64,000 bases of DNA from Bacillus sp. ISL-51 (GTDB taxonomy: Bacteria > Bacillota > Bacilli > Bacillales > Bacillaceae), in the NCBI RefSeq assembly GCF_018613535.1, contig NZ_JAGGQB010000005.1:682001-746000 (forward strand). The letters run 5' to 3'. This document shows, one piece after another, positions 1 through 64,000 of the stretch. The notes beneath the pieces are model-generated. The model was not told the DNA's origin and did no database searches. It saw nothing but the letters and a program-made list of their open reading frames with translations. The position numbers were made by a program, and so were the translations under genes. Numbering within the stretch: position 1 is the stretch's first letter; every line of letters starts with the position of its first letter.

Positions 1-457
1 AACGTGCGGCCTGATTGACCGTCACCGTTCTTTCCGGATAGCTGCATCCGTATATGCTTGCCGTAAGCTTTCCGTTTTTAAAATAGGATTTTTCCTCAGG
101 TATATCTGATGTGAAAATATGTACGTTTTCGGGCCATTCAATCGGTGTCCAGTCACCGCCCAAGTGGTCATGATTTCCGAAAATGACGAACACTTGGATT
201 TCCGCCTCTTGTAATCTAGTAAACTGTTTTCTTAAAAAAAGCTGGGCTTTTAAGCTTCTGTTGGCTTCGTCAAACAAATCCCCCGAAAGCAGCACGAAAT
301 CTGCTTTTTCCCGGAGAGCATCGTCTATAAGCCGGGTGACGCTGTGAAAGGTGCTTTCTTTAATGCGGGCATATACCGGTTCAGGCAGATGCGAGATGCC
401 GTAAAATGGGCTGTCGAGATGCAGGTCGGCGGCGTGAATAAACGTCAAATCAGCCAT
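1..457 (-). CDS. yhaO: YhaO, SbcD-like metallophosphoesterase (DNA exonuclease family), 3' part cut by window edge
   Basis: Partial gene: the first 152 codons are present and the rest lies beyond base 1. The ATG at 457 follows a GGGGAGGG ribosome binding site. Calcineurin-type metal ligands are visible in order: D-L-H near residue 10, S-G-D-L-F-D near 50 and F-G-N-H-D near 80. This is the nuclease fold of SbcD/Mre11 proteins, which process DNA ends with an SMC-like ATPase. In B. subtilis yhaO is followed by the SMC-like yhaN, which would be outside the window. It has its own transcription start region after the yhaP terminator. Family call is secure; the exact substrate is not visible. Confidence 0.9.
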   Translation of the reverse strand, partial: MADLTFIHAADLHLDSPFYGISHLPEPVYARIKESTFHSVTRLIDDALREKADFVLLSGDLFDEANRSLKAQLFLRKQFTRLQEAEIQVFVIFGNHDHLGGDWTPIEWPENVHIFTSDIPEEKSYFKNGKLTASIYGCSYPERTVTVNQAAR

Positions 458-532
458 CGGGCCCTCCCCTTTCTGTAGGTTGAAGTACCCTTATTTTAGC
501 ACCGTTTTTGTGCGAATGCACGTTCTGCCTTA

Positions 533-566
533 TAAAAAAAACAGCCCGGATGCCCCAGGCTGTTTC
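533..566 (-). terminator. Intrinsic terminator of yhaQP
   Basis: On the minus strand AAACAGCC and GGCTGTTT form a stem followed by a run of T residues, directly after the yhaP stop codon. Confidence 0.85.
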
Positions 567-568
567 TC

Positions 569-1828
569 TTATTGTTTGGAGATGCGAAGCGCTTGTTTGA
601 TTGCTTTGAAGCCGCCGGCATTTCCATAAATCAACACGCCGCCTTTATAAATTCTTGCGCCGATAACTGCCAGAATCAGAATGGTGACTAATGTCAGACC
701 GATGCCGACAGCAACCTGCCAAAACGGAATATCGAGCATGCCGACGCGTAAAAACATAATCATCGGCGTAAAAAACGGAATGTACGAGGTGACGGTAATA
801 AAACCCGCATCAGGCCGGCCGAGACCGAACATCGCGATCATAAAGCCGGCTACGACTAAAAAAGTCATCGGCTGAATGGTCTGCTGCACGTCTTCTATCC
901 GGCTGACAACGCTGCCGAGAAACGCGGCAAGCGTGGCATAAAGAAAATAGCCGAGCAAAAAGAAAATGACAGCATATATGACCGTTGAGACCGGAACGTC
1001 AGTAAAGTTGAGAAACTGGCTGACAGGCGATGACGCTTGATTCTGATGATTCAGCGTCAGCGAGAGATAACCCGCTGTCAGCAAAATAGCGAATTGGGTG
1101 ATTCCCACAAGCGCGATGCCGAACAGTTTGGCAAACATCTGCTGAATCGGCGGCATGCTTGAAATCAGAATTTCCATCACCCGGGAGGATTTTTCCGTCG
1201 CTACCTCCATCGCAATCATGCTTGCGTACAAGATCACGGCAAAATAGATGACAAACAGCATAATGTATACAAGGCCCATCACCTGTCCGAGCTCTTCCTC
1301 AGACTTTGCACCTTTTTCCAGCGCCTTTTTGCTGACTGCAGCAGGCGTGTAAAGACTGCTGACCGTTTCATCTGAGACGCCGAGTTTGGCCGTTTCGACA
1401 GCGGTTTTTGTCTGAGTCAACGCCTGTTTGAGCAGTTCGTACGCTGATTCATTAGAGATGGTTAATGCCTGATAGGCTCCCGATATCGTTCCCTTTTGAT
1501 CTCGCTTGATGATAAACAGCCCGTCCCATGTCCCGTCTTTGATCTTCTTCACTGCCTCTTGCTTTGATTGTTTCGTGTGCAGGACTTGCAATTCATGATC
1601 GGTATCCGCCGCTTGAAGCTGTTTCGCAAATACCGGATACAGCTCGCCCGTTTCGTCAATCACAGCAATTTCCTGCTTCTCATCTCCCGATTGAAATACG
1701 GAAATAATGGATTGCAGATTGGTCACAAATAAAACCAATAATACTGTAATGGCCGTTGTGATAATAAATGACTTTGTCGTGATTTTGTTTTTGTATGTAT
1801 GAAACATCATGATCGAAAATTTATTCAT
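569..1828 (-). CDS. yhaP: YhaP, ABC-2 type transporter permease (NatB-like)
   Basis: Membrane half of an ABC exporter, 419 residues. It has one N-terminal membrane helix (about residues 20-42), a large external domain of roughly 140 residues rich in Lys, Glu and Gln, then five or six helices in the C-terminal half, the standard ABC-2/NatB layout. It overlaps the ATPase gene yhaQ by 8 bp, so the two are translationally coupled and probably form one complex. NatAB relatives export Na+, but nothing in this sequence fixes the substrate. Ends before a clear terminator. Confidence 0.85.
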   Translation of the reverse strand: MNKFSIMMFHTYKNKITTKSFIITTAITVLLVLFVTNLQSIISVFQSGDEKQEIAVIDETGELYPVFAKQLQAADTDHELQVLHTKQSKQEAVKKIKDGTWDGLFIIKRDQKGTISGAYQALTISNESAYELLKQALTQTKTAVETAKLGVSDETVSSLYTPAAVSKKALEKGAKSEEELGQVMGLVYIMLFVIYFAVILYASMIAMEVATEKSSRVMEILISSMPPIQQMFAKLFGIALVGITQFAILLTAGYLSLTLNHQNQASSPVSQFLNFTDVPVSTVIYAVIFFLLGYFLYATLAAFLGSVVSRIEDVQQTIQPMTFLVVAGFMIAMFGLGRPDAGFITVTSYIPFFTPMIMFLRVGMLDIPFWQVAVGIGLTLVTILILAVIGARIYKGGVLIYGNAGGFKAIKQALRISKQ

Positions 1829-2717
1829 AGACGGCCCCCACCTTTTCTATAAAAATATCATGAAGTGACGGCTCTTCCAGTTCAAACTTCCGAATAAATC
1901 CCTTCCCTTGAAGAGCTGAGAAAATATCTTGAGAAATCGGTTCGTTTTCAATCTGCAGCCTGATCCCGTCATTTGTTTCCTTCCATTTGACTACGCCTTC
2001 ATGCGTTTTTAAAAAGCTGAGATCGTCATCTGAATGAATCGTGATATTTTTTTTGCCGAAGGATCGTTTAATTTCTTTGAGGTTCCCTTGAACGACCGGC
2101 TTCCCCTTCTGCAAAATGCACAGATTTTCGCAAAGCTCCTCCACATGCTCCATCCGGTGGCTTGAAAAAACGATGGAAACGCCGCTGTTTTTCAATGAAA
2201 TAACGGCTTCTTTTAAAAGCTCCACATTTACCGGGTCAAGTCCGCTGAATGGTTCATCGAGAATTAACAGTTCAGGTTTATGAAGCACGGCAGAAATGAA
2301 CTGTATTTTTTGCTGATTGCCTTTTGACAGCTCTTCGACTTTCTTATTCTCGTATTCTGTGATGCCGAACCGCTCAAGCCATGCGACAAGTTCTTTTTCG
2401 GCTTCTTTTTTTCCCATGCCTTTTAATCTCGCAAGATAGACAAGCTGGTCCTTCACCTTTATTTTCGGATACAGTCCGCGTTCTTCAGGCAGGTAGCCGA
2501 TTTTTTCGCTGATTGAGTAGTCAACGGGACGGCCTTTCCAGCTGATCGTGCCGTCAGTGATGCTTAACAGACCTAAAATCATCCGAAAAGTCGTTGTTTT
2601 CCCTGCTCCGTTTGCACCGAGCAGACCGAACATTTCTCTTTCAGGTATTTCTAAATGCAAATCGTCAACAGCCGTGAAGCTGCCGAATTTTTTCGTAACA
2701 TGATCAATTGTAAGCAC
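1821..2717 (-). CDS. yhaQ: YhaQ, ABC transporter ATP-binding protein
   Basis: Cytoplasmic ATPase subunit, 298 residues from a GTG at 2717. That start is preferred over the ATG at 2741 because GGAAGGAG lies 8 bases upstream of the GTG, and the resulting length is the one expected for YhaQ. Walker A GANGAGKT is at about 34-41, the signature LSKGNQQ at about 130 (SKG instead of SGG), Walker B LLILDEP at about 150 and the switch His in SSHRMEH at about 187. The C-terminal 80 residues form the extra domain of the NatA/DrrA group. Pairs with YhaP. Confidence 0.88.
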   Translation of the reverse strand: MLTIDHVTKKFGSFTAVDDLHLEIPEREMFGLLGANGAGKTTTFRMILGLLSITDGTISWKGRPVDYSISEKIGYLPEERGLYPKIKVKDQLVYLARLKGMGKKEAEKELVAWLERFGITEYENKKVEELSKGNQQKIQFISAVLHKPELLILDEPFSGLDPVNVELLKEAVISLKNSGVSIVFSSHRMEHVEELCENLCILQKGKPVVQGNLKEIKRSFGKKNITIHSDDDLSFLKTHEGVVKWKETNDGIRLQIENEPISQDIFSALQGKGFIRKFELEEPSLHDIFIEKVGAVYE

Positions 2718-2821
2718 TGATCCAACTCCTTCCCTGACCATTATATCCTATTAATGGGTAAAAATTAATGGAGGATTTTGAATTTTTTTTCAGAATATGA
2801 TCATACAAAGGAGGTGACGAG

Positions 2822-3007
2822 ATGGGGCAATATGTATTGACGGCATTCCATCCGTCCGGGGAAACGCTGCTCAATGAACGGATTGAAGCTGAAAATGAGC
2901 AAAAGGCGAAGGCCGCCGGAGAAGCATTATTAAAGGAAAAAAAGCTGGAGAATAATACGCATCGACTAGTAAACGAGGCCGGAAAGCTGATTTTATTCCA
3001 CAGATGA
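2822..3007 (+). CDS. yhzD: YhzD family small protein
   Basis: A 61-residue protein, strongly expressed by design: AAAGGAGGTGACGAG precedes the ATG. It is a small alpha/beta protein with a central helix rich in Glu, Lys and Ala and no membrane segment or signal peptide. It matches the YhzD family of Bacillus, which has no known function. Transcribed divergently from yhaQ and closed by its own terminator, which lies against the convergent yhaR 3' end. Confidence 0.75.
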   Translation: MGQYVLTAFHPSGETLLNERIEAENEQKAKAAGEALLKEKKLENNTHRLVNEAGKLILFHR

Positions 3008-3034
3008 CAGAAGCTTTCCGGCTTCTGTTTTTTA
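3008..3034 (+). terminator. Terminator of yhzD
   Basis: CAGAAG and CTTCTG arms around CTTTCCGG followed by TTTTTT. The stem can extend by pairing with AGCT-containing sequence at the end of yhzD. Confidence 0.75.
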
Positions 3035-3799
3035 TCGGTTAAATTGCGGAGTTCGTTTTTCTAAAAACGCGCGGATGCCTTCTTTATGGTCATCCGTTTT
3101 TCTCATATTTTCCTGGGCCTTTCGTTCAAGAGAAAGGACGTCTTTTAATCGGTTCATATGAAGACTGTTATAAATGGCTTTTGTTTCAATCATCGCTGAT
3201 AAAGGCGCGTTTAACAAACGGTCGATATAAGGCTTCGCCCCCGTTTTGGGATCACCGCTGAAAAGCCCGTCCGCCAGCTTCTTGCGCACCGCCTCCTCGG
3301 CCGGCAGTTTTTCACCGCTCCAAATCAGCTTTTTCGCTTCCATTTCTCCGACGCGTCTCATTAATAAATAATGGCCGCCCCCATCAGGAACAAGTCCGAT
3401 CCCGATAAAATTCATCGCTAAGCGGGCATTTTGTTCAGCGAGCACGATATCAGCGCACAGCGCAAAGCTCAGCCCAAGCCCCGCTGCGGCGCCGTGGATG
3501 GCGGCTATCACTATTTTTTTCATATCATAGAGCGTCAGCGTAATCGATTCGATCATTTTCATCAGCCGTTCATATTGCCCGGCATCATGAGCTGACGTCA
3601 TCATTTGAATATCGCCGCCGGCGGAAAAGCCTCTGCCTTCCCCTCTCAGTAAAACGATAAGCGCGTCACTGTCAGCGGCCATGACACACGCGTTTTCCAA
3701 TTCCCGCAGCATTTGTTCATTCAGCGCGTTGTAGCTGTCAGGCCGGTTCAGTATAATTTCTGCAATCTTTCCCTTTTCTTCATATTGAATATACTCCAT
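3032..3799 (-). CDS. yhaR: YhaR, enoyl-CoA hydratase/isomerase (crotonase) family
   Basis: Acyl-CoA enzyme of 255 residues. The ATG at 3799 follows GGGGGAG; a longer in-frame ATG at 3865 has no ribosome binding site. The oxyanion-hole strand SAGGD and the second oxyanion region AAAGLGLS are present. By eye, the two Glu residues of true enoyl-CoA hydratases are replaced (Ser and Phe at the aligned places), and a P-D-G-G-G segment carries an Asp as in PaaG/PaaB-type isomerases. A role as an isomerase or other crotonase is therefore likelier than classical hydration. Monocistronic. Confidence 0.82.
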   Translation of the reverse strand: MEYIQYEEKGKIAEIILNRPDSYNALNEQMLRELENACVMAADSDALIVLLRGEGRGFSAGGDIQMMTSAHDAGQYERLMKMIESITLTLYDMKKIVIAAIHGAAAGLGLSFALCADIVLAEQNARLAMNFIGIGLVPDGGGHYLLMRRVGEMEAKKLIWSGEKLPAEEAVRKKLADGLFSGDPKTGAKPYIDRLLNAPLSAMIETKAIYNSLHMNRLKDVLSLERKAQENMRKTDDHKEGIRAFLEKRTPQFNR

Positions 3800-3980
3800 T
3801 ACAACTCCCCCTTGTATCCGCTTACATTTTTTGTTCAATTTATATATTCCTTCCGACGAAGCCAATCTCCTTTATTTTTCAAGGTCAATAGATACCGAAA
3901 AATGCATATCATTTGAAACCGATCATACATTTTTATATAGTGAAATTGACATACATGAAAAAAAGGGGGGGACACAAATA

Positions 3981-4334
3981 ATGAAATACGTGATACTCAG
4001 CTTCGTGCTGGGCATATTTATGGTGCTGTTCCCCTCTTCAGATGTGGTCTTACTTTCCCAAACTGTGACTGAAGCGGACAGCCACGTCCAAATCTCGGTG
4101 TACCCGCAGGAAACGGTGTCGGCAAAAACGCCTGCTTACGCGAAAACTTCACCGCAAGACCTGTCAAAGGGGTACAGCGTGTTATCCCGGATGATCGGCC
4201 TGTTATCAGTCAAACCTCTTGATCAATTCATCGAATCCACATTGGAAAGGACATGCGCCATTCCGATACAATACCAGTCCAATTACCTCCGGCATCAAAC
4301 CGATGATCAGTGCCAGTCTGAATTTACAGTCTAA
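3981..4334 (+). CDS. khtS: KhtS, accessory protein of the K+/H+ antiporter operon
   Basis: First gene of khtSTU, 117 residues from the ATG at 3981, which follows AAAGGGGGGGAC; the frame is open further upstream but without a start signal. It has a hydrophobic N-terminal helix (about residues 3-22, signal anchor or signal peptide) and a polar remainder ending in a Cys/Gln-rich tail. The homologue YhaS modulates the YhaU antiporter. It is the least conserved member of the operon, and its identity rests on position as much as on sequence. Confidence 0.75.
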   Translation: MKYVILSFVLGIFMVLFPSSDVVLLSQTVTEADSHVQISVYPQETVSAKTPAYAKTSPQDLSKGYSVLSRMIGLLSVKPLDQFIESTLERTCAIPIQYQSNYLRHQTDDQCQSEFTV

Positions 4335-4362
4335 AAACAGTACAATTCCGGAGGGATTTTTT

Positions 4363-4860
4363 ATGAATATTAAAGAAAACGATTTGCCCGGCATCGGTAA
4401 AAAATTTGAAATCGAAACGAGAAATCAGGAAAAAATGACGATTATCATACATGATGACGGCAGACGGGAAATTTACCGATTTGATGACCAGGATCCTGAT
4501 GAGCTTCTTGCAAGTATTTCCCTTGATGATGCCGAGGCGAGGCAGATTGCCGCTATTATCGGCGGGATGGTGTACAAACCGCAGGCGCTCGAATCGATCG
4601 AAATGGCGTTCAGCGATCTGATTATCGAATGGTTTAAAGTCGAAAAAGGAGCTAAATCGGTCGGGCGGACGCTCGGTGAACTGGATGTGCGCCAGAACTA
4701 TGATGTGACGGTAATCGCCATCATTAAGCACAACCAGAAAAAGTTCTTGAACCCCGGCGCAGATTCCGTCCTTGAAGCGAACGACACACTCGTCCTCTCA
4801 GGCGAAAGAAAGCATCTGAAGAAATTGATTCGAGACTTCCTTTCAAGAGACGGAGTGTGA
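4363..4860 (+). CDS. khtT: KhtT, regulatory RCK_C subunit of the K+/H+ antiporter
   Basis: Soluble regulator, 165 residues. The ATG at 4363 follows CCGGAGGGA, and the length equals that known for KhtT; a longer frame starting at 4219 lacks a site. The N-terminal half is a small alpha/beta domain. The C-terminal half (about 80-165) is an RCK_C/TrkA-C domain with the typical R-T-L-G-E-L pattern, and ends in V-L-S-G-E. In the family, KhtT holds KhtU closed and responds to c-di-AMP and pH. It lies 7 bases before khtU. Confidence 0.9.
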   Translation: MNIKENDLPGIGKKFEIETRNQEKMTIIIHDDGRREIYRFDDQDPDELLASISLDDAEARQIAAIIGGMVYKPQALESIEMAFSDLIIEWFKVEKGAKSVGRTLGELDVRQNYDVTVIAIIKHNQKKFLNPGADSVLEANDTLVLSGERKHLKKLIRDFLSRDGV

Positions 4861-4867
4861 TCGGTAT

Positions 4868-6082
4868 ATGGACCATCTTGTATTTGAAGTCGGAACGGCG
4901 CTTGTGCTTGTCGCCATTGCAAGTGTCATCGCAAATAAAATCAAATTTTCGATCATTCCCTTTCTGATTATTTTAGGAATGCTTGTCGGGCCGCACGCGC
5001 CCCAAGCGGGAATCATCGACTTAAGGTTTATAGAAAGCGGAGAGGTGATTGAGTTTTTCGGACGGATGGGGGTCCTGTTTCTCCTCTTTTACCTCGGGCT
5101 TGAATTCTCAGTCGGAAAATTAGTCAAATCCGGACGGTCGATAGCCGTCGGCGGAACGATTTATATATTAATAAATTTCAGTTTAGGGCTGATTTATGGC
5201 TTCATTACCGGTTTTTCCTTTTTGGAAGTGCTTGTGCTGGCCGGTGTCATCACAATTTCATCGAGTGCTATTGTCGCAAAGGTGCTGGTTGATTTAAAAC
5301 GCACGGCGAATCCGGAAACAGAATTGATTCTCGGCATTATTATGTTTGAGGATATCTTTCTGGCGGTGTACTTGTCTGTCGTTTCCGGCCTTGTGCTGGG
5401 AGACGCAACTTCCGTCGGAAGCGCGCTCTTGGCGATTGTGATCGCCCTAGGCTATATGCTGCTGTTTTTTATCGCTGCGAGAAAGCTGCCGCCTATTCTG
5501 AATAAGCTGCTTGATATCCGTTCAAACGAAGTGTTTGTCATCGTGATTTTCGCCGCACTCTTTTTCATCGCCGGTTTTTCCGAGACGATTCATGTCGCTG
5601 AAGCGATCGGCGCGCTCTTACTTGGGCTTGTGTTTTCAGAAACGGTTCATTCTGACAGGATTGAACACCTCGTTGTACCGTTCAGGGACTTTTTCGGGGC
5701 CATGTTCTTCTTCAGCTTCGGGCTCAGCATTGACCCGTTTTCACTCGGGGATGCGGTATGGCTTGCTTTAGGCGCCGTCCTTCTCACCATTGCCGGGAAC
5801 TTTATCGCCGGTATGATTGCCGGCCGCCGGGCAGGGCTTTCCCATAAAGCATCATCCAATATCGGGCTGACCATCGTGTCACGCGGTGAATTCTCAATCA
5901 TCGTCGCAAATCTCGGCATCGCCGGGGGACTGTCCGCCTCGCTAAAGCCGTTTGCTGCTTTGTACGTCTTGATTCTTGCGATTCTCGGCCCTTTGCTCAC
6001 AAAGGAATCGAAGCGGATATACCTTCAATTGAACAAAGTATTCAAGTGGAAGACAGCTGTTAAAAAACAGCCGGGATCATAA
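4868..6082 (+). CDS. khtU: KhtU, K+/H+ antiporter of the CPA2 family
   Basis: Integral membrane transporter, 404 residues with about 12 hydrophobic helices. Conserved CPA2 features include the segment ending H-V-A-E-A-I-G-A and a G-E-F-S-I-I helix near the C-terminus. It exchanges K+ (and probably other cations) for protons and is gated by KhtT. It is the last gene of the operon and ends at a strong bidirectional terminator shared with the convergent monooxygenase gene. The Shine-Dalgarno GGAG is rather far (about 12 bases) from the ATG, consistent with coupling to khtT. Confidence 0.9.
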   Translation: MDHLVFEVGTALVLVAIASVIANKIKFSIIPFLIILGMLVGPHAPQAGIIDLRFIESGEVIEFFGRMGVLFLLFYLGLEFSVGKLVKSGRSIAVGGTIYILINFSLGLIYGFITGFSFLEVLVLAGVITISSSAIVAKVLVDLKRTANPETELILGIIMFEDIFLAVYLSVVSGLVLGDATSVGSALLAIVIALGYMLLFFIAARKLPPILNKLLDIRSNEVFVIVIFAALFFIAGFSETIHVAEAIGALLLGLVFSETVHSDRIEHLVVPFRDFFGAMFFFSFGLSIDPFSLGDAVWLALGAVLLTIAGNFIAGMIAGRRAGLSHKASSNIGLTIVSRGEFSIIVANLGIAGGLSASLKPFAALYVLILAILGPLLTKESKRIYLQLNKVFKWKTAVKKQPGS

Positions 6083-6120
6083 AAAAACTGACCTCTTGTC
6101 ACAAGGGGTCAGTTTTTTTG
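6083..6120. terminator. Bidirectional terminator between khtU and the monooxygenase
   Basis: AAAAAAACTGACC and GGTCAGTTTTTTT flank a short loop, so U-tracts exist in both directions. Confidence 0.9.
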
Positions 6121-7398
6121 AGCGGGAAGAAATTGCTGAAAAGCCGTCTTTTTCTGAATGGAGAAATGCTTTTTTCCCATAATGGTATTGATCATTCTTT
6201 GATTTCTGTAGACAGAAAGCTTTAAATTCGTAGCGCCCGTGCCGTGAGAATGATCGAGATTCGTTAATGTGAAAAAATGATGGGTCCGGCCGTCCTTAAA
6301 GACAAGGCGGGAGTCATCCGTCACTTTAAACCGCTTCTCATCCTCCCATTCAATTTTAGAAGAGAAAGCTGAAAACCATTTCGGGATATGCGGCTTAAAG
6401 CCGGTGGCCAAAATGACTTTTTCTGAATCAACTTGGAAGGATTCATTCATTTGCCATTGGTGAAAGCTCAGTACGCATCGCCCGTCACGTTTTTCAATCT
6501 CTTTGAGCTCCGCCATCGGCTGGATGTACACGTCTGGCGAGCCGCCTCTGATCGACCTGTGGTACAGGGCGTCATAAATGGACGCAAGCGTGTCAGAATC
6601 AATGCCGTGGCGCAGCCCGTTCAGCTCAGGGAGCGCGTTCAGCCGTTCTTTGAAAGGAAGCCGATTGAAATATTCCACATAATCCGGCGTAAACATTTCC
6701 TGGCCGAGCTTCGCGGTTTCTAATTCACGGAATCCGGTGGACCGTGTCACCCACTGCAGCCGGCAGCTGCGGTGCTTTTCATCATTCAATAAATCAGAAA
6801 ATATCTCCGCCGCGCTTTGGCCCGAGCCGACTACTGTAATTGATTCAGCGCCGCTGAGCTCGTCTTTCCGAAACAAATATTCCGGGCTTACCAGCGTGTC
6901 CCGCCGCGCATCGTCATCAAGCTCAACCGGAACAAGCGGCTCAGTGCCCGTGCCCATTACGATATGTTTCGCTTTATACTCCGTGACGGTTCCGTTCTCA
7001 GTATTTTTTACGCTGACTTGATAATGTCCGTCCGCGTCCTTTACGTCAACGACCTCTGAGCCGAAACGGCACGACTCGATTTCTGAAGCCGCCCAGCTTA
7101 AATAGTCATTAAATTCGCGTCTCGGAATATCGAATTCATTAAACGTATAAAAACGGTACAGCCGATCATTTTCATGCAGATAATTCAGGAACGTATAACG
7201 GCTTCTCGGATCGGCCAGTGTAACGAGATCCGCTAAAAACGCCACCTGTAAATCCGTTCCTTTAATTAAAAGACCCGGATGCCACGCAAATTCCTTCTTT
7301 TTATCAAAGAAAAGGGCGTCTATTTCAGGAATGTCCTCCAGTAATGCTGCCAGTCCTAAATTAAACGGCCCGATTCCTACTCCTATAACATCATACAT
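6109..7398 (-). CDS. Lysine/ornithine N-monooxygenase (IucD/SidA family), orphan
   Basis: FAD- and NADPH-dependent enzyme of 429 residues that would N-hydroxylate the side-chain amine of lysine or ornithine, the first step toward hydroxamates. The FAD motif GVGIGPFNLG is at 6-15, a W-H-P-G-x-L-I segment near 39, FLADLVT near 54, the NADPH motif VVGSGQSAAE near 189, and an ATGF motif in the C-terminal third. All family motifs look intact. The order resembles E. coli IucD. No siderophore synthetase, acyltransferase or transporter is adjacent; its neighbours khtU and hemZ are core genes. I do not recall this gene at this place in B. subtilis 168, so it looks like an insertion. No convincing Fur box is seen upstream. 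Confidence 0.85.
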   Translation of the reverse strand: MYDVIGVGIGPFNLGLAALLEDIPEIDALFFDKKKEFAWHPGLLIKGTDLQVAFLADLVTLADPRSRYTFLNYLHENDRLYRFYTFNEFDIPRREFNDYLSWAASEIESCRFGSEVVDVKDADGHYQVSVKNTENGTVTEYKAKHIVMGTGTEPLVPVELDDDARRDTLVSPEYLFRKDELSGAESITVVGSGQSAAEIFSDLLNDEKHRSCRLQWVTRSTGFRELETAKLGQEMFTPDYVEYFNRLPFKERLNALPELNGLRHGIDSDTLASIYDALYHRSIRGGSPDVYIQPMAELKEIEKRDGRCVLSFHQWQMNESFQVDSEKVILATGFKPHIPKWFSAFSSKIEWEDEKRFKVTDDSRLVFKDGRTHHFFTLTNLDHSHGTGATNLKLSVYRNQRMINTIMGKKHFSIQKKTAFQQFLPAQKN

Positions 7399-7462
7399 GT
7401 TTTACACCTCTTATGATTAACAGTCTGATCTGTTTTTCCCTTTCTCACGACCGGCTAAACAT

Positions 7463-7492
7463 AAAAAAACGGCACACTGATCGCGTGCCGTC
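7463..7492 (-). terminator. Terminator of hemZ
   Basis: Minus-strand stem ACGGCACGC/GTGCCGT followed by seven T residues, between hemZ and the monooxygenase gene. Confidence 0.85.
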
Positions 7493-7498
7493 TTCCGT

Positions 7499-9001
7499 TT
7501 ATAAAGCAGATTTTACAAACATCTCATCTAAATATTTTATTTTTTCTTCTGTGTAATGCTCGAATCGGTCATTGTATGATTTCGGATCTTTCGGGTTCGC
7601 GAAATGCGTGATGTTTCCCGTTTCAGGGTGAATGAATTTGCTTGCGGCGCCGCAGCCGATACCGATAATCGTCTGTACTTCTTCCATAATCATAATGTTA
7701 TAAATGCTTTCCTGTCCCGGTATGGAATATCCGACATTTTCAAGGTTTCCGAGTATGTTTTTCTGACGGTACAAGTAGTACGGAGTGTAGCCGTGCTCTT
7801 TTGTCCAGCGGACGGCGTCGTCCATCATGCGGGACACCTCTTCTCTGTCAGCGACCTTATACTTATGCTTGTTTCTCGTCATTTCTGAAGCCCGTTTAAA
7901 GGAAAGCGTATGAACGGTCAGGGATTCAGGCATGAGCTTTTCCGTTTCATCAAGGCTGTTTCTGAACTCGGCTGCGCCTTCTCCCGGCAAACCGATAATT
8001 AAATCCATGTTAATGTTATTCATGCCGTGCTTGCGGGAAAGATGATATTTTTCGATTGTTTCTTCAACTGTGTGATGCCTGCCGATCGCCTTCAGTGTTT
8101 CATTTTCGTACGACTGCGGATTGATGCTGATTCTGTCGATTTTATACTTATTTAAAACGGCCAGCTTTTCTTCCGTTATCGTATCAGGACGCCCGGCCTC
8201 GACCGTGATTTCCCTGATGTTTTCAACATTCGGGAAGGAACGGGCCATTTCTTCATATAAAAGATCCATTTCTTCGGCCGTAATGCTCGTCGGCGTTCCG
8301 CCGCCGAAATAAATTGTCGTTACCTTGATGTCATGCAGCTTCAGCCATTCTCCGATCTTCTGCATCTCATAATGAAGCCCCCATAAAAAAGAGCCGACTC
8401 TTCCGGCCTGTCCTTGGATGGCATACGCGGGGAAGGTGCAGTAGGCGCATTTCGTCGGACAAAACGGTATTCCGATATAAATGCTCACTTCATCTTTGAC
8501 CCGGTACAGATCGGGAACCGCGGCGAGCTGGCGGTCGACGATCTCCTGCATCAAATTGATTTTTTCATCATGAATTAAGTAATCCTTTTTCAGTTCGGTG
8601 TGCGCTTGCTCCTTCGTCTGCCCGCTTTGGAGTTTTTTATGAAGGAGCTTTGTCGGTCTGATTCCGGTTAAGATTCCCCATTTTTGCGTAATGCCTGTAT
8701 GGGCTTGAAGAAGATTTAAATACACGTATGATAACGTGTTTTTTAATTGTTTAAAAACTTCTTTTTCAATCCATCCGGCGAGAACCTGTTTCGTGTGGTG
8801 TTCCGTGACGGCCGTCCCTTTTATTTCTCCTGATACCGAAACACTGTCCGCACTCCGGGAAATGCTGAGAGAGATGACGAGATCGCAAGGTTCGTCAGTC
8901 TCGCCGTATACGAGAACACACTCTTCAAAAAATAAATTCGCGATGTTTTGCAGCGGACGATGCAGCCTGTCATCCGTAATGCCGTCTATTTTTATTTGCA
9001 A
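7499..9001 (-). CDS. hemZ: HemZ, radical-SAM coproporphyrinogen III dehydrogenase-like protein
   Basis: Radical-SAM enzyme of the anaerobic haem branch, 500 residues. The TTG at 9001 is chosen because AAGGTGAT lies 4 bases upstream; the frame extends to 9067 without a start signal. The iron-sulfur triad C-x3-C-x2-C is at 181, 185 and 188 (CPTKCAYC), followed by the GGGTPTS motif of the HemN family. About 170 residues precede the radical-SAM core, as is typical for HemZ and unlike HemN. The family oxidatively decarboxylates coproporphyrinogen III without oxygen. Monocistronic with its own terminator. Confidence 0.9.
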   Translation of the reverse strand: MQIKIDGITDDRLHRPLQNIANLFFEECVLVYGETDEPCDLVISLSISRSADSVSVSGEIKGTAVTEHHTKQVLAGWIEKEVFKQLKNTLSYVYLNLLQAHTGITQKWGILTGIRPTKLLHKKLQSGQTKEQAHTELKKDYLIHDEKINLMQEIVDRQLAAVPDLYRVKDEVSIYIGIPFCPTKCAYCTFPAYAIQGQAGRVGSFLWGLHYEMQKIGEWLKLHDIKVTTIYFGGGTPTSITAEEMDLLYEEMARSFPNVENIREITVEAGRPDTITEEKLAVLNKYKIDRISINPQSYENETLKAIGRHHTVEETIEKYHLSRKHGMNNINMDLIIGLPGEGAAEFRNSLDETEKLMPESLTVHTLSFKRASEMTRNKHKYKVADREEVSRMMDDAVRWTKEHGYTPYYLYRQKNILGNLENVGYSIPGQESIYNIMIMEEVQTIIGIGCGAASKFIHPETGNITHFANPKDPKSYNDRFEHYTEEKIKYLDEMFVKSAL

Positions 9002-9073
9002 TGTGATCACCTTATTTTTCAGATTCAAAACTTTCTTTAGTGTACAGAAAGAACAGGCTAAAATCAATCCGCG

Positions 9074-9116
9074 CGAAAAAGCCGCAGACCGGCGATTGCA
9101 TGCCTGCGGCTTTTTA
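9074..9116 (-). terminator. Terminator of yhaX
   Basis: AAAAAGCCGCAG and CTGCGGCTTTTT arms directly after the yhaX stop codon; U-tract on the minus strand, A-tract giving weaker function on the other. Confidence 0.85.
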
Positions 9117-9983
9117 TTATAAGCGTTTCATGTGGAACTTATCGAGAAATCCTTTTCGCTGCTGCATGCGGAAATATTCCTTGATCATATAGGCAACGCC
9201 CTGTTCGTCATTTGACCTTGTCACCCAGTCCGCTTTTCTTTTTACTTCATGGGAAGCATTTCCCATGGCCACACCGAGCCCGGCAAGCTCAATCATCGGC
9301 AGATCATCATCCTGATGGCCGATGGCGACGACCTCTTCCATTGATAGACCCAGCTCAGCGGCGACAATCGCCAGCCCGCTTTCCTTTGACACGCCTTTAG
9401 GCACGATGTTCAGCTTTTCCTCGTTAATGCGGATCACATCAACGGACGGAAAGGCTTTCACTATCGTTTCCGTTATGTCAGTTTGCAGGCCGCTTTCGGC
9501 ATAGACTTCAATGACGGGCGCCGATACGGGTTCATCAAGCAGCAAATCACTTAATGATTCGACAAACTGCACCGGATAAAAAATCGGGTCAGACGGGTGG
9601 ATCATTGTTTTCCCCAGTAAGTTTGAATTCACTTTTTTCTTGTTTCCGATGGAATATTTCTCATGAAGGAGCCGGATGTTGCATTGGTAGCTTTCCAGCA
9701 CCTGCACAATATTAAACGTGTGGTCTTCTGAGATTTTCTTTTCCAAAAACGGTTCATCTATTTTTTCGGCGATGTACGCTCCGCTGTGGGTAATCAGCAT
9801 TGCGTCAAGCTTTAACGTTTTCGCTATCTTTTGAGCGGATCGAAAATGGCGGTTTGTCACCAGCGTGACGTAAATCCCTTTTTTCTTCACGTAATCGATG
9901 GCATCCTTTGTCGTCTGGTGCAGCTTTCCGTTAGACCGAAGAAGCGCCCCATCTATATTTAACGCCAGCATTTGTTTTGACAC
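9117..9983 (-). CDS. yhaX: YhaX, HAD superfamily Cof-type protein, nucleophile replaced
   Basis: Cof/SupH-like HAD protein of 288 residues from the GTG at 9983, which follows AAGGAGGGG. The fold motifs are recognisable but the catalytic set is altered. Motif I reads N9-I-D-G-A where active enzymes have D-x-D-G-T, so the nucleophilic Asp is Asn. Motif IV reads G-H-Q-D-D-D (222-227) instead of the usual G-D-x-x-N-D. Motif III Lys (PKG) is kept. It may bind a sugar phosphate or nucleotide without hydrolysing it. In B. subtilis yhaX belongs to the sporulation (sigma-E) regulon. A hairpin about 100 bases upstream might act as an attenuator. Confidence 0.88.
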   Translation of the reverse strand: MSKQMLALNIDGALLRSNGKLHQTTKDAIDYVKKKGIYVTLVTNRHFRSAQKIAKTLKLDAMLITHSGAYIAEKIDEPFLEKKISEDHTFNIVQVLESYQCNIRLLHEKYSIGNKKKVNSNLLGKTMIHPSDPIFYPVQFVESLSDLLLDEPVSAPVIEVYAESGLQTDITETIVKAFPSVDVIRINEEKLNIVPKGVSKESGLAIVAAELGLSMEEVVAIGHQDDDLPMIELAGLGVAMGNASHEVKRKADWVTRSNDEQGVAYMIKEYFRMQQRKGFLDKFHMKRL

Positions 9984-10419
9984 AGAGAAGTCCCCCTCCT
10001 TGATGACTGTACTTGTCATTAGGATATGACCCTGTCTCTCTGTTTAGAACAACCTTTTCTCGCAGCAAAAAAGCCTGCCTCAGCAGACTTTGAATGGTCG
10101 TCTTTTTTGGGATACGATCGTTTGCTGTCTTTCTCCCAATGTGTATTTCTATTTTCGAAATATATCAGGAACCCCTTATTTGACCGTTGATGCGCTCGTT
10201 TCACTTACTCTCTGTTGCTACCCCTAAAAAAACAGACAGTATAGGCGACCGTATCCTTTGATATTCGGTAAGTGTAGGCGCTTTCAGAGTTATTATCTCA
10301 ATTTTATTGTGAAAAGACAAGGGTTTTTTTAACTAAAAAAATCAGAGGGTGCCCCTGTGCTGAAGGTAATATAAAAGCTGGGACAGGACGTAAATTCGCA
10401 TCCAATAAAGAAAAAAGCG
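9984..10419. other. Gene-free stretch between yhaX and the yhaZ remnant
   Basis: About 430 bases. A minus-strand frame of 61 codons (10019-10204) starts with a GTG lacking a good ribosome binding site and has low-complexity basic sequence; I do not accept it. A minus-strand stem AAAGTCTGC/GCAGGCTTT followed by TTT at about 10066-10096 resembles a weak terminator or attenuator in the yhaX leader. Nothing else convincing is seen. Confidence 0.4.
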
Positions 10420-10782
10420 GTGACAGACAAGTCTCAATTAAAGGGCATTTATAACGATGACTTCATTCAAAACCTGATGAACATCATAAAAAATGCAGAT
10501 CCGGCTTTTGGCCGGGACAAATGTCTGGCGCTCATTTTTCAAAAGGACTGTCCGGAACTTGCGTTAAACCAGCGAAGGCTCCAGGCCGCATCTCCCATGG
10601 GTAAGCCCCCATTCCTCCCTTCTGTCCGATCCCTTTCCGATTCTTCCTTTCTTGAACGCTTAATACAGAATGAATTATTATATGTGAGAAAGAGCGCAGC
10701 GAATAACCTTAATGATATTTCAACAACACACCATTATCATCAACGGGACGGTAAAGGGTCGCTTGATTTTTCCGCCGAATAA
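10420..10782 (+). pseudogene. yhaZ: Remnant of yhaZ (HEAT-repeat DNA alkylation repair protein)
   Basis: The 120-codon frame looks like two pieces of an AlkD/YhaZ-type protein joined by an internal deletion. The first 55 residues carry the family N-terminus (L-K-x-I-Y-N-D-D-F-I and D-P-A-F-G-R-D). After an unrelated linker, V-R-K-S-A-A-N-N-L-N-D-I-S is the HEAT-repeat signature normally found much further along. After that point the family-like reading continues only in another frame, implying a frameshift as well. Intact YhaZ proteins are about three times longer. The GTG start has no obvious ribosome binding site. It lies where yhaZ is expected, between yhaX and yheA. Repair function is almost certainly lost. 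Confidence 0.65.
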
Positions 10783-10814
10783 AAAACCCCTCCTTTTCAA
10801 AAAGAGGGGTTCGT
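10781..10814 (-). terminator. Terminator of yheA
   Basis: AACCCCTC and GAGGGGTT arms followed on the minus strand by TTTTTT, immediately after yheA. Confidence 0.85.
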
Positions 10815-10818
10815 CACA

Positions 10819-11172
10819 TTAATTTTCCGGGTTGCCGTAAAGCTCTTCAAGAGGTTTCATAATAATTTTGTTTAATTCGCCGATCAGCATGCTCATGCGC
10901 TGTTCTGCTTCCATCAGCTGAGAAATCGTTTCATGCTGCTGTACGAGAGCAACTGTTTTTTGCGCTTGCTCTACCTCTTCCTGAGTAATTTCTTCACCTG
11001 ACATTTGCTTTTGCTGAAGATTCAGCTGCACATTGCGGAAGTTATCAAACATGCGCTTTGCAGAGTCATCAGCATTTACTTGATCGTAAAGCCCTTTCAG
11101 ACGGCTGTATTCGTCGCTGTTCCGCAGTGCTTTTTCAAGATCATATGCTGCGTCATAAAAATTGACTGCCAT
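10819..11172 (-). CDS. yheA: YheA, UPF0342 helical protein
   Basis: Cytoplasmic protein of 117 residues, almost entirely predicted alpha helix with many Gln, Glu and Leu heptad-like positions. It belongs to the YheA/YmcA-like (Com_YlbF) fold family; YlbF, YmcA and YaaT relatives form a complex that tunes RNase Y and development, but YheA itself has no firm function. The ATG at 11172 follows AAAGGAG. It lies 87 bases downstream of yheB on the same strand with no terminator between, so they are probably cotranscribed. Length matches the family. Confidence 0.88.
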   Translation of the reverse strand: MAVNFYDAAYDLEKALRNSDEYSRLKGLYDQVNADDSAKRMFDNFRNVQLNLQQKQMSGEEITQEEVEQAQKTVALVQQHETISQLMEAEQRMSMLIGELNKIIMKPLEELYGNPEN

Positions 11173-11259
11173 ATTAAACCGCTCCTTTCTTTCCTTTCAG
11201 ACATACCACTCCACTATAACAGACTGCGAAGCGACTTTCATTATCGGCGTATGTTTTCG

Positions 11260-12393
11260 TTAAAAAAGGACGACAAACAAAGCCTGTATCGCTCCGATAA
11301 TCCCTCCGAGCAGACCGCCTAAATACGTAATCATCTTAAATTCCTTTTTGGAAATGGACAGCACCATTTCCTCAAGGCGCTCAACCGGAAACTGGTCAAC
11401 CTGCTCTTTTACGACTTCCTCAAGGCGAAGCCGTTTCAGTACATCTTCCAAATGAGCCGCTATACCGCCCAGCGCTGCTTCAAGCAGCTTCGGCGCATAC
11501 GTTCCTGTAATGTCCTGCTCATAACGGGTAATGAAAGTGCCGATCGGACGCTCAAAAAACGGTGCGGTTGAGAATGCGGTTAATGCCCGGTTTTTCAGGC
11601 TGAACAGCAGATCTTTCGCATTCCATTTTTCATCCGCCTCATAAAGTGTATAAGATTTGAGCTTGCTCCATTCTTGCGAAAGAAGATCGGACAGAAGCTT
11701 TTTCGTTTCATCGTTCTGCAAAAACTTTAACAGCTCCGGCAGCACGCGGTCTGCAAGGCTTGAGTTGCCGAGGAACATCTGTACCATGCTGCCTAGCATT
11801 CCCCGCGCTTTCAGAAAGTCATCAATCATATTGCCGAGCCTTTCTTTCCCTTCTTCACTTTCAAAATAATCGCTGCTCCGCTTCAAAATATAATCGGCGA
11901 CCATCGGCACTTTTTCTTCCAGTTTATCCTGCACATCACCCGGAAGCCATTCTTTAATGGCGCGGTGCTCATATTTACTGTAAAGTTCAGAAAGCTTCTC
12001 GTCAGTAAACTGGCCGATCCACGTATCGGCCGCCTCTTGCGGATGTTTTATGCCGATCGCGGCCAAGGCCTCATGAACCGTCATGCCGGAAGCGGCCATT
12101 TTTTGTGTGAATTGTTCAGCGAAATGCAGCGCTTGTTTTTTGACGGTGTCTGACATGAGCCGCTTTTTTATGCCCTCAGGTGTTAAAAGGTGGTTCGTCA
12201 CCATCAGCCCCATCTGCTTCGCCAGTTCATCCCGTCTTTTCGGAATCAGCCCCGGTGTAAAAGGAATCCGTTTTCCGAACAGATAATATGGCCGGTACGG
12301 ACGAAATAACATTTGAATTGCAAGATGATTCGTCACCGCACCGATCGCGGCTCCGATGACGATCATAAATATAAACGTTCCTGCTATGCCCAT
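11260..12393 (-). CDS. yheB: YheB, DUF445/UPF0754 membrane protein
   Basis: Membrane protein of 377 residues, the length known for YheB. One hydrophobic segment lies at each end (about residues 4-24 and 350-377, G-G-L-L-G-G-I-I-G motif), with a long charged helical region between, the usual DUF445 arrangement. The N-terminal G-A-x-T-N-x-L-A-I-x-M-L-F-R-P pattern is diagnostic for the family. Function is unknown; it is conserved in endospore formers. Divergent from yheC. Confidence 0.88.
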   Translation of the reverse strand: MGIAGTFIFMIVIGAAIGAVTNHLAIQMLFRPYRPYYLFGKRIPFTPGLIPKRRDELAKQMGLMVTNHLLTPEGIKKRLMSDTVKKQALHFAEQFTQKMAASGMTVHEALAAIGIKHPQEAADTWIGQFTDEKLSELYSKYEHRAIKEWLPGDVQDKLEEKVPMVADYILKRSSDYFESEEGKERLGNMIDDFLKARGMLGSMVQMFLGNSSLADRVLPELLKFLQNDETKKLLSDLLSQEWSKLKSYTLYEADEKWNAKDLLFSLKNRALTAFSTAPFFERPIGTFITRYEQDITGTYAPKLLEAALGGIAAHLEDVLKRLRLEEVVKEQVDQFPVERLEEMVLSISKKEFKMITYLGGLLGGIIGAIQALFVVLF

Positions 12394-12638
12394 TCCTTTT
12401 CATCTGCCTCCATCTTCATCTTATGTTCTTTTTTCTTGATGATATATCTATTCGTATTATAGAGGCTTGCGTGAGCACGGGCAAATGAAGAATCCGAAAT
12501 GATCTTGTTTATCAGGAATAAGGCAAGATAATGTATCGTACTCTTTACAGTAGAACATCTTTTAAGCGGCGCTTGGCATGTTCAATGTATAGAAGGGCCT
12601 TTTAGTCAGCGGCTTTTGAATAAAGGGGGAGTAACAAC

Positions 12639-13730
12639 ATGACAACACTTGGTTTTATGTCCGTATCCCGCCAGCACGAAGCAGATTATGCCTGCGAACT
12701 GGCAGAAAGGGCGCCCGATTATAATGTGCGCTTTGTCCGTTTTACACCGTTTGATATATCTCCTGAAACGTTACGCGTAAAAGCGCTTGTTTATCATCCG
12801 AAAAGCGGCAAATGGAATGAATCGGAAATCGATATTCCTGAATATATTTATGACCGCTGCTTTTACGGCAAAGCCGCAGGCGCCCAAAAAGCGAAACCGA
12901 TTGTAGAGTGGCTTAAAAAATATCCGAAAACAGAATTTATCGGCCGGGGGCTTCCTGATAAATGGACGGTAACAGATGCTTTGCAACAGCATCATTTGAT
13001 CAGCCCGTACATTCCAGAAACCATTCAAGTAAGCCGCTATGAACAGATTCAATCATACTTAACGAAGGAAAAGGCGTGTATTCTCAAGCCCGCTTTCGGG
13101 GCGGGCGGCAGGGGCATTATTCTGCTCGAATCCGGCAAAAAATCAATCTCAGCCACTTACCATATCGGAAAGAACAAACAAACAAAAACCTTTTCCAACC
13201 TTGTATCCTTTAAATCATGGTGCAAAAAAGTGTTACAGCACCGCTATTTGCTTCAGGCTTATTTAAATATCCAAGATAAAGAACGATACCCGTGTGATAT
13301 ACGGATTTTCATGCGTAAAAGTGAGTCAGGGGCTTGGGAAACGGTAGGAAAAGTGGTCCGAAGAGGTTACCAGAACGGGCTTTTATCCAATTTGTCAGGA
13401 GGATCTGAACCGCTTAAATTCGATGCGTGGTTTGAGGATATTCCGAAGAAGCAGCAGGCGGTTTTATTAGATGATGTTTTTTCTATCACCCAATCCGTCC
13501 CCTATTTTCTCGATGAACGGTTCGGGCCGCTGTTTGAGCTTGGGCTTGATATTTGTTATGCCAAAGACGGGCGCATCTGGCTGTTAGATGTCAATTCAAA
13601 ACCGGGCCGGAAAGCGGTTTTAAGCGTATCTCCCGAGCTGAAAGAGGAGCTTTATACCAGTCCGCTGAAACGCATACGCGATCTTCGCTCACAGGAGAGC
13701 CAGAAAGGGGTACTTCCGCGTGAATCGTAA
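12639..13730 (+). CDS. yheC: YheC, ATP-grasp family endospore coat-associated protein
   Basis: Protein of 363 residues of the YheC/YheD ATP-grasp family. The ATP-grasp core spans roughly residues 95-345: a K-P-A-F-G-A-G-G-R-G-I glycine-rich lid near 148 and the metal-binding L-L-D-V-N-S-K-P-G segment near 328 are clear. Such proteins are expected to ligate a carboxylate to an amine using ATP, and YheC and YheD associate with the spore coat in B. subtilis; the substrate is unknown. GGGGGAG precedes the ATG. Its stop overlaps the start of yheD by 11 bp, so the pair is coupled. Confidence 0.87.
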   Translation: MTTLGFMSVSRQHEADYACELAERAPDYNVRFVRFTPFDISPETLRVKALVYHPKSGKWNESEIDIPEYIYDRCFYGKAAGAQKAKPIVEWLKKYPKTEFIGRGLPDKWTVTDALQQHHLISPYIPETIQVSRYEQIQSYLTKEKACILKPAFGAGGRGIILLESGKKSISATYHIGKNKQTKTFSNLVSFKSWCKKVLQHRYLLQAYLNIQDKERYPCDIRIFMRKSESGAWETVGKVVRRGYQNGLLSNLSGGSEPLKFDAWFEDIPKKQQAVLLDDVFSITQSVPYFLDERFGPLFELGLDICYAKDGRIWLLDVNSKPGRKAVLSVSPELKEELYTSPLKRIRDLRSQESQKGVLPRES

Positions 13731-15084
13731 AGGGATTGGGATCATGGTCGGCATAGATAAAAAAAGCAAAAATACGCTGTATCTCCCCTCCTCGATGAAA
13801 CGGGAAGGGCTTTTGTCTGCCGCTTTCGGAACCAAGGTGGTCAAGTGCCGTGTCTCCTTTACACAATCACTTGAAAAAAGCGCGCTTCTTTCTGAAGATT
13901 TGTTTGAAGAGCTGATGATACCGCACAAAAGCCGGGCCGACCTTCTCATTCACGAACAGACGGTGCATATCGGCCCGCTGATCGGCATATATACAGCCGG
14001 ATTCACCTCATCGCCTTTGCGGCCGTTAAAAGACCGCTCTCTCTTTTTTTCAAAGCTGCTTTCCCTGCATGAGAAAGCGAGCGGTTATTGTTTTGTTTTC
14101 GGCGCCCATCAAGTGAACTGGAAAGAGGGCACCATTCAGGGGCTTCTTTATAAAGAAAACGGCTGGGAACGCGCAGCCGTTCCTCTTCCGAATGTGGTGT
14201 ACGACCGATTGCCGAGCAGGAAAACCGAGGAGGTGCCGCTTTTACAGCAAACAAAACAGCGGCTGATGAATGATTATCAGATTCCGTGGTTTAATCCGCA
14301 ATTTTTTAACAAATGGGACATTCATAAGTTTCTTGAAAAAAACAGCCTTACCGCTTCACTCTTGCCGCAATCCATCCTACACCCCAATGCTGAAACGATA
14401 GACACATTGTGCGGCATGTACGAAACCGTCTACATTAAACCAGCTGACGGAGCACTCGGAGCCGGCATTTATCAGCTCACAAAGACAGCTCCCGGCTTTA
14501 CCGTAAAACATACGAATGACGAAAAATCATTTTCCGCAACCCGCTATTCTGATGCGTCCTCCTTCATGAAAGCTTTTGAAGAAAACCACGATCCCGCCGC
14601 TTTTTTAATCCAGCAAGGCATCAATCTGATCCGGCTGGAAGGACGCCCCGTGGACTTCAGGGTTCATACGAATAAAAATGCCGAAGGGAAATGGACGGTA
14701 ACAGCCATCGCGGCAAAGATCTCAGGAAAAAACAGCATCACGACCCACCTTGCCAATGGAGGAGAAGTGAAAACGTTAGGCGAATTATACGGCGACCCAA
14801 AGGAAAGAATCGGTATCATCCGAAAGCTTTCGAAAGCCGCTTTAACTGTCAGCCGTGTTTTAAGTGAACATATTGAAGGATTTATCGGAGAAATCGGCTT
14901 TGACCTCGGGATCGATCATGACGGAAAGGTCTGGATGTTTGAAGCGAATTCCCGCCCGGGCCGCAGCATCTTTTCACATCCGAAGCTGAAATCGGTCGAT
15001 TATCTGACAAAACGGAGAAATTTTGAATATGCGTCTTATTTATCAGAACGGTCCATTACCGCCCCGGAGAAACTCTGGCGGTGA
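13720..15084 (+). CDS. yheD: YheD, ATP-grasp family endospore coat-associated protein
   Basis: Paralogue of YheC, 454 residues from the GTG at 13720 preceded by AAAGGGG. It has an extra N-terminal domain of about 100 residues. ATP-grasp motifs are K-P-A-D-G-A-L-G-A-G near 245, V-D-F-R-V-H near 312 and the metal site E-A-N-S-R-P-G near 408. A second copy beside yheC suggests successive additions or a heteromeric ligase in the mother cell during coat assembly; that is inference. The adjacent family member in tandem is typical for this group. Confidence 0.87.
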   Translation: MNRKGIGIMVGIDKKSKNTLYLPSSMKREGLLSAAFGTKVVKCRVSFTQSLEKSALLSEDLFEELMIPHKSRADLLIHEQTVHIGPLIGIYTAGFTSSPLRPLKDRSLFFSKLLSLHEKASGYCFVFGAHQVNWKEGTIQGLLYKENGWERAAVPLPNVVYDRLPSRKTEEVPLLQQTKQRLMNDYQIPWFNPQFFNKWDIHKFLEKNSLTASLLPQSILHPNAETIDTLCGMYETVYIKPADGALGAGIYQLTKTAPGFTVKHTNDEKSFSATRYSDASSFMKAFEENHDPAAFLIQQGINLIRLEGRPVDFRVHTNKNAEGKWTVTAIAAKISGKNSITTHLANGGEVKTLGELYGDPKERIGIIRKLSKAALTVSRVLSEHIEGFIGEIGFDLGIDHDGKVWMFEANSRPGRSIFSHPKLKSVDYLTKRRNFEYASYLSERSITAPEKLWR

Positions 15085-15178
15085 TGGACGGCTTTTTTTA
15101 CATTCCGATAGGACAAGCTTGAACGATATGGGCTACAATGAAACAGGAAGACATTTCCGGTAAAGGAGCGTGAACCTC

Positions 15179-15385
15179 ATGATTTCGCATTTCAGCTGGA
15201 AACCGTTATTCAAAAAAGAGAAGCTGCCCGGATGGCGGATTTCGTTTTACTACCAGGGCACACATTACGAAGGTATTTATCATAAGTCCGGAGAAATTGA
15301 ATGGGGGGATTCTCACCCGGGTAAAGAAGAACCGGCTCTCATCCAGGAGCTGCACGAACTGATGCTTTATCACATATATGACTGA
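15179..15385 (+). CDS. yheE: YheE, DUF5342 small protein
   Basis: Small soluble protein of 68 residues, rich in aromatic residues and His (F-S-W-K-P-L-F, F-Y-Y-Q-G-T-H-Y). I start it at the ATG 15179, which is 10 bases after AAAGGAG; the GTG at 15170 is only one base from the same site and cannot use it. Matches YheE of Bacillus; function unknown. It sits directly after yheCD and has its own terminator. Confidence 0.8.
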   Translation: MISHFSWKPLFKKEKLPGWRISFYYQGTHYEGIYHKSGEIEWGDSHPGKEEPALIQELHELMLYHIYD

Positions 15386-15390
15386 TCTTA

Positions 15391-15422
15391 TAGCTTAGCC
15401 GGCAAACGGCTGAGCTTTTTTT
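15391..15422 (+). terminator. Terminator of yheE
   Basis: AGCTTAGCCG and CGGCTGAGCT arms followed by seven T residues. Confidence 0.9.
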
Positions 15423-15449
15423 CTTCCGCTATTTACCACCCTTTTTTCC

Positions 15450-15479
15450 GCATGAGATGCCGCGCGAATCAGCATAATA
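15450..15479 (+). promoter_or_regulatory. Sigma-G promoter of sspB
   Basis: GCATG (15450-15454) and CATAATA (15473-15479) separated by 18 bases fit the forespore sigma-G consensus GHATR-N18-CATWHTA at every position. The transcript would have a leader of about 118 bases. A second perfect -10, CATACTA at 15575, lacks a good -35 and would start transcription inside the ribosome binding site. Confidence 0.7.
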
Positions 15480-15604
15480 CGTAGTACAAAGCAGCCACTG
15501 CATTGGGTGAAGCCGAGCAGGCAGCGGTTTTTCAACCAAAAACCATAAACTGGTGCAACTCCAGAAAACCCAACCATACTATTTATATAAAGGAGATCAT
15601 ACAA

Positions 15605-15814
15605 ATGGCAAACCAAAACAACTCTTCAAACCAATTATTAGTACCTGGCGCTGCTCAAGCAATCGACCAAATGAAATACGAAATTGCTTCTGAATTCGGT
15701 GTAAACCTTGGCGGAGAAACAACTTCTCGTGCGAACGGTTCTGTCGGAGGAGAAATCACAAAACGTTTAGTATCTTTCGCACAGCAAAGCATGGGCGGCC
15801 AAGGCGTACAATAA
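15605..15814 (+). CDS. sspB: SspB, alpha/beta-type small acid-soluble spore protein
   Basis: Forespore DNA-binding protein of 69 residues that coats the chromosome in an A-like form and protects it from UV and heat. Diagnostic segments are visible: the germination-protease site around Y-E-I-A-S-E-F-G-V, and the two conserved helices, the second containing [16 protein letters not shown] precedes the ATG. Asn/Gln-rich N-terminus as in SspB. It follows a consensus sigma-G promoter and ends at a strong terminator, so it is a single-gene forespore unit. Position after yheE matches sspB in B. subtilis. Confidence 0.95.
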
Positions 15815-15829
15815 CTCAATAAATGGCTC

Positions 15830-15862
15830 ACAGAAGGCGCGTACACCGCGCCTTCTTTTATG
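15830..15862 (+). terminator. Terminator of sspB
   Basis: GAAGGCGCG and CGCGCCTTC arms with loop TACAC, followed by TTTTA. Confidence 0.9.
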
Positions 15863-15920
15863 TCGGCGGGCACCCTTTTTTTCTCATTCACATACCCTAG
15901 GAAAAAAGGAGGGAAAACAT

Positions 15921-16046
15921 GTGTCATTCATTGCCGCAGTCAATTGGGAGCTGATTCAGTTCGTAAGTGTCTCCATGGTCAATGAATATGTTGCCCACCA
16001 TTTTGCATTTATCAGCAGGTTTTCTTTTCCGCGCTGCTTTGAATGA
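15921..16046 (+). CDS. Possible small ORF of 41 residues with a strong ribosome binding site
   Basis: GTG start 8 bases after AAAAAAGGAGGG; the frame runs 41 codons to TGA at 16046. The peptide is hydrophobic and aromatic with few charges, containing V-N-E-Y-V-A-H-H-F near the middle and a single Cys close to the end. CATACCCTA at 15891 with AC 17 bases upstream resembles a sigma-K promoter, but its start point would fall almost at the ribosome binding site. The first ATG here (15919) gives only 11 codons. I recognise no family. The same DNA also carries the extended -10 of yheG, so part of it is regulatory. Low confidence. Confidence 0.3.
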   Translation: MSFIAAVNWELIQFVSVSMVNEYVAHHFAFISRFSFPRCFE

Positions 16047-16052
16047 TATAAT
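16044..16052 (+). promoter_or_regulatory. Extended -10 promoter of yheG
   Basis: TGATATAAT is a full extended -10 for sigma-A, 22 bases before the yheG ATG; the -35 region is weak. Confidence 0.5.
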
Positions 16053-16074
16053 GAGCGGCGAGGAGGTTTTTTAG

Positions 16075-16695
16075 ATGAAAATCGCTTTATTCGGCGCGAC
16101 AGGAAGAGTCGGACAGGCTTTTATCGAAGAAGCGCGTAAACATAAACACCTCGAGATATTCGCTTTCGTCAGATCGGATAACACAAAGCTCCCCATTTCT
16201 GAAGATCATATCATCAAAGGAAATGCGCGAAAACCGGAGGATGTCAATCAGATCATCTCCAAAGCAGACACAGTCGTCAGCTGTCTCAGCACGGACGGAG
16301 ACGACACACTGTCAGCAGCTATACGGAATATCATCGAGAGCATGAAACAAAATCAGGTTCAGCGTCTGCTCACTGTCGGAACCGCCGGCATTCTTCAATC
16401 TCGGCTGGAGCCTGATAAATACCGTTTTGAATCAATAGAATCTAAACGAAAAACAACCAGAGCCGCTGAGGAGCATGCTGGCGTGTATACGATGCTTCTG
16501 GCTTCGGATCTGGACTGGACGATCATTTGCCCCACTTACCTTCCTGACGGAGACGCCGCCGGAACCTACCGCTTCGAACAAGATGTCCTTCCGGAAGGCG
16601 GCGTTAAAATAACAGTCGGGGATACGGCGCATTTTCTTTATCATGAACTTGTATCGCCGCAGTTTTTCAGAAAGCGCGTAGGACTTGCCTATTAA
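16075..16695 (+). CDS. yheG: YheG, NAD(P)-binding atypical SDR (NmrA/BVR-B-like)
   Basis: Rossmann-fold protein of 206 residues. The dinucleotide motif G-A-T-G-R-V-G is at 8-14, and a conserved [12 protein letters not shown] segment lies near 140, as in atypical short-chain dehydrogenases of the biliverdin-reductase-B/NmrA group. No classical Tyr-x3-Lys pair is evident. It could be a reductase or a redox-sensing dinucleotide binder. GAGGAGG precedes the ATG. Monocistronic, facing the bmrCD operon. Confidence 0.85.
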
Positions 16696-16701
16696 AACCC
16701 A

Positions 16702-16735
16702 ACAAAAAGGGCGAACCGCGGGATTCGCCCTTCCT
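16702..16735 (-). terminator. Terminator of the bmr operon
   Basis: AAGGGCGAA and TTCGCCCTT arms; the U-tract (TTTTTG) is on the minus strand after bmrD. Confidence 0.85.
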
Positions 16736-16736
16736 C

Positions 16737-18758
16737 TTACACTGCGGATTGCGCCGTGCCTTTTTGCAGTTCATACATTTGATAGTACTGCCCCTTTTGC
16801 TCCATCAGTTCATCGTGGCTTCCTTTTTCAATGATGCGCCCCTTTTCCAAAACCAGAATCTGATCAGCATTTCTGATCGTTGAGAGCCTGTGGGCAATGA
16901 CAAATGTCGTGCGCCCTTGTTTGACCACGTGCAACGCCTTTTGAATGACGGCTTCTGTTTCCGTATCAATGTGCGCCGTCGCTTCATCCAATATTAAAAT
17001 GGCCGGATCAAAAGCGAGCGCCCTTGCAAAAGAAATAAGCTGGCGCTGGCCTGAGGACAGCGTTCCGCCTTTTTCCGTGACGGGCTCGCGGATGCCCTTC
17101 GGCAAGGACTGAAGAAGGCCGCCGGCGCCGACTTGGCGGAGAGCTTCCTCCGCTTGCTCCAGAGAAACGCTGTCATCATTGAGGCTGACATTGGAGCCGA
17201 TCGTCCCCGAGAAAAGATACGGGTCTTGGAGCACAATGCCCATGTGCGACCTGAGCTCCTGTCTCGACATGCTGTAAATGCTTTTTCCGTCCAGCAGCAC
17301 ATCTCCTTTTTGCGCATCGTAAAAACGGAACAAAATATTCAGGATGGAGCTTTTGCCGGAGCCCGTATGGCCGACGAGCGCAATCGTTTCTCCTTTTTCG
17401 GCCGTAAAGCTGATATTATTCAGCACTGTATCTCCCTGCTGATAAGCAAATGAGACATCCCGGAATTCCACAGTCCCCTCTGCCTTTCTTTTCGCCGGGA
17501 CTCCTTGTGTCTCCGTTCCCTTCTCTTGTAAAAGCTCAAATACCCTGGCGGCTGAGACCCGGGCTAATTCGAGCTTTGAAAATTGATTGACGATGCCTGT
17601 GACCGGCTGAAACAAACGGTTCAGATAATCAACAAACGCATACAGAACCCCGATGGATATTAAGCCTGAGGCGTTCAGGCTCGCGCTTCCGAAGTACCAG
17701 ATCAGCCCGACAAACGCAATGTTGCGCATGACATTCACAAGGCTGTGAGACATGAGGGAATTTAATGACAGCATTTTGTTTTTAAAGCGGAAATGGGCTT
17801 CATTCAGCTCTTCAAATTCCTTCATTGTTTCCTTTTCACGGCGGAACGCCTGGATAATCGGCATCCCCTGAATCGACTCGTTCATTTTCGCATTGATGTC
17901 ACTATTAATGGAACGGATTTTCTGATTAAATACAGATGCATATTTACGGTAAAAGACAGACCAGACCATTAAAATCGGAACGATCAAAAGACATAATGCC
18001 GCAAGCCTGACATCGAGCATAAACAGCGCCGTAAAAATACCCAGCATATAGACGCCGCTCGTCACAAACGTTGACAGCACCGTCACGTATAAATCTCTGA
18101 CCGCCTCGGTGTCATTCGTAATGCGCGCGACAACTTTCCCGGCGGGCAAATTATCGAAGTAGCTGATCGGCATCTTTTGTATATGAGAAAACACATCCTG
18201 CCTCATGCGCTGTATAATCCGGTTTGCGCCCATTTGGAGAAGGTAATGCTGGCCGTAATGAAAGCACACAGAAAAAATAAGCAATCCCGCGTAAATACCG
18301 ATCAATGTCATGAGCCCTTTGATTTCCGGGCGGTAAAATTGAAAAATGTCCTGTTTTGATAACATTACAGCGGGATATGACCTGCTTTCCTTTCCGTTTG
18401 ACATCGTCAGCTTCCCGTCAGACACCGACCTGTTTCCGTCAAAGCTGACGTGACGGTCTACAAAATAGTAAGCCGTTCCGACTTGGTAAATATGCGCCTC
18501 GCCGGTTTTTTCGGCGCCCGGCTTCATCCGGTCCTCTCTGACATAATAGGAACCTTTAAACCTAACTGCGTCCGGCTCTTCCGAAGAGCCTTTATACCAT
18601 GTTTTTTCAACGCCGAGAATGTGGTCGTCGATCATTTTTTTCCCGATAAACGGGCCGGTCAGCTCAGCACTCACCGCGATGATCAGCAAAACCACAGCCC
18701 AAATCAGCAGCTTTTTATAATAAAGCGCATAGTTCCACAGTCTTTTTCCGGTGTTCAT
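16737..18758 (-). CDS. bmrD: BmrD (YheH), ABC multidrug exporter half-transporter, canonical ATPase site
   Basis: Half-transporter of 673 residues with six membrane helices and a C-terminal ATPase. A 100-residue insert lies between TM1 and TM2 (about 40-140), the extracellular domain seen in BmrCD structures. Walker A is GHTGSGKSS, the signature LSSGQRQ is slightly deviant, and Walker B LILDEAT retains the catalytic Glu. It forms a heterodimer with BmrC, pumping drugs such as Hoechst 33342 and doxorubicin. The start overlaps the bmrC stop by 4 bp (ATGA). Confidence 0.93.
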   Translation of the reverse strand: MNTGKRLWNYALYYKKLLIWAVVLLIIAVSAELTGPFIGKKMIDDHILGVEKTWYKGSSEEPDAVRFKGSYYVREDRMKPGAEKTGEAHIYQVGTAYYFVDRHVSFDGNRSVSDGKLTMSNGKESRSYPAVMLSKQDIFQFYRPEIKGLMTLIGIYAGLLIFSVCFHYGQHYLLQMGANRIIQRMRQDVFSHIQKMPISYFDNLPAGKVVARITNDTEAVRDLYVTVLSTFVTSGVYMLGIFTALFMLDVRLAALCLLIVPILMVWSVFYRKYASVFNQKIRSINSDINAKMNESIQGMPIIQAFRREKETMKEFEELNEAHFRFKNKMLSLNSLMSHSLVNVMRNIAFVGLIWYFGSASLNASGLISIGVLYAFVDYLNRLFQPVTGIVNQFSKLELARVSAARVFELLQEKGTETQGVPAKRKAEGTVEFRDVSFAYQQGDTVLNNISFTAEKGETIALVGHTGSGKSSILNILFRFYDAQKGDVLLDGKSIYSMSRQELRSHMGIVLQDPYLFSGTIGSNVSLNDDSVSLEQAEEALRQVGAGGLLQSLPKGIREPVTEKGGTLSSGQRQLISFARALAFDPAILILDEATAHIDTETEAVIQKALHVVKQGRTTFVIAHRLSTIRNADQILVLEKGRIIEKGSHDELMEQKGQYYQMYELQKGTAQSAV

Positions 18759-20512
18759 GCGCTGTTCCCTCCTTCATCAAGAGAGGACAGCTGCTGCCTC
18801 TCGAATTGTTCCCGGTACCAGCCGTTTTGCGCCAGTAACTCCTGATGTGTGCCTCTTTCAGATATCCGTCCTTCGTCCATGACGAGGATAAGGTCTGCAT
18901 GCTCGACTGCAGAGAGACGGTGTGTGGTGATAATCGTTGTTTTGTGCCGCCGTTTTTCTCTGATATTGTCAATGATGGAGGCTTCCGTTTTTGCATCAAC
19001 AGCGGAAAGCGAATCATCCAATATGAGAATGTCCGGGTCGGTCAAAAGCGCTCTCGCAATGGAGATGCGCTGCTTTTGTCCGCCTGACAGCGCGACGCCC
19101 TTTTCTCCGACGAGCGTCTCCAGTCCATGAGAAAGCATGCTGATATCGTTTTCGAAATGCGCTTCCTTTAAGGCGCTGCGGATCTCTTCGTCGTTTGCGT
19201 CTTGGCGGCCGTACAGCAGGTTTTCTTTTACTGTTTTTGAAAACAAAATGTGATCCTGCGGCACATAGCCGATCCATCCGCGGAGCCGGCTGAGCGGAAT
19301 TTGCTGGATGGGAACGCCTGTGAAAGTCAGCTTGCCCTCTCCCGGCGGATATTCACGCAGAAGCTGCTTAATGATTGTCGTTTTTCCGCTTCCCGTTTTT
19401 CCGACGATGCCGAGCGTCTGCCCTTTTTCTGCAGAAAAAGAAACGCCGGATAGAGCGGGACGCGTCCCGCTTGGATACGTAAAGGTGACATCATCAAAAA
19501 CAAGGCGTCCCGGCTCTTTTATGGCAGCAGGCTTGAGCGGCTCCCTGACGTCAGGCTCATAAGAAAGCGTCTCATTGACACGGTCTAATGAGGCATTCCC
19601 GCGCTGCATCACATTAATTAATTCCCCGACCGCAAACATCGGCCAGATCATCATCCCAAGGTACACGTTAAACGATACCAGTTCTCCGAGTGTCAGCCGG
19701 TTTTGAAAAACAAGATAGGCGCCGTAGCCGAGTCCGATGAGATAGCTGAGACCGACGAGAAGTTTCACAGTCGGCTCAAACAGCGAATCAATAAATGCCA
19801 CTTTCATATTTTTTTCATACACGTCCGCCGTCATATCACTGAATCGGCTGACATCATTTTTTTCCTGTACAAAGGCGCGGATGACCCGAACGCCAGAAAC
19901 CGACTCAAGCACCCTGTCGTTTAATGAACCGAAGGCATTTTGCGCTTCCGTAAACCGCTCATGAATCTTTTTTCCGTACAAACTGATGGCAGCCGCCATA
20001 AACGGCAGCGGGATAATAGCAGCAAACGTAAGCTTCCAGCTGATGAGGAACCCCATCGTCAAAAAAATCGTCAGCATATACATTGTGGAATCGACCAGGG
20101 TCAAAATGCCGAAACCCGTCGTCAGACTCACAGCCTGCAAATCATTCGTCCCTCTTGCCATTAAATCTCCCGTTCTATATTTCTCAAAAAACGGAGGAGA
20201 CATATGCAAGAGCCTGCCCATCAGTTTCGAACGGAGAATTTTCTCCATCACGTTCGCACCGCCGAAAAGCTGGTACATCCAAAAATAAGACATCAGATAG
20301 ACAACAGCCGTCAAAACGAGAAAAACACCAATGTAAAACAGCATCCCATTTTTCGTAAACACGCCCGCCTTCATATCGTCTATCGCGTTGCCGAGAAGTT
20401 TAGGCGGGAACATTTCTATGACGTTAACACACAATAGCAATACAATCGCAACGGTATATCGCAGCCAGTAGGCTTTAAAAAACCATGCCAGCTTTTTTAA
20501 TACAGTAAACAA
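18755..20512 (-). CDS. bmrC: BmrC (YheI), ABC multidrug exporter half-transporter, degenerate ATPase site
   Basis: Partner of BmrD, 585 residues from a TTG at 20512 preceded by AAGGGAG. Six membrane helices, then an ATPase with Walker A GKTGSGKTT at 371-379, signature LSGGQKQ near 475 and Walker B LILDD ending at 500. The catalytic Glu position is Asp500, the known degenerate-site residue of BmrC. The heterodimer thus has one active and one degenerate ATP site, as in TM287/288. Expression is probably controlled by the leader peptide and attenuator at 20634-20808. Confidence 0.93.
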   Translation of the reverse strand: MFTVLKKLAWFFKAYWLRYTVAIVLLLCVNVIEMFPPKLLGNAIDDMKAGVFTKNGMLFYIGVFLVLTAVVYLMSYFWMYQLFGGANVMEKILRSKLMGRLLHMSPPFFEKYRTGDLMARGTNDLQAVSLTTGFGILTLVDSTMYMLTIFLTMGFLISWKLTFAAIIPLPFMAAAISLYGKKIHERFTEAQNAFGSLNDRVLESVSGVRVIRAFVQEKNDVSRFSDMTADVYEKNMKVAFIDSLFEPTVKLLVGLSYLIGLGYGAYLVFQNRLTLGELVSFNVYLGMMIWPMFAVGELINVMQRGNASLDRVNETLSYEPDVREPLKPAAIKEPGRLVFDDVTFTYPSGTRPALSGVSFSAEKGQTLGIVGKTGSGKTTIIKQLLREYPPGEGKLTFTGVPIQQIPLSRLRGWIGYVPQDHILFSKTVKENLLYGRQDANDEEIRSALKEAHFENDISMLSHGLETLVGEKGVALSGGQKQRISIARALLTDPDILILDDSLSAVDAKTEASIIDNIREKRRHKTTIITTHRLSAVEHADLILVMDEGRISERGTHQELLAQNGWYREQFERQQLSSLDEGGNSA

Positions 20513-20535
20513 ATACGTTCAGCTCCCTTCTGCCG

Positions 20536-20607
20536 TCAGCCGCCTTCAAGTTTATCCATATTGTTTTCTCTGCTTCTGATTGCTTTTGCTATTTTCTTCA
20601 CATCCAT
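20536..20607 (-). other. Second mini-ORF in the bmr leader (23 codons)
   Basis: Between the attenuator and bmrC, an ATG at 20607 opens a 23-codon basic reading frame (D-V-K-K-I-A-K-A-I-R). The upstream AGGTGTG is a weak ribosome binding site. It may keep ribosomes on the mRNA that has passed the attenuator, or may be meaningless. Confidence 0.3.
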
Positions 20608-20633
20608 CACACCTGTCTTTCGTTTATTTTTTT

Positions 20634-20672
20634 GTATAAAAAAAGACATGAAGCCTCAGCTCCATGCCTCTT
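20634..20672 (-). terminator. Leader attenuator upstream of bmrC
   Basis: Minus-strand stem AGAGGCATGGAGC/GCTTCATGTCTT (13 pairs counting G-U) followed by TTTTTTT, lying between the leader peptide and bmrC. This matches the ribosome-mediated attenuation known for bmrBCD of B. subtilis. Confidence 0.75.
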
Positions 20673-20727
20673 ATTATCATTCATAAGGTACAGACCCGCC
20701 GATTATGCGCGACTGCACTGTTTTAAG

Positions 20728-20808
20728 CTAACGGTTACAAAACGGGAACAGTATGGCGGTCACGCCGATATTTAGCTGTGGTTGAGTTGACACATTTAAT
20801 AATGACAT
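20728..20808 (-). CDS. BmrB-like leader peptide of the bmr operon
   Basis: A 26-codon frame starting at the ATG 20808, 8 bases after AAAGGAGG. Its stop is about 56 bases before the attenuator. In B. subtilis the leader gene bmrB (yheJ) couples translation to transcription of bmrCD, so that stalled ribosomes caused by ribosome-targeting drugs prevent the terminator from forming. An overlapping ATG at 20815 also opens 26 codons in another frame but is one base from the binding site. This peptide is shorter than the one I remember for B. subtilis BmrB, so homology is positional only. Confidence 0.55.
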   Translation of the reverse strand: MSLLNVSTQPQLNIGVTAILFPFCNR

Positions 20809-20842
20809 GATCCATACCTCCTTTTTCCTATATTCTCCCTTC

Positions 20843-20871
20843 ATCATATAAACAAATCCTTTTATTGTCAA
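20843..20871 (-). promoter_or_regulatory. Sigma-A promoter of the bmr operon
   Basis: TTGACA (20866-20871) and TATGAT (20843-20848) with exactly 17 bases between, on the minus strand, 35 bases upstream of the leader peptide start. Confidence 0.85.
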
Positions 20872-20939
20872 TATAGGTTTTACAACTCTAATGGCCGGGT
20901 AATGTCATGTAAAACCTTCTTTCTGAAAGGATGAGGCCA

Positions 20940-21440
20940 ATGTTTCACGCAGATCGGCTGATTGCAGCTTTTGACGGAAGTGACGATAGTAAGAAAGCGC
21001 TTCAAAAAGCCATTGACCTTTCAAAAACGTTACACGCAACATTAACGGTCGTCCATTCTCACAATGTGAAAGAGACGCAGACGATTGTTGATCCGCCGAG
21101 GCCGGTAACAGGGGCAACGTATATCGGCGGCGGGATTGCAAGCGTTCCTGATCCGCTGAATACGGAAGGAGCTGTTCCTGCCCCGATGATTTATGAAGAC
21201 CGTACGGAAGAAGTCATTGCGGAAGCAAGAATGCTTTTGAATGATAACCACATAGACGGAGATATTGATATTTTAGAAGGAGATCCTGCTGATGCGATTA
21301 TTGAGCACGCCGACCGTATATCGGCAGATCTAATTGTCATGGGAAGCAGGGATCAAAACAGATTAAAAAAACTATTATTCGGGAGCGTCAGTGAAAAACT
21401 GTCGTCGAAATCCGATATTCCGGTTCTCATTGTAAAGTGA
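20940..21440 (+). CDS. nhaX: NhaX (YheK), universal stress protein family
   Basis: UspA-fold protein of 166 residues. The ATG at 20940 gives the known length; an in-frame ATG at 20931 overlaps the AAAGGATGAGG binding site. The N-terminal A-A-F-D-G-S-D-D-S and C-terminal G-S-R-D...L-F-G-S-V-S patterns form the nucleotide-binding site of ATP-type Usp proteins. In B. subtilis it precedes the Na+/H+ antiporter gene nhaC. Here nhaC is missing, and nhaX is followed by a terminator and an unrelated pair. Confidence 0.88.
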   Translation: MFHADRLIAAFDGSDDSKKALQKAIDLSKTLHATLTVVHSHNVKETQTIVDPPRPVTGATYIGGGIASVPDPLNTEGAVPAPMIYEDRTEEVIAEARMLLNDNHIDGDIDILEGDPADAIIEHADRISADLIVMGSRDQNRLKKLLFGSVSEKLSSKSDIPVLIVK

Positions 21441-21597
21441 TGATCCGATCGGGACTATGAAAAAGAAACATTCACAGGAGCATTCGGCTTAGAGTGCCTG
21501 TCATGCTTTTTTCGATCGGATAAGCGGCCGATGAAGGCTATGTCTCTTACCGTCTGCCGATTGAAACGATTGCTGAATGGAATAACAATAACTGAAG

Positions 21598-21628
21598 GCT
21601 TGCAGGCATCACACCTGCAAGTTTTTTT
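21598..21628 (+). terminator. Terminator downstream of nhaX
   Basis: CTTGCAGG and CCTGCAAG arms with a 7-base loop, followed by TTTTTTT. The 150 bases before it have no gene; a 23-codon tail-like frame ending at the TGA near 21594 might be debris of a lost gene. Confidence 0.85.
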
Positions 21629-22175
21629 ATATATCCCGGCTTCCTTTCTTTTTCGGCATGACAAAAAAACTGGCCATGATCAAAAAATCAATACATAACA
21701 CGACAGACCAGCCCTTTAACAATTGGCTGAGCGCTTCGGTGCGTAAAGAGTCTTGAATGAGAAAAACCGTTCCGGCTAAGAGAATGCCGCCGATCGCAAA
21801 CGACAAAACATGTTTCCCCCACCCTTTTGCATAGTGTTTGGCGTGGTCCAATCCGTACCGCTTTACAGGCTCTGATCCATCCTTTAACACATAATAACGA
21901 AACCGTTCATCCGCCCATTGAATCATACTTTTTCCGAAAACGACTGACACCGCGATATAAATGGCGGCGATTGCATGCGCCATCGTGGCGGTTGCTCCCT
22001 TATATAAATCAATTCCGGCTGCAAAAAACAGCACCGCATCCAAAAGAGGAATCAAAGCGAAAAAGAACATCCCGAGCTTTTGACGCCTGAATAGATACCG
22101 CGCCGCCAATCCGCTGATGACAGCCGCCCAAAAAGCAGCCTCACAAATTACAATCATCCAAGCAACAGCATTCAA
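21627..22175 (-). CDS. Five-helix membrane protein, partner of the divergent TetR gene
   Basis: Integral membrane protein of 182 residues with five hydrophobic helices (approximately 5-22, 33-52, 60-80, 117-138 and 146-164) and a charged linker after helix three. The TTG at 22175 follows AGGGGG by 7 bases; the open frame reaches ATG 22229, but that codon lies in the promoter region. It reminds me of YmcC of B. subtilis, which sits beside the TetR gene pksA; this is memory, not a search. The divergent TetR gene and an operator overlapping its -35 suggest it is the repressor's target. Transport or resistance role unknown. Confidence 0.6.
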   Translation of the reverse strand: MNAVAWMIVICEAAFWAAVISGLAARYLFRRQKLGMFFFALIPLLDAVLFFAAGIDLYKGATATMAHAIAAIYIAVSVVFGKSMIQWADERFRYYVLKDGSEPVKRYGLDHAKHYAKGWGKHVLSFAIGGILLAGTVFLIQDSLRTEALSQLLKGWSVVLCIDFLIMASFFVMPKKKGSRDI

Positions 22176-22243
22176 ACTTATTTCCCCCTCGTCTTCATAC
22201 AATTGTTTTACTAAAAAGCATTGTAACACCCTTTTTTATTTAA

Positions 22244-22258
22244 TACAATCGTATTGTA
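22244..22258. promoter_or_regulatory. Palindromic operator between the membrane protein and TetR genes
   Basis: TACAAT-CGT-ATTGTA is a perfect inverted repeat. It covers the -35 (TTGTAT) of a minus-strand promoter whose -10 TACAAT lies 17 bases on, at about 22221. Extra half-sites (ACAATTGT near 22200, ATTGTAAC near 22220) lie in the same region. Confidence 0.65.
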
Positions 22259-22261
22259 AAA

Positions 22262-22290
22262 TTGCGTGATGTTTTTTTTCTTGATACACT
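22262..22290 (+). promoter_or_regulatory. Promoter of the TetR gene, start point at the ATG
   Basis: TTGCGT (22262-22267), 17 bases, TACACT (22285-22290) with an upstream TG making an extended -10. The ATG begins 7 bases after the -10, the usual distance to a transcription start. Confidence 0.55.
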
Positions 22291-22296
22291 AGAACC

Positions 22297-22887
22297 ATGC
22301 CTAAAAAAATTGATCATGAACAAAGAAGAAAACAAATAGCCGAAGCAACATGGCGGATGATTTTAGAACGGGGAATGGAAGGAGCGACAGTCAGGAACAT
22401 TGCCCAGGAAGCAGGCCTTTCATTAGGCGCACTGAGGCACTATTTTGCTACCCAGGACGAGCTTTTGGGATATGCGATGACACTCGTAAAAGAAAAAGCA
22501 GCCGCCAGAATACAGAAAGTCGCCATGAAAGATCTGCCGCCGAAAGAAAAGGCGGTACAGCTGATGCTTGAAATTATTCCGACAGATGAGGAAACATTAG
22601 CCGAAATGGAAGTCTGGTTTGCTTTCACAGCTTATGCCAGACATAAGGGAGAGAAGTTTAATGCCCAGCACGACGGCATACACAGCTATATTTACAAGCT
22701 GATTGACTGGCTGGACGAAAGTAAGCTTTTGAAAACACATCTTGATAAAGAAACAGAAGCAGAGAAATTATACGCCATTGCGGACGGATTGGCGCTGCAT
22801 GCCATGCTTGAGCCGGAGCGGCTTGTGAAGGATAAGGTTTCCCGCGTGCTCGTTCAGCATGTAGATTCTCTTTGCATCGACCAGTAA
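22297..22887 (+). CDS. TetR/AcrR family regulator (PksA/BetI-like)
   Basis: Repressor of 196 residues. The N-terminal helix-turn-helix spans about 28-52 (A-T-V-R-N-I-A-Q-E-A-G followed by L-G-A-L-R-H-Y-F), and the C-terminal ligand domain begins A-V-Q-L-M-L-E and is of the BetI type. There is no Shine-Dalgarno before the ATG; the -10 TACACT lies only 6 bases away, so the message may be leaderless. The intergenic palindrome is its likely operator, giving autoregulation and control of the divergent membrane protein. Resembles PksA, the TetR protein beside the bacillaene cluster of B. subtilis, from memory. Confidence 0.85.
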   Translation: MPKKIDHEQRRKQIAEATWRMILERGMEGATVRNIAQEAGLSLGALRHYFATQDELLGYAMTLVKEKAAARIQKVAMKDLPPKEKAVQLMLEIIPTDEETLAEMEVWFAFTAYARHKGEKFNAQHDGIHSYIYKLIDWLDESKLLKTHLDKETEAEKLYAIADGLALHAMLEPERLVKDKVSRVLVQHVDSLCIDQ

Positions 22888-22920
22888 AAAGAAGGCCGGA
22901 TTTGTGTTCCGGCCTTTTTT
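22885..22920. terminator. Bidirectional terminator between TetR gene and dat
   Basis: AAGGCCGGA and TCCGGCCTT arms with A and T tracts on the two sides. Confidence 0.9.
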
Positions 22921-22926
22921 GTCCAT

Positions 22927-23778
22927 TTACGATTGAATCCCGATTTCCTGCTGAATGCTGGCCTGAAAAGCCTCCTGAAGCTTTCTGGCGACAGGTCCCG
23001 GCGTTCCGCTGCCGACCGGATTCCCGTCAAGGGTCACAATCGGAATTAATTCAGCAGTCGTTGACGAGATAAAAATCTCATCCGCTTGTCTGAGTTCCTC
23101 TTCAGTCAGAGGGGTTTCTTTTACCTGAATCCCGTTTTGATTGATCAGCTCCAAAATTTTCATCCGGGTGATGCCGTTTAAAATCAGCTCATTGGCCGGA
23201 TGTGTGCGGACGACGCCGTTTATGACAGCGTATACGTTGGAGGAGGTTCCTTCTGTGACTGCCCCGTCTCTTATGAGCACTGCTTCATAAGCGCCCGCTT
23301 CATAGGCTTTCTGCTTGATCATGACATTATACAGTAAATTCAGACTCTTAATATCACATCTCAGCCACCGCTTATCTTCTGCCGTTATGGCCGCCGCTCC
23401 CTGTTTCTGCTCATTTTCCGGTTTTTTCACGGAAAAGGTGTACGCCGTAGTCTGCGGCTCTAAGCCCTTATCATACTGATGCTTTCTCGGCGCCTTCCCT
23501 CTTGTTGTCTGAATGTAAACGCCGCCGTCGGTGAGTTTGTTTTCCTGAATGAGTTTTTGCAGATCCCACTTTGCGTCTTCCGCGCTATACGGCAGGGTGA
23601 TGCCGATTTCAGCAGCACTTCTGAAAAGACGCTCGATATGCTCATGCAGTCCGAATAAGACTCCGTTATACACCCTGATCACTTCGTACACGCCGTCACC
23701 GAATTGGTATCCGCGGTCCTCAATATCAACTGCCGCTTCCTCACGATCAATTAACAGGCCGTTTACAAGTACTTTCAT
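22927..23778 (-). CDS. dat: Dat (YheM), D-amino acid aminotransferase
   Basis: PLP enzyme of fold type IV, 283 residues from the ATG at 23778 after AGGAGGGG (the frame is open to 23814). It interconverts D-alanine and alpha-keto acids, supplying D-Glu or D-Ala for the wall. The PLP Lys is K144 in C-D-I-K-S-L-N-L-L, the Glu that contacts the cofactor is E176 in T-E-G-T-S-S-N-V-Y, and the N-terminal [10 protein letters not shown] motif is intact. B. subtilis also makes D-Glu through racemases, so it may be conditional. Monocistronic. Confidence 0.92.
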
Positions 23779-24033
23779 ACAACCCCTCCTAAACGTTATC
23801 AATCTGATGCGCATTCTCAGCTGTTATTGTCAACTATTCTATCATACTGAACAAGCCGGGAGCAGAGTTTATTTTTTTCTTAAAATCTTATATTTCGACA
23901 ATTTTTCTATGTTCTTACCAGTTTTATTCCTGTATACTTGACTCGACATACATATGCTGTTAACTTATGGCACTTATTTAAGCCTCCGCTGTTTCAGCAA
24001 TATGCAGAAATTTATGCTACTGGAGAGATTGTT

Positions 24034-24882
24034 ATGCGCAATACAAAAGAAGGTGCTTCCCCTTCTCTGTTTTCACTGGCTTTTAAACTAACGAGTTTAG
24101 CAGTTTTGTGCGGACTGCTTCTGTTAATCGTCATATTGGGCTATTCAACTTCCGCCGCTAAGAATAAACAGATCACTGTCACGGCTAACGGCCAGCTTCG
24201 TGATGAAAAACAAAGCCTGCGGCTGAAAAACGATTCCCCCGGCGTGTTAATCAAGCACTTACAGGGAGAGCGGGACACAGGCAAAAAAACGGTGTATTTA
24301 ACATTTGATGACGGGCCTTCTCCTTATACTGACAAATTATTGGATGTTTTGAAGGCACATGGCGCAAAAGCCACTTTTTTTATGCTTGCACCGCGGATGA
24401 ACGAATATAAACATTCCGTTCAGCGAGCAAATCATGAAGGAATTGCGCTCGGTCTGCACGGCGTCACGCACGACAATAAACTGTTTTACCAAACCCCGAC
24501 GTCGCCTCTGAAAGAAATGCAGCAGGGCCGTGCCACGCTTCAAGCGATCACAGGGGTGAAAACCGATCTAGTCCGCACGCCTTACGGAAGTAAGCCGTCG
24601 TTGACAGATGCCCAGATAAAAAATCTCGAAAAAGGCGGATTCGTATACTGGGATTGGACGATAGACAGCGAGGATTGGAAGTACAAAAACGCACAATATG
24701 TGCCTGAGGTTCTGAACCAGCTCGCTTATTTAGAAAGCAGCCGCACGAGCAGGCCTCTTGTTATTTTAATGCATGATCTGCCTGCCACGGTTCATGCGCT
24801 GCCAAGCCTGATCCAACAGCTGAAAGCGAAGGGCTATTCCTTCGATGTGCTGACGGATCAAATGATTCCCGTCCATGAATAA
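24034..24882 (+). CDS. yheN: YheN, membrane-anchored polysaccharide deacetylase (NodB family)
   Basis: Extracytoplasmic deacetylase of 282 residues, start chosen at ATG 24034 after GGAGAG. One N-terminal membrane helix (about 14-36) anchors or exports it. NodB motifs: T-F-D-D-G-P (first), H-G-V-T-H (metal His pair), R-T-P-Y-G (third), D-W-T-I-D-S-E-D-W and I-L-M-H-D-L. All catalytic residues seem present. The substrate may be peptidoglycan or another cell-surface polymer. Has a shared bidirectional terminator with srtN. Confidence 0.88.
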   Translation: MRNTKEGASPSLFSLAFKLTSLAVLCGLLLLIVILGYSTSAAKNKQITVTANGQLRDEKQSLRLKNDSPGVLIKHLQGERDTGKKTVYLTFDDGPSPYTDKLLDVLKAHGAKATFFMLAPRMNEYKHSVQRANHEGIALGLHGVTHDNKLFYQTPTSPLKEMQQGRATLQAITGVKTDLVRTPYGSKPSLTDAQIKNLEKGGFVYWDWTIDSEDWKYKNAQYVPEVLNQLAYLESSRTSRPLVILMHDLPATVHALPSLIQQLKAKGYSFDVLTDQMIPVHE

Positions 24883-24883
24883 G

Positions 24884-24917
24884 AAAAGCCGGATCGTATA
24901 GATGATCCGGCTTTTTT
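24884..24917. terminator. Bidirectional terminator between yheN and srtN
   Basis: AAAAGCCGGATC and GATCCGGCTTTTTT arms. Confidence 0.9.
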
Positions 24918-24921
24918 CCGT

Positions 24922-25665
24922 CTACGTTGCGGAGTTGATATGTTTTGCAAACTCACCGATTTTCCGATGTATCACCAGATCAAATAAATGGTCGCAATAT
25001 GTCGGCTCGAGATTAATGATCACCTGTTTCAATCCCGGTATCCGGCTCGCATCCTCAGGCACGAATCTGGCCGGCGCGACCTCAAGCGAAGTACCGATAA
25101 CGAGCAGGAGATCCGCTTGATTAAGCTTTTCATAGAGGGTCTCAAAATGCTGAACGAGATCGCCGAACAGAACGACATCTGTTTTTAACACCGTTTCGCA
25201 TACTTTTCCGTCTGCTTTTTTCGCTGTACATTCCGGCACGTCCTCCTTCAGTAAATGAGAAAGCCCGTAACGCGATTTGCAATCAGGACAGACAGCCGTT
25301 TGAATCGAACCGTGAAGCTCATATACACTGCTGCTTCCCGCTTTCTTATGAAGCCCGTCAATATTCTGCGTAAAAATGTCTACCTGCTTCCCCCGCTTTT
25401 CGAGATCGGCCAAATAAAGGTGACCGGCATTCGGTTCATAGTTTCCGCTCATTTTCATTTGAAACAGCTGTTTGAATTTAGGCCAAAATTCGCGGGGATG
25501 GCGTTCAAAGTATTCGCGGCTCATTGCTTCCATTCTGGACGTGTCTTCCGTCCATATACCGCCCGCAGACCGAAAATCCGGAATGCCCGATTCCGTGCTC
25601 ATGCCGGCCCCGGTCAGCACCGCGATACGTTCTGCCTGATTGATCAATGTCAAAAACCCTTCCAC
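24922..25665 (-). CDS. srtN: SrtN (YhdZ), NAD-dependent sirtuin deacetylase
   Basis: Class U/CobB-type sirtuin, 247 residues when started at GTG 25665, the length known for SrtN; the in-frame ATG at 25692 has no better site. NAD motif G-A-G-M-S-T-E-S-G-I-P-D-F-R near 20, T-Q-N-I-D near 102, catalytic His in Y-E-L-H-G near 120. Zinc ligands are two Cys pairs, C-P-D-C near 130 and C-T...C-E further on. It removes acetyl groups from proteins such as acetyl-CoA synthetase. Also called cobB. Confidence 0.9.
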   Translation of the reverse strand: MEGFLTLINQAERIAVLTGAGMSTESGIPDFRSAGGIWTEDTSRMEAMSREYFERHPREFWPKFKQLFQMKMSGNYEPNAGHLYLADLEKRGKQVDIFTQNIDGLHKKAGSSSVYELHGSIQTAVCPDCKSRYGLSHLLKEDVPECTAKKADGKVCETVLKTDVVLFGDLVQHFETLYEKLNQADLLLVIGTSLEVAPARFVPEDASRIPGLKQVIINLEPTYCDHLFDLVIHRKIGEFAKHINSAT

Positions 25666-25698
25666 TCTGCCACCGCCTTTTCTTTTTATCATATCATG

Positions 25699-25743
25699 AA
25701 AAAAACCCCGCCCTAAAGGCAGATTACCTTTCAGGACGGGGGC
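25699..25743 (-). terminator. Terminator of yhdY
   Basis: CCCCGTCCTGAAAGG and CCTTTAGGGCGGGG arms followed by TTTTTTT on the minus strand. Confidence 0.85.
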
Positions 25744-25747
25744 CTTG

Positions 25748-26863
25748 TTATGCCCGTTCCTTTTCTCCGGAATGCTGATTTACCTGAAACGGGTCATTCT
25801 GATTTTTCTGCTTTACAAATACCGTTTGACCCGGGTAAGCGAATTCCACGCCTTCCTCGGCAAAAATATCAATAATCCTGCTGTTAATGTCCTGACGCAC
25901 GTCTAAGCTTTCCGCCCAAACGATGGTCTTCGTGTAAAAGTTGAAAAACAGATTGTAATAGCTGTCTGCAAACATATCAAAATTGACCATGATCGTATCG
26001 TCATGCACGCCTTCATGTTCAATCAGCATCTTTCTGAGCCTGATGATACACCGCTCTAAATTTTCGATAGGCGTCGCATAAGAGACACGGATGGAGAACG
26101 TAACCTGGCGCTTTGTCATTCTTGTCCAATTTGTGATGGCCTCCATGGACAGCGTTGAATTGGGAACGGTGACGAGCGCTCCCTGCGCCGTGCGGAATCT
26201 CGTGCTTCTGAAGGTGATATCTTCAACGCCCCCGGTCACAGCAGAGGTCTCCACCCAATCGCCGATCGTAAACGGCTTCTCTGTAATAATGATGATGCCG
26301 CCGAAGAAATTGCTGATCGTATCTTTAGCGGCAAGCGCAAAGGCCAATCCGCCAAGCCCCAGTCCGGCCACGAATCCGTTGACGTCATAATTAAATTCCT
26401 GCGCAATCACACTGACGCTGAGCGCCAAAATCACAAAGCGAAGCACCTTAGATAAAAACGGCGCCAAAATGTCGTCCATATCAAGCTCAAAGCGCTTATT
26501 GACTTTATGAAACAAAAATGAAGAAGCTGATGTCAAATTGCACAGCCCCCAAGCGAGCAGCGCTACGATAAGAGAACGGTACATTTTTTTCACAATGTCC
26601 ATCTGTCCGTCTAAAAACGGTGAATATTCAATTGCCAAAAACAGTCCCAACGCCGCAAAAAACCATCTGGCGGGCTTGTCAAACGCCACGGCGATTTGTG
26701 TGAAAATGTCTGTTTTCGGCTTGTTTGCCAATTTATAAATCAGTTGAAAAAAATATTTGACAAACAGCTTTCTGAGAATGAGAAAAGCAAGTAAAATTCC
26801 TATGCTGATGCCGATTTGTGAGATATGTTCAAGAGTAAAAAAGCTCTGAAAATGTTTAGCCAT
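25748..26863 (-). CDS. yhdY: YhdY, MscS-type mechanosensitive channel
   Basis: Channel protein of 371 residues. Four or more membrane helices precede the pore helix near 165-195, rich in Gly and Ala (V-A-G-L-G-L-G-G-L-A-F-A-L-A), which is diagnostic for MscS. The beta domain follows with F-T-I-G-D-W-V and V-P-N-S motifs, then the alpha/beta C-terminal domain. It would open under membrane tension to release osmolytes after down-shock. AAAAGGAG precedes the ATG. Length matches YhdY. Confidence 0.9.
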   Translation of the reverse strand: MAKHFQSFFTLEHISQIGISIGILLAFLILRKLFVKYFFQLIYKLANKPKTDIFTQIAVAFDKPARWFFAALGLFLAIEYSPFLDGQMDIVKKMYRSLIVALLAWGLCNLTSASSFLFHKVNKRFELDMDDILAPFLSKVLRFVILALSVSVIAQEFNYDVNGFVAGLGLGGLAFALAAKDTISNFFGGIIIITEKPFTIGDWVETSAVTGGVEDITFRSTRFRTAQGALVTVPNSTLSMEAITNWTRMTKRQVTFSIRVSYATPIENLERCIIRLRKMLIEHEGVHDDTIMVNFDMFADSYYNLFFNFYTKTIVWAESLDVRQDINSRIIDIFAEEGVEFAYPGQTVFVKQKNQNDPFQVNQHSGEKERA

Positions 26864-26945
26864 GGCAAATGCTCCTTTTGTCTGATCGAATCTATATTAT
26901 ACTAAAATATTCGGCGAATATCTTTCTTTAATGTCTGATGCACCG

Positions 26946-26981
26946 CAAAAAACCCCGGCTGGGAAATACAGCCGGAGTTTT
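26946..26981 (-). terminator. Terminator of yhdX
   Basis: CTCCGGCTG and CAGCCGGGG arms followed by TTTTTT on the minus strand. Confidence 0.8.
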
Positions 26982-27028
26982 CGCGCATAATCGTTCAATT
27001 ATCAGCCAGATACAACAGGGGCAGGCAC

Positions 27029-27133
27029 CTATTTCTTCTTCGTTTGTGTCTGATTCAGGAGAGTCGCTTTTTGCATTTCAGCATCGGTTTCGGCCTTAAT
27101 TCTTTCCTCCACTTTCAATCTCCCTTTTCCCAT
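27029..27133 (-). CDS. yhdX: YhdX, 34-residue conserved peptide
   Basis: Tiny gene below the usual size cutoff. The ATG at 27133 follows AAAGGAGGCGAGATC, a near-perfect ribosome binding site, and the frame ends at TAG 27029. The peptide is highly charged (V-E-E-R-I-K-A-E-T-D) and ends in three Lys residues; it is probably one amphipathic helix. It agrees with what I remember of YhdX in B. subtilis, in the same place between yhdY and yhdW. Function unknown. It has its own terminator, which supports it as a real transcription unit. Confidence 0.85.
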   Translation of the reverse strand: MGKGRLKVEERIKAETDAEMQKATLLNQTQTKKK

Positions 27134-27302
27134 GATCTCGCCTCCTTTGTGCCATTATAAATGATCTCAATCTATTGTAAACAGAAGAAAGCACTGTTTT
27201 TATTCCAAAAAAATACTTTTTGCACATTCACCAGTTTGTATCGCTGTGCATATATGAAATTTGATACAATAACAGAAATGCCCTTGAGGGGAGCTGACAA
27301 GC

Positions 27303-28019
27303 TTGTATACCATCGCCCACCGCGGCGCATCAGGATACGCGCCCGAAAATACATTTGCCGCATTTGATATTGCGGCCGATATGAATGCTGATTTAATTGA
27401 GCTTGACGTCCAGCTCACAAAAGACGGACATATTGTCGTTATCCACGATGACAAAGTGGACCGGACGACGGACGGTTCCGGCTTTGTAAAAGATTTTACG
27501 CTGAAGGAGCTGCAGGCCCTTGACGCCGGAAGCTGGTTCAGCCCTGAGTTTAAAGGTGAACGGATACCCTTACTTGAAGAAGTGCTGAAGCGCTATCATC
27601 CTAAAATCGGGCTTTTGATTGAATTGAAAGGCCATCCTTCCCAAGTCGGTCTTGAGAAAGCTGTCGGCCAGCTGTTAGGCCGGTTTTCCTTTTCGATTCA
27701 TCATATTGTTCAATCATTCAGCATCAAGTCGATCCAGACCTTTCACGACATGTACCCGTCTGTGCCGACCGCAATTATTACCCGGCCCAGCTTCGGTATG
27801 TTTTCAAGAAGTCAGCTTGACGCCTACAAATCAGTCGCAAATTATGTCAATATTAAATATACCCGGCTTAATCGTTTCTTGATTTCTACCGCCCACAAAA
27901 ACGGCTTGAAGGTGTTTGCCTGGACGGTAAGAAACCAAAAGACAGCCGCCAAGCTGCAGGACATGGCAGTTGACGGCATTGTAACAGATTATCCGGACTT
28001 CATTACTAAGGGTGGCTGA
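27303..28019 (+). CDS. yhdW: YhdW, glycerophosphodiester phosphodiesterase family
   Basis: Cytoplasmic GDPD-family TIM barrel, 238 residues from a TTG at 27303 (AGGGGAG 9 bases upstream). Catalytic elements: H-R-G-A near 6, P-E-N-T near 15, E-L-D-V near 38 with the metal Glu and Asp, and I-H-D-D near 51 with the second His. No signal peptide, so it probably hydrolyses internal glycerophosphodiesters to glycerol 3-phosphate. An extended -10 (TGATACAAT) lies upstream near 27263. It is followed after one base by the fluoride channel genes, which may be cotranscribed. Confidence 0.87.
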   Translation: MYTIAHRGASGYAPENTFAAFDIAADMNADLIELDVQLTKDGHIVVIHDDKVDRTTDGSGFVKDFTLKELQALDAGSWFSPEFKGERIPLLEEVLKRYHPKIGLLIELKGHPSQVGLEKAVGQLLGRFSFSIHHIVQSFSIKSIQTFHDMYPSVPTAIITRPSFGMFSRSQLDAYKSVANYVNIKYTRLNRFLISTAHKNGLKVFAWTVRNQKTAAKLQDMAVDGIVTDYPDFITKGG

Positions 28020-28020
28020 T

Positions 28021-28416
28021 ATGAAACAATACATCGCAATCTTTATCGGAGGCGCTTTGGGGGCTCTGCTCCGTTTTGAAATGAATGTGCATATCCGCAG
28101 CGGCGCCTTTCCGGCGGCTACTTTGATTGAAAACGCAGCGGGAAGCCTTTTACTTGGACTTATAACAGGTTATTTTATCATTCGGGCCAAGCGCCCTCTC
28201 TTATCTGCATTTTTAGGAACCGGTTTTTGCGGGGGATTTACAACGATGTCAACATTCTCAAAAGAGACCGTCTTTTTAATGCAATCGTCTCCACAGGATG
28301 CTTTTCTTTATTTTGCCGTCACAATGGTATCAGGCCTTGCGCTTGCATTCGCCGGCATCGCCGCCGGGCGGCAATTGGCTTTTCGCATAGCAGGAAGGGG
28401 GCATAAAACGTCATGA
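28021..28416 (+). CDS. yhdV: YhdV, fluoride channel subunit FluC/CrcB
   Basis: Membrane protein of 131 residues with four helices. Start ATG 28021 follows AAGGGTGG; the GTG at 28012 lies inside that site. Fluc motifs are present: G-G-x-x-G-A-L-L-R-F in helix 1, an Asn in I-E-N-A-A-G-S helix 2, and G-F-C-G-G-F-T-T-M-S-T-F-S in helix 3 with the Phe box. Exports fluoride down its electrochemical gradient. Overlaps yhdU by 4 bp; the two homologous genes probably make a heterodimeric channel. Confidence 0.9.
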   Translation: MKQYIAIFIGGALGALLRFEMNVHIRSGAFPAATLIENAAGSLLLGLITGYFIIRAKRPLLSAFLGTGFCGGFTTMSTFSKETVFLMQSSPQDAFLYFAVTMVSGLALAFAGIAAGRQLAFRIAGRGHKTS

Positions 28417-28772
28417 CGATTTTCTGCATGTGCCTTGCCGGAGGAATAGGAGCTGTCTTTCGCTTTTTACTGGGAAAAGCGGTCACAGCAAAATCCGGCG
28501 GCTTTCCGATTCCAATGGGAATGACAGCAGTCAATCTGCTGGGTGCCCTCGGTCTCGGGCTGTTTACCGGAATCGGATTGCATAACCCTTCAGCCAGCAT
28601 TATCATTGCGACAGGCTTTTTCGGTGCGTTTACCACCTTTTCCACTTTCAGCACTGAGGCCGTGCAGCTGCTGCTGAACAATCGAGTAAAGGCGAGTCTG
28701 TTGTACATTGCCGTGTCGGCAGCCGGAAGCCTTTTGGCGTTTTGGGCCGGCTGGATGATCATGTCTGTATAA
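28413..28772 (+). CDS. yhdU: YhdU, fluoride channel subunit FluC/CrcB
   Basis: Second Fluc subunit, 119 residues and four helices: G-G-I-G-A-V-F-R-F, then A-V-N-L-L-G with the conserved Asn, and G-F-F-G-A-F-T-T-F-S-T-F-S with the Phe pair. The start ATG overlaps the yhdV stop. Antiparallel dual-topology pairs are typical: two adjacent genes with opposite charge bias. No fluoride riboswitch was recognised upstream of the yhdWVU unit. Confidence 0.9.
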   Translation: MTIFCMCLAGGIGAVFRFLLGKAVTAKSGGFPIPMGMTAVNLLGALGLGLFTGIGLHNPSASIIIATGFFGAFTTFSTFSTEAVQLLLNNRVKASLLYIAVSAAGSLLAFWAGWMIMSV

Positions 28773-28806
28773 AAAAACCTTGAGCTTTATTTTTCGCTCA
28801 AGGTTG
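28770..28806 (-). terminator. Terminator of yhdT
   Basis: AACCTTGAGC and GCTCAAGGTT arms; minus strand continues with TTTTTTT. Confidence 0.85.
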
Positions 28807-30175
28807 CGTTTTGAAGCATTACGGTCTCAGGCACAGGCAGCGGGTGATTTTTTGTCTCCAGCCCGCCCAAGCGGCCTGTCTTTTCTTTCAATTCAATTTG
28901 TTTGATAAACCGGCCGTCCATCTCCAAAACCCGGGCAGTGTACCGGCCGATGTGTATCGACTCCCCCGCCGTGATATCGATGTTTTCTTTCAGCACGAGC
29001 CCGCCGATTGTATCGACTTCTTCCTGAATGGCGGCGCCGAGCAAGTGGTTCACCTGCTCAATCCGAACCTTTCCGTCTAATACGTAATGGTGTTCGGACA
29101 GCTTTTGAATCAGCGGCTGTTCATCTTCATCAAATTCATCTCTGATGTCACCGACGATTTCTTCAAGAATGTCTTCGGTTGTCACAAGGCCTGACGTTCC
29201 CCCGTATTCGTCAGACAGAATCGCCAAATGAATCCGTTCTCTCTGCATTTTGATCAGCAGGTCGTCAATGGGAATCGTCTCAATCACTTCAATGACCGGC
29301 CTCACATACGGCGTTATCGGTAAACCCGCTTTTTCTTCCTCTGTCATAAACAGCAGATCTGAAAACAGATGCTTCGTGTTCACCATGCCGATGACGTTGT
29401 CTTTGTCCCCATCGGTTACAGGCCAGCGCGTATATTTGTCCTTCAGCATCATATCCAGCATTTCCGGTATAGACATATCAGTTGAAACAGCGGCCATTTC
29501 CTTTCTCGGGATCATGATCTCCTTTGCGATCCGGTTATCAAACTCAAAAATTTTATTCACAAATGTATATTCAGACGGATTAATCTCTCCGTTTTTCAAA
29601 CTTTCTGACAGCAGTATTCTCAGCTCTTCCTCTGAATGGGAGCCTTCATGCTCAGATACCGGCTTTAACCCGAACAGTCCGGTCAAAAGCCTGGCGGAGC
29701 CGTTCAGCACCCAAATAAACGGAAACATCAACAAGTAAAACAAGCGAAGCGGCCCGGCAATCCATAAAGTCAGTTTTTCCGCTTTTTGAATGGCAACCGT
29801 TTTAGGCGCAAGCTCGCCTATAACGACGTGTAAAAACGTAATCAGTGCATACGCCGCAGCAAAAGAAATGACATGCTCAGCCGAATCCGGCAGCCCCATG
29901 CCCCCAAACAAGGGATGAAGCATCCGTTCAAAAGCAGGTTCTCCCAGCACGCCGAGTCCGATGGATGTCAGCGTAATGCCAAGCTGTGACGCCGATAAGT
30001 ATTCGTCAAGGTCCGTAATGATACGCTTTGCGAGTACCGCCCGTCTGTTCCCTTCTGAAATGAGCTGGTCGATTCTGGATCTCCTTACTCTGACGATCGC
30101 AAACTCACTCGCGACGAAAAATGCCGTTAAAGCAATGAGTACAGCAATTAAAATCAAACTGTCAATGTCGTCCAT
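28787..30175 (-). CDS. yhdT: YhdT, CorC/HlyC-type (CNNM) transporter
   Basis: Membrane protein of 462 residues. N-terminal DUF21/CNNM domain (about 1-195) with three or four helices, beginning with [10 protein letters not shown]; then two CBS repeats (about 205-340) with I-P-R and T-R-W-P-V motifs; then a CorC_HlyC domain (about 350-435). Family members export Mg2+ or Na+/Mg2+. It is a close paralogue of mpfA in this window. The ATG at 30175 sits in a structured leader (30180-30216) preceded by a five-codon ORF, suggesting translational control. Confidence 0.88.
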   Translation of the reverse strand: MDDIDSLILIAVLIALTAFFVASEFAIVRVRRSRIDQLISEGNRRAVLAKRIITDLDEYLSASQLGITLTSIGLGVLGEPAFERMLHPLFGGMGLPDSAEHVISFAAAYALITFLHVVIGELAPKTVAIQKAEKLTLWIAGPLRLFYLLMFPFIWVLNGSARLLTGLFGLKPVSEHEGSHSEEELRILLSESLKNGEINPSEYTFVNKIFEFDNRIAKEIMIPRKEMAAVSTDMSIPEMLDMMLKDKYTRWPVTDGDKDNVIGMVNTKHLFSDLLFMTEEEKAGLPITPYVRPVIEVIETIPIDDLLIKMQRERIHLAILSDEYGGTSGLVTTEDILEEIVGDIRDEFDEDEQPLIQKLSEHHYVLDGKVRIEQVNHLLGAAIQEEVDTIGGLVLKENIDITAGESIHIGRYTARVLEMDGRFIKQIELKEKTGRLGGLETKNHPLPVPETVMLQNATLSEK

Positions 30176-30179
30176 TTCA

Positions 30180-30216
30180 CCTTATCCCTGTTAGAAAGGA
30201 TAAGGACGTCACCTCC
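30180..30216 (-). promoter_or_regulatory. Structured ribosome binding region of yhdT
   Basis: Minus strand: GGAGG (30212-30216), six bases, then an 8-bp perfect stem CCTTATCC/GGATAAGG with a 10-base loop, then four bases and ATG. Folded, the strong GGAGG lies about 10 bases from the ATG; unfolded it is 36 away. The stem's 3' arm also contains a second possible site, AAGG. Confidence 0.6.
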
Positions 30217-30264
30217 CGGCTGCAGCATTTTTTCCTGAATTCGAGGTACGAAATGGATGATTGA

Positions 30265-30282
30265 CTATATAGAGGGCCCCAT
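30265..30282 (-). other. Five-codon mini-ORF in the yhdT leader
   Basis: ATG GGG CCC TCT ATA TAG with AGGAGG 7 bases upstream of the ATG, about 90 bases before yhdT. The ribosome binding site is as good as those of the best-expressed genes here. Proline is the third codon. Confidence 0.45.
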
Positions 30283-30380
30283 CCTGCCACCTCCTAAGTC
30301 AAAGCATGATTACAATTTGTATATTTTATTGTATCACAACTCATTCCAGAATTATTTTTTCATTTTTCGATTTATTTATC

Positions 30381-30411
30381 ATGAAAAAAACAGCCTTCAG
30401 AAAGGCTGCTG
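30381..30411 (-). terminator. Terminator of yhdR-ketosynthase unit
   Basis: CAGCC and GGCTG arms, extendable to AACAGC/GCTGTT, followed by TTTTTTT on the minus strand. Confidence 0.8.
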
Positions 30412-31656
30412 TTACTTGCTTCGGAAATGATTTTCTAAACAAAGCGCCGTATTGATTCCCCCGAACCCCATGCTCAGGCTTAATGCGCAGTGTACGGTAT
30501 GTGCGCTCGGCCTGTCTTTCACCCAATGAAACGTATCGTCAATCGGCTCTGTTAAGTTCCGTGTAGGATGGAGCATGGATTCCCGCATCTGCAGAAGTGA
30601 GGCAATGACTTCCACCGTACCGGCAGCGCTGAGGCCGTGTCCCGTAATCGATTTTGTAGCGTTTATTCGCGCGTGTGACAAACCGCTCTCCGAAAGTGCG
30701 CGGCATTCAGTCTTATCACCAATGGCCGAACCGGTGCCGTGTGGATTTATGTAATCAATCTCTGCCGCCGAAAGCCCCGCCCGATCCAATGCCTCGCGGA
30801 TCACCGTCATTTCTCCTTCAATAGAGGGGTTTGGATTGCGGTTGCCGTCAGAGGCCATGCCCCAGCCCTTCAGCCCGGCCCATGAGCGCGCGCCCCGCTT
30901 GTCCGCGGACTCAGCCCGTTCCAGCACAATCGCCCCGCATGCTTCTCCGTAAATAAAACCGTCTGTATGCCGGTCAAACGGGCGGCAGGCTGCCTCAGGG
31001 CAGTCGGCATATTTGTCAGAACCCATAGCCCCTAATGAGCGCAGCGCCTGACATTCCATATACGACAGGTCTGTTAACGCCCCGATGACAATGCAGCGGT
31101 CAAACAGGCCGCCATTGATCGCTTGGGCAGCCTGAATGACGGCCGCCTGACCGCTCGCAGACGCGCCGCCTACCGTAAAGGCGGGCCCTTTTATCCCGAA
31201 TTGCTCTGTGCAGAGCCCGGACAAATCACTATCCATAAAAGAGAGCCCGTACGTCGGATTCACAAATTGCGGCGACTCGCTGTTTTTTTCGAAGGCTTGC
31301 ACCAGTTCACGCTGCTGAACATTGGAGCCGCCGATGATTAAGCCGGTTCGGCTCGGGTCGGCTCCGTCTAATGCAGCATCCTGCCATGCCTCATCTAAAG
31401 CGATAAGCGCGGCCCTTCCGGACAATGAAGCTCTTCGGTACAAACGTTTGGAGAGCGCGTCAGGAGGCGTCAAATCTTTCAGCTCCGCGCCGATAAACGA
31501 AGTGCCTTTCTGCCGTCCCGGGCGCTTCATGACATCAAACGCGTGACGGCCCTCCATTAGAGCCTCAAGGAATGCGTCCTTGCCTTGTCCGACTGCCGTT
31601 AATACGCCGATTCCGGTGATTTTCATTTCAGACATCCCATCATTTCTCATAGACAT
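30412..31656 (-). CDS. Ketosynthase homologue with Ser in place of catalytic Cys (PksF-like malonyl-ACP decarboxylase)
   Basis: FabF-like thiolase-fold protein of 414 residues, ATG 31656 after GGGAG (a later ATG at 31626 is also possible). The two active-site His residues are kept: H306 in H-G-T-G-S and H340 in I-T-G-H, with K335. The nucleophile segment reads G-G-A-S-A-S-G (163-169), placing Ser166 where condensing enzymes have Cys. Cys-to-Ser ketosynthases such as PksF/CurC decarboxylate malonyl-ACP to acetyl-ACP to feed beta-branching in trans-AT polyketide pathways. Here it stands alone, 32 bases after yhdR, with no ACP nearby. I recall no such gene here in B. subtilis 168. Function is inferred from the substitution. 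Confidence 0.75.
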   Translation of the reverse strand: MSMRNDGMSEMKITGIGVLTAVGQGKDAFLEALMEGRHAFDVMKRPGRQKGTSFIGAELKDLTPPDALSKRLYRRASLSGRAALIALDEAWQDAALDGADPSRTGLIIGGSNVQQRELVQAFEKNSESPQFVNPTYGLSFMDSDLSGLCTEQFGIKGPAFTVGGASASGQAAVIQAAQAINGGLFDRCIVIGALTDLSYMECQALRSLGAMGSDKYADCPEAACRPFDRHTDGFIYGEACGAIVLERAESADKRGARSWAGLKGWGMASDGNRNPNPSIEGEMTVIREALDRAGLSAAEIDYINPHGTGSAIGDKTECRALSESGLSHARINATKSITGHGLSAAGTVEVIASLLQMRESMLHPTRNLTEPIDDTFHWVKDRPSAHTVHCALSLSMGFGGINTALCLENHFRSK

Positions 31657-31688
31657 TAGACTGTTCTCCCGTCTTTATATATTGGAAG

Positions 31689-32873
31689 CTATGAAACGAA
31701 ATCTTGATACAAAGCGGCAAAAATCTCCCGCGAATTTTGGATTTGTTCTAAAGACACGCTGAATGATAACCGGAAGTAGCCGCTCCTTCCGAATCCGCTG
31801 CCCGGCACGATTAATAATTTATATTTCTGTGCGGCATGCCTGCAAAACTCGACCTCGTCTTCAATCGGTGATTTAGGAAAAACGAAGAAGCCTCCTGTCG
31901 GCATTTCAAAATCGAAACCTGCTTCTGTCAGGATGTCAACGATAAGGTCTCTCCGCTTCCGGTAAGGAGCCGCATCTATCGTCAGATCATCCATTTCAGC
32001 CACGGTGCGCTGCATCATGACAGGCGCATTCACAAATCCGAGCGTCCGATTGCAATAAACGAAAGCATCCGTCAGAAGATCACGTTCAGGCATTTGGCCG
32101 TCCAAACCGATATACCCAAGCCGCTCCCCCGCGATCCCGAGATCTTTACTGAAAGAACTGACTAAAATGACGCGGTGATACGCTTGGAACGGATTCGCCT
32201 GCTCTTCCCCGTAGATCAGCTGGCTGTACGGTTCATCAAACAGGATATAAATGCTTTGGCCGTGTTTCTCCTCCGCTTCTTTTAATAAGGCGCCCAATTC
32301 ATTTATGTTGTTTTGGCTTAAAACCGTCCCCGTCGGGTTGTGCGGCGTATTTAAAATCAACCCCTTCGTCTGGGGAGTGATCGCTTTCCTTACTGCTTCA
32401 ATATCAATCTCAAATGTGTCAGTAAGCGGGCAAATAACGGGTTTTCCGCGGTAATTTTCAACATACGCTTTATATTCCGCAAAATAAGGCGCTAACAGTA
32501 TCACTTCTTCGCCCGGATTCAAAATGCTCTTCAGCGCGACATTCAGCGCCCCGCCGGCTCCGACTGTCATCACGACATGCTTGGAAGAAATGTCTGCCTC
32601 AAACCGTTTTGATAAGAAGCGCGCTACCTTTTCTCTCGCTTCCGGAAGCCCTTGATTTTGTATGTATCCGTGCCTTCCCGCTTCAGCCGTTTCACGCAGC
32701 GCCTTTTTAAATGCCTCAGGCGGCTCGGTGACGGGATTTCCGATTGAAAAATCGAATACCTTATCAGCGCCGTATTCCTTCTTCAGCCGCGCGCCTTCAT
32801 CAAACAGCCTGCGAATCCATGATCCTTTCTGTAAATTCTCTGTAACTTCTTTTGATAAACCGGCCACTTTCAT
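31689..32873 (-). CDS. yhdR: YhdR-like class I aminotransferase
   Basis: PLP fold-type I aminotransferase of 394 residues, started at ATG 32873 after GAAGGGAC; the frame is open to 32960. Landmarks: F-S-I-G-N-P near 30, the N-x-P-H-N-P-T-G cofactor motif near 165, the PLP Lys in S-S-F-S-K-D near 229 and the carboxylate Arg in F-R-L-S near 374. Annotated as aspartate aminotransferase-like, but the substrate is not determined by these motifs. The ketosynthase follows 32 bases downstream without a terminator, so both are probably on one mRNA, which is unexpected for an amino acid enzyme. Confidence 0.8.
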
Positions 32874-33071
32874 CTGTCCCTTCTGCGCGTTTGCTCGTCT
32901 TCCTTCGCCAAACCGCTCTCTATTTACAATGATTATGGAAGATTTGCATGATTCAGTCAACGCTTTTTCCTAAAGCCTTCACTGCCAATTAGAACGACAG
33001 CACTGGAAAACAATAAACTTGTGCAACTCCTCTTCATATATTAAACTATTCTCATAACTATAACGTGATGG

Positions 33072-33497
33072 TTGGGGAGGGATTTAGATGGGGCTGAGAC
33101 TTATCGCATCAGTGAATTAGCGGCTCTTGCCGGAGTAACGAAGCGGACGGTGGATTACTACACAAATCTTGGTCTGTTAACGCCGGCCAGGTCTTGTTCG
33201 AACTATCGTTACTACGATACACTTGCACTTAAACGACTAATGTTTATTGTCGCTTGTAAAAAGCAGCGATTGGCCCTGTCTGATATAAAAGATCAACTGG
33301 AGAACCAGTTTCCCTCTTCAGCTTTGACTGATGATATTGGAAATTTGGCAACGGAAATTGATGACATGAATCAAAACATCTCCGGGATCTTGCATCGGTT
33401 TGAAAAGCTTGAACCTGAGGAGCGTGCCCAGCTGAAAAAAAGGCTTACTCCCGAAAAGCTTGCAGTGCTTCAATCATTTATGCTGCTGTTAAGTTAA
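33072..33497 (+). CDS. yhdQ: YhdQ, MerR family regulator (CueR-type), start uncertain
   Basis: MerR protein of about 130-141 residues. Winged helix at the N-terminus (Y-R-I-S-E-L-A-A-L-A-G-V-T-K-R-T-V-D-Y-Y), then a coiled-coil dimer helix. B. subtilis YhdQ has been named CueR, but the C-terminal Cys pair that binds copper in CueR is absent here; only Cys in S-C-S-N and A-C-K-K remain. The annotated TTG 33072 has only a weak GTGAT site. A perfect GGGGAGGG serves an ATG at 33088 that is out of frame and stops after ten codons. One extra G in the GGGG run would join that ATG to the gene. Confidence 0.7.
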   Translation: MGRDLDGAETYRISELAALAGVTKRTVDYYTNLGLLTPARSCSNYRYYDTLALKRLMFIVACKKQRLALSDIKDQLENQFPSSALTDDIGNLATEIDDMNQNISGILHRFEKLEPEERAQLKKRLTPEKLAVLQSFMLLLS

Positions 33498-33515
33498 ACC
33501 ATTATCTTATTAACA

Positions 33516-33558
33516 GGAGGTGTTACCTTCATTTTCCCAAAAGGAGTGAAGGTTCTAA
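33516..33558 (+). promoter_or_regulatory. Structured ribosome binding region of mpfA
   Basis: GGAGG (33516-33520), four bases, then a 7-bp stem ACCTTCA/TGAAGGT (33525-33531, 33547-33553) with a 15-base loop, then five bases and the TTG start. Folding leaves 9 bases between GGAGG and the TTG. Same layout as in front of yhdT. Confidence 0.6.
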
Positions 33559-34893
33559 TTGGACATTGTGAATTTGATTTTAGTCGCGGTTTTAATCGCG
33601 CTGACGGCATTTTTCGTAGCATCTGAGTTTGCGATAATCAGAATCAGAGGCTCACGGGTTGACCAGCTTATAGCAGAAGGAAATAAAGCCGCAATCGGTG
33701 TAAAAAAAGTGACCACGCATTTGGATGAGTACTTATCGGCGTGCCAGCTCGGCATTACATTGACTTCGATTGGTCTGGGTGTCTTAGGCGAATCAACGAT
33801 TGAACGCATGCTTCATCCGCTTTTCACAAAATTAAACGTACCAAACTCACTATCGCATGTTATTTCATTCATTCTGGCCTACGCCATCATTACATTTTTA
33901 CATGTGGTCGTAGGGGAATTGGCGCCGAAAACAGTCGCCATCCAAAAAGCGGAAGCCGTTTCGATGCTGTTTTCGAAACCGCTCATTTGGTTTTACCGCA
34001 TCATGTTCCCGTTTATTTGGCTTTTGAACAACTCCGCCCGTCTTCTGACAAAGATGTTCGGTTTGGAGACGGTTTCTGAAAATGAGCTTGCCCATTCGGA
34101 AGAAGAGCTGCGCATCATTTTATCAGAAAGCTATAAAAGCGGGGAAATCAACCAGTCTGAATTTAAATATGTGAATAAAATCTTTGAATTTGACGACAGA
34201 CTCGCTAAAGAAATTATGATTCCGAGAACGGAAATCGTCAGTCTGCCGCACGATATCAAAATCTCTGAAATGATGGATATCATTCAGATTGAAAAATATA
34301 CACGCTACCCTGTCGAAGAGGGCGACAAAGACAATATTATCGGCGTCATCAATATTAAGGAAGTGCTGACCGCCTGCATCAGCGGCGAAGTATCAGTTGA
34401 CTCGCCGATTACCGCCTTTGTAAATCCGATCATCCATGTGATTGAATCTGCGCCCATTCACGACCTGCTTGTAAAAATGCAGAAAGAACGGGTTCATATG
34501 GCGATTCTGTCAGACGAATACGGCGGAACCGCAGGGCTTGTGACCGTTGAAGATATTATCGAAGAAATCGTCGGGGAAATCCGGGACGAATTTGATATTG
34601 ATGAAATCAACGAGATCCGCAAACTCGGGGACGGCCATTATATGCTTGATGGAAAAGTCCTGATTGACCAAGTGAACGACTTGCTCGGCATTCATTTAGA
34701 AAATGACGAGGTCGACACAATCGGCGGCTGGTTCCTTACCCAGAAATACGACGTGCAGCAGCATGATTCCATTATTGAAGAAGGCTGTGAATTTATTATT
34801 AATGAAATTGACGGCCACCATGTCGCTTATATCGAAGTAAAGAAGCTGGCGTTTGACGAACTGTTAGAAACCGCCGAACAAAAAGAGGCGTAA
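33559..34893 (+). CDS. mpfA: MpfA (YhdP), CorC/CNNM-type Mg2+ efflux protein
   Basis: Protein of 444 residues from a TTG at 33559, closely matching B. subtilis YhdP/MpfA in sequence and length. CNNM membrane domain (1-195), two CBS repeats (about 205-335) and CorC_HlyC domain (about 350-430). In B. subtilis loss of MpfA causes Mg2+ sensitivity, so it is taken to be the main Mg2+ exporter. Downstream of yhdQ on the same strand. Its leader has a hairpin between Shine-Dalgarno and start codon. Confidence 0.92.
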
Positions 34894-34899
34894 TCCTCA

Positions 34900-34942
34900 C
34901 AAAAAAAGCTTGCCGTCTATGCGAACGGCAAGCTTTTTTAAT
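34900..34942. terminator. Bidirectional terminator between mpfA and plsC
   Basis: AAAAAAGCTTGCCGT and ACGGCAAGCTTTTTT arms. Confidence 0.92.
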
Positions 34943-34946
34943 TCTG

Positions 34947-35546
34947 TTACATCTGTTCAAGTTTTTTCTCAAGCTCTTTTATTCTGCTGTTCAGCTCTTC
35001 TGTCATGGCTGCCAGCCTTTCCTTCGGCGCATAATCGGCGAAGTCCTCCTGGAAAAGCGGTTCCCCGATGATAAGCTTCATCTTCCCTTTTTTAAACAGC
35101 TCTTTTCCTGTAGAAGGCCCTTTGTAAGCTGCCGGAACGAGCGGCGCTTTCCCCATTTGCGCAATGGTCACGGCCCCTCTTTTCAGCGGAACGTCTTCAG
35201 ATGTTCTCGTACCGCTCGGGAAAATCCCGACTATCTTTCCTTCTTTTAAGAGCTTAATCGGCGTCTTAATGCTGCTTGGCCCAGGATTCTCCCGGTCAAC
35301 CGGAAAGGCATTAACTTTCTTTAAAAACGTTCCGATCCCCTTTTTCTGAAACAGCTCTTTTTTTGCCATATAATGAATCTGCTGAGGCAATATCCCGACA
35401 CCAAGGGTGATCACATCCACCCAGCCTGAGTGTGTGCACGCAATAACGAAACCTGTATCAGACGGAAGATTTTCTTTATTGTACACTTTAATTCCTCCGC
35501 GCAGGGAGAGAATGCCTTTAAGGGCATTTGCACAAAAACTATACAT
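34947..35546 (-). CDS. plsC: PlsC (YhdO), 1-acylglycerol-3-phosphate acyltransferase
   Basis: Membrane-associated acyltransferase of 199 residues that makes phosphatidic acid by acylating the sn-2 position of lysophosphatidic acid. The H-x4-D catalytic motif is H39-S-G-W-V-D44. Motif III appears as F-P-S-G-T-R-T where many homologues have F-P-E-G-T-R-S. A third motif, V-P-A-A-Y, is also visible. AAAGGAAG precedes the ATG. Essential in B. subtilis. In 168 yhdN lies between plsC and sigM; here that space is empty. Confidence 0.93.
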   Translation of the reverse strand: MYSFCANALKGILSLRGGIKVYNKENLPSDTGFVIACTHSGWVDVITLGVGILPQQIHYMAKKELFQKKGIGTFLKKVNAFPVDRENPGPSSIKTPIKLLKEGKIVGIFPSGTRTSEDVPLKRGAVTIAQMGKAPLVPAAYKGPSTGKELFKKGKMKLIIGEPLFQEDFADYAPKERLAAMTEELNSRIKELEKKLEQM

Positions 35547-35732
35547 AACGCACTTCCTTTGTTGTAATGATCAAATGTATTCTGACTCTATTATAACAAT
35601 ATTTATTATTACCTGGTACTAATAAATATATTTTTCCTTAATCATTCTCTATCTTTTGTGGCGGATTTTGGGTACTATATAGAAATGGTGTTTGATTAGG
35701 TGAAAATGAAATTAAGCCGTTTGCATGGAACG

Positions 35733-35759
35733 TGCAACTTTAAACCTTTCTTATGCGTG
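35733..35759 (+). promoter_or_regulatory. Autoregulatory sigma-M promoter of sigM
   Basis: TGCAAC (35733-35738), 17 bases, CGTG (35756-35759). This matches the ECF promoter pattern (TGAAAC-type -35 and CGT-type -10) and lies 25 bases before the sigM start codon. Confidence 0.75.
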
Positions 35760-35784
35760 TATAACATAGAGGGGAGAAAAGGCA

Positions 35785-36276
35785 GTGACGATCGATGAAA
35801 TTTACCAAATGTATATGAATGATGTTTACCGGTTCCTGCTCTCCATGACAAAAGACAAGCATCTCGCTGAGGATTTGCTGCAGGAAACCTTTATGAGGGC
35901 ATACATACACATTCACTCCTATGACCACAGCAAAGTAAAGCCATGGCTTTTTCAAGTGGCGAGAAATGCGTTTATAGATTATGTCAGAAAACATAAAAAG
36001 GAAGTGACCATTTCCGATGACTTAATTGGGAGCCTTTTTCAGACGGCTGTTCAAAGCCCGGCTCATCAAATTGAAATCAAGGAAGTGCTGACAGGGTATA
36101 TGTCCGAACTCCCCGACAATTATCGGGAGGCCTTAACATTGTATTATTTAAAAGAACTGAATTACAAAGAAGCATCCCATATTATGAATATTTCAGAGGC
36201 TAATTTTAAAAGTGTTTTATTTCGTGCCAGACAGCGGCTGAAAGCACTTTATAATAGAGGTGTTAATGATGAATGA
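35785..36276 (+). CDS. sigM: SigM, ECF RNA polymerase sigma factor
   Basis: ECF sigma factor of 163 residues, GTG start after GGGGAG. Region 2 (about 5-75) contains H-L-A-E-D-L-L-Q-E-T-F and the region 2.4 helix; region 4 (about 105-155) contains L-P-x-N-Y-R-E-A and the helix-turn-helix Y-K-E-A-S-H-I-M. It directs genes for cell-envelope stress, salt tolerance and antibiotic resistance and transcribes its own operon. Overlaps yhdL by 11 bases. Confidence 0.95.
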   Translation: MTIDEIYQMYMNDVYRFLLSMTKDKHLAEDLLQETFMRAYIHIHSYDHSKVKPWLFQVARNAFIDYVRKHKKEVTISDDLIGSLFQTAVQSPAHQIEIKEVLTGYMSELPDNYREALTLYYLKELNYKEASHIMNISEANFKSVLFRARQRLKALYNRGVNDE

Positions 36277-37342
36277 AGAATTTAAGAAGCGATTTTACCA
36301 ATATAAAAATGGGGAAATGAGCGACCAGGAGATGGCCGCCTTTGAAGAAGAGCTGGAAAAGCTTGAAGTCTATCAGGAATTGATTGAAAGCGAAATGCAG
36401 GACGACCGGCAATGGGACGTCAGTATCAGCCCGGAAAAACAGCGGGCCATTTTATCATACGGAAAGCGCAAATCATATTTGCGGATTTCCGTTCTCGCCG
36501 TCATTTCTACATTGATGATTTTGCCGCTTTGCACATTGGGAAGCTACCTCTACTACGGGCTCGGAGGAAAAGAAAGCACCGGAAATCAATTAATGGAAAC
36601 CGCGGCAGTGACAGTGGCGATCACAATGCCGAACGTCCTCGTTGATACGTCGGGCTTAAAAAGCCAGGTGAAGCTGTTTGGAATGAATACAGAATTTCCG
36701 CTTCAAAAACAGATTGGCACAAAAACAAAATCAGTAGGCGGAGAACGGGTGGAGATGTTTTTGGATACGGTCAAGCCGCCTGCTGTCAACTATTATGATT
36801 TAGATGTCAGCCAGGCAAACCATTATTTTGCGCATCCCTCCGGATTAAAGGAGCGGACGGTTGACAAAGCCGGTCAAACCTTAAAGAAATTGCCTGAAGG
36901 AAGCGTCGCCGAGGTTTATCTTTCTTACGATCGCGCCTATCCATCAACTGAAATCTATTCACGATTTAAAAACTATGATGTGAAGTTTTTATGGAATGCG
37001 GTCGACACGGAAAAAAATCTGAAAGACAGTCCTTATGCCGAACCGTTAGGATTTCCCGGGAAAGATTCAAAAATGCTTTCCTCTTTTGAAACGCAAGGAC
37101 AGACTGACCGCGAACAATTTATCAACGCACTTGAATATATGTCCCGTCATAAAAAATGGGTGCATGTCATTTCTAAACGTAAAGATATGAACCTGGACAA
37201 CAGAATCAATTATGTAGACCGGCACGGAATGAATGTATACGGGTCTGTTATCACGGGGCCGACAAAAGAAATCGAACGTCTGCTGAAAAATAAAGCAGTA
37301 AAAGCAGCAAACATCGGTGAGGTGGAATTATGGAATTGGTAA
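36266..37342 (+). CDS. yhdL: YhdL, membrane anti-sigma-M factor
   Basis: Anti-sigma factor of 358 residues (start ATG 36266 after AGAGGTG). The N-terminal 70 residues are a charged cytoplasmic sigma-binding domain, one membrane helix follows (about 75-98), and about 260 residues lie outside. It holds SigM at the membrane until stress releases it; the complex includes YhdK. Sequence and length agree with B. subtilis YhdL, where depletion is lethal because SigM becomes hyperactive. Confidence 0.93.
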   Translation: MMNEEFKKRFYQYKNGEMSDQEMAAFEEELEKLEVYQELIESEMQDDRQWDVSISPEKQRAILSYGKRKSYLRISVLAVISTLMILPLCTLGSYLYYGLGGKESTGNQLMETAAVTVAITMPNVLVDTSGLKSQVKLFGMNTEFPLQKQIGTKTKSVGGERVEMFLDTVKPPAVNYYDLDVSQANHYFAHPSGLKERTVDKAGQTLKKLPEGSVAEVYLSYDRAYPSTEIYSRFKNYDVKFLWNAVDTEKNLKDSPYAEPLGFPGKDSKMLSSFETQGQTDREQFINALEYMSRHKKWVHVISKRKDMNLDNRINYVDRHGMNVYGSVITGPTKEIERLLKNKAVKAANIGEVELWNW

Positions 37343-37620
37343 GAATCTTTAAAGAACATAATGTTTTCGGCTGGATATCAGTCGGGACCGCGATCTTGTC
37401 CCTGCTGCTGCTGAATGTGGCAATTATCAGCAATGTGACCTTTTATTCTTATCAGATGCTGCCGTTTGCGATGGCGGCCGTGCCCTTTGGCATCATTGAG
37501 CTGTTTATTAAAAAAGGCAGGACGGGTCCAGGCCTGCTCGGTGTCATCCTTAATCTTTTCGTTATAGTCTGTGTGTATACAATTGTTGCGGTGGATACGA
37601 ATTTACAGTTTGGTTTTTAA
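37330..37620 (+). CDS. yhdK: YhdK, membrane cofactor of the anti-sigma-M complex
   Basis: Small membrane protein of 96 residues with three hydrophobic helices (about 14-36, 40-58, 70-90). It overlaps yhdL by 13 bases, so stoichiometric translation is likely. In B. subtilis YhdK supports YhdL in restraining SigM. Last gene of the sigM operon, followed by a strong terminator. yhdI and yhdJ of 168 are not found downstream. Confidence 0.9.
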   Translation: MELVRIFKEHNVFGWISVGTAILSLLLLNVAIISNVTFYSYQMLPFAMAAVPFGIIELFIKKGRTGPGLLGVILNLFVIVCVYTIVAVDTNLQFGF

Positions 37621-37623
37621 AAA

Positions 37624-37663
37624 GAAGCGCCCAAGACTTTCCCGTCTTGGGCGTTTTTGCTGA
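37624..37663 (+). terminator. Terminator of the sigM operon
   Basis: GCGCCCAAGAC and GTCTTGGGCG arms followed by TTTTT. Confidence 0.9.
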
Positions 37664-37669
37664 TAATCA

Positions 37670-37700
37670 AAAAACAAGCCCCCTGAAAGGGCCTGTTTTT
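37670..37700 (-). terminator. Terminator of yhdH
   Basis: Minus-strand AAAACAGGCCC and GGGGCTTGTTTTTT arms. Confidence 0.85.
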
Positions 37701-37701
37701 T

Positions 37702-39057
37702 CTAAAATGAAAGAACTCCGATTAAATTTAACAATACGATTATGATAGCCAGCGGCACGAGATACCGCAACAGGAAATACCAGAGCTGAAAGAAAGCATA
37801 ACCGATGGAAGACCCGCTTTTCATCTCGGCAAAAAGCGCCTGCTTCGGTATTTTCAGCGGAATAAAGATTGAAATCAATAAAGCGCCCAGCGGAATAAGC
37901 ACATTACTGACGGTGAAATCCGCCAGATCAAAAAAGGTTTTGCCAAAGACATGTACATCGGCAAGAACACCATACGATAAGCAAGACGGAATGCCGACTA
38001 AAAAAATGAGCAGACCGCTTGTCCAAGACAGTTTCTTTCTTTTCGTTTCATCGCCTTTCCCGACTGTCGCCACGATAATTTCCACCATAGAGAAAGCCGA
38101 GGTCAGTGCAGCAAAGAAAAAGACCGCGAGAAAACCGATGAAAAACAGCGTGCCGAAGGGCAGCTGATCAAATACAGCCGGAAGCACGGTAAACAGCAGC
38201 GTAGGTCCTTCATCCGGCTTTAATCCAAACGAAAACACCGCCGGAAAAATCGCCAGTCCCGCAAAAAGCGTGACAAGTACATTCATGACAACGATCGAAC
38301 CGGCCGAACCGGGCAGATTTTGTGATTTCGGAAGATAAGAGCTGTACGTCACCATGACCGACACCCCGAGTGTTAATGTGAAAAACGCCTGTCCCAATGC
38401 ATATAAGATGGATTTCGGCGTAAGGTCTTCAAAATGGGGAACCAATAAAAATTTAACCCCTTCGACGGCATGATCAAGAGTGAGCGAACGCAGCACAAGC
38501 AAAATAAACAGCACGAATAAAATCGGCATTAATACCGCGCTGACACGCTCTATCCCTTTTTGTACGCCTTTTGCGACGACAGCTACCGTCATGATCATAA
38601 ACAGCAGCTGCGCCGCGAGCGTCTGAAGCGGATTTTCAATGACTGCGCCAAACATCGAACCGTACTGTTCCTGAGTGAGTCCTGATAAAGAACCGGAAAC
38701 GGCTTTCACCGTATAAAGCAAAATCCATCCGCCGACGACACTGTAAAAAGATAAGACTAAAAAACAGGCCGCCACACCTACATAACCCGTGAGATACCAA
38801 ACCGATTTCGGCGCCGCTTTTTTGTAGGCATCTATCGCGTTTGTCTGGCTCCGCCTTCCGAATATAAATTCACCGAGCAGAAGCGGATAACCGAGAAGAA
38901 CGGTAAAGAGGACAAACACGAGAAAAAAAGCGCCTCCTCCATTCGTTCCCGCTACGTAAGGGAACTTCCAAATGGCTCCAAGGCCGATGGCCGAACCCGC
39001 AGCGGCCATAATAAATCCTATTTTTGAGGCCCATTGAACCTTTTTTTGGTCAGACAC
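37702..39057 (-). CDS. yhdH: YhdH, NSS family sodium-dependent transporter
   Basis: Sodium:neurotransmitter symporter family protein of 451 residues with about 11-12 helices. The family start is plain: [19 protein letters not shown] with the Na+-binding residues of TM1, and the unwound TM6 region around F-F-T-L-T-L-G. Relatives LeuT, TnaT and MhsT import amino acids with Na+. The substrate cannot be told. Start is GTG 39057 after GGAAGTGG. Confidence 0.9.
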
Positions 39058-39146
39058 GACTTTCCACTTCCCTTCCGCCCTATATTATCCCTTATTCGCT
39101 TCCATAACTTAAGCCTATTTTGATATGTTTTATTGTTCTGAAAATA

Positions 39147-39170
39147 AAAAAAGCGGCAAGGGCCGCTTCC
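39147..39170 (-). terminator. Terminator of bcaP
   Basis: Minus strand AAGCGGCC/GCCGCTT with three-base loop followed by TTTTTTT. Confidence 0.8.
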
Positions 39171-39172
39171 CG

Positions 39173-40576
39173 TTATAGCTTCTCATTTAATTTGGAATGC
39201 TTTCTGGAATATAAGAAGTAAATCAGCAGGCCGATGATCAGCCAAATAAAGAAACGAAAAATGGTGGTCCAGCCAAGATTCAGAATCAAAAACAGGCAGA
39301 ACAGAATCGCCAATGCCGGAATAAACGGAACTCCCGGACATTTAAAAGCTCTCGGCAGATCCGGCTGTTTCTTTCTCAGCACGATCACCGCTACGGAAAT
39401 CAGGACAAACGCAGCGAGCGTTCCGATGTTCACAAGCTTTGCAAGTTCGTCAAGCGGAACGAGTGAGCCGAGTAAGGCGGACAGGATGCCGAAAACCCAT
39501 GTGACCACGTGAGGCGTTTTATGCTTAGCGTGAACTTTTGAAAGCACCCCCGGCACTAACCCGTCACGGGACATAGCGAACATCACCCTGGTCTGGCCGT
39601 ACAGCATGACGAGCATGACTGTTGTCATTCCTAAAACGGCGCCGATATCAATAATGCCCGCCACCCAGTTTTGGCCGGCCATTTGCAGAACAAGAGATAC
39701 AGGGTGATCGACGCCTTCAAATCGGGCAAACGGCACAACGCCGGTCATAATCGCCGATACCGTCACGTACAAAACCGTGCAGACCAATAATGAATAAATA
39801 ATACCTTTAGGCAAGTCCTTTGCCGGGTTTTTCGTTTCTTCAGCAGCAGATGACACGGCATCAAAACCGATGAAGGAGAAAAAGACGAGCGCTGCTGCGC
39901 TGAAAACTCCGCCAAATCCCATCGGCATAAACGGCTGCCAGTTATGCGGCTTGACATACACAGCTGCCACGGCAATAAACAGCAGAACAACCAGAATTTT
40001 CAGAATAACCATGATATTATTGACCCGTTTTGATTCCTTAATGCCTAAATAGAGAAGGAATGTAATGGCAAGCACGATGACAAAGGCGGGAAGATTAAAA
40101 AACGTAACCGTACCCTTAACAGACCCCGGGGCTGCGGTTAACGCGGCCGGCAGATGGATGCCGAAGCCCGCTAAAAATGATTGAAAATAACCGGACCAGC
40201 CGACTGAAACCGCACTGACGGCAAGCATATATTCCAAAATTAAATCCCAGCCGATAATAAAGGCGAGAAGTTCGCCCAATGTGGCATACGTAAATGTGTA
40301 AACGGAACCCGAAACCGGTACGCTTGAAGCAAATTCAGCATACGACAGAGCCGCAAATAAACATGCGAGGGCGGCCACGACAAACGAAACAGTCAGCCCG
40401 GGCCCCGCCGTCACGGCGCCTGTTCCCGTTAAAACAAATATTCCTGTCCCGATAATGGCTCCTATTCCGAGCAGCGTTAAATCAAAGGCGCCCAATTCCC
40501 TTTTCAGCGACTTCTCCCCGTTCGTTGCGGCAAGCAGATCCTGAATGCTTTTCTTTCTAAATACGCTCCCCTTCAT
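39173..40576 (-). CDS. bcaP: BcaP (YhdG), branched-chain amino acid permease
   Basis: APC superfamily permease of 467 residues, 12 helices, start ATG 40576 after GGGAG; an ATG at 40591 is part of that binding site. APC motifs G-I-G-A-I-I-G-T-G-I-F-V in helix 1 and F-F-S-F-I-G-F-D near 240 are clear. It is the main importer of isoleucine and valine in B. subtilis and one of the most strongly CodY-repressed genes, consistent with the CodY-like sites upstream. Confidence 0.9.
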   Translation of the reverse strand: MKGSVFRKKSIQDLLAATNGEKSLKRELGAFDLTLLGIGAIIGTGIFVLTGTGAVTAGPGLTVSFVVAALACLFAALSYAEFASSVPVSGSVYTFTYATLGELLAFIIGWDLILEYMLAVSAVSVGWSGYFQSFLAGFGIHLPAALTAAPGSVKGTVTFFNLPAFVIVLAITFLLYLGIKESKRVNNIMVILKILVVLLFIAVAAVYVKPHNWQPFMPMGFGGVFSAAALVFFSFIGFDAVSSAAEETKNPAKDLPKGIIYSLLVCTVLYVTVSAIMTGVVPFARFEGVDHPVSLVLQMAGQNWVAGIIDIGAVLGMTTVMLVMLYGQTRVMFAMSRDGLVPGVLSKVHAKHKTPHVVTWVFGILSALLGSLVPLDELAKLVNIGTLAAFVLISVAVIVLRKKQPDLPRAFKCPGVPFIPALAILFCLFLILNLGWTTIFRFFIWLIIGLLIYFLYSRKHSKLNEKL

Positions 40577-40895
40577 CTTCTTCACTCCCATTATATAAAT
40601 CTCATAAGTTAGAATATTCAGATAACAATGCTAATAATGACTAAATTCTTATTTTTTTGCTGTAAATATCGCTGCCCATCATCCCTTTCTCCTACATCAT
40701 ATTATATCTAAAAATAAAAAAATGAAAACAACTTTTTTGAAAATTCTATATTTTATACATCATCATTCAAATTACCATAATAAACCCCTATATCATGATC
40801 ATAAGGTTGACGGGGTTTTGTCAGACGGAGGGAGATTATTATTTAACTGACAATTACCAATTTCCAAATTATATGTATCTTACCTTTCAAACAAT
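40577..40895. other. AT-rich control region upstream of bcaP
   Basis: About 320 bases with no gene. It contains a CodY-like box (40731-40745), a weaker one (40613-40627, 11 of 15), and several A/T tracts. Promoter elements for bcaP must lie here but none stands out above the AT background. Confidence 0.5.
40731..40745. promoter_or_regulatory. CodY-like box upstream of bcaP
   Basis: ACTTTTTTGAAAATT matches AATTTTCWGAAAATT at 13 of 15 positions, about 155 bases before the start codon. Confidence 0.5.
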
Positions 40896-40936
40896 AAAAC
40901 ATCCCGCACTCTGAGAGAATGCGGGATGTTTCTTAC
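40896..40936 (-). terminator. Terminator of yhdF
   Basis: AAACATCCCGCA and TGCGGGATGTTT arms, U-tract on the minus strand. Confidence 0.85.
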
Positions 40937-40942
40937 AAGTGA

Positions 40943-41812
40943 TCAAGTTGAAATAAACCGTCCTCCGTTGACATGGATGGTCTGCCCCGTCATATAAGAG
41001 GATTCGTCTGAGGCCAAGAGCACATATGCTCCTGCGTGTTCTGCAGGCTGTCCCGGCCTTCCCATCGGCGTGTCCAAGCCGTGCTTTTCCACCTTTTCTT
41101 TTGTAAACGTGGCCGGAATCAGCGCGGTCCAGATCGGGCCCGGCGCCACCGCGTTCACTCTGATTCCCTGATCAGCTAAAGACATTGCCATAGAACGCGT
41201 AAAGGAAACGATTCCGCCTTTCGTACAGGAATAATCTATCAATGAAGTATCTCCTTGATAAGCGGTAATAGAGGTTGTGTTAATTATGGCGCTCCCTTTT
41301 TGCAAATGCGGCAGTACGGCTTTTGTCATATGGAACATTGAAAACATGTTCGTCCTGAACGTCTTCTCCAGCTGCTCTGTCGTGATATCGAGTATTCCGT
41401 TTTGCGGATGCTGTTCAGCCGCGTTGTTCACTAAAATATCAATTTTCCCATAATGATCTATGACTTGCCGGACTGCCTTTTGGCAATGCGACTCATCACC
41501 GACGTCTCCCGGAATTAGCAGGCACTCAGCCTGCTCTTCTTCTGCCCGCTTCTTCGTTCTCTCAGCATCGGAATGCTCGTCGAGATACAGGATGGCAAGG
41601 TTTGCTCCCTCTTTCGCATAAGCGATCGCAGCGGCTGCGCCGATGCCGCTGTCCCCTCCTGTGATAAGAGCGACTTTGCCTTTTAATTTTCCGGAGCCTT
41701 TATAATCCTGGTCCTCCAATAACGGCTTCGGGTCCATTTTCGACTCAGTGCCCGGCTGGCGGTCCTGTCCCTGCGGTTTTTGTCCTTCCTTTTGTCTGTC
41801 CATCGGATTCAT
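40943..41812 (-). CDS. yhdF: YhdF, short-chain dehydrogenase (general stress SDR)
   Basis: Extended-N-terminus SDR of 289 residues, start ATG 41812 after GGAGAG. The first 40 residues are polar and rich in Gln and Pro, as in the GsiB-like YhdF/YhxC SDR group. T-G-G-D-S-G-I-G near 52 binds NAD(P), N-N-A near 127, catalytic Ser in T-T-S-I and Tyr-x3-Lys in Y-S-C-T-K. Relatives in Bacillus are sigma-B stress proteins; the substrate is unknown. Confidence 0.9.
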   Translation of the reverse strand: MNPMDRQKEGQKPQGQDRQPGTESKMDPKPLLEDQDYKGSGKLKGKVALITGGDSGIGAAAAIAYAKEGANLAILYLDEHSDAERTKKRAEEEQAECLLIPGDVGDESHCQKAVRQVIDHYGKIDILVNNAAEQHPQNGILDITTEQLEKTFRTNMFSMFHMTKAVLPHLQKGSAIINTTSITAYQGDTSLIDYSCTKGGIVSFTRSMAMSLADQGIRVNAVAPGPIWTALIPATFTKEKVEKHGLDTPMGRPGQPAEHAGAYVLLASDESSYMTGQTIHVNGGRFIST

Positions 41813-41890
41813 TTTCTCACTCTCCTGCAAATGGTGTTAATGAACGATACCACGCCATGTGAGGAGTTAAACAGACAAATATGCCCCTGA

Positions 41891-42994
41891 TTACAGCTGC
41901 TGGGCCGCTTTGGGAAATGAGCCGGTATATTTTGCAGACGGTCTGAAAATCATGTTGTTTGAGGCCTGTTCAAGCACATGGGCGCACCAGCCGGCCATAC
42001 GGCTCGCCGAAAATGTCGGGGTAAATAAAGCGTCATCAAAACGAATCGCCTTCATCACCGCAGCGGCGTAAAATTCTACATTGGTGTACAGTTTGCGGCC
42101 CGGCTTATACTTTTCCAATAAGCGGACGGCTTCCTGTTCCACATGCAGCGCCAAATCGAGCGATCTGTCATTCCCAGCCACCTCTTCAGCCTTTATGCGC
42201 AGCGCTTCCGCACGCGGGTCTTTTGTTTTATATACTCTGTGGCCGAAGCCCATGAGACGCTCCCCCCGCTCCAGCTTGGCTGTCAAATACGCTTCTGCAT
42301 TCTCTTTTTCTCCGATATCCTCAAGCATTTTCGTTACACCTGAAGGCGCTCCTCCGTGCAGCGGCCCTTTCATCGTGCCGAGCGCGGAAGTTACCGCGGA
42401 TACCAAGTCGGATTCAGTGGAGACGGTGACTCTCGCTGAAAAAGTAGACGCATTCATGCCGTGCTCCATCGCCAATATCATATACGTCTCAAGCGCCTTT
42501 TTCTGAGCTTCTGCCGGCCGTTTGCCAGTCAGCATGTATAAATAATTTTCCACATGTCCGTATTGAGAGTTCGGCGCTATCGCTTCTTCTCCTTTTATCC
42601 GCCTGTTTCTGTAAGCGATGATTGTCGGTGTGGCCGCAATCAGCCGGATGGCTTCTTCCGGCCGGGGCGGATACGCAAAAGAATCTGTGCCTAATGCTGA
42701 AATGGCAGTCCTCAGCACCGCCATGTCGTCCATATGGTTAGGAAGTGTTTCCAGTAAATCGATGATACGCTTCGGCAGCGTGCGTTCTGCCGTCAGCTTC
42801 TCCTGAAAGTCCAGTAATTCGCGCGCATCCGGAAGCGTTCCGTATAAAATGAGATACGCTGCTTCTTCAAAGCTGGATTGCAGCGCAATATCCTTCGCGT
42901 CATATCCGCGATATATTAAATGCCCCTTTTCTCCGTCAATGTGGCTGATTGCCGTTTCTGCGCAAGTAATCCCTTTTAATCCATGATGTATCAA
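41891..42994 (-). CDS. citA: CitA, minor citrate synthase
   Basis: Citrate synthase I, 367 residues, TTG start after GAGGGGG. Catalytic His region G-F-G-H-R-V-Y-K near 250, H-G-G-A near 213, and F-T-P-T-F-S-A-S-R near 330 are intact. It condenses acetyl-CoA and oxaloacetate. In B. subtilis citZ is the main enzyme and citA is weakly expressed under CitR repression. Divergent from citR, sharing the palindromic region 43023-43039. Confidence 0.92.
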
Positions 42995-43022
42995 TGTGAT
43001 TCCCCCTCATCCTCTTTCTGTT

Positions 43023-43039
43023 ATTATAGTAGATATAAT
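43023..43039. promoter_or_regulatory. Palindrome in the citA-citR control region
   Basis: ATTATA-GTAGA-TATAAT is a perfect inverted repeat; each arm is also a consensus -10 (TATAAT) for one of the two divergent genes. A likely CitR contact or overlapping promoter pair; the -35 regions are weak. Confidence 0.5.
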
Positions 43040-43103
43040 ATTTAAAAAATAATGAATATTTTTAAGGGAATTAATTAAAACTTTTAATCAGAGGAGAGCA
43101 TTT

Positions 43104-43979
43104 ATGGATTTCAAATGGCTTCACACCTTTGTGACCGCGGCAAAATATGAGAATTTCCGAAAAACGGCGGAAACGCTTTTTTTATCTCAGCCGACCGTCA
43201 CCGTTCACATTAAGTTATTAGAGAAAGAAATCAGCTGCAAGCTGTTTCAGCGAAGCGGCAGAAAAATACAATTGACAGAGGAAGGAAAGGCATATGTGCC
43301 GTTTGCCATGAGGCTGCTTGAGGATTATGAAAACAGCATGGCAGAGCTGCACAGGGTGCGCCAAGGCTACTCGCAGACCTTAACGCTTGCTGTGTCGCCG
43401 CTTATCGCCGACACCATTCTCCCGTCTGTGATGAAGCGTTATACGGCTGCCAATGAAGAAACCGAAATGACCGTAACGATTTACGAATCTGAGGAAATCG
43501 CAGCCCAAATCAAGACAGGCTCAGCGGATATCGGCTTGAGCTGTTTGAGGGTGCAATCGGCCTCCCTCACATGCCGTTCTCTGTATCATGACCCCGTTGT
43601 GCTTGTCGCGCCCCCTGATCAAAAACGCAAAACCGGAAAGGAGGCTGATGCCAAAGATCTGCTCAAACACTACCTGCTGCTCACCCATAACCATCCCGAT
43701 TACTGGGATGATTTGCTCCGCCAGGTCAGAATACAGTTCCCCTTTGTCAGGACGATGAAGGTTACGCAGACGCACATTACAAAGCGATTTATCAAAGAAG
43801 GGCTGGGCGTCTCGTTCCTGCCGCTGTCAACGGTAAAAGCTGAACTCGCGGCAGGCAGGATGATTGAAATCCCATGTAACTTTGCCCAGATGCCGAGAGC
43901 CGGAGCATACGCCATCGCCCTGCATGAAAATGAGAAAAAGAAAACCTTTTTAGACTTTTTATCGCATTTTCACTTTTAG
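43104..43979 (+). CDS. citR: CitR, LysR-type repressor of citA
   Basis: LysR family regulator of 291 residues, the known length of CitR. The N-terminal helix-turn-helix (about 18-40) includes F-R-K-T-A-E-T-L-F-L-S-Q-P-T-V-T, the canonical LysR pattern; the remainder is a two-lobed effector domain. AGAGGAGAG precedes the ATG. It represses the adjacent divergent citA gene in B. subtilis; the effector is unknown. Ends before a terminator shared with lytE. Confidence 0.92.
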   Translation: MDFKWLHTFVTAAKYENFRKTAETLFLSQPTVTVHIKLLEKEISCKLFQRSGRKIQLTEEGKAYVPFAMRLLEDYENSMAELHRVRQGYSQTLTLAVSPLIADTILPSVMKRYTAANEETEMTVTIYESEEIAAQIKTGSADIGLSCLRVQSASLTCRSLYHDPVVLVAPPDQKRKTGKEADAKDLLKHYLLLTHNHPDYWDDLLRQVRIQFPFVRTMKVTQTHITKRFIKEGLGVSFLPLSTVKAELAAGRMIEIPCNFAQMPRAGAYAIALHENEKKKTFLDFLSHFHF

Positions 43980-44008
43980 AGAAACCAATAAGGGCGTACG
44001 CCGTCTAA

Positions 44009-44040
44009 TAAAAAAAACCCGTTCTGATGAACGGGTTTTC
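44009..44040 (-). terminator. Terminator of lytE (and end of citR)
   Basis: AAAACCCGTTC and GAACGGGTTTT arms; the long U-tract lies on the lytE side. Confidence 0.85.
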
Positions 44041-44047
44041 ACAGCTG

Positions 44048-44881
44048 TTAGAATCTTTTCGCGCCCAAGTAGCGAGGCTTCCAATAGCTGTTATTGAGAT
44101 CGCTTGTCGCAACACCGTCAGAACCGGCATGGATGAACTTGTTATTTCCAATGTAGACACCCATGTGAGACGGGCCTGCCTGATATGTTGTAAAGAAGAC
44201 GAAGTCACCTGGTGACGGGCTTGAAACGCTTTTCATTGAGCTCCAGTATCCCGCAGTGCTTGTTCTTCCGACACTCGTCTGTTTGTTGAGCAAGTACCAG
44301 ATAAATCCGCTGCAGTCAAAGCCGGACGGCGTTGTTCCTCCCCATACATACGGCGTTCCCGTCAATGATTGCGCATCAGAAATCAGCTTGTTGACTTTCA
44401 GCTTCGTTTGAGCAGTATTGCCGTTTGATGAAGAAGACGGTTTAGATGGTTTAGACGGTGAAACCGTTGACGAACCGGAGCTTGACCCTTTTACTTTAAG
44501 AACCTGTCCGATGCGGATAAGGTCTGTTTTTAAACCGTTTAAGCTTTTTAATTGATTAACAGTCATGCTGTATTTATTCGAAATTTTCCAAAGACTGTCG
44601 CCTTTCACTACTTTATATGTAGATGATGATGAACTGCTGCTTGAACTTGAGCCGGATGAAGAAGATTTACCGTTAATTGATAACGTTTGTCCTATGTAAA
44701 TAATATCCGATTTTAGTTTGTTTTCTGATTTAATGGTATTAATTGACGTTCCGTATTGATGTGAAAGTCCCCATAATGTATCGCCTTTTTTTACCTTAAT
44801 GCTTTGTGCAGACGCCGCTCCCGCAAACAAAGTAGACCCCAGAACCACTGCTGTTGTTGCTGTAACAAGTTGCTTTTTCAT
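44048..44881 (-). CDS. lytE: LytE, secreted D,L-endopeptidase with two LysM domains
   Basis: Cell-wall hydrolase of 277 residues. Signal peptide cleaved after A-S-A (about 25), LysM 1 at 27-69, a Ser/Gly linker, LysM 2 at 88-131, a Ser/Pro linker, then an NlpC/P60 domain from about 160. The nucleophile is C190 in D-C-S-G-F and the catalytic His is H239 in G-P-S-H-M. It cuts the D-Glu-to-mDAP bond during lateral wall growth. LytE of B. subtilis 168 has three LysM domains (334 residues), so this version lacks one. GGGAGG precedes the ATG. Confidence 0.92.
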   Translation of the reverse strand: MKKQLVTATTAVVLGSTLFAGAASAQSIKVKKGDTLWGLSHQYGTSINTIKSENKLKSDIIYIGQTLSINGKSSSSGSSSSSSSSSSTYKVVKGDSLWKISNKYSMTVNQLKSLNGLKTDLIRIGQVLKVKGSSSGSSTVSPSKPSKPSSSSNGNTAQTKLKVNKLISDAQSLTGTPYVWGGTTPSGFDCSGFIWYLLNKQTSVGRTSTAGYWSSMKSVSSPSPGDFVFFTTYQAGPSHMGVYIGNNKFIHAGSDGVATSDLNNSYWKPRYLGAKRF

Positions 44882-45229
44882 GTTTTCCTCCCTAAATTCA
44901 TCTATCTATTTTATAATCTCTTTTTTCAAGTTTTTATCTATTTTCTATTATAAGGGTCAATTTCCACTAGAAACAGACTTGACTTCACGTGACAAATTTC
45001 TTACTAATTCGTTTTCAAAAAAAGTTTTTAAGGGTATTAAATATTTCAATTTGATTTCAAACGTGACGAAAAACGAGCCGTTTTGTCATGTTTTTTTCCT
45101 GCGGTCTATTTTTTTTGGAAAAAAGAAGAACTCCCATTAACAGATTCATCCTTGTAAAAAAATCCCGCCATTTTTCATAAAAGATGAATGGTTTCCGCTG
45201 TTGCATGAAAAAATAACAGCACACCGGGA
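44882..45229. other. Non-coding region between lytE and the phoA promoter
   Basis: About 350 bases. It holds the lytE promoter region (AT-rich, with a TATAAAATA segment near 44915) and no ORF I accept. No clear WalR repeat pair or sigma-I promoter could be recognised by eye. Confidence 0.4.
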
Positions 45230-45238
45230 TTTACATTT

Positions 45239-45303
45239 CTAACAAATGCTTCACTTGAAATTTACAGCATCGACGGCCGCCCTTTACAAACATCCCCTAC
45301 CAT
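45239..45303 (+). promoter_or_regulatory. PhoP boxes and promoter of phoA
   Basis: TT(A/T/C)ACA-like repeats at 45239 (CTAACA), 45250 (TTCACT), 45261 (TTTACA) and 45283 (TTTACA) keep an 11-bp phase (11, 11, 22), with another TTTACA at 45230. A -10 TACCAT follows at 45298. This is the layout of promoters activated by phosphorylated PhoP under phosphate starvation. Confidence 0.75.
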
Positions 45304-45341
45304 AAAACATGCAGAACATGATTAAAGGAGGACAAGTGAGA

Positions 45342-46721
45342 ATGAGTCTATTTAAACAGGTTAAATCAAAGCTTTTGCCGGCGGCAGCCGTGTCTGTGCT
45401 GACAGCGGGCCTGATTGCGGGAGCGGGGTTTCAGCATTCAGAGCAGGCAGCTGCTAAAAAACAAAAAGACACAAACGAAATCAGAAACGTCATCTTCATG
45501 ATCGGCGACGGGATGGGCGCACCATATATGAACGCCTACCGTTCGGTCATCAACAAAGGCAAACCGGCGGACGGCATGAAGCTGACGGCATTTGACCCAA
45601 ATCTCACCGGCATGATGATGACTTATCCTGACGATCCTGATTCCAGCATCACCGATTCTGCGGCAGCCGGAACGGCAATGGCCACAGGCGTGAAAACCTA
45701 CAACGCTGCCATCGGCATGAATAAAAAAGGACAGCGCGTCAAATCAGTCCTTGAGGAAGCGAAACAGCAGGGCAAATCCACAGGTCTTGTGGCAACGTCA
45801 GAAATTGCCCACGCCACTCCGGCTGCATTCGGAGCTCATAACAAATCAAGAAAAAACATGAATGAAATCGCAAGCAGTTATATTGATGATCAAATCAACG
45901 GAAAACCGAAAGTGGATGTATTGCTCGGCGGCGGAAAAACAAATTTCATCCGGAAAGAACGCAATGTGACAAAGGACTTCAAAAAAGCGGGTTTCAGCTA
46001 TGTCACCTCAAAACAAGAGCTGAAAAAAGACCGCAATAAGAAGATTCTCGGCCTGTTTGCCGACGGCGGACTCGACAAAGCTTTAGACCGTACGAGCGAG
46101 ACGCCTTCATTAGAAGATATGACAAATTCAGCTATCGACAGGCTGAACACGAACAAAAAAGGATTTTTCTTAATGGTGGAAGGCAGCCAGATTGACTGGG
46201 CCGGACATGACAATGATGTTGTCGGAGCGATGAGCGAAATGAAGGATTTCGAAAAAGCATATAAAGCAGCTATCGCGTTTGCCAAAAATGACAAGCACAC
46301 CCTTGTCATCGCAACGGCAGACCACACGACAGGCGGATTTACCGTTGGAGCGAACGGCGAGAAAAATTGGCATGTTGAACCGATTTTGGCTGCGAAAAAG
46401 ACACCGGCATTTATGGCTGATCAAATCAAAGCCGGAAAATCAGTCTCTTCGGTGCTCACTAAGTATACCAAGCTGAAATGGTCAAAGGATGAAATCCAGC
46501 AGATCGAAACGGCGGCGAAGCAGGATCCTGATAAAGGCGCCTACAAAGCGATCATTAAGCTCTTTAATACGAAAACCAACAGCGGCTGGACAAGCGGCGA
46601 CCATACCGGGGAAGAAGTGCCTGTTTACGCATACGGCCCCGGAAAAGAAGCATTTACCGGCCTTCTGAACAACACGGATCAGGCGAAAAACATATTTAAC
46701 ATCTTAAAAAACGGCAAATAA
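45342..46721 (+). CDS. phoA: PhoA, alkaline phosphatase (secreted)
   Basis: Secreted phosphomonoesterase of 459 residues, start ATG 45342 with AAAGGAGG upstream. Signal peptide of about 37 residues (K-S-K, hydrophobic core, A-A-A). Metal and active-site elements: M-I-G-D-G-M-G near 53, nucleophile Ser106 in T-D-S-A-A-A-G, E-G-S-Q-I-D-W, D-H-T-T-G-G and the final D-H-T-G-E-E-V. Sequence follows B. subtilis PhoA (APase A). It scavenges phosphate from organic esters and is expected to be PhoPR-induced. Confidence 0.92.
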   Translation: MSLFKQVKSKLLPAAAVSVLTAGLIAGAGFQHSEQAAAKKQKDTNEIRNVIFMIGDGMGAPYMNAYRSVINKGKPADGMKLTAFDPNLTGMMMTYPDDPDSSITDSAAAGTAMATGVKTYNAAIGMNKKGQRVKSVLEEAKQQGKSTGLVATSEIAHATPAAFGAHNKSRKNMNEIASSYIDDQINGKPKVDVLLGGGKTNFIRKERNVTKDFKKAGFSYVTSKQELKKDRNKKILGLFADGGLDKALDRTSETPSLEDMTNSAIDRLNTNKKGFFLMVEGSQIDWAGHDNDVVGAMSEMKDFEKAYKAAIAFAKNDKHTLVIATADHTTGGFTVGANGEKNWHVEPILAAKKTPAFMADQIKAGKSVSSVLTKYTKLKWSKDEIQQIETAAKQDPDKGAYKAIIKLFNTKTNSGWTSGDHTGEEVPVYAYGPGKEAFTGLLNNTDQAKNIFNILKNGK

Positions 46722-46753
46722 AAAAAGGATGCGGGTTTCCCTGCATCCTTTCT
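46722..46753. terminator. Terminator between phoA and spoVR
   Basis: AAAGGATGC and GCATCCTTT arms, stronger U-tract on the minus (spoVR) side. Confidence 0.8.
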
Positions 46754-46756
46754 TCT

Positions 46757-48163
46757 TTACATATATCTGCGGTGCACTCCTTTTCCGTCATAAGAGAACA
46801 TGACTTCCTTTTCCTCAAGAACGGACTCAATGTGCACGCTCCTTCCCCACAGCTGATACAGGTACGGCAGCACCTTCTCCAAGTACTTCAGATCCAGCTC
46901 AATTCCTTCATACCAATGCTTAATATAGAGCTCATTATTTTTCAAGTAGTCGCCGTCATTAACGGTCAAGTACGGAAATCCTCCGTTCACCCGCATATTG
47001 ACGAGCTGGTCGCGCACCGCCTTCCACTCTTTGTCGATAACCTTATAGTCCCGGCCCTGTTTTTGGAATAAATAAAGGTCCTCGCGCAGCACGAGGTCTT
47101 TGGTCAAGTAATTACGGATGAACGAAATATCAGATTCGATTTCCCTGACTTCAAACATTTTCTCGCGTCCGGACCCGGGCTTTACCCCCACTTTTTTCAT
47201 TTCCTCTGTCGGTTTGTTATACCGCTCCTCAATATCTTCAAAAATTTTAAGTCCTAAATAATACGGATTAATTCCCGTTTTCGACGGCTGAACGACGCCG
47301 GCATTCAGCTTCGCAAATTCGATTGCTTCATCTGACGTCAATTCAAGCTCGCGGATGATCCGCTGATGCCAATACGAGGCCCAGCCCTCGTTCATGATTT
47401 TCGTTTCCAGCTGCGGCCAGAAATACAGCATTTCTTCTCTCATCATTGTTAAAATATCACGCTGCCATGGTTCAAGCTCCCGCGAATGCTCTTCGATAAA
47501 AAGCAGAATATCCTTTTCCGGGCGGGGAGGAAAACCCTTTTTCCCTTTTTTCTTTTCTATTTGCTTCGGCTTATCCATATCCCATAAATCATCGTACGGT
47601 GAGGAAACGGCGTCCTCCTCGTCATCCTCATCATCATCGACGCTCCACAACAGCTTCGGCCTGACTAAGGACGGATCGATATGCTCCTGAATCGCCAGGA
47701 TGGCGTCTAAAAAGGATTCCACCTCTTTTATCCCGTGAATTCTTTCATAATGTTTAATCCGTTCAGCCGTCGCCGCCATGCTTTCAACCATGTCCTGCTT
47801 CGTATTTTGAAAGCGGCAGTTATTTTTGAAAAAATCACAATGAGCCAGAACGTGGGCGACAATTAATTTATTCTGGATCAGCGAATTGCTGTCCAGCAAA
47901 AAAGCGTAGCAAGGGTCCGAATTAATGACCAGCTCATAAATTTTACTCAAACCGAGATCATAGTGAAGCTTCATCTTGTGAAATTGTTTGCCGAAGCTCC
48001 AATGGCTGAATCTCGTCGGCATGCCGTACGCACCGAATGTATAAATAATCTCAGCCGGACAAATTTCATATCTCATCGGGTAGAAATCAAGGCCGAATCC
48101 CTTTGCAATCTCGGTTATTTCCTCAATTGCCCGCTGTAAACCCTTTTTCTCCTCCGCGTTCAA
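46757..48163 (-). CDS. spoVR: SpoVR, sporulation stage V protein
   Basis: Cytoplasmic protein of 468 residues matching SpoVR in length, from a TTG at 48163 after AGGGGGG. Family features: N-terminal [10 protein letters not shown], a metalloprotein-like H-x3-C pattern (V-L-A-H-C-D-F-F), an acidic low-complexity run near 175-187 (D-D-E-D-D-E-E-D) and N-E-G-W-A-S-Y-W-H near 265. In B. subtilis it is a sigma-E gene needed for normal cortex formation. Biochemical role is unsettled. Confidence 0.93.
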
Positions 48164-48332
48164 CCGAATCCCCCCTACTTGGACTTATTTATAATGTATG
48201 ACCCCGCCTGTCAAAAGATGAAATAATAGACCGGTTTCCACCTTAAATTCTTTCGGCACATCCGCCCCGTTTGCTTTATATGTGAGTGGGTAAAACACAC
48301 ACCATACCACATAAAGTAAAGGAGAGATTCTA

Positions 48333-49847
48333 TTGAATACAGCAGACATGCTTACTTCGTATCTCAGTAAATTGCCGAATTTAATCATTGCGCTTCTCGT
48401 CCTGCTGATCGGCTGGGGCATTGCCAAAATCATTGAAAAAGCCGTGTACAAGGGGCTGCAAAAAACAAAAATCGATGACAAGCTGTTTGCGGAAAAAAAG
48501 CCCTCCCGCTATTCATCCGAAAAAGTGATCAGCAAGGTCATTTATTTTATCGCATTGATTATCGTTTTTATTCTGTTCTTTAATATTCTGCACCTGACAG
48601 CAGTGGCTTCTCCGTTTGTCAGCATGCTCTCAGCCATAACGGCGGCTGTGCCGAGCGTTTTAAAAGCCGGTTTAATTCTCTTATTGGGATGGGCGGCTGC
48701 TTCGCTTTTCAGCTATCTCGTCAAAAAAGCGGGCATGAAGCTTGCCAGCAACGGCCGGCTCAGAAAATGGAACATGGTTTCAGAAGAAAAAAGTGTCAGC
48801 CAATCAGTTATGGCTGCCTCCCGAATCGTTTTCTATCTCGTATTGCTCGTCTTTTTGCCGGGTGTCTTATCCGCTCTGCAAATCAGCGGGGTATCAGAAC
48901 CGTTTACAAGCATGATTCAAAACGTACTGTCTTTCTTACCTAAATTATTTGCCGCGGCCCTGATTGTATTAATCGGCTGGCTGGTTGCCCGGCTTGTCCG
49001 TGATATCATCACAAATTTCCTTGCAAGCATCGGAACTGAAAGACTTGCTGCGCGAATGGGCCTTGCCATTTACCTAAAGGATACAAGTCTCTCAGCAATC
49101 ATCGGAACCATCGCATACGTGCTGATTTTAATCCCGGCTGTCATTTCAGCGCTTGACCGGCTCGATGTCGCCGGAATTTCTGAACCGGCCGTTGCCATGC
49201 TGAATACGGTCTTTACAATGCTTCCGAATATCATCATCGGCATTGTTCTTATCCTCGCCGGCATCTGGATCGGAAAATGGGTGAACAGTATCGTAACAGG
49301 GCTCTTGCACCGCGCCGGCTTTAACTCTCTTCTCGGGAAAATGGGACTTGAAGCGGCGGACTCGGCGAAGCTCTCGCTTTCTCAGGCTGGCGGGATGATC
49401 GCACAGATTATCATTGTCCTTCTCTTTACCGCGGAAGCTTTGCAAATCGTTCATCTGGAATTTCTCGTTGTCATCGCAACAGGCATTATCGCTTACCTGC
49501 CTAATGTCCTTGCAGCGGTATTTATCGTCGGGATCGGGCTTTTGGCCGGACAGCTTGTTCAAAGGGTGCTTGCGGGCATTATAAAAGGCAGAGAGTTTAA
49601 TTTTCTGGCGCCGCTTGCGAAATATACCATTATAACGCTTTCCTTCTTTATGGCGCTGGATCAGCTCGGGGTCGCCGGCACGATTGTGAATTCGGCGTTT
49701 ATTCTCATCCTGGGCGGTTTCGCTCTTGCGTTCGGACTTTCATTCGGACTTGGAGGAAAAGAGTTCGCTTCCCGTTATTTAGCAAAATTGAACCGCAAAA
49801 TTGAAAAACATCAATCAGATCATCATCAAAAACCGCCAATGTCTTAA
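48333..49847 (+). CDS. Mechanosensitive-channel-related protein with repeated TM-helix motifs (CmpX-like)
   Basis: Membrane protein of 504 residues from a TTG at 48333 after GGAGAG. Five repeats of a helix pattern L-P-x-hydrophobic...G-W-x-hydrophobic...(A/G) occur at about 15-40, 108-135, 207-232, 286-312 and 388-412, the TM_helix family found in CmpX and other MscS relatives. There is no MscS beta domain, so channel function is not assured. I do not recognise a B. subtilis name with confidence. The C-terminus is His-rich. Confidence 0.75.
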   Translation: MNTADMLTSYLSKLPNLIIALLVLLIGWGIAKIIEKAVYKGLQKTKIDDKLFAEKKPSRYSSEKVISKVIYFIALIIVFILFFNILHLTAVASPFVSMLSAITAAVPSVLKAGLILLLGWAAASLFSYLVKKAGMKLASNGRLRKWNMVSEEKSVSQSVMAASRIVFYLVLLVFLPGVLSALQISGVSEPFTSMIQNVLSFLPKLFAAALIVLIGWLVARLVRDIITNFLASIGTERLAARMGLAIYLKDTSLSAIIGTIAYVLILIPAVISALDRLDVAGISEPAVAMLNTVFTMLPNIIIGIVLILAGIWIGKWVNSIVTGLLHRAGFNSLLGKMGLEAADSAKLSLSQAGGMIAQIIIVLLFTAEALQIVHLEFLVVIATGIIAYLPNVLAAVFIVGIGLLAGQLVQRVLAGIIKGREFNFLAPLAKYTIITLSFFMALDQLGVAGTIVNSAFILILGGFALAFGLSFGLGGKEFASRYLAKLNRKIEKHQSDHHQKPPMS

Positions 49848-49848
49848 C

Positions 49849-49883
49849 CAAAAAACGTGTGCTCACGGGCACACGTTTTTTTA
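49849..49883. terminator. Terminator after the TM-helix protein gene
   Basis: AAAAAACGTGTGC and GCACACGTTTTTT arms. Confidence 0.9.
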
Positions 49884-49970
49884 TGGGAGCCGGAATTCCT
49901 TTTTTTTCATTTTAGATTCATATATGATAAAATGTAACGGAAGCAAAATCTCTTATTTCGAGGTCATTCT

Positions 49971-50405
49971 ATGAAATTAACAAATTACACCGATTATTCT
50001 TTAAGAGTTTTGATTTTTTTGGCTTCCAGACATTCCGAAGAGCTTTCTAACATAAAACAAATTGCTGAAACATACTCAATTTCCAAAAATCATCTTATGA
50101 AAGTGATTTATCGTCTCGGCCAGCTCGGTTACGTGGAAACCATCCGCGGCCGGGGAGGCGGAATTCGATTAGGAATGGCTCCGGAAGACATAAACATTGG
50201 AGAGGTCGTCAGAAAAACAGAAGACGACTTTAACCTCGTAGAATGCTTTGATTCCCAAAAAAATCTCTGTATCATATCTCCCGCCTGCAACTTGAAGCAT
50301 TTGCTGAATGAAGCCCTCTCATCTTATCTTGCCGTTTTAGATAAATATACATTAAGAGACCTGGTTAAAAATAAAGAGGAGATTATGAGACTGCTAAGAA
50401 GCTGA
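49971..50405 (+). CDS. nsrR: NsrR (YhdE), nitric-oxide-sensing Rrf2 repressor
   Basis: Rrf2-family regulator of 144 residues with an N-terminal winged helix (Y-T-D-Y-S-L-R-V-L, then S-K-N-H-L-M-K-V). Cluster ligands C92, C100 and C106 are all present with the expected spacing. In B. subtilis the [4Fe-4S] form represses hmp, nasD and ResDE targets until NO damages the cluster. The promoter region has TATGATAAAAT about 45 bases upstream. Monocistronic, with its own terminator. Confidence 0.92.
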   Translation: MKLTNYTDYSLRVLIFLASRHSEELSNIKQIAETYSISKNHLMKVIYRLGQLGYVETIRGRGGGIRLGMAPEDINIGEVVRKTEDDFNLVECFDSQKNLCIISPACNLKHLLNEALSSYLAVLDKYTLRDLVKNKEEIMRLLRS

Positions 50406-50435
50406 AGGAATGCCCGCATTCCTTCTTTTTTTATG
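50405..50435 (+). terminator. Terminator of nsrR
   Basis: GAAGGAATGC and GCATTCCTTC arms with a CC loop and TTTTTTT; the very short loop is unusual but the stem is perfect. Confidence 0.88.
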
Positions 50436-50472
50436 TCTTTGTAAGAAAAAAGGCCTAATTCTCTAAAATCGA

Positions 50473-50500
50473 TAAACGATCAGCAGACACGAGCCGATAT
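50473..50500 (+). promoter_or_regulatory. Sigma-D promoter of lytF
   Basis: TAAA (50473-50476), 16 bases, GCCGATAT (50493-50500), a perfect motility sigma-D consensus 90 bases before the lytF ATG. Confidence 0.9.
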
Positions 50501-50589
50501 TAAGGTTATCATTACTGTTGTCTTCACTTTCGGAACAGATATCGGGTGACGGGGACAGGAAAATCATCGCAGGAAAAGGGAGATTTACT

Positions 50590-52023
50590 ATGAAAAGAAA
50601 ATTGGCAGTCGGTTTGACTGCATCTGCGATTGTCGGGTCTGCATTAACTGTAACGCCGGCAGAAGCACAGACCATTAAAGTAAAAAGCGGAGATTCTTTA
50701 TGGAAGCTTGCCCAAAACTACCACACAAGCGTGGATGCGATTACATCAGCCAATCATCTGAAATCCACCGTTCTTTCCATCGGGCAGACACTCACCGTTC
50801 CAAACGGCAAATCCGGTACGGGCACTTCTAAAACAACCAGTACGACTAAGAGCGTTTATACGGTAAAAAGCGGAGATTCGCTGTGGCTGATTGCAAATGA
50901 TTTTAAAATGTCCGTGCAGGAGCTGAAAAAACTGAACGGGCTGACAAGCGATTTAATTCGCGCCGGCCAAAAATTAAAAGTGTCCGGAAAGGTTTCCTCA
51001 AGTACAGAGCAGACGAAAAACAATTCCGGCAGCAGTTCGAATAATAACAGCTCAAAAAACTCATCGTCTTCAGGGACGTACAAGGTAAAACTCGGCGATT
51101 CACTTTGGAAAATCGCAAACAGCGTCAATATGACCATTGCAGAATTAAAGGTATTAAACAATTTAAAAACAGATACTATCTACGTAAATCAGGTCTTAAA
51201 AACGAAAGGAACGGCTTCGTCAGGAAATAAGCCATCCAACAACAACAATTCAAATAATAACCAGACGCAAACGTCAACCTATACGGTAAAAAGCGGGGAC
51301 TCGCTCTGGAAGATCGCAAACGCATACAATATGACGGTTCAGCAAATCAGAACCAACAATCGTTTAACATCGGACGTGCTTCAGGTCGGACAAGTGCTTA
51401 AGCTGACAAAAACGTCCTCTTCCGGTTCTTCGTCAACTCCATCAACTCCGAGCAATTCCGGAGATACAGGGAAAACGACTACATACACGGTAAAAAGCGG
51501 GGATTCTTTATGGGTGATCGCCCAAAAATTCAATGTGACCGCACAGCAGATCCGTGATAAGAACAATTTGAAAACAGATGTGCTTCAAATCGGGCAAAAG
51601 CTGACAATTACAGGCCAGTCAACATCTTCGACACCAAACAATTCCGGCAGCACCGGCTCAACGAGCGCCAAAATCAACACGATGATCAGTGCCGCGAAAG
51701 CACAATTGGGCGTGCCGTATGTTTGGGGCGGAACGACACCGAGAGGCTTTGACTGCAGCGGATTCATTTATTACGTTCTGAATAAAGTCACTTCCGTATC
51801 CAGACTGTCAGCCGCGGGCTATTGGAATACGATGTCATCTGTCAGCCAGCCGGCCGTCGGGGACTTTGTCTTCTTTTCCACTTACAAAGCAGGCCCGTCT
51901 CATGTCGGAATTTATCTCGGAAACGGACAGTTTATTAATGCCAATGATTCGGGAGTCGTTATTTCCAACATGGACAATTCATATTGGAAACAGCGCTACC
52001 TTGGCGCCAAACGTTTCTTCTGA
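50590..52023 (+). CDS. lytF: LytF (CwlE), cell-separation endopeptidase with five LysM domains
   Basis: Secreted wall hydrolase of 477 residues from ATG 50590 after AAAAGGGAG (the frame is open to 50518). Signal peptide ends near A-E-A (about 26). Five LysM repeats with V-K-x-G-D-S-L-W at about 28, 98, 173, 243 and 318 are separated by Ser/Asn/Thr linkers. The NlpC/P60 domain has the nucleophile in D-C-S-G-F and the His in G-P-S-H-V. It cleaves D-Glu-mDAP at septa and poles to separate daughter cells, and its sigma-D promoter ties it to the motile state. Confidence 0.94.
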
Positions 52024-52029
52024 TGTTTA

Positions 52030-52068
52030 TAAAGCTGTGCGGCCATATAAGGCCGTGCAGCTTTTTTA
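52030..52068. terminator. Bidirectional terminator between lytF and yhdC
   Basis: AAGCTGTGCGGCC and GGCCGTGCAGCTT arms with T-tract on the plus side; also lies over the yhdC stop. Confidence 0.85.
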
Positions 52069-52389
52069 CAGCCGAAATATATTTATGCTGATGACGTGTT
52101 TTGTCACCGGGTGAAAATACACTTCGGCCCGGGAGGAAAATGTTTCAGCCTTCGTTTTTACCGTTACCCGAAATACGTCTTTTGTCTGTTCCCGATTCAC
52201 CTTTGTACGCCCCATATAGGAATAATCCGAAAGCTTTGCGCCTTTATATTCACGCTTAAGCTGATTCCAGGCGAGATGCTCCCACTTTTCCACTGAATCA
52301 TTGAGGTGCTCCGTATGTCCTTTTTCAGCGATTGAAACGATTAAAATGCCGCAAAACAGCAGGGCAAGCGCAAATGGAAGGGATTTCAT
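52066..52389 (-). CDS. yhdC: YhdC, small secreted or anchored protein (DUF3889)
   Basis: Protein of 107 residues, start ATG 52389 after CAGGAGAAC; the frame is open upstream. An N-terminal hydrophobic stretch (about 3-21) serves as signal peptide or anchor; a Cys in that stretch (L-F-C-G) resembles a lipobox only loosely. The rest is a small alpha/beta domain with the pattern W-x-x-L-K-x-x-Y and D-V-F-R-V-T-V-K, matching YhdC-like DUF3889 proteins. No function known. Confidence 0.8.
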
Positions 52390-52581
52390 CTGTATGTTCT
52401 CCTGATTCATTATTTGTTTTCTAGCGTTTCCAAAAGCGCAAAAAGCATGCACATTTTATTTTATGTCTCCCTCATATTGCTATGCCGCTGTTCATGCGGT
52501 CACCAACTTTTCCCCGGCGCTTCCCGGCCTGATCGGCATAAACTAATCACGAACTTCTCACCGGAAAGGAGAAGCGAAAAG

Positions 52582-52824
52582 ATGGATCATGCCGATTATG
52601 ATAAAGCCCTGTATTACACACATCGATCCCAATGGGATAACTTATTAATTCTGATGGTGCGCACAAAAGATGATTTATTATCAAAACGAATCGAACACTT
52701 TCTGCATGCGTATCATTTTGAACTCGATAACGCAGTGCTCGAAAAAGAACTGTATTCACTCCTCGGCTATATTGATCATGCGGCAGAATTGGCGTATGAA
52801 GATCAATTAGCTCTCCTGACATAA
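52582..52824 (+). CDS. yhdB: YhdB-like small protein
   Basis: Soluble 80-residue protein, started at ATG 52582 after AAAGGAG; longer readings back to 52414 have no start signal. All helical, with H-R-S-Q-W-D-N-L and a C-terminal acidic Leu-rich helix. Matches YhdB in length and place. Function unknown. Divergent from yhdC and convergent with azr. Confidence 0.78.
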   Translation: MDHADYDKALYYTHRSQWDNLLILMVRTKDDLLSKRIEHFLHAYHFELDNAVLEKELYSLLGYIDHAAELAYEDQLALLT

Positions 52825-52825
52825 A

Positions 52826-54000
<1,175 letters not shown>

Positions 54001-54004
<4 letters not shown>

Positions 54005-55140
54005 CGTTTCGTCCTCCTTTTGCCGTCAAGCGGAAGTGTGACGGAGACAATGGTGCCCGCGCCAAGCTCAGACAGCAGCGTAAAACGGCCGCCGCATGCT
54101 TCAGCGCGCGCTTTCATCCCGGCAATGCCGAGTGACGGCAGCCCGGCATGCGAATCAATGCTGAAGCCTGTGCCTTGATCTGCAATTTTAAGCTCTGCGT
54201 ATTCCGTTTCCTCCGCCACAGAAACAGAAACCCATTCCGTTCCTGCGTGTTTTTTACAATTATTCAGCGCCTCTTGGGCAATTCTCCACAGCGCATGTTC
54301 CTGTTCATCGGTAATCGGCGGGACATCGGCCCTTTCACAGTGTGCTTGTAAGCCGATGAGAGCGGCATAGCTTTTGATTGACTCACTGAGCCCTTTCGAA
54401 AGACTTTCAGGCCGCAGCTGCCAGATCAGCGCCTTCATTTCCGCTAATGCGTCCTGAGACAGCTCTTGAATGAAAGCGATCATCTGCCGAAGCCGTTCGT
54501 CATCCGTCAACGTTTTGGCCGCTTTTGCCGTTAAGCTGACGGAAAACAGCATCTGATTGACGGAATCATGCAGCTCTTGCGCAAGGCGGCTGCGTTCCAT
54601 CAAAAGCGCATGCTGCTGTTCAAATTCAGCGAGTTTCATCCGCTGGATCGCCGTCCCGATTTGAAAAGCGACAGCCTCAAGGAGATGAAGCTCCTCCTCA
54701 TTAAAAAACGTCTTCCCGCCGGCCGCGACATTTAATAAACCGAATCTCCGGTCGCCGTCCTCAAGCGGGACGGTCGCGTGATGGGTAACGCCCTCCGTGT
54801 CATATGAATTCGCTTGTTTCGCTAATTCAATCCGTTTACAATTCATAATGTTTGCCGCTTTTGTTAATCCACCGTTGCTGAATTTAGTGAGACAATAGCA
54901 GTCCCCGCTGCACATCAACACGTTTTCCCGCTGACTGAGGGCGGGCGGCAAATAAGCGGATGCAGCCAGTGTATAGGGTTCATCCGGCTCAATGAGAAAA
55001 ATCCAGCCTGATTGAAGGCCGGTCAGGCTGAGCAGTTCACGCAGCACTTCATTAAGTGTTTCTTTCAGGTCATGACCTTGGTTTAAAGTTTCCGCGATCG
55101 CTTTTAATGTTTTTAATTTCTCCACCGACGTTTTGCTCAA
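54001..55140 (-). CDS. yhcY: YhcY, GAF-domain histidine kinase (HisKA_3)
   Basis: Soluble kinase of 379 residues without membrane helices. A GAF domain spans about 20-170; it contains C77, C81, C83 and C101, a cluster that could bind a metal or Fe-S centre or act as a redox switch. The phosphoacceptor is H191 in Q-E-L-H-D-S-V-N-Q, and the HATPase_c domain has N-N-C-K-K-H-A near 285, D-Q-G-T-G-F near 330 and G-I-A-G-M-K-A-R-A. Cytoplasmic redox or oxygen sensing is a reasonable guess given azr in the same operon. Confidence 0.9.
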
Positions 55141-55249
55141 ACTCTCTCACTCCGGCCCATAAGAATTATCTACATTATAACAGTTATTTTCAAAATATTC
55201 CCTCGTTTGCAGGTTGATTTTTTCTCAGCCTTTTGGATGAGACGCAGCA

Positions 55250-55283
55250 AAAAATCCGCCGGCTGAGATTCCGGCGGATTGGG
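55250..55283 (-). terminator. Terminator of pgcA
   Basis: AATCCGCCGG and CCGGCGGATT arms followed by TTTT on the minus strand. Confidence 0.88.
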
Positions 55284-55285
55284 CT

Positions 55286-57028
55286 TTACTTTGTTTGTTC
55301 TGCGATGCTTTCTACCGTTTTCATGACAGCTTCAGATAACGCTGTAAGACGCTGTTCGCTGTCTTGTAAAGATGTTCCTTTCACGGCAAAATAAAATTTA
55401 ACTTTAGGCTCTGTTCCTGATGGTCGAAGACAGAACCAAGAGCCGTCTTCAAGGAAATATTTCAGGACATTTGATTTCGGCAGGTCAATGTCCTCTTCTT
55501 TGTGTTCAGCAAATACAGTTCGTTTTCCGACGGAATAATCCTCGGCTTGCGTGATCTGTTTTCCTGCCATTTGCTCCGGCGGGTCATTTCTGAAAGACGT
55601 TAAGATAGCGGCAATCTGTTCGGCGCCCTGCTTTCCTTTTAACGTCAAAGATTTCAGGCCTTCTCGGTAATATCCGTACTCCTCAAAGATTGCCTGCAGC
55701 GCGTCATAAAGCGACATTCCCTGCTTTTTATAGAAGGCGCACACTTCAACTGCCATCAGAGCGGCCTGAATCGCATCTTTGTCACGAGCAAAATCGCCGA
55801 TTAAGTAGCCGTAGCTTTCTTCATACCCGAATTGGAACGTGTATTGGCCGGACTTTTCATATTCTTTGATTTTTTCGCCGATAAATTTAAAGCCGGTTAA
55901 TGTATCAATTGTGTCCAGTCCGAAGGAAGATGCGACTGCGCGGCCGAGTTCGCTGGTCACAATCGTTTTAAGAACAACACCGTTATCAGGAAGCGTTTCT
56001 TTCTTTTTCTTCTCGGAAAGAAGGTAATGCATTAAAAGCGCGCCTGTCTGGTTGCCTGTCAGGACCGTGTACTTGCCTTCATTGTTTTTCACGGCAATAC
56101 CGAGGCGGTCGGCATCCGGATCTGTTGCGACCAGAATGTCAGCGTTCTGCTCTTCACCAAGCTTGATTGCATATTCAAATGCCGCGTGCTCCTCCGGGTT
56201 AGGCGATGTGACGGTTGAGAAATTCGGATCAGGAAGCTCTTGTTCTTTTACGACGGTGACGCGTTTGTAACCGAGTGCTTCGAGTCCGCGGCGAACCGGT
56301 TTATTCGCCGTACCGTGCAGCGGGGTGAAAACGACGCTTACGTCAACTTCATCGGCAAGCTCGGGATGAACGGAAATAGAAGTCAGTTTTTCCGTGTAAG
56401 CCTTATCAATCTCTTCACCAATCATGTTAATTAAGCCTTTTTCCTTCAGCGCCTGTTCGTTCTCAACGTGAATGGCCAATTCGTTTTCGATGGCATTCAC
56501 CTCAGCGATGACGATGTCCGCTTCGCTCGGCGGCAGCTGCCCGCCGTCGCCGCCGTAAACTTTATAGCCGTTATATTCAGGCGGATTATGGCTGGCTGTC
56601 ACGACAATACCTGCAAAGGCGTTCAGCTTTCTGACTGCAAAAGACAGCTCAGGCGTCGGACGGAGCTCATCAAAAACGTACGTTTGAATGCCTTGGGAGG
56701 CCAGTGTTTTCGCCGCTTCCATCGCAAATTCAGGCGATTTATGGCGGGAATCATAAGCAATTGCGACGCCTCTTTTTTTCGCTTCCTCTCCCTGCTTTAC
56801 GATATACGCAGCAAGTCCGGCGGAAGCTTTGCGGACCGTATAGATATTCATCCGGTTCGTTCCCGGGCCGATTTCTCCGCGCATGCCTCCCGTCCCGAAC
56901 TCAAGGTTTTTGTAGAAAAAGTCTTCCAGCATCTGCTCGTTTCCTTCTGCATCCGCTAATAACTTTTTCAATTCAGAATCTAAATGTTCGCTCTGTTTCC
57001 AGCGTTCGTAGCTCTTACTCCAACTCAT
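55286..57028 (-). CDS. pgcA: PgcA (YhxB), alpha-phosphoglucomutase
   Basis: Phosphohexomutase of 580 residues. The phosphoserine is S146 in T-A-S-H-N-P, the metal loop is D-P-D-A-D-R near 305, the sugar-binding loop G-Y-E-E-S-Y-G near 405, and the phosphate-binding R-P-S-G-T-E-P near 535. It interconverts glucose 6-phosphate and glucose 1-phosphate, feeding UDP-glucose for teichoic acid glucosylation, glycolipid and biofilm precursors; it also links nutrition to cell size through UgtP. Monocistronic between glpD and yhcY. Confidence 0.94.
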
Positions 57029-57121
57029 GTTCGTCCTCCTATAAATTCAGCTTATGACCATATTTTAATATGAAGCGGCTGTCCGTGTCACTTGAAAACA
57101 TTGTATCGCTGTTCTATGTAA

Positions 57122-57158
57122 AAGAAGGGCTTATGCCTTTTCGGCACAGCCCTCTGAT
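57122..57158 (-). terminator. Terminator of glpD
   Basis: AGGGCT-TGCC stem with GGCA-AGCCCT arms around GAAAA, followed by TCTTTTA on the minus strand. Confidence 0.8.
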
Positions 57159-57160
57159 AA

Positions 57161-58828
57161 TTATTGTTCGAGCGGCACAACTGCATCATGCAGCAGCGTG
57201 TTTAACTGCTCTGTGTGTTTCGCTCTCGTTTTTTCATCCCATTGGAAACGGTCGCTCATGTAATCAATTACAGCCGTTTTATGTGCTTCAACCCATTGAA
57301 TATCGAAGTAAAGTCTGCCCGTTCTGCGGACGAAGAAATCAGCAGGCGTTGCAGCCATCTCTTCTTCAATGCTGTATGCAGCCTCTGCCAAAATGTGAAC
57401 CGGGACCTGGCGTTTTATTGCTTCGTCAGTCAGGCCTTCAATCCGGCTGAATACATTTTCTACGTTAGAACCGTATCTGATAGCCAACTGCTTCGCATTT
57501 TGTTCTGATAAACCGATCTTCACGCCTTCTTTTGTCTTCGCTTCCACAAATGACTCGAAGTTTTTAGAGCCGCCGACATGCCCTCCGGAAATCGGCATCG
57601 TCTTCGTTTTACAAGCACCGAAGTCCTGGCCGCCCTCTTCTTTTAAACGCTCGCTGACAAGGTTGACAATGTGCTCAGCCATTTTTCTGTATCCCGTCAG
57701 TTTTCCTCCGGCGATCGTAATCAAACCTGATTGAGATGTCCAGATCTCGTCTTTACGTGAAATCTCTGAAGGATCTTTTCCTTCCTCGTGAATCAGCGGT
57801 CGAAGCCCCGCCCAGCTTGATTCAATATCATCCGCTGTAATATTCAGCTCAGGGAACATATAATTAATTGAGTTTACGACATAGTCGCGATCCTGCACCG
57901 TCATGCGCGGATGCTCAAGCGCTTGCTTGTAAACCGTATCTGTCGTACCCACGTATGTTTTTCCTTCGCGCGGAATGGCAAATACCATCCGGCCGTCAGG
58001 CGTATCGAAGTACACCGCCTGTTTAAGCGGGAATACGGATTGGTCGAATACGAGATGGACGCCTTTTGTATGCTGGAGATGCTTTCCGTTTTTGCTGTGG
58101 TCTTTTTCTCTCAGCTGGTCGACCCACGGACCTGTCGCATTGACGATTTTTTTAGCGTAAATGTTATATTCCTTGCCGGTCAGCATATCTTCAATTAAAA
58201 CACCGACAACTTTCCCTTTTTCGTACAGAAGCTCTTTCACTTTAGAATAGTTGACCGGCTCTGCTCCGAATTTTACGGCTTCTTTCATAACTTCAATTGT
58301 CAGTCTCGCATCGTCTGTCCGGTACTCAACGTAGTAACCGCCGCCTTTTAAGCCGTCTTTTTTAACGAGCGGCTCTTTTTGGAGCGTTTCTTTTGCAGAC
58401 AGCATGCTTCTGCGTTCTGATTTTTTTACGCCGGCCAGAAAGTCATATACTCTTAAGCCGATGGACGTTGAGAATGAACCGAAAGTGCCGCCTTTATGGA
58501 ACGGAAGCAGCATCCATTCCGGAGTCGTGACGTGCGGGCCGTTTTCATATACGATTGCCCGTTCCTTACCGACTTCTGCGACCATTTTCACTTCAAATTG
58601 TTTCAAATACCGTAATCCGCCATGGACAAGCTTTGTGGATCGGCTTGATGTGCCGGCCGCAAAGTCCTGCATTTCGCTCAGTGCGACTTTCATTCCTCTT
58701 GAAGCGGCGTCAAGCGCAGTACCTGCACCTGTAATCCCTCCGCCTATAATAAACAGATCATATGTTTTTTTTGTCATGTCTTCCAGCATGTTATCCCGTT
58801 CAAGACTTGAAAATTGATGATTCATCAT
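57161..58828 (-). CDS. glpD: GlpD, aerobic glycerol-3-phosphate dehydrogenase
   Basis: Membrane-associated FAD enzyme of 555 residues that oxidises glycerol 3-phosphate to dihydroxyacetone phosphate and passes electrons to quinone. FAD motif G-G-G-I-T-G-A-G near 28, [14 protein letters not shown] near 62, and a C-terminal domain with F-F-V-R-R-T-G-R-L. Two adjacent ATGs follow AAGGAGG; either could start. Transcription from its own promoter is interrupted by a leader terminator controlled by GlpP. Confidence 0.95.
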
Positions 58829-58858
58829 TACGTTTCCTCCTTGTTGTCACGGTATAGG

Positions 58859-58913
58859 AAAAAGAGACCACAACAGCCAAAGCGCATGTCATCACTTTGG
58901 TGCTGTGGTCTCT
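58859..58913 (-). terminator. GlpP-controlled leader terminator of glpD
   Basis: AGAGACCACAGCACCAAAG and CTTTGGCTGTTGTGGTCTCT form a stem of about 19 pairs (with one bulge), followed by TTTTT, between the promoter and glpD. Confidence 0.88.
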
Positions 58914-58948
58914 CCTCATCTCAGGACCGTTCCTATTAACTTGTTTTC

Positions 58949-61302
<2,354 letters not shown>

Positions 61303-61353
61303 CATAATTCCTCCTAAAATGACATAATAGCAGGTTTGACAGAGTTATAGAGA

Positions 61354-61413
61354 ATAAAAAGCCCACAACAAACCTCTTTACGCCTGATTGCTTTCGTAAA
61401 GTGCTGTTGTGGG
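61354..61413 (-). terminator. GlpP-controlled leader terminator of glpFK
   Basis: CCCACAAC with GTTGTGGG and an inner CTTTACG/CGTAAAG pair form an interrupted stem followed by TTTTTATT. Shares the ACCACA(A)CAGCAC-type 5' arm with the glpD leader. Confidence 0.88.
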
Positions 61414-61450
61414 TCTCCGGGTCTCCATCACATAGTATTAACCTAGGTCT

Positions 61451-61479
61451 ATTGTAACAACGGGTGAAAGCGGTGTCAA
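61451..61479 (-). promoter_or_regulatory. Sigma-A promoter of glpFK
   Basis: TTGACA (61474-61479) and TACAAT (61451-61456) with exactly 17 bases between. The -35 overlaps the glpP stop codon. Confidence 0.9.
61465..61478. promoter_or_regulatory. cre site (CcpA) at the glpFK promoter
   Basis: TGAAAGCGGTGTCA fits TGWAANCGNTNWCA at every specified position and overlaps the -35 and spacer, so CcpA-HPr(Ser-P) binding would block RNA polymerase. Confidence 0.88.
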
Positions 61480-62051
61480 TCTTTTTTTGTCATAGAATGT
61501 TCATATTTAGCCCACAGCTCGGTATCTGACGTAGTCACTGCCGTGGCCCCGGCCTTCAGAGCATTATCAACATCCTGTTCAGTGCGGATAAAGCCGCCGG
61601 CGAAAATCGGTATCCCCGTCATTTCTTTAATTTCCCGGATCAAGGTAGGAACGATGCCCGGGAGGACCTCAATGAAATCCGGCTTATGTTTCCCGACAAA
61701 CTCCATGCTTTTCTCCATGGCACTCGTATCGAGTAAAAACAGCCGCTGAATCGCGTATATTTTCTTTTGTTTCGCTTTGGCGATGACGGTGGATCTCGTT
61801 GAAATAATGCCGGCAGGCTTGATGTCCTGGCAGATAAACTCCGCCCCGTATTCATCATGTTTAATGCCGTGGATCAAATCAACGTGAACCATCAGATGCT
61901 TTCCGTGCTTTTTCGCTTCGTTTACGACACCTTTCAATTGACCCAGGTGAATATCTAAAATGACTCCGTACAAAAACGGACTTTCTAAAAACGCGTCAAA
62001 CTGCTTCATATTCCGGATAGCCGGTAAAATTTTCTGGTTGTGAAAACTCAT
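61476..62051 (-). CDS. glpP: GlpP, glycerol-3-phosphate-responsive antiterminator
   Basis: RNA-binding antiterminator of 191 residues with a TIM-barrel-like pattern: V-I-L-D-I-H-L-G near 30, H-V-D-L-I-H-G-I near 56, I-E-V-L-P-G near 130 and A-G-G-F-I-R-T near 155, the last two probably phosphate-binding. With glycerol 3-phosphate it binds the leaders of glpFK and glpD and prevents termination. AAAGGAG precedes the ATG. It lies 25 bases after yhxA and directly upstream of the promoter it serves. Confidence 0.94.
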
Positions 62052-62076
62052 GTTTTACTCCTTTAATATTAAAAAA

Positions 62077-63414
62077 TCAGATGCTCAGCACACTTTCCTT
62101 GACCGTCGCAATGATAAATGAAAGCTCCTCTTCCGAGAGACAGAAAGGCGGTGAAAGCTGGATTACATTATTATATCCCGCTACGGTATCTCCATTCTTC
62201 CCGACGATCAGCCCTTTTTCCTTACAAGCAGCAGCGACGTGCTGAACAGTTGCAGCATCAGCCGGCTCTTTCGTGATTTTATCCTTTACGAGTTCTATTC
62301 CGACGAGCAGGCCTTTCCCCCGTACATCACCGACCGCAGGGTGTTCTCTGAGTGACTGAAGCTCCTTTAGCAGCCTTTCGCCAAGCTCTCGTGAACGGCC
62401 GATCAGATTTTCATCCTCCATGATTTGCAGGTTTTTCAATGCAAGGGCGCAGGCAGCAGGATTTCCTCCGAATGTATTCACATGGCGGAAGCGGTCATAC
62501 GGCTCCCCGCCGCTGTATGCCTCAAAAATTTCCCGTTTCACCGCAGTAGCCGAAAGCGGCAGATAAGCACTCGTGATGCCTTTCGCCATTGTGACGATAT
62601 CAGGCTTCACGCCATAATGCTGGAACCCGAAAGGCTCTCCCGTGCGGCCGAATCCGCAAATAACCTCATCACAAATCAAAAGCGCGCCGTGGCGCCGGCA
62701 AATGTCCTCCACCTTAGCCATATACCCTTCCGGCGGCATTAAAATGCCTCCGCCTGTAATAATCGGCTCCATAATCACGCCTGCAATCGTTTCACTTAAC
62801 TCCCACGTCATGATCCGGTCGATTTCCCGTGCGCTTTCTAATGTATCAGCATCGGCGGGATTCCGATAGAGGTCTGGCGGCGCAGCATGCAAAAAACCTT
62901 GGCTTAACGGCTCATATTTGTACTTCCTCTGCGCCTGGCCGGTAGCGGCGAGCGCCCCCATCGAATTGCCGTGATAGGCTCTGTATCTGGAAATGATTTT
63001 GTAGCGGCCGTAATCCCCGTTTTCAATATGGTATTGGCGGGCAATTTTGAATGCGGTCTCATTCGCTTCTGAACCGCTGTTGGAAAAAAAGATCACATAA
63101 TCGCCGCCAAGCCATTCATTCAGCTTTTCTGCAAGCTTAATAGCCGGCGTATGGCTTTGCGTCAGCGGGTAATAAGGCAGTTCCTTCAATTGTTCGTAAG
63201 CCGCATCAGCAAGTTCCTTTCTGCCGTAACCGATATTCACGCACCACAGCCCCGACATGGCATCCAAATACCGCCTTCCGTCTATATCAGTGACCCAAGC
63301 CCCTTCCCCCTTCTGGGCGATCATACTGTCGTCCGGCTTCGCCCCTTTCATGGCATGCCAAATGAAGTCTTTATCCTTTTGCTTGAGTGATTGATTTTGC
63401 TGTACATGTTCCAC
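62077..63414 (-). CDS. yhxA: YhxA, class III aminotransferase (omega-transaminase family)
   Basis: PLP aminotransferase of 445 residues from the GTG at 63414, 7 bases after AAAGGGAG; an ATG at 63423 touches that site and is less likely. Class III marks: S-G-S-E-A-N-E-T near 112, R-A-Y-H-G-N near 147, E-P-I-I near 215, D-E-V-I-C-G-F-G near 246 and the PLP Lys in M-A-K-G-I-T near 275. Relatives use beta-alanine, taurine or diamines with pyruvate or oxoglutarate; substrate unknown. Possibly cotranscribed with glpP. Confidence 0.88.
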   Translation of the reverse strand: MEHVQQNQSLKQKDKDFIWHAMKGAKPDDSMIAQKGEGAWVTDIDGRRYLDAMSGLWCVNIGYGRKELADAAYEQLKELPYYPLTQSHTPAIKLAEKLNEWLGGDYVIFFSNSGSEANETAFKIARQYHIENGDYGRYKIISRYRAYHGNSMGALAATGQAQRKYKYEPLSQGFLHAAPPDLYRNPADADTLESAREIDRIMTWELSETIAGVIMEPIITGGGILMPPEGYMAKVEDICRRHGALLICDEVICGFGRTGEPFGFQHYGVKPDIVTMAKGITSAYLPLSATAVKREIFEAYSGGEPYDRFRHVNTFGGNPAACALALKNLQIMEDENLIGRSRELGERLLKELQSLREHPAVGDVRGKGLLVGIELVKDKITKEPADAATVQHVAAACKEKGLIVGKNGDTVAGYNNVIQLSPPFCLSEEELSFIIATVKESVLSI

Positions 63415-63613
63415 ACCGCTCATCTCCCTTTCAATATCGTTACGTTGTATCGAAAGCTGGCCGGCCCGTAAGCCGATTATCTTGGTGAAGTTTTCCTCTT
63501 ATTAAGAATATAAAGGCGGATCAGAGGCGAGTCAATAAACCGCTGAGAAATAAAAAAACGCTTTCGCCGCGAATCGAGCGGAAGCATCCAAAACTGTCAT
63601 ACAGAAGCTCCCA

Positions 63614-63651
63614 AAAAAACAGCCCGCCCCCTCAGCGGGGCGGGCAATGTT
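63614..63651 (-). terminator. Terminator of yhcX
   Basis: GCCCGCCCC and GGGGCGGGC arms, U-tract (TTTTTTT) on the minus strand. A second bulged stem with seven T residues lies further along at about 63552-63590. Confidence 0.85.
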
Positions 63652-64000
63652 TTATTTGAGATACGTAATTCGGTAAATGTCTTTGCGTCTGTCTTTCAGC
63701 TGGCGCACAGTTCCGTTTTCCCGCTGCCTTCTTAAAATTTCCAAATCCACGTCGCCGATCACGACCATTTCAATATTCGGATTCGTTTCACCGACGATTC
63801 CGTCTCTGGCAAATTCAAAATCAGACGGAGCAAAAATAGCGGATTGCGCGTATTGAATATCCATGTTTTCCGTTTGCGGCAGGTTTCCGACGGTACCGGA
63901 GATGACGGTGTAAATTTGGTTTTCCACCGCTCTCGCCTGAGAGCAATACCTCACGCGCAAGTAGCCTTGGCGGTCTTCTGTGCAAAATGGCGTAAAGATA
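63652..64000 (-). CDS. yhcX: YhcX, carbon-nitrogen hydrolase (nitrilase superfamily), C-terminal part only
   Basis: The coding frame runs off the right edge of the window; about 115 C-terminal residues are present. The stretch I-F-T-P-F-C-T-E-D-R-Q-G-Y followed by R-V-R-Y-C-S-Q-A-R-A-V-E-N-Q is typical of the nitrilase domain just after the catalytic Cys, and A-P-S-D-F-E-F-A-R-D-G near 45 residues later fits the same fold. In B. subtilis YhcX also has an N-terminal GNAT domain, outside this window. The amidase substrate is unknown. Confidence 0.88.
   Translation of the reverse strand, partial: IFTPFCTEDRQGYLRVRYCSQARAVENQIYTVISGTVGNLPQTENMDIQYAQSAIFAPSDFEFARDGIVGETNPNIEMVVIGDVDLEILRRQRENGTVRQLKDRRKDIYRITYLK

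Follow-up and report, generated by a model that had tools for sequence, protein, structure and literature searches.

A conserved hairpin between a distant Shine-Dalgarno sequence and the start codon of CNNM/MpfA genes in class Bacilli

Before many genes for CNNM/MpfA proteins in class Bacilli, a Shine-Dalgarno sequence (SD) of great strength lies far from the start codon, and the interval between them is occupied by an RNA hairpin. This geometry is kept from gene to gene and is strongly enriched at the CNNM family, the two strands of its stem covary, and their pairing takes place at the level of RNA. We consider it probable that the hairpin bridges a split ribosome binding site, that this arrangement has been conserved at CNNM/MpfA genes of the class, and that the folded form is the translated (ON) form. 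The window from which the analysis departs is a whole stretch of 64,000 nucleotides from Bacillus sp. ISL-51 (assembly GCF_018613535.1, contig NZ_JAGGQB010000005.1), and all coordinates below count from its first base.

The four CNNM leaders of the genome

Read base by base, the mpfA leader (33516-33561, plus strand) begins with an SD core, GGAGG (SD1, 33516..33520), and continues with a left flank TGTT of 4 nt (33521..33524), the 5' strand of the stem ACCTTCA (33525..33531, also recovered by folding), a 15-nt loop TTTTCCCAAAAGGAG (33532..33546) in which RNAfold places further inner pairs, the 3' strand TGAAGGT (33547..33553) and a right flank TCTAA of 5 nt (33554..33558), after which the TTG start codon follows at 33559-33561. 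Together with its flanks, SD1 reads AGGAGGTG (33515-33522), a long complement to the 16S tail with an energy of -17.0 kcal/mol. The 3' strand is itself SD-like, and comparison of leaders makes it a possible second SD (SD2). The initial annotation had described a GGAGG, 4 bases, a 7-bp stem with a 15-base loop, 5 bases and TTG, which is exactly what the bases show, and its folded spacing of 9 is equally correct, being the 4 + 5 nt that lie outside the stem; the raw SD-start spacing is 38 nt, and the 9 nt are those left by the predicted fold. The gene itself, which we take to be mpfA (yhdP-like), is a 444-codon frame on the plus strand (33559..34893) whose product carries CNNM, CBS and CorC_HlyC domains. 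Upstream of it, a MerR-family regulator gene recognized from its ORF and domains (33072..33497, plus strand) ends 18 nt ahead of SD1.

Two further features of this locus should be mentioned. The mpfA loop contains an extra SD-like run, AAAGGAG (33540-33546), 12 nt before the TTG, which is common to the B. nakamurai, B. velezensis and B. siamensis leaders (L001-L003) and is absent from the other Bacillus leaders in our alignment of the Bacillus mpfA set. In addition, yhdP is named in a table of B. subtilis GlnR binding sites within the available text of PMC5569456.

The second CNNM/CorC gene of the window, yhdT (28787..30175, minus strand, from its ORF and domains), starts with ATG at 30175. 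Its leader (30176..30216, minus strand) has GGAGG at 30216-30212 and a stem formed by CCTTATCC (30205-30198) with GGATAAGG (30187-30180), followed by TGAA; the gene preceding this leader is ketoacyl-synthase-like. RNAfold gives -11.6 kcal/mol for the mpfA spacer (z -2.80, with 2 of 200 dinucleotide shuffles folding as well) and -13.0 kcal/mol for that of yhdT (z -3.39, with none of 200 as good). The z scores are weak once SD and flanks are added (-0.25 for mpfA and -0.99 for yhdT), so that the folding signal sits in the spacer. Farther upstream of the yhdT leader, the minus strand at 30294-30265 reads GGAGGTGGCAGG and then ATG GGG CCC TCT ATA TAG, which is a possible five-codon upstream ORF.

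A search with PF01595 found four CNNM genes in the whole genome. The two paralogues outside the window, on contigs C7 and C21, have GGAGGTG, a hairpin (CCCCTTACCG..CGGTAGGGG and GCCTTCC..GGAAGGC, respectively) and a TTG start. All four leaders pass the strict rule defined below, each with a different stem, and all four retain the hairpin when folded with GGAGG forced open. The proposal that mpfA and yhdT share geometry and not sequence thus holds, their stems differing on an identical plan, and it extends to the other two paralogues and across the Bacilli.

Specificity, geometry and distribution

The strict rule asks for an exact SD of at least 7 nt, one unbranched hairpin of at least 6 bp at -6 kcal/mol or below, 4-13 nt left outside the hairpin, and no nearer in-frame start. 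Applied to a sample of this genome (396 gene calls from the window plus 20 segments of 20 kb), it accepted three: mpfA, yhdT and one weak other. The arrangement had been claimed to be special to CorC/CNNM genes, a claim to be given up if the stem were absent from related mpfA leaders or equally frequent before unrelated genes. The stem is conserved in the related mpfA leaders, and the arrangement is rare elsewhere: among the loci of relatives (L001-L080), 102 of 126 CNNM gene calls pass the strict rule versus 3 of 684 others, and the non-CNNM rate in this genome is 1 in 394. The proposal built on it, shared translational control of Mg2+ efflux, is supported in part: the arrangement is common to these genes, and a regulation by Mg2+ is conceivable.

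Looser searches call more freely. A relaxed rule accepted 37 of the 396 gene calls of this genome, and a scan allowing G-U pairs in the SD accepted 30 of 752 (864 kb), including 28 of the 750 other genes. Only three of these 30 have an SD energy of -17 kcal/mol or below, namely mpfA, yhdT and an internal start with a 79-nt spacer. In L001-L080, the G-U-tolerant scan, with one match counted per other gene, gave 19 other matches among 810, two of them with an SD energy of -17 kcal/mol or below. Loose classifiers, the relaxed rule among them, were discarded as over-calling; one, for example, accepted 79 of 110 Bacilli leaders and 11 of 27 from other Bacillota, many through internal starts or weak SDs. 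Among the named relatives, a classifier looser than the strict rule accepted 115 of 132 CNNM genes (a set in which mpfA and yhdT of this genome are counted twice, from the window and as L081/L082). Fourteen of the 17 genes that it rejected show the plan by eye; the other three, the second copies of L044, L073 and L076, have no such plan within 80 nt by eye. Second CNNM copies in Peribacillus may carry a bridging hairpin of more than 80 nt, seen by eye in L073 (about 1490-1584) and with less certainty in L076 (about 1460-1557).

A covariance model, R1, was built from 22 mpfA-type leaders together with their first two codons, whose inclusion biases it towards CNNM starts. It was used to search 40 whole genomes of the family, scoring 145 of the 1131-2781 first-look candidates in each genome. 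Among the scored candidates, 51 matches at E values up to 0.1 were obtained in 34 of the 40 genomes, all 51 at CNNM starts. For the 30 that fall in a locus, the placement was made by script in 29 cases and by coordinates in one near a contig end (L269), and the remaining 21 adjoin CNNM matches by coordinates. Among the 145 first-look candidates scored in the present genome, R1 had no match; the leader sequence has therefore drifted far from that of the relatives on which the model was built.

The geometry itself was measured on 54 non-redundant leaders, which were selected by bridging classifiers and thinned at 80% identity. Their raw SD-start spacing is 38.5 +/- 11.2 nt (range 19-77), and the folded spacing is 8.9 +/- 3.1 nt, 3-15 nt having been required by the selection; in ordinary genes of this genome, the SD-start spacing peaks at 7-8 nt. 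The left flank measures 4-5 nt in 32 of the 54, and the stem would thus start roughly where the SD helix of GGAGGTGA ends. The mean SD1 energy is -18.9 kcal/mol in these leaders, which were chosen with an SD threshold, versus -12.2 kcal/mol in 383 ordinary genes (gene calls with uncurated starts and some SD 4-13 nt from a start within the first 60 codons), and TTG is the start codon in 44 of the 54 versus 59 of the 383. Stem energies range from -6.0 to -42.4 kcal/mol, with 41 of the 54 between -17 and -8. The layout is kept even with wholly different stems and spacers of 54-73 nt, as in the second copies of L062 and L063 and in L064 and L068. A short upstream ORF initiated from SD1 was considered and rejected, because a start codon lies about 4-12 nt past SD1 in just 8 of the 54 leaders. 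In tandem second CNNM genes of Neobacillus (L043, about 2948-3045; L047, about 3356-3453; L056, about 3337-3434), GAGGTGG takes the place of GGAGGTG and a CTTAC..GTAAG hairpin still comes next, ahead of an ATG start.

The same leaders bear on a different reading, in which SD2 on the 3' strand is the real SD and is hidden in the stem, SD1 is a standby site that holds the 30S subunit until the hairpin opens, and folding represses translation (OFF). Of the 54 leaders, 46 have an SD2 of -6 kcal/mol or below at 4-13 nt from the start codon, versus 14 of 54 when the strands are swapped; bridging has no need of such an element at a normal distance, and we count it against a pure bridging model. The 5' strands are also pyrimidine-rich, with at least five pyrimidines among the first six bases in 33 of 54 stems and one or none in just two. 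Yet the geometry is kept where SD2 is absent by rule (L033, the second copies of L062 and L071, L126 and L157, although L126 has a GGAG that misses the permitted range by a single base on the near side) and where it is weaker than -6 kcal/mol (L031, L171 and L189). Nor does a standby site need a set distance between SD1 and the hairpin, yet the left flank has its peak, and the folded spacing stays near 9 nt while the raw spacing varies between 19 and 77 nt, the folded range of 3-15 nt being partly selected. We regard standby repression as unlikely, if the most serious competitor of a bridged site.

The survey of the class covered 110 CNNM leaders from a set of 61 genomes, apart from the four genes of this genome, two CNNM matches that are partial or broken, and 12 matches below the Pfam cut-off. 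A strict test is passed by 51 of the 110; these come from 35 of 54 genomes and represent 19 of 30 families, and 48 of the 51 start with TTG. Fifty-nine fail it, ten of which we judged bridged by eye (L106, L125, L132, L133, L147, L159, L163, L168, L174 and L187). Among the best-scoring matches of new loci in other Bacillota, 1 of 27 leaders passes, and this one (L215, with a 76-nt spacer) is regarded as chance.

On a midpoint-rooted protein tree of 61 rows, made of the best-scoring matches and the four proteins of this genome, the MpfA-type clade holds 33 rows from Bacilli, 28 of them bridged (four by eye), and seven from other Bacillota, none of them bridged. The bridged label requires nine changes on the tree, at least six of them by well-supported branches, a number which, like the 59 failures above, we count against the bridged reading. 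These observations suggest that bridging is an old feature of the MpfA genes of Bacilli, with repeated loss or gain. The seven unbridged rows (L222, L223, L225, L227, L228, L233 and L236; none bridged by the strict test of the survey) comprise five with an ordinary SD, one with none scored (L236) and one that the loose scan over-called at an internal TTG (L225); they may reflect either loss of the element or gene transfer. In three Staphylococcus genomes, the mpfA-type leaders are bridged (L124, L127 and L134), the genus being assigned through a genus-specific family for which all three exceed the cut-off and neither of two other genomes nor any of 14 controls does.

Pairing of the stem as RNA

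Orthologous leaders were aligned in three sets: A2, A3 (22 leaders) and A4 (the Bacillus mpfA set). A larger alignment, A1 (52 leaders), mixes stem registers and was used for sequence conservation alone, and another, A5, joins two registers and was left unused. GGAGGTG is invariant in A1. Cells in which both sides of a pair have changed number 16 in A3 and 8 in A2, counts reached by none of 500 shuffles in either case, and 2 in A4, reached by 34 of 500, so that within the Bacillus mpfA set alone the covariation is weak; the yhdT-type stem covaries among its relatives. Counted by pairs, double-sided change occurs in three pairs of A3, three of A2 and one of A4, equalled by 106, 47 and 220 of 500 shuffles, and the counts of pair types in these alignments are at chance level (260, 264 and 203 of 500 shuffles for A3, A2 and A4). 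When the partner strand is slid by 1-3 columns, pairing falls from 95-100% to at most 63%. The strict-rule enrichment at CNNM genes, together with the covariation against shuffles, leads us to reject a chance origin. At column 36 of A3, the 3' strand of mpfA-type hairpins (L041, L043, L046, L070 and others) carries a one-base bulge at a constant level, its base varying, a feature common to Priestia, Neobacillus and their relatives.

The mispairs tell at which level the stem acts. In a DNA palindrome, G-T and A-C mispairs are expected alike; among the cells of these stems, G-U (G-T) mispairs outnumber A-C by 57 to 4, with 11 other mismatches, and the hairpin therefore acts as RNA. This excess is why we reject an inverted repeat serving as a DNA operator, for example of the MerR-type regulator encoded just upstream, a reading to which we give next to no probability, although dyads are typical for the MerR family and the regulator gene lies close to SD1. 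The repeat sequence is also unconserved, the yhdT copy follows a gene that is not of MerR type, and no sigma-70-type promoter match was found in 32950-33700.

Could the pairing serve a switch between two RNA folds? A bistable element would let the 5' strand pair either with SD1, hiding it, or with the 3' strand, leaving SD1 free and bridged, and a signal would shift the balance. RNAalifold on A3 does prefer SD1 paired with the 5' strand (GGAG/CTCC plus an upper stem), a result that we count against bridging, and an AGGAG-GTGA-CTCCT pairing can be drawn by eye in many leaders. However, the 5' strand can pair with SD1 in 43 of the 54 leaders, where shuffles of that strand give an expectation of 40.5, so that SD1 sequestration amounts to nothing beyond composition. 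Moreover, RNAalifold on A4 picks the bridging stem, and folds of the full mpfA and yhdT leaders both keep it. We consider such a switch rather improbable.

A classical riboswitch or protein operator, in which a ligand or repressor binds the hairpin, seems very unlikely to us, even though the element is specific to one gene family and metal transporter genes can carry such leaders, mgtE being an example. Loop length and sequence vary freely, stems differ among paralogues, and no conserved nucleotide was found in the loops of A1-A4, which leaves no classical aptamer or ion-binding pocket. An Rfam scan of the 64-kb window gave no match at gathering score, the M-box included, and around the element itself the search returned no family other than a snoRNA chance match (E 0.99).

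The probable bridged site, its folded state and its possible meaning

If the hairpin bridges, the mechanism would be as follows. The very strong SD, GGAGGTG, would be too distant from the start codon in linear RNA; the hairpin, mostly starting 4-5 nt past the SD, would loop out the intervening RNA and leave about 9 nt, and the 30S subunit could thereby grip SD and start codon simultaneously. Folded would then be ON, translation would follow the share of arriving 30S subunits that meet a folded hairpin, and whatever stabilizes RNA, be it higher Mg2+, cold or the lack of an unwinding helicase, would raise it. Feedback could in this way operate without any particular sequence: at high Mg2+ the RNA would fold, and more exporter would be made.

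We take the folded form as ON because the plan equals that of two split sites of phage T4. According to the portion of PMC3014915 available, a hairpin shortens the SD-start distance from 22 to 5 nt in gene 38 and from 27 to 11 nt in gene 25, and destabilizing the structure lowers initiation. As in these split ("accommodated") sites, the SD is too far away and an intervening hairpin restores, here by prediction, a working distance. Unlike them, the present element, known from sequence alone, belongs to one cellular gene family and recurs in many families of Bacilli; its stem sequence turns over, and it combines a near-perfect long SD with mostly TTG starts.

Control of Mg2+ import by leader RNA is well known from the M-box (ykoK) riboswitch in the leader of B. 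subtilis mgtE. The CNNM hairpins likewise belong to leaders of genes for Mg2+ transporters; unlike the M-box, they are single and small, without a conserved core, located at the start codon, and concerned with export rather than import. Another relative in plan is the thrS operator of E. coli, which is bound by its own synthetase. The part of PMC3936740 available describes its ribosome binding site as split and its RNA as structured, and in being split it resembles the CNNM leaders. Unlike in thrS, protein recognition is improbable for these hairpins, since their stem and loop sequences are unshared. The accessible passages of PMC11332333, PMC5122736, PMC4448311, PMC5569456, PMC8844918, PMC3936740, PMC3014915 and PMC6711546 make no mention of a hairpin that separates the SD of a CNNM gene from its start codon; the yhdP of PMC4448311 is an E. 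coli table entry and a different gene. Within the main text of three papers on structured-RNA discovery (PMC8632094, PMC6429828 and PMC2864571), the words CNNM, CorC and magnesium are absent, and PMC6429828 describes a motif before corA.

Published work on S. aureus touches the same gene. As far as the accessible text of two reports goes (PMC5122736, PMC6711546), mpfA mRNA is up in all tested conditions in cells without the DEAD-box helicase CshB, the rise is more striking in RPMI and at 25 C, and the cshB mutant is partly relieved when mpfA is lost as well; the effect was measured on mRNA, and the authors call it possibly indirect and leave its cause open. Should CshB open the hairpin, then both its absence and low temperature would favour the folded form and thereby continued translation of the mRNA. 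These data fit the folded form being ON, and the Staphylococcus leaders that we read as bridged are those of L124, L127 and L134. Standby repression predicts that loss of CshB lowers mpfA, and the accessible parts of both reports (PMC5122736, PMC6711546) describe a rise instead.

Whether the bridged site also senses its surroundings is a further step. By their energies, most stems should stay folded over the physiological range of Mg2+, being too stable to melt by Mg2+ alone; Mg2+ would then have to act through kinetics, through opening by helicases, or through the way in which SD helix and hairpin pack together in the cleft of the 30S subunit. We hold it possible, though rather doubtful, that the element is an aptamer-free sensor: the ribosome would read whether a hairpin, whatever its sequence, is folded, and exporter synthesis across Bacilli would be set directly by Mg2+, temperature and DEAD-box helicases. 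If true, this would explain the overexpression of mpfA in the S. aureus helicase mutant, most striking at 25 C or in RPMI.

At CNNM genes of many Bacillus-like bacteria, then, a hairpin appears to place a distant SD beside the start codon, what matters being its shape rather than its letters, and RNA folding may control Mg2+ export through this arrangement. The bridging principle is known from T4; its conserved, sequence-free use in one cellular gene family appears to be new, and we know of no earlier case of a bridged ribosome binding site kept throughout a gene family in cellular genomes by shape alone. Elements defined only by shape escape sequence-based RNA searches, as the copies of this genome escaped R1 among the candidates scored. 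For the MpfA-type exporters, many genes of Bacilli now have a concrete cis element before them, and this bridged leader may explain the link between CshB, cold and mpfA that the available text of two reports describes (PMC5122736, PMC6711546).
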